Part shown: positions 1 to 13,609 of the stretch, in pieces
Layout: the number at the start of each line of letters is the position of its first letter
Numbering within the stretch: position 1 is the stretch's first letter
From: Longimicrobium sp.
GTDB taxonomy: Bacteria; Gemmatimonadota; Gemmatimonadetes; Longimicrobiales; Longimicrobiaceae
Direction: 5' to 3'
Length of the DNA: 13,609 nucleotides
Assembly (NCBI GenBank): GCA_030446945.1
Contig: JAUJMI010000047.1
Coordinates: 1-13,609, forward strand
Position numbers and translations under genes: made by a program
Notes under the pieces: generated by a model
Databases searched by the model: none
Told to the model about the DNA's origin: nothing
Seen by the model: the letters and a program-made list of their open reading frames with translations, nothing else

Positions 1-958
1 GGATCTCGCCGCGGTCGGTGAACTTGACGGCGTTGCCCAGCAGGCTGAAGAGGATCTGGCGCACCTTGTCCGGGTCCGGGCGGGCGAGAAAGGGCGTGTC
101 GCCCGCGTCCACCACGAAGCCGAGGCCCTTCTGGCGGGCGAGCGGCTCCACCAGGGCCGCGCTCTCGCGGGCAAGGGCGGCAAGGTCCACCCGGGCGGGG
201 TGCACCGTCTCCCACCCGGCCTCCGCGCGCTGGTAGCCGAGCGACTGCTCCACCAGCCGGTCCAGGTGCCCCGCGGCGGCCAGGATGCGGTCCACGTGCC
301 CGCGCGCCTCCTCCGGAATGGGGACGGGGATCCCCTCCTGGAGGAGGTGCGCAAAGGCGACCACGGTCATGAGCGGGGTGCGGAACTCGTGCGAGATGGA
401 GCCCACGAACTCGGTTCGGGCACGGCGCGCGCGCTCCGCCTCGTCACGCACCCGCGCGTCCTCCACGGCCAGCGGCGCGCCAGCTCTTCGGCCAGCTCCA
501 CCTCTGCCGGCGCAAAGGGCGGGCTGCCGATGGTGCGCGTGAATACGAGCGCGCCGGTCACGCGGCCGCGCACTGAGAGGGGGACGGCGAGCACCGCGCG
601 CGGCGCGAGCGCCTCCAGGTTGACGCGCTCGCTCTCGGCGGGGGAGAGGCTGCGCAGGAACTGCGGGGTGACCTCAGGGACGTGGAGGGTCTCGCCGGAG
701 CGCATCGCCACCGGGTGATCCGGGTCGTCGAGGCCGGCCGGACCGGGCCCGATCCCCGCGAGCCGCGCCTGCCCGGCCGGGTCGCGATGCACGGCCGCCA
801 CGCCGCCGCACGCGGCCCTTGCCCTCCAGCACGTACACGGCACAAATCTCGGCGAACCAGTCCACCGAGAGCCGCCCTAGGCGGTCCAGCATCGCCTCGT
901 ACTCCAGCGAGCCGGCGAGCAGGTTCCCCGCCTCCATCAGGAGGCGCAGCGCGCGCAC
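1..958 (-). pseudogene. GAF-HisKA-HATPase sensor histidine kinase, frameshifted and cut by the window's left edge
   Basis: The gene is read from about 958 (a GTG; an in-frame TAA lies 33 bases upstream) towards position 1, and its C-terminus is outside the window. Three reading frames together give one kinase. The first (958 to about 810) holds the start of a GAF-like domain, beginning RALRLLMEAGNLLAGSLEYE. The second (about 810-490) holds the rest of the GAF domain, including GETLHVPEV and VPLSVRGRVTGALVF. The third (about 485-1) holds the H-box ISHEFRTPL, the dimerisation helices and the N-box LLGNAVKFT. Frame changes fall in a GCGGCGGC run near 800-815 and near 485-495, where several bases of the usual linker seem missing. 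The protein is clearly paralogous to the intact kinase at 4221-5675 (shared LAGSL, LARQKGLGF and LLGN stretches). Family knowledge: autophosphorylation on the H-box histidine, then transfer to a response regulator. Whether it is a real pseudogene or a sequence-error artefact is open. Confidence 0.75.
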
Positions 959-988
959 CGGATCGTCGCCGTGCGGGGGCCGGCGGGG

Positions 989-1045
989 TTAGGCGCGGGC
1001 CAGCCGCGCCAGGTCCTTGCAACGCTTCAGGGAACTGTAGTGCAT
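989..1045 (-). CDS. possible 18-residue peptide between small gene and kinase
   Basis: An ATG at 1045 opens an 18-codon frame reading MHYSSLKRCKDLARLARA and ending in TAA at 989, just upstream of the left kinase. The peptide is basic and helix-prone, with less arginine-alanine noise than the shadow frames around it. It could be a real small peptide, a leader, or the remnant of the kinase's displaced N-terminus. I see no convincing ribosome binding site, and I do not recognise it. Confidence 0.2.
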   Translation of the reverse strand: MHYSSLKRCKDLARLARA

Positions 1046-1136
1046 CGCGGGCCACCCGTCATGCAGCTCACCCCGCACCCGTCTCCGGGCCTGCCGCGTC
1101 CGCACTTCCCGCACCGTCCCCGGCCCCCCTCGACGG

Positions 1137-1307
1137 TCACGTCTCTGAGTGCCATGGTCTCTCGCGCTCGCGTTCTCGGATCGCTTCGAGACACCGCTCG
1201 CGAACGCGGCGACTCCGCGCCGCTTCTCTCGCCACGCGCTGGCGCAACTCGCGGGATTCGCGGATCAGCAGCCGTAGCCGCACCTCGTCGTCGTGTCGCG
1301 GGTACAT
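1137..1307 (-). CDS. small charged helical protein, unknown function
   Basis: The open frame extends up to a GTG at 1367, but the ATG at 1307 (MYPRHDDEVRLRLLIRESR) is the more natural start and gives 56 residues. The sequence is dominated by Arg, Glu and Leu in a helix-forming pattern (LLIRESRELRQRVAREAARS), ending in a run of Arg-Glu pairs, so it is probably one long amphipathic helix or coiled coil. No domain is recognised. It lies on the same strand as the signalling genes, between a broken hypothetical gene and the left kinase, and may belong to the same transcription unit. The amino-acid pattern looks more protein-like than the other frames here, but the evidence is modest and no good Shine-Dalgarno sequence precedes the ATG. 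Confidence 0.4.
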   Translation of the reverse strand: MYPRHDDEVRLRLLIRESRELRQRVAREAARSRRVRERCLEAIRERERERPWHSET

Positions 1308-1521
1308 GGCGGATAGGCCCCGCACCGTGTGTGCCCCGCCCGCGACACGTCGGAAGGTCCGCGCCACCCGTGAGCATGCGGAAGCGGAGCCGCTCGCGAC
1401 CGCATGTGGAAAGTCTCTGCGTGAAGGCTACAAAAAGGGCGGCGAGGGCGCTCCCCATTGGCTGGAATACTGAACCGGCGGTGCCCCGGCGCCCCGTGCC
1501 GGGCCCGTTCGCGGCGGTGTG

Positions 1522-1792
1522 TCAGGATGCGCTACGGATCACCCGTTTGGAGCCGGCCAGCCACCCCCCTTGAAAGTCCACCGGGCTCGCGGGGCCGGGG
1601 ACCTTCCGGGCGTGCGCTTCCACGTGTCTCCAGATCATGCCCTTGCTCGCCCACCACGCCAGCTCGAAATCGTCGCCGGCGGCGAACTCGTACTCCTCGT
1701 CGTACGTTGCGTCGGGGTCGCCGCGGCATAGGGGCGTACCCGGTGGTCCGCGATGAGTGCGCGGGGACCGTCCACACGCTCCCATTGGGCAT
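1522..1792 (-). pseudogene. small acidic hypothetical protein with frame breaks
   Basis: Pieces of one protein appear in successive frames. ATG at 1792 starts MPNGSVWTVPA. A second frame then gives LIADHRVRPYAA. The third frame gives DPDATYDEEYEFAAGDDFELAWWAS and continues through HVEAHARKVPGPASPVDFQGGW to a TGA at 1522. Joined, they make about 90 residues with an acidic, aromatic centre and no membrane segment. The order of pieces (a short strand-like start with Gly-Ser-Val-Trp, an Asp/Glu/Tyr block, then a Trp-rich helix) looks like a genuine small cytoplasmic protein. I cannot name the family. Two frame changes lie between about 1705 and 1760. It sits 80 to 90 bases downstream of the coiled-coil gene on the same strand, consistent with the tail of the signalling operon. 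Decay and sequence error are equally possible. Confidence 0.45.
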
Positions 1793-1880
1793 CGTCACGT
1801 GAAGCAAGAGTCCCTGCGTCAGGCTCGGGTCGCTCGTTCTACCCTCAAGCGCAGTTAGAGTAGGGGGGCTCCGGTGGTCT

Positions 1881-2153
1881 TCACCCTGCGGCGCTCTCCA
1901 GGGCATCTACACGTGCACGAAGAGCTTCCAGCTCGCGCCGCAGAGCGTCCATCTGTTTGTCCCTCCTATGCTCCGCGTCCTCGCGCCGGCCCTCTGCCTG
2001 AACGCGATGCGTCTCCTGTTCGTTCCGGTGGAATTCTTCCTCTTTGCGGGCGACTTCCGCCGCTTCCCGGGCGATCTCCGCCTGCGCGGCCATACTCACA
2101 GCAGACCGTTGCGATTCGGAGTCGATGATCCGCTGTTCTCGGGCAGTGTCCAT
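1881..2153 (-). CDS. small coiled-coil protein, unknown function
   Basis: A 90-residue protein starting at ATG 2153 with a good Shine-Dalgarno sequence (GGAGAG about 7 bases upstream). It is almost entirely Ala, Glu, Arg and Gln, with no glycine or proline until the end, so a continuous helix is expected. The last 25 residues (MDALRRELEALRARVDALES) show clear leucine heptads, which points to a coiled coil. There is no signal peptide, membrane segment or catalytic motif. It lies about 170 bases downstream of the response regulator, on the same strand, after the kinase-KaiC-receiver genes, so a scaffold or partner role in that signalling group is conceivable, but this is only context. It is intact, unlike its immediate neighbours. 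Confidence 0.6.
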   Translation of the reverse strand: MDTAREQRIIDSESQRSAVSMAAQAEIAREAAEVARKEEEFHRNEQETHRVQAEGRREDAEHRRDKQMDALRRELEALRARVDALESAAG

Positions 2154-2320
2154 CCCCGTCTCTCCGCAAGTTTGTGGCGCAACGCAGTCTTCTTACCGGA
2201 ACAGCAACACTCGCTCCACCGACGATGTAGATCGCCCCGCGTTCGTCCGTTCGCAGATGGAGGATGTGGAGCACAGCGAGCCGTGCCCCCGCGCGCAGCA
2301 CAGCCGGCGAGTAGGTGCGG

Positions 2321-2714
2321 CTACCTGCCGTTCGCCAGGAGATGGCGGCGCACGAGATCCGGGAGGGCGCGGATGCTGAACGGCTTCTGGAGGAACCCGT
2401 CGGCCCCTGCCCCGCCCCAGTGCACGTCGCGCTCGTCCGCGCAGGAGACGAGGATCACCGGCACTTCGCGCAGACCCTGGTCCATCTTGATCACTTTGCA
2501 GGCGTCGCGGCCGTCCAGGTCCGGCATCATCACGTCCAGCAGGATGAGGTCCGGACGCTCCTTGCGGGCGAGCGACACCGCCTCGGCGCCGCCCTGCGCC
2601 TGCACCACCGTGAAGCCGGCGTAGCGCAGCATCTCGGCCACGAGCGCGGTGATGGCGGGCTCGTCGTCCGCCACCAGGATGCGGGGGGGGCTGCGCCACG
2701 CCTTCGCCGGTCAT
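2321..2714 (-). CDS. single-domain response regulator (CheY-like receiver), frame broken at a poly-C tract
   Basis: The uninterrupted frame runs from a GTG at 2674 to TAG at 2321 (117 residues). It contains a complete receiver domain: acidic pair Asp3-Asp4, phosphoacceptor Asp47 in LILLDVMMPDLDG, the switch Ser77 in ILVSCADE and the conserved Lys97 in FLQKPFS. No output domain follows, so it probably acts by protein contact or as a phosphorelay intermediate. The likely true start is the ATG at 2714, whose ATGA overlaps the stop codon of the KaiC-like gene. That start gives MTGEGVAQPP and would join RILVADDEP if the run of eight C (2683-2690 on the plus strand it reads as G) were seven. As written, the ATG frame is shifted and only the GTG is usable. 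The order kinase, KaiC-like ATPase, receiver on one strand suggests the two kinases signal through this protein. Confidence 0.85.
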
Positions 2715-4183
2715 CCGTGGTGGGCCACGCCGAGCAGGGCGGTGTTCGCCCTGGAGAAGGCCTTCCCCACGGAGAGCCCCTTGTCCGTGATGATGAACTC
2801 GCGCAGCGAGTGGTCGTGCATGCGCGCCCGCATCTTGAGGACGACGATCAGGCGCTTCATCTCCCCCTTCTGCTCCGCGTAGCGCAGGTGCACCGCGTTG
2901 TCCATGACGGCCGAGAGCTCGGGCATCGGCATGTCGAAGCTCTCCCCCGCCACCCGCTGCAGGTCGTGCATCATGATGGTGGTGACGCCCCGCTCGCGCA
3001 GGAGGTTGGCGAGCGCGGTGATGACGAACAGCTCGCGCTCGCGCGGGATGACGGCGTGGCGCAGGTCCTCCAGCCCGTCGATGACCACCCGCTGGATCTT
3101 GTGCTCGTCGATGAGCGCCAGGAGCCGCTCGATCTCCAGGTCCACCAGCAGCTCCGTGGGAGCCTTCCAGTAGATGTGGAGCATACCGTCCTCCACCGCC
3201 CGGCGCAGGGGGAACCCAACGCCCTCCCCCTTTTGCACGACGGCCTCGGGCGTCTCGTGGTAGCCGATGAAGAGCCCGGGCTCGCCGGCCGTCACCCCTT
3301 TGCAGGAAGGCCAGCCCGGAGATCGTCTTGCCCGAGCCGGGGGTGCCGACCACCAGCGTGGTCGTCTTCCTGTCGGGGCCGCCGCCCAGCATCTCCTCCA
3401 GCCCCTCGATCCCCGCCCGCAGCGGCTCGTCCGGGGGCGGCGGGGGAGCGGCGTTCACCACGTGCGTCTCCATGTGCGCCGTGAGCGACTCGACGCGCGG
3501 GTAGATGTGGATCCCCTGCGGCGTGATCCGGAAGGTGTGCCACCCGCCGATGTGGTCGACACCCCGCAGTTTGGCCACGGCGAAGAACCTGACCTGCCGC
3601 CAGCGCACCTCCTGGCTGTCCATCTCCAGAATGGCGTCCGCGATGGTGAAGGTGGGGTCGGAGGCGATCCCGCCCTCGGGGGGGTGCGCCAGGAGGAGGG
3701 TGGTCATTCCCGCCACCCCGGCCTGCGCCTCCATCTCGTGCATGAACTGCTGGTATTCCATGCGCCCCTCCGCGGCTGCCTTGAGGGCGTGGATCCCGTC
3801 CAGGATCACCAGCGCGGGTGCGTGGTGCGCAACCAGGCGCCCGACCTCCTCGCGCGCGGCGGCCAGCCCGCCGCGCGCGAGCGCCGGGTAGAGGCTGGCA
3901 TAGTAGAACGAGCCCGGGACGGAGGTCCGGTCGAAGAAGGCGAAGGAGCGCGCCTGCGAGATCAGCGTCGGTGCGTCTCCACCAGCGCGGTGAGGTAGAG
4001 GACCTTGCCGCCCGCGCGGATCAGGTTGGCGCCGATCTGGTGGGCGAGCACGCTCTTCCCGGCGCCGGGCCCGCCCAGCACCACGTGCAGCCCGCCTTCG
4101 CGCAGCCCCCCGGCTAGGAGACGGTCCAGCCCGGGCACCCCGGTGGGCACCTGTGTCGTCCTCGCTCTCTGCGGTCCGTCCAT
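2711..4183 (-). pseudogene. KaiC-like (RecA-superfamily) two-domain ATPase, split by two frame breaks
   Basis: ATG at 4183 follows a clear Shine-Dalgarno sequence (GAGGAG). Three frames together give about 490 residues, the normal size for a double-domain KaiC. Domain 1 has GVPGLDRLLAGGL, Walker A GGPGAGKS (residues 37-44) and, after the first frame change near 3965-3972, Walker B LVILDGIHAL. Domain 2 has GIEGLEEMLGGG and Walker A GTPGSGKT; then, after the second frame change at the CAAAGGGG run near 3296-3303, IGYHETPEA and Walker B VVIDGLEDL, ending in TGA at 2711. KaiC family ATPases form hexameric rings and outside cyanobacteria are usually linked to signalling; no kaiA or kaiB is visible. 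The first glutamate of the usual Glu-Glu pair after Walker A appears replaced in both domains (Val, His). The kinase lies 37 bases upstream and the receiver overlaps by ATGA, so one operon is likely. Each frame break is repairable by one or two bases, so the gene may be intact in the organism. Confidence 0.85.
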
Positions 4184-4220
4184 TCCGTCTCCTCTCCGGT
4201 GAACCGCTCCGCGCGTGCCC

Positions 4221-5675
4221 TCAGGGCGCGCCGCGCTCCGTCTTCAGCTCCACCTCGAACACGCTCCCCCGCCCCGGCTCGCTACGCGCGCGGATCTCGC
4301 CGCCCAGGATGGACACCAGGCGGCGGCTGATCCCCAGCCCGAGTCCCGTGCCCGGCGTGCGCTTCATCCCGGGGCGGTCCGCCTGCCAGAACGGCTCCCA
4401 GATGCGCTCCAGCTCCTGCGCCGTCATTCCGCGCCCGGTGTCGCGCACCTCGAAGGTGGCGGAGCCGTCCGCGACGTGCAGCGTCAGGCGCACGGCGCCT
4501 CGGGTGGTGAATTTGACCGAGTTGCCCAGCAGGTTGAAGAGCACCTGGCGCAGCTTGTTGGCGTCGGTCGTCACGGTCGCCCCCGCCTCCGGCACCACGA
4601 CGGCGAACCCCAGCCCCTTCTGGCGCGCCAGCGGCTCGATCAGCGCCGCGGTTTCGCGCGCCAGCGCCGCCAGGTCGGTGGGCTCGGCTCTGACCTCGTC
4701 GCGCTCGGCTTCGATGCGCGAGAGGGTGAGGACCTGCTCCACCAGGTGCGTGAGGTGCTCCGAGGCGGCCAGGATGCGCTCCGCGTGCCCCCGCGGCACG
4801 TCCGGGACGGGCTGCGGGATCCCGCTCACCAGAAGCTCCGCGTAGGCCAGGATGGCCGTGAGCGGAGTGCGGAACTCGTGCGACATCGCCGCCAGGAACT
4901 CGGACTTCACCTCGCTGGCGCGCTGCACCTCGCGGTGGAGGCGCGCGTTCTCCACCGCCAGGGCGGCGCGGTCGGCCAGCTTGCGCGCCAGCCAGAGTGC
5001 GTCGGGCGTGTACTTCCCCGCCTCGTCCCATCCCAGGCTGAGCGCGCCCAGGATGCGCTCCCGGATGCGGAGCGGCACCACCAGCAGCGAGCGCGGCGCC
5101 ACCTCCCGCTCTTCCCCGGCGTCGGCGTCCGCGATCTCGGGGAGGAGCTCGGGGTCGCCCGTGCGCAGCGCCCGCGCCACGGGCGCGCTGACCGCATCCG
5201 GATCGAAGGGGCGGCTCGCCAGCACCGCGCGGAGGAGCTCCTCCTTCTCCGGATCCGCGTGCGCGGCGGCCAGGCGCTGCACCCCGCCTTCGTCGCCCAC
5301 CAGGTAGACGATGCAGGAGTCCGCCACGCGCGGCACGGTGAGCCGGGCCACGCTGGCGAGGGTGGTCTCGTAGTCCAGCGACCCGGCCAGGATCTCCCCC
5401 GCCTCGGCCAGGAACGCTTCCCGCTGCCGCGCCGCCTCCGCGTGCCTGCGCGCCGCCTGCTCCTCCAGCAGCGCGTGCGGCCCCCCGGCCATGCGCCGCA
5501 GCCCCGCGAGCACCGCCCGCATCTCCGCCAGCAGCGCGTCCGCCTCGGCGCGCGCATCCGCGGGGAGCATCTGCACGCGCCTCTCCAGCAGCTCCACGCG
5601 CCGCTCCGCGAGCCCGGCGTCGAAGCTTCCGGTCTCGTTCATCGGTGAAGGGGCGCCATTCGGGTCGTCGGCCAT
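4221..5675 (-). CDS. cytoplasmic GAF-domain sensor histidine kinase
   Basis: Intact 484-residue protein. An N-terminal charged helical stretch (about residues 20-90) is followed by a GAF-like sensor domain (about 90-245, with the strand VAPRSLLVVPLRIRERILG). The HisKA domain carries the H-box MSHEFRTPL, with His266 as the phosphorylated residue. The HATPase domain carries the N-box LLGNSVKFT (382-390), G1 DTGRGM (412-417), F-box WEPFWQ and G2 GTGLGLG (442-448). There is no signal peptide or membrane segment, so it senses a cytoplasmic signal; the ligand is unknown. The start at ATG 5675 has only a distant AGGA; Met12 (MNETGSFD) is an alternative. It is the first gene of the minus-strand signalling group, 37 bases ahead of the KaiC-like ATPase, with the single receiver protein after that as the probable phosphate acceptor. 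The broken kinase at the left edge is a paralogue. Confidence 0.93.
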   Translation of the reverse strand: MADDPNGAPSPMNETGSFDAGLAERRVELLERRVQMLPADARAEADALLAEMRAVLAGLRRMAGGPHALLEEQAARRHAEAARQREAFLAEAGEILAGSLDYETTLASVARLTVPRVADSCIVYLVGDEGGVQRLAAAHADPEKEELLRAVLASRPFDPDAVSAPVARALRTGDPELLPEIADADAGEEREVAPRSLLVVPLRIRERILGALSLGWDEAGKYTPDALWLARKLADRAALAVENARLHREVQRASEVKSEFLAAMSHEFRTPLTAILAYAELLVSGIPQPVPDVPRGHAERILAASEHLTHLVEQVLTLSRIEAERDEVRAEPTDLAALARETAALIEPLARQKGLGFAVVVPEAGATVTTDANKLRQVLFNLLGNSVKFTTRGAVRLTLHVADGSATFEVRDTGRGMTAQELERIWEPFWQADRPGMKRTPGTGLGLGISRRLVSILGGEIRARSEPGRGSVFEVELKTERGAP

Positions 5676-5995
5676 CGGGGCTGGTGGCGAGGGGTCCTCG
5701 CGCTACGTCGGCATGAAGCAGGCCCGGGGTGGAACAGCGGAACAGCCCTCGCACCGAGACACGGAGGAACGGAGAGGAAGGGGAGAACAGCGCAACGCTT
5801 CTAGTTGTTTACTCCCGCCGTTCCTCTGTGTCTCCGAACGAGACCCTCAGTCGCAGTTCGTGAATCGTGGGTTCAGGTGAACGGGACCGCCGTTTGCGTG
5901 GACCCGGGAGCGGCACGAAAGGGGGAACATCCCCCGCCCGCCTCGCATCCCGCCGGATGCCATCCGACTCCCGTTCCCACCTGACCGAGCTGCCG
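5676..5995. promoter_or_regulatory. divergent intergenic region between signalling operon and decarboxylase gene
   Basis: About 320 bases separate the start of the minus-strand kinase from the likely start of the plus-strand fusion enzyme, so promoters for both units should lie here. I could not pick -35/-10 boxes with confidence. The stretch 5795-5815 (TTCTAGTTGTTTACT) is less GC-rich than its surroundings. An imperfect inverted repeat occupies 5756-5834 and is listed separately. No protein-like frame is seen: frames crossing it give only arginine- and serine-rich noise. Confidence 0.5.
5756..5834. repeat. long imperfect inverted repeat (17-bp arms)
   Basis: The left arm GAGACACGGAGGAACGG (5756-5772) and right arm CCGTTCCTCTGTGTCTC (5818-5834) are reverse complements at 16 of 17 positions, with a 45-base spacer. 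Sequences of the type ACACAGAGGAACGG are familiar as dispersed extragenic repeats in many bacterial genomes, whose chance translation gives HRDTEE-like strings; that resemblance is from memory. It could form a hairpin in transcripts of either strand, or mark a small non-autonomous mobile repeat. Confidence 0.7.
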
Positions 5996-8269
5996 ATGGA
6001 CCAACGATCCCCCCAGGCGCTGACCTGTTACATAAGCGGCGTGCACAGCGGCCCGAATCCATCACCGGGGCTGGGCGTAGCGCGCTCGCTGCGGCAGGCC
6101 TTTCCGCACGCCCGGCTGGTCGCGGTGGACTACAGCGTGGAAAGCTCCGGTCTTCACAGCGAAGTGTTCGACGAGGTGTGGGTGCAGAGGCCGTGGAAGG
6201 AGATGCGGCTCTCCGTCTACCAGGACGCCATCCAGGCGGTGCTGGACGGCGGCGCGCTCTGGTTTCCGGGGCAGGACCTGGAGGTGGAGTGGATGGCCGG
6301 CGCACTTGCCGACCCCGCCCGTGCCATGCTCCCCGGCCTCCCTGCCCTGGAGCGGGTGGCCAAGCCCGCGATCTTCGCCGCGGAGGGGCTCCCCGTCTCG
6401 GTGCCGGAGTGGATCGGCGCGAACCGCTCGGACTGGGACCTGCACGCCTTCTGCCGAGAGCACGGCTGGCGGGTGTGGCTCAAAGGGCCCAACTACGAGG
6501 CGATGCGGGTGCGCGACTGGCCCTCCTTCCGCTACGGGCGCGACTTCCTCAGCGAGCTGTGGGGGACGGAGCAGCTCTTCGTGCAGCGCCACGTGGTGGG
6601 CGCCGAGGAGTCGGTGGCGTTCTGCGCCTACCGGGGGGAGATGCTGGACTGCGTGCACATGACCAAGCACACGCAGACGGTGGAGGGGAAAACGTGGGCG
6701 GGGGCGGTGAACGAGGTGGAGCCCGCCTTCGCCGAGGCGCTGCGCGCGCGAATCGCGGAGCTGAACTGGACGGGGGGCGGGGAGCTGGAGTACGTCCGCG
6801 CCCTCGACGGCACGCTGCACCTGATCGACTGGAACCCGCGCTTCCCCGCCTGGATCCACGCGGCGTCGTTCGCGGGGCACAACCTCCCCGCCCTGCTGGT
6901 GGAGGCGGCCGGGATGGGGAGGCCCGAGCCGTGCTCGTACCAGACGAACCAGTTCACCCGCATCGTGCTGGAGGTTCCCGTCCGCGGCACGCACCCGCTG
7001 CCGGCGGTGCGGCAGGCGAACGACCACTCCGGCGTCGGCTCCAAGCACCCCTCGGGGATGACGGAGCTTTCGCGCCGCCTGCGGGAGAACCGCCCGCGCG
7101 GGGACGAGCCCGTACGCCCCGGCCCCGTGGTGGTGCCCGCGATGGAGCGCGACCTGGAGGAGGTGGCGGGGAACGGCGCCTCCACCCCGCGGCGCATGTT
7201 CCTTCCGCGCACCTCGCGCGAGCGCTTCGCGCGGGTGGAGGCGGTGCTCGCCGCGCAGCCCGCGAGCGCGGTGGAGGTGGGGTTCGGCTACAGCGTGAAG
7301 ACCAACCCGCATCCCACCCTGCTGGCGCTGGCGGACCAGGCCGGGATGTTCGCGGAGGTGATCAGCTCGGCGGAGATGCGCCGCGCGCTGGAGTTCGGCT
7401 TCCCGCCCGAGCGCATCATCATGAACGGCCCCGCGTCGCAATGGCCGGAGGGCCCGGGCGCGGACGGCCCCCTGATGGCGGCGTTCGCGGACTCGCCGCA
7501 GGCGTTCGAGCGCTGGATGTGCCACGGGCCGCCGGAGGCGCGCTACCTGGGGATCCGGCTGCGCCCGGTGACGTTTGAGTCGCGCTTCGGCAGCGGGCTG
7601 GGGAGCGTCGAGCGCTTCGCCCACATCGTGAAGCTGCTCAGGGCCATGCCGCAGGAGCAGGAGATGGGGCTGCACTTCCACTTCGCCAGCGACGTGCTGG
7701 GGCCGGCGCGCTGGAGGGAGGTGTTCGAGGGGGTGGTGCACTGGGCATCGGCCATCGAGCAGAGCGTTGGGCGCGGGGTGCGCTGCCTGGACATGGGCGG
7801 CGGCTACTTCCCCGACGACTTCGATCGCGAGCTCCTCCCCCGCATCGGCGCCATGACCTCCGCCGCGTCGGTGATGCTGCCGGAGCTGGAGCGCTTCTTC
7901 TTGGAGCCGGGGAAGGCGATGGCGCAGCCCTCCATGGCGCTCGCCACCACCGTGCTGGAGGTGCGGCGCGGGAGCGACGGCACCGTCGAGGCCGTGGTCG
8001 ACGCCGCCATCTCCGACTTGCCCATGGCGCCGTTTTACCCGCACCGGGTCTACCGGCGCAGGCGGCAGGGGGAGTGGGAGGGGGTCGGCGGCGGCTCCGA
8101 CCGGCTGGTGGGGCGGATCTGCATGGAGACCGACATCCTGGCGAGCGACCTGAAGCTCCCCGAGGAGCTCAGGGCGGGCGACCGGCTGGTGATCGGCGAC
8201 GCGGGCGCGTACGACGCCAGCATGGCTTACAACTTCGGACGGGGGTTGCTGGAAGATGCGTGCTGCTGA
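5996..8269 (+). CDS. ATP-grasp domain fused to fold-type III PLP-dependent decarboxylase
   Basis: The protein is 757 residues from ATG 5996 (MDQRSPQALTCYISG); the ATG at 5957 is an alternative, and no start has a clear Shine-Dalgarno sequence. The N-terminal half (about 5-320) is ATP-grasp-like: VWLKGPNY with a candidate ATP-binding Lys, LFVQRHVVGAEESVAF, and the metal-binding motif LIDWNPRFP near residues 276-284. A linker (about 330-400) leads to an ornithine/diaminopimelate-type decarboxylase barrel. This has the PLP lysine in GYSVKTNP (Lys435), LHFHFASDV (558-566) in place of the usual HxGS strand, the glycine loop LDMGGGYF (598-605), EPGK (637-640), and the C-terminal CMETD (Cys709, Asp713) and GDAGAYDASM that complete the active site across the dimer. 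Both halves look catalytically complete. Expected chemistry is ATP-driven activation or ligation of an acid plus alpha-decarboxylation of an amino acid; the substrate is unknown. The next gene overlaps it by 14 bases. Butirosin BtrJ and BtrK are a functional analogy only. Confidence 0.88.
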   Translation: MDQRSPQALTCYISGVHSGPNPSPGLGVARSLRQAFPHARLVAVDYSVESSGLHSEVFDEVWVQRPWKEMRLSVYQDAIQAVLDGGALWFPGQDLEVEWMAGALADPARAMLPGLPALERVAKPAIFAAEGLPVSVPEWIGANRSDWDLHAFCREHGWRVWLKGPNYEAMRVRDWPSFRYGRDFLSELWGTEQLFVQRHVVGAEESVAFCAYRGEMLDCVHMTKHTQTVEGKTWAGAVNEVEPAFAEALRARIAELNWTGGGELEYVRALDGTLHLIDWNPRFPAWIHAASFAGHNLPALLVEAAGMGRPEPCSYQTNQFTRIVLEVPVRGTHPLPAVRQANDHSGVGSKHPSGMTELSRRLRENRPRGDEPVRPGPVVVPAMERDLEEVAGNGASTPRRMFLPRTSRERFARVEAVLAAQPASAVEVGFGYSVKTNPHPTLLALADQAGMFAEVISSAEMRRALEFGFPPERIIMNGPASQWPEGPGADGPLMAAFADSPQAFERWMCHGPPEARYLGIRLRPVTFESRFGSGLGSVERFAHIVKLLRAMPQEQEMGLHFHFASDVLGPARWREVFEGVVHWASAIEQSVGRGVRCLDMGGGYFPDDFDRELLPRIGAMTSAASVMLPELERFFLEPGKAMAQPSMALATTVLEVRRGSDGTVEAVVDAAISDLPMAPFYPHRVYRRRRQGEWEGVGGGSDRLVGRICMETDILASDLKLPEELRAGDRLVIGDAGAYDASMAYNFGRGLLEDACC

Positions 8270-8864
8270 GCCGACCGTGGAGTCGGCCCCCTGGGCCGAG
8301 TTCGTCCCCTCCGTACTCTCCGACCACGGAACCGAGTGCTGCACCACGGCGCGCGCCTGGTACACGGCGATGGACCGCTCCATGTGGCGCGGCGAGGGCG
8401 GCCCCGCCTGGATCTCGCGCAAGTTCCCCTGGGGCCCCAACAAGTGGCCGCTCTTCTGGTGCGAGGCGATGGAGGCGGAGGAGCTGGACTGCGGCGCGCA
8501 CCAGGCGCTGAGCATGGAGGCGTTCCGGGCGCGCGGCATCCGCGTGGTGCCGGTGCAGCTCGTGCAGCGCCAGGAGGTGCACCACCTTCCGCACTGGCAC
8601 GGCCGCTGGGGCGACGCCAGCGCTTCGCCGGCCTGGGCGCGCGAGGGGGTGGCCTATCACGAGGCGTGCGCCACCATCCAGGACGGCCGCGCGGAGGTAT
8701 GGGACGCGACGGTGGCGGCCTGGCTCTCGCCTCGCCACCTGGAGGGGGTGCGCAGCATCGCCGCGGTGCGCATCGGCGGGCCCGCCGTGTCGGACGACAC
8801 GGTGGATTGGCGGGGGGTACGGCTGCGGCTGGGCGCGTGGGCGTCGCTGGAGGCGGGAGGGTGA
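8256..8864 (+). CDS. putative transglutaminase-like cysteine enzyme
   Basis: A 202-residue protein whose ATG overlaps the end of the decarboxylase gene by 14 bases, so the two are almost certainly co-translated. A possible catalytic triad is visible in transglutaminase/papain-like order: Cys79 in ELDCGAHQAL at the start of a helix, followed by the strand GIRVVPVQLVQ; His135 in AYHEACA; and Asp150 in VWDATVAAW. The N-terminal part has a PAWISRKFPWGPNKW segment rich in Trp and Pro. There is no signal peptide or membrane segment, so it acts in the cytoplasm. Enzymes of this fold can be proteases, amidases or acyltransferases. Next to an ATP-grasp/decarboxylase fusion, an acyl- or aminoacyl-transfer or amide-cleaving step is a reasonable inference. 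Family assignment is by pattern only, without a search; the gene is intact and ends at TGA 8864, just before a palindrome-rich spacer. Confidence 0.75.
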   Translation: MRAAEPTVESAPWAEFVPSVLSDHGTECCTTARAWYTAMDRSMWRGEGGPAWISRKFPWGPNKWPLFWCEAMEAEELDCGAHQALSMEAFRARGIRVVPVQLVQRQEVHHLPHWHGRWGDASASPAWAREGVAYHEACATIQDGRAEVWDATVAAWLSPRHLEGVRSIAAVRIGGPAVSDDTVDWRGVRLRLGAWASLEAGG

Positions 8865-8879
8865 AAACCGGCGGCGGTG

Positions 8880-8893
8880 GCGGTTGAAACCGC
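8880..8893. repeat. hairpin with TGAA loop (copy 1)
   Basis: GCGGT-TGAA-ACCGC, a perfect 5-bp stem around a TGAA loop, 16 bases after the stop codon of the Cys-enzyme gene. It shares the stem-TGAA-stem design with the copies at 8969-8990 and 9007-9018. Confidence 0.6.
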
Positions 8894-8909
8894 TGCAACA
8901 ACGGCCGGA

Positions 8910-8927
8910 AGCCTGCCTTCGCAGGCT
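8910..8927. repeat. hairpin AGCCTGC-CTTC-GCAGGCT
   Basis: A perfect 7-bp stem with a four-base loop. It may act as a transcription terminator for the decarboxylase pair, though no T-tract follows; it otherwise belongs to the palindrome cluster. Confidence 0.6.
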
Positions 8928-8968
8928 CGGGGGTGCGGGGTTGGGTGCGGCGGGCACGGAGCCGCATC

Positions 8969-8990
8969 GCCGGGGGCTGAAGCCCCCGGC
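8969..8990. repeat. strong hairpin with TGAA loop (copy 2)
   Basis: GCCGGGGGC-TGAA-GCCCCCGGC, a perfect 9-bp all-GC stem. It is the strongest hairpin in the spacer and has the same TGAA loop as its neighbours, which suggests a dispersed palindrome family rather than independent terminators. Confidence 0.75.
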
Positions 8991-9004
8991 TGGAACCACG
9001 GGAA

Positions 9005-9020
9005 GGCGGCTGAAGCCGGC
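9005..9020. repeat. hairpin with TGAA loop (copy 3)
   Basis: CGGC-TGAA-GCCG (9007-9018), a 4-bp stem with one further G-C pair after a mismatch. It is a weaker copy of the same design, 14 bases after copy 2. Confidence 0.5.
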
Positions 9021-9210
9021 TCGAGTACCGCTCCGTTGGCCAATGTCGCTTCCCGAGCGAAGCGCTGCTCCGGCCTCTCCACGCTCCACCGACGGGCGCG
9101 GAGCGAAGGAGACGAGCTCTGCCGCGAAGCACCGCCCCACCCGATGTTCGGCGTCGAAGTGGCCGGCTCCTCCACCGCGGGAGCGGGCTGCCGTGCAGAA
9201 CCGGGGGCAC

Positions 9211-9232
9211 GGGCAGCCACATGGGGCTGCCC
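9211..9232. repeat. hairpin GGGCAGCC-ACATGG-GGCTGCCC
   Basis: A perfect 8-bp stem with a six-base loop containing CATGG. It is a different sequence from the TGAA group but equally palindromic, and again far from any coding region. Confidence 0.65.
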
Positions 9233-9509
9233 CTGATATGGAAGGGCTTCTGTCAAGGGGCGCGATGGCATGTGCGCGCCGCCCTGGTATGCTGGGCGGA
9301 CGCCCCCGAGGCCGAAACGACGATGAATCCGCCTGATATGCGCCGGTTAGGTCTCTCGACCCAGAGCGGGGAAGAATTCGGATTCGTCTGGAGCTTGCCG
9401 CGTTCTACGTAGCGCGGGGTTCGGCATGCCTTACCCGCATAGGGGCGACGGGCGTTCTCCTGTCGTGCCTCGGGGGTCGTCCTCCCCGTCCTACAGCTTC
9501 GTGTATCCG

Positions 9510-10676
9510 TCAGGCGGCCGTGCGCAGAGGCTCGCCGATTGATTCCTTCCGGACCTGCTGCTGTGCTTCGGCGTTCAGATCGACTTCGCGCATCACGGCC
9601 CAGATGAAGCCGACCAGTTCCCGGGCCACCGCTACCACCGCGATGTTACTCCCGCGGCGAGCCGAGATCCGCTTCCACACCTTGTGGAGCCGGTGCTGGG
9701 CTTTCCACGAGTGTGCCACGAGCGACGCGGAGGCCCCCTGCTGCCGCCGTTTCAGCGCCGCCCCGACCGTGGGTACTCGGCAGTAGCTCCAGGCCGCCTG
9801 GACCAGCACGTGCCGGCAGTGGCTGTTCCCCGCTTTCGTGATGCTGCCCCGCCGGTGCCGCTCCCCCGAGGAGTCCTCACGCGGGATCAGGCCCAGGTAG
9901 CTCATCAGCGCCTCGGGCTTGCCAAAGCGGCGGAAATCCCCGATCTCGCTCGCCAGCACCATCGCCGCGTGCGTGTCGAGCCCGCGGAAGCACTTCAGCG
10001 CCGCCACTCGCTCCTGGTAGTACGGCTTAAGCGCCTGATCCTCGATCCACCGGTCCAGCTCGTCGCGCCGGCCGATCTTGTACTCCAGCAGCCCGATGTA
10101 CTCCGAGAGCACCAGGTGGTCCTCCGCCGGGAGGGCGCCCGGGCACAGAAGCGCGCGCAGCCACTCCCAGTGCCGCTTCGTCCAGTTATGCTTCCCCTCG
10201 CGGTATACCAGGCCGCGGCGGGCCAGGAACTTCAGGATACTGTGCCGCGTCTGCAGGATCTCCTTCTGGAATCGCGCGCGGCAGCGGACCACGTCGCGCA
10301 CCCGCTCCTCCGCCTCGCTCGGCACCCGCACCGGGACCAGCTGCCCCGCACGGTAGAGCCGGCCCAGCTCGCTCGCGTCGTACCGATCGTGCTTGCGATG
10401 CTTCCCGGGGCGCTGCGGAATGAGCGACGGCGCGATCACTTCGCAGGCGTATCCCCACTCCCTCATCGCCCGCTCGATCACGAACCCCGCTCCGCTCGCC
10501 TCGTAGCAGGCGCGGATCTCACCCTGCTCCGCCTGGCGCGCCAGGAAGCGCCGCAGCTTCACGGGGTCGTTGGGCAGGCGCGTGACCTCCTTGGGCTTCT
10601 CCGCAGCACCCACGTACACCGCGATCGTGATGGAGTCCTTGTGTACATCCATCCCAAGCCAGATTATCTCACGCAT
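9510..10676 (-). mobile_element. IS110-family transposase
   Basis: An intact 388-residue transposase (recombinase). The start at ATG 10676 (MREIIWLGMDVHKDS) is chosen because AGGAG lies about 9 bases upstream; the open frame extends to a GTG at 10739. The N-terminal RuvC-like DEDD domain shows Asp10 (GMDVHK), Glu59 (CYEAS) and Asp97/Asp100 (KHDRYDASELGRL). A helical middle part follows (about 120-225). The C-terminal Transposase_20-type domain shows LKCFRGLDTHAAMVLASEIG (about 227-246), FGKPEALMSYLGLIP and SSGERHRRGSITKAGNSHCR (about 269-288), where the conserved serine region lies. Family knowledge: IS110 elements move through a circular intermediate without terminal inverted repeats, guided by a structured bridge RNA encoded in the element's non-coding end. 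All key residues are present, so it may be active. It is inserted between the decarboxylase pair and the antiporter, on the opposite strand to both. Confidence 0.95.
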
Positions 10677-10961
10677 AGGGCTGGTCTCCTGTCCGAATGC
10701 GGCCTCAGCCGCATGTGGCTCTGATGCTCCTGCGTTCACACGAGGATCATTAATCCACGCGAAACCAGGGGGCCAGCCCTTCCATACATTCTACGACAGG
10801 TCCGCCGGCGCGAGCGTGCGAAGGCGGAATTATTGTGTTGTTGCTGCGAGTGGCCCTGTTTCCATCGTTGGCTCGGGTTGTGCTAAGTACCTGCCGTAAA
10901 CGTCCGTAGTTGCCTCCGGAATCCCCTGCCCCGGGGCGGCGCGGCGCCGTTCTCCGTGAGA
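10677..10961 (-). other. non-coding region upstream of the IS110 transposase (candidate bridge-RNA DNA) and antiporter leader
   Basis: About 285 bases without a supported gene. The part nearest the transposase start holds a perfect hairpin (10697-10714) and, at 10741-10800, a segment less GC-rich than its surroundings. In the IS110 group the bridge RNA is encoded upstream of the recombinase, so it would be expected between the element's left end and 10676. I cannot place the element boundary or fold the RNA reliably by eye. The rightmost part (about 10850-10961) must contain the promoter of the antiporter gene. Confidence 0.4.
10697..10714 (-). repeat. hairpin just upstream of the transposase ribosome binding site
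   Basis: On the minus strand it reads ATGCGGC-TGAG-GCCGCAT, a perfect 7-bp stem with a four-base loop, about 9 bases before the AGGAG that precedes the transposase ATG. It could limit transposase translation or be part of the structured non-coding RNA of the element. Confidence 0.6.
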
Positions 10962-13112
10962 ATGCAAGGGTTCACCGCGGCTCCCCACCACGACGTCCTC
11001 GCCCTCGTCCTGCAGGTCGCGCTGCTGCTGCTGGTGGCGCGCGCGCTGGGCGAGGTGGCGCAGCGCTTCCGCCAGCCGGCGGTGGTGGGGGAGATCCGCG
11101 CCGGGATCATCCTGGGGCCGTCGTTGCTCAGCGGCTTCTTCCCCGTGCTCGGGAATTGGATCGTCCCGCACACCCAGGTGCAGGGGTATCTGCTGGAGGT
11201 GGTGAGCCTTTTCGGCGCCATGTTCCTCCTGCTGATCACCGGCCTGGAGACCGATCTGCAGCTCATCCGGCGGCAGGCGCGCACGGCGCTGGGGGCGTCG
11301 TTCGGCGGGATCGTGGTGCCGTTCGCCACCGGATACGTGCTGGGGCTCTACATTCCCCAGGACCTGCTGGCGCGGCCCGACCGCCCCATCGTCTTCGCGC
11401 TGTTTCTCGCCACGGCCATGTCCATCTCCGCGATCCCGGTGATCGCAAAGGTGCTGATGGACCTCAACCTCATGCGGCGCGACGTGGGGCAGGCCATCAT
11501 CGCCGCGGGGATGACGGACGACGCGATCGGCTGGATGCTGCTCTCGGTGGTGCTGGGGCTGGCGGGGGGGGAGGCGACCAACATGGGGACGGTGGGGCTG
11601 GCGGTCGGCAAGGTGCTGGGGTTCATGGCGATCAGCTTCACCGTGGGGCGCTGGATCGTGCGCCACACCCTCAACTACGTGCAGGACCACGCGATCAGCC
11701 ACCACCGCATCCTGTCTCTGGTGGTGATCTTCACCTTCGCGTGGGGCGCGCTGTCGATGGCGCTGGGGCTGGAGGCGATGCTCGGCGCCTTTGTGATGGG
11801 GATCCTCTTCGGGGGGATGCCGCGCCTCCCCAGCCGCGTGTTCCACAGCGTGGAGACGATGGCGATGGCGGTGTTCGCGCCCATCTTCTTCGCGGTGGCG
11901 GGGCTAAAGGTGAACGTGCGCAGCCTGGCCGAGCCGCGGCTGATCGGCATCGCGCTGCTGGTGATCGCGGTCGCCTGCTTCGGCAAGGTGGTGGGCGGGT
12001 ACGCCGGAGCGCGCTTCCTGGGGGGGCGCGACCACTGGACCGCGCTCAGCTTCGGCGTGGGGATGAACGCGCGCGGGGCCATGGAGATCATCATCGCCAG
12101 CATCGGCCTCTCCATGGGGCTGCTGACGCAGGAGATGTTCTCCATCATCGTGGTGATGGCCATCAGCACCTCCGTGCTTGCCCCGCCCGCGCTGCGCTGG
12201 ACGCTGAGCCGCGTGCGCATCGGCCAGCAGGAGATGGAGCGGCTGAAGCGCGAGGAGCTGGCGGAGGACAGCCTGATCGCGGGGGTGAAGCGCGTGCTGG
12301 TGCCGGTGCGCTGCCGCACCTCGGAGCGCCGCTCGCTCTTCCGCCTGGAGGCCGAGCTGATCCAGCAGATGCGCGAGCGGAACGCGGTGGCGGTCACCCT
12401 GTTCACGGTGGTGGAGGAGTGCGACCGGGCGGGGAGCGAGGAGTTCCTGGCGCGCGTGTCCGAGTCGTTCCCCGGCACGGAGCTCACGCGCAAGGTGGTG
12501 GAGGGGAAGGACATCGCCAAGGCGATCCTGGCCGAGGCGGAGAACGACTACGACCTGATCCTCCTGGGCGCCCCCGCCTCGTCGGACGGCAGGGAGGAGC
12601 TCTTCGACCCCATGGTGGACTACCTGCTGCGCATGGCCCCATGCCCCACCATGGTGGTGAAGGGGCGGCTGGGCGAGCAGAACTGGCCGCCCTGCCGCAT
12701 CCTCCTCCCCACCAACGGCTCCGCGGCCTCGCGCGCCGCCGCCGACGTGGCCTTCGCGCTGGCGCTGGGCGACGGGCGCGAGGTGATGGTGCTGAACGTG
12801 GTGGAGGCGCGCGAGGGGGGGCGCAGGCTGGACCTGGGCGGCGAGGAGATGCGCCGGCAGATGGAGGCTGCACGCGCCATCGTGGACCAGCTCTGCATCA
12901 TGGGCGAGGCGCTGGGCGTGCGCACGCAGACGGAGGTGCGCGCCGGCGCCAACCCGGAGGCCGTCATCCTGGAGCTGGCGCGCGACGGCATCGACCTGGT
13001 GGTGCTGGGCACCGACCTGCGCCCCGCGTCCGACCGCCTCTTCCTGGGGCCGCGCGTGGAGCGGGTGCTGAACAATGCGGCGTGCCCCGTGGTGGTGATG
13101 AACGCGTCGTAA
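10962..13112 (+). CDS. CPA2-family cation/proton antiporter with two C-terminal universal stress protein domains
   Basis: A 716-residue inner-membrane protein from ATG 10962 (a GTG two codons earlier is the alternative). Residues about 10-415 form a hydrophobic core of roughly a dozen membrane segments. FRQPAVVGEIRAGIILGPS near residue 37 is the family's first conserved loop. The broken-helix motif ATAMSISAIPVIAKVLMDL (about 150-168) and GMTDDAIGW, with the adjacent Asp pair near 186-187, are typical of the ion-binding site; a second conserved stretch is GMNARGAMEIIIASIG. After a charged linker come two Usp domains (about 443-568 and 578-716), the second ending LFLGPRVERVLNNAACPVVV. Family role: exchange of Na+ or K+ for H+, with the cytoplasmic Usp domains probably acting as nucleotide- or stress-responsive regulators. 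Cation specificity cannot be read here. It stands alone, downstream of the IS element and followed by a strong hairpin. Confidence 0.92.
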   Translation: MQGFTAAPHHDVLALVLQVALLLLVARALGEVAQRFRQPAVVGEIRAGIILGPSLLSGFFPVLGNWIVPHTQVQGYLLEVVSLFGAMFLLLITGLETDLQLIRRQARTALGASFGGIVVPFATGYVLGLYIPQDLLARPDRPIVFALFLATAMSISAIPVIAKVLMDLNLMRRDVGQAIIAAGMTDDAIGWMLLSVVLGLAGGEATNMGTVGLAVGKVLGFMAISFTVGRWIVRHTLNYVQDHAISHHRILSLVVIFTFAWGALSMALGLEAMLGAFVMGILFGGMPRLPSRVFHSVETMAMAVFAPIFFAVAGLKVNVRSLAEPRLIGIALLVIAVACFGKVVGGYAGARFLGGRDHWTALSFGVGMNARGAMEIIIASIGLSMGLLTQEMFSIIVVMAISTSVLAPPALRWTLSRVRIGQQEMERLKREELAEDSLIAGVKRVLVPVRCRTSERRSLFRLEAELIQQMRERNAVAVTLFTVVEECDRAGSEEFLARVSESFPGTELTRKVVEGKDIAKAILAEAENDYDLILLGAPASSDGREELFDPMVDYLLRMAPCPTMVVKGRLGEQNWPPCRILLPTNGSAASRAAADVAFALALGDGREVMVLNVVEAREGGRRLDLGGEEMRRQMEAARAIVDQLCIMGEALGVRTQTEVRAGANPEAVILELARDGIDLVVLGTDLRPASDRLFLGPRVERVLNNAACPVVVMNAS

Positions 13113-13131
13113 GGAGGCCTCTCTCCGCGGC

Positions 13132-13172
13132 GCACCCCCATCCCCCAAAACTGCCTGGGGGAGGGGGGGTGC
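13132..13172 (+). terminator. GC-rich hairpin after the antiporter gene, possible terminator
   Basis: GCACCCCC and TCCCCCA (13132-13147) pair with TGGGGGA and GGGGGTGC (13156-13172), giving two stem blocks of 7 and 8 bp with a small internal bulge and an 8-base loop. It begins 20 bases after the TAA of the antiporter. There is no T-tract after it, so it would be a non-canonical or Rho-assisted terminator, or simply a transcript-stabilising structure. Confidence 0.55.
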
Positions 13173-13186
13173 TCGTATGGGTGCGG

Positions 13187-13221
13187 TTCGGAATTCGCGC
13201 CGAGCGTTATATATTAAATTA
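13187..13221 (+). promoter_or_regulatory. probable promoter of the hydrolase gene
   Basis: A sharp AT island, TTATATATTAAATTA (13207-13221), stands out in a region of about 70% GC, 50 bases before the hydrolase ATG. TATATT at 13210-13215 fits a -10 box at five of six positions. TTCGGA at 13187-13192 could be a weak -35 box, with 17-base spacing. The purine-rich AGGAAGGGG just after it is too far from the ATG to be its ribosome binding site. Confidence 0.55.
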
Positions 13222-13270
13222 GGAAGGGGACGCCGCCCCGCGCGTTCCGAACCCCGCACCCTCCAGGTCC

Positions 13271-13609
13271 ATGGACGTACTCTCGCGCAACAACGTCACG
13301 GTATCCGGGCGCGGCACGCAGCCGATGGTGTTCGCGCACGGCTTCGGGTGCGACCAGAACATGTGGCGCTACGTGACGCCCGCCTTCGAGGACGACTATC
13401 GCATCGTCCTCTTCGACTACGTGGGCTCGGGCAAGAGCGACCTGGCTTCCTACGACGCGGAGCGCTACTCCACGCTCGACGGCTACGCGCAGGACGTGCT
13501 CGACGTCTGCCGGGCGCTCGACCTGCGCGATGTGGTGCTGGTGGGGCACTCGGTGAGCAGCATGGTGGGGGTGCTGGCGGCCAACCGTGAGCCGGAGCGC
13601 TTCAGCCGG
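13271..13609 (+). CDS. RsbQ-like alpha/beta hydrolase (partial, cut by the right edge)
   Basis: The first 113 residues of an alpha/beta hydrolase start at ATG 13271 ([15 protein letters not shown]); the ribosome binding site is weak. Visible are the oxyanion-hole strand [14 protein letters not shown] (about 19-32), the strand [15 protein letters not shown], the RsbQ-like stretch [15 protein letters not shown] and the nucleophile elbow GHSVSS with the catalytic Ser at residue 94. The Asp and His of the triad lie beyond the window. Sequence character matches the RsbQ/KAI2/D14 group, in which RsbQ of Bacillus subtilis works with a PAS-domain phosphatase to relay energy stress to sigma-B. Whether a PAS, phosphatase or GGDEF partner follows cannot be seen. 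It probably has its own promoter in the AT-rich island upstream. Confidence 0.9.

Follow-up and report, generated by a model that had tools for sequence, protein, structure and literature searches.

An ATP-grasp/PLP-decarboxylase fusion and its transglutaminase-like partner: a conserved, unnamed, and most likely biosynthetic module in bacteria

Two overlapping genes of a Longimicrobium genome constitute a real, conserved module, most likely a biosynthetic one, that has so far remained unnamed. The first gene encodes an ATP-grasp domain fused to a pyridoxal phosphate (PLP) decarboxylase and the second a partner protein that looks transglutaminase-like. The module brings known enzyme kinds together in a new arrangement, and its probable product is a small amide-type molecule. 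The reading that we favor, with slightly less than even confidence, is that the pair forms the core of a small carrier-free pathway that would carry out ligation, decarboxylation of the resulting conjugate, and then acyl transfer or cleavage by means of a cysteine. We found no account of the pair in the literature searched (most subscription papers lay outside its scope). The set is common yet nameless, with at least 985 relatives of the fusion and 2,641 relatives of a third protein encoded beside the pair in some lineages, and a Pfam family was found for neither the partner nor this third family, i.e., for two of the three families of the set. The source names of the relatives, where given among the listed matches, were “diaminopimelate decarboxylase,” “ATP-grasp domain-containing,” or “hypothetical.”

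The window (the whole stretch of 13,609 nucleotides that was analyzed) forms contig 19 of a genome of 3.7 Mb in 526 contigs, with a completeness of 86%. The fusion gene lies on the forward strand at positions 5996 to 8269 and, as read from the sequence, encodes 757 residues followed by a stop. It comprises an N-terminal half predicted as an ATP-grasp domain (5996 to 7030, residues 1 to 345), a linker (7031 to 7126, residues 346 to 377), and a C-terminal half with the alanine racemase (AR)-fold PLP decarboxylase (7127 to 8269, residues 378 to 757 plus the stop), all on the same strand. The AlphaFold model has a mean pLDDT of 87.6, and the linker is partly of low confidence (pLDDT below 50 at residues 343 to 349 and 367 to 369). 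The first-pass annotation had described this fusion correctly, since its coordinates agree with ours, the motifs that it named are present (DWNPR at 278 to 282, YSVKTNP with Lys435, GGG at 601 to 603, EPGK at 637 to 640, and CMETD at 709 to 713), and the catalytic residues are invariant in 55 aligned rows. Alternative starts at GTG 5867 or ATG 5957 would give a longer protein, and the length of one homolog (P0003, 770 amino acids) would suit the ATG. The partner gene (8256 to 8864, forward strand) encodes 202 residues followed by a stop, has no Pfam or NCBIfam match, and overlaps the fusion by 14 bases, exactly as first noticed. Upstream of the fusion, a gene for a GAF-histidine kinase (4221 to 5675) reads away from it, and downstream of the pair we found an IS110-type transposase and an antiporter with Usp domains (all by Pfam). 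Genes grouped with the histidine kinase and response regulator of the window reappear beside the pair in several loci. Such genes are very common, and regulators beside the pair were therefore given no weight.

The search for relatives of the fusion scored 8,000 candidates from a public set of protein sequences clustered at 90% identity. Among the matches listed, 118 of 120 had a fusion-like length (697 to 830 amino acids), and all 120 carried the decarboxylase domain PF02784. This number of relatives, nearly all of those listed being of fusion length with PF02784, argues that the fusion is no assembly accident. The first-pass annotation had considered that the two halves might normally be encoded apart; no split pair was seen, in a search whose length limits made stand-alone halves invisible. 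Other, weaker matches in the window's family spanned only the decarboxylase half or a short part of the ATP-grasp region (25 to 41% identity), and we interpret them as LysA and other ATP-grasp proteins rather than as split fusions.

Whole-fusion fold searches returned results filled by decarboxylases, and the assignment of the N-terminal half comes from profiles and conserved residues. The PF15632 (ATPgrasp_Ter) model gave 22.6 bits on the whole window protein and 24.5 bits on its N-terminal half alone, both below the cut-off of 29.1, and it matched 17 of 17 aligned N-terminal halves, including that of the window, at an E value of ≤0.01. A biotin-dependent carboxylase subunit was also matched, weakly, in a profile search (E = 5e−4). 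Lys123, Lys163, Glu263, Glu265, Asn280, and Arg282 are invariant in the 55 aligned rows (window included), and residue 278 is Asp in 37 and Glu in 18 of them. The roles of the six invariant residues are assigned after those of ATP-grasp enzymes in general, so that we presume two ATP lysines and an acidic/Asn metal site; together with the profile match, this predicts that the N-terminal half belongs to the ATP-grasp superfamily.

The C-terminal half is an AR-fold (group IV) PLP decarboxylase, with the fold, the PLP lysine, the GGG loop, the HxH motif, and the Cys of CxxxD, and both decarboxylase domains of the window fusion scored above the Pfam cut-off. Lys435, His560, His562, Cys709, Met710, Glu711, and Asp713 never vary in the 55 rows (window included). 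The catalytic Cys is followed by Met in 55 of 55 rows, as it is in N-citrylornithine decarboxylase; BtrK has Thr at this position, and three aligned LysA chains have Glu. Position 677, where the LysA chain 2yxx has an aligned Arg, is Met in 41 rows, Leu in 6, Glu in 5, and Gln in 3. We take this 2yxx residue for the carboxylate-binding helix Arg named in PMC7857480. According to the same paper, N-citrylornithine decarboxylase acts on an amino acid whose side chain has been coupled beforehand, and an acidic residue reads the free side-chain amine in L/ODC, ADC, and DAPDC. The loop, which senses the distal end of the substrate, is thus Cys-Met, as in N-citrylornithine decarboxylase and in contrast to the Cys-Glu of LysA; together with the Met at the LysA helix Arg position in 41 of 55 rows, this would favor a conjugated or uncharged side chain as the substrate. 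This reading is weakened because different queries give different nearest solved relatives. With the family profile, N-citrylornithine decarboxylase was the best match among solved structures (136 bits, versus 99 to 107 for four LysA chains and 96 for BtrK), whereas LysA came first with a single Streptomyces copy as the query (56 bits, versus 42 for BtrK and 37 for N-citrylornithine decarboxylase) and with the NCBIfam models (lysA, 95.8 bits for a cut-off of 297.9; FslC, 55.1 bits, which falls far short of its cut-off of 500).

It is hardly credible that the fusion is a variant of LysA, i.e., a fused enzyme of the lysine pathway. The name “diaminopimelate decarboxylase” that JGI, as source, gives to many listed homologs points that way, as do the lysA model match and the lack of a second match to the decarboxylase half in the window's own genome (86% complete), but the score is far below the lysA cut-off, and the fusion has neither the Glu after the Cys nor the helix Arg that the aligned LysA chains show. 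Moreover, in five of the seven fusion carriers of the window's family, the decarboxylase half has another, separate match elsewhere (27 to 28% identity). We take these matches to be LysA, and lysine synthesis is thus probably not the role of the fusion. Recognition of the module would put the misleading database name right.

FigC/FslC, the N-citrylornithine decarboxylase of the rhizoferrin pathway of Francisella, resembles the fusion in being an AR-fold PLP decarboxylase with a Cys-Met loop (22% identity to the decarboxylase half in the fold alignment). Unlike the fusion, it is a stand-alone protein, and its companion ligase is an NIS synthetase. No NIS synthetase was found among the nine proteins neighboring the pair that were scanned with Pfam.

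The order of the steps could also be reversed, which we judge rather unlikely: the PLP half would convert a free amino acid to an amine, the ATP-grasp half would couple this amine to an acid, and the partner would trim or exchange the amide. The fusion would then serve to bring the amine to the ligase. Such an order follows the example of the E-64 cluster of fungi, whose four genes encode an Fe(II)/alpha-KG oxygenase, an ATP-grasp enzyme, a PLP decarboxylase thought to supply polyamine building blocks, and an amide bond synthetase (PMC12568646). This cluster (Cp1A-D) is, like the module, a tiny NRPS-free set with an oxygenase, an ATP-grasp enzyme, a PLP decarboxylase, and an amide-forming enzyme, and a TauD-type oxygenase lies near the pair in one locus (L010, by Pfam), with similar genes in two others (L108 and L060, by similarity). 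The cluster differs in being fungal, in consisting of different proteins, and in using an ANL-family amide bond synthetase in place of the transglutaminase-like partner; its decarboxylase was dispensable in a heterologous host. What speaks against decarboxylation of a free amino acid is that the acidic residue reading the free side-chain amine is replaced by Met in 55 of 55 rows, unlike in L/ODC, ADC, and DAPDC (PMC7857480).

The predicted structure of the partner (pLDDT of 93.5) shows a helix at residues 79 to 91 and strands at 132 to 142 and 145 to 150. Model and alignment point to a putative triad of Cys79 (8490 to 8492), His135 (8658 to 8660), and Asp150 (8703 to 8705), encoded on the forward strand and kept in 25 of 25 loci, and even in a Streptomyces copy. 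With this triad and with the Cys at the start of a helix, the modeled protein looks transglutaminase-like, in agreement with the Cys-His-Asp enzyme initially proposed. Transglutaminases, the PeiP/PeiW isopeptidases, arylamine N-acetyltransferases, and the GdmF amide synthase share with the model the predicted arrangement of a Cys at a helix start, followed by a His and then an Asp. The ten best Foldseek rows were isopeptidases, vasohibins, transglutaminases, and one hypothetical protease, and comparison by VIA added arylamine N-acetyltransferases and an amide synthase. Lower-ranked rows of both comparisons include ciliary doublet, menin, and Rad4 chains. Transglutaminase-like enzymes act on side-chain amides, and the partner therefore fits a step that follows decarboxylation of the conjugate.

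Fusion and partner are inherited together, as the co-occurrence check suggested in the first-pass annotation revealed. In the window's family, both were found in the same 7 of 21 genomes, and four congeners (completeness of 96 to 98%) had neither. In an acidobacterial family, 17 of 119 genomes encoded the fusion (E ≤ 1e−60) and 16 of these the partner, which was found in none of the other 102. In the only carrier without a partner (G275), 36 bases separate the fusion from the end of the contig, on the side where the partner would lie. Among 249 sampled Gemmatimonadota genomes, with up to 12 first-look candidates scored per listed genome and six other known carriers outside the draw, the partner was found only in the window's own genome. 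Distances between partners correlated with those between each half of the fusion (r = 0.93 and 0.94; 25 loci), a value reached in 0 of 2,000 permutations. Shared descent alone would produce such a correlation too.

The overlap of the two genes is also a conserved trait. With starts taken roughly, from a simple ORF scorer, it spans 20 bases in 22 of the 26 loci with called starts, 14 in two, 17 in one, and 4 in one. In the loci outside this count, an in-frame ATG would give an overlap of 17 (L003), 14 (L034 and L035), 20 (L013, where the fusion was missed by the scorer and seen separately), or 8 bases (L005).

The first-pass annotation had likened the module to the side-chain pathway of butirosin, in which BtrJ is the ATP-grasp enzyme. 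The chemical reading is reasonable, and the logic fits, since BtrJ and BtrK also combine an ATP-grasp enzyme with an AR-fold decarboxylase that acts on a conjugated amino acid (for BtrK, PMC7857480). The link is by analogy only: a specific kinship to the butirosin enzymes was not supported, BtrK scoring below both N-citrylornithine decarboxylase and LysA with the family profile, and no relation of the partner to any butirosin enzyme could be demonstrated. BtrJ and BtrK are two separate proteins working with a carrier protein, whereas the fusion is one chain, and its surroundings yielded no carrier gene. We compared ORFs of at least 18 codons in up to 900 bases on each side of 27 loci (shorter flanks at L006, L109, and L005). 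Of the 31 resulting ORF groups, 12 occurred in three or more loci, all of them inside called genes. The groups outside called genes spanned two loci each, joining L034, L035, or the window, except for one with L008, and nearly all of them were between near relatives. The flank check proposed at the outset thus gave no carrier protein or precursor peptide conserved beside the pair within these limits.

This result bears on two further readings. A truly butirosin-like route, in which the ATP-grasp half would load Glu or another acid onto a carrier protein encoded at a different place in the genome, for decarboxylation by the PLP half and acyl transfer by the partner, has in our view a slim chance of being correct. 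Its chemistries are those of the butirosin pathway, BtrK falls in the matched family, and PMC7857480 describes BtrK as decarboxylating carrier-bound glutamate, but no small ORF outside called genes is conserved in three or more of the 27 loci. It is likewise improbable that the module modifies a peptide, a protein, or a tRNA instead of making a free small molecule. The ATP-grasp and transglutaminase-like superfamilies both include peptide and protein modifiers, and several of the fold matches of the partner act on proteins; against this, no conserved precursor ORF of that length adjoins the pair in these loci.

In the carrier-free pathway that we favor, the ATP-grasp half would phosphorylate a carboxylate and couple it to an amine. 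AR-fold decarboxylases require a free alpha-amino and a free alpha-carboxyl group, so that the side chain of the amino acid must be the point of attachment if ligation comes first. The amino acid would thus be tied via this side chain, leaving both alpha groups free, and the fused PLP half would decarboxylate the conjugate, the covalent link between the domains possibly channeling the product between the two active sites. With its triad, the partner may then take up the acyl group of an (iso)amide and pass it on to water or an amine. The product could be tailored in some lineages by a protein of the third family, a TauD-type oxygenase, a GNAT protein, or a desaturase-like protein. Since ligase and decarboxylase are fused, the handing of a conjugate from one to the other can be tested directly inside one chain. 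A bolder proposition is possible, if doubtful: the module would define a new class of small amides in at least six phyla, made by side-chain ligation and conjugate decarboxylation within one chain and then by a new family of transglutaminase-like acyltransferases, as a carrier-free counterpart of butirosin.

The third family (about 210 to 270 residues) is divergent from the pair in most Sphingomonas-type loci, lies upstream of it in Acidobacteria, often in two copies, and lies downstream with a 4-base overlap in two Chthoniobacterales loci. Among 201 Sphingomonas genomes, it was found in exactly the same 4 as the partner, with fusion, partner, and third gene all adjacent. In the acidobacterial family, it was present in 15 of the 119 genomes, 14 of which carry the fusion; the fifteenth (G587) has the first 88 codons of a fusion at a contig edge. 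Three of the 17 fusion carriers there (G275, G497, and G522) had no third gene, G275 over 8.5 kb upstream of its fusion (L017). The fusion of G522 is cut by a contig end, and the match in G497 begins at base 175 of its contig. Over all, the family was present in 16 of 29 genomes tested and was not found in seven Gemmatimonadota carriers, two Chloroflexi carriers, and four others. L025, with long flanks, has no third gene, nor was one found elsewhere in its genome (G283). G277 and G280 also have none, and their contigs end within or just past the fusion.

No Pfam match was obtained for any of 15 members of the third family, and no Pfam label occurs in the 120 relatives listed of the 2,641 in the public collection clustered at 90% identity. 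H126, D128, H176, and R189 are invariant in 15 rows, and by this motif only, the protein resembles 2-oxoglutarate oxygenases; its best PDB match has an E value of 0.3. Aspartyl (PF05118) and phytanoyl (PF05721) hydroxylases were rejected as identities, with profile-comparison probabilities of 0.2% and 0.1%, obtained from reference sets of 12 ORFs each with unchecked starts and from a shallow alignment of the third family. Other neighbors include a GNAT acetyltransferase near the pair in five loci (L006, L008, L014, L020, and L060; by Pfam in two of them) and a desaturase-like gene beside the pair in the Streptomyces locus.

A quick tree built from 28 rows placed Pseudomonadota, Verrucomicrobiota, and Gemmatimonadota each in a single group with strong support and Acidobacteriota in one with weak support. 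No recent jumps between these four phyla were seen in this tree, which has long Streptomyces and Chloroflexota branches of unsure placement. A plasmid search gave one full-length fusion, from Streptomyces zaomyceticus (34% identity to the Sphingomonas query). With this copy, eight other records came up, which matched from residue 364 onward only. The product could be looked for in Sphingomonas carriers such as S. xinjiangensis DSM 26736.

The alignment of the transglutaminase-like partner (8256-8864) revealed that four cysteines (Cys 28, 29, 69 and 79) and His24 are invariant. Since the predicted catalytic triad accommodates only Cys79 among these four cysteines, a metal site or a disulfide in the partner is possible.

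Downstream of the partner, an IS110-family transposase (9510-10739, minus strand) is located between it and the antiporter gene. This transposase looks like an insertion private to the window genome, because in two compared loci of the same genus (L034 and L035) the antiporter is the first called gene past the partner. Upstream, overlapping ORF pieces fill positions 2193-3809 (minus strand), whereas L034, L035 and a third locus, L002, carry a single ORF of 480 to 494 amino acids (family c8) in the kinase neighborhood, suggesting that the window copy may be broken.

In five other loci (L006, L008, L014, L020 and L060), the next called gene past the partner encodes a small GNAT acetyltransferase, which lies on the strand of the partner in L008 and L060. 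TauD-type oxygenases were found close to the fusion and its partner in three loci, two from Acidobacteria and one from Sphingomonas, and were identified by Pfam (L010, 8656-9618) or by similarity (L108, 6987-7949, and L060, 14392-15378). The fusion of a Chloroflexi locus (L005, 4158-6398) presents an in-frame stop about 204 codons into the gene, and is either an inactive copy or a sequence error. A diverged fusion and partner are encoded in a linear plasmid of Streptomyces zaomyceticus (L064, 19995-24428), where the two genes overlap by 4 bases and are followed by a desaturase-like gene.
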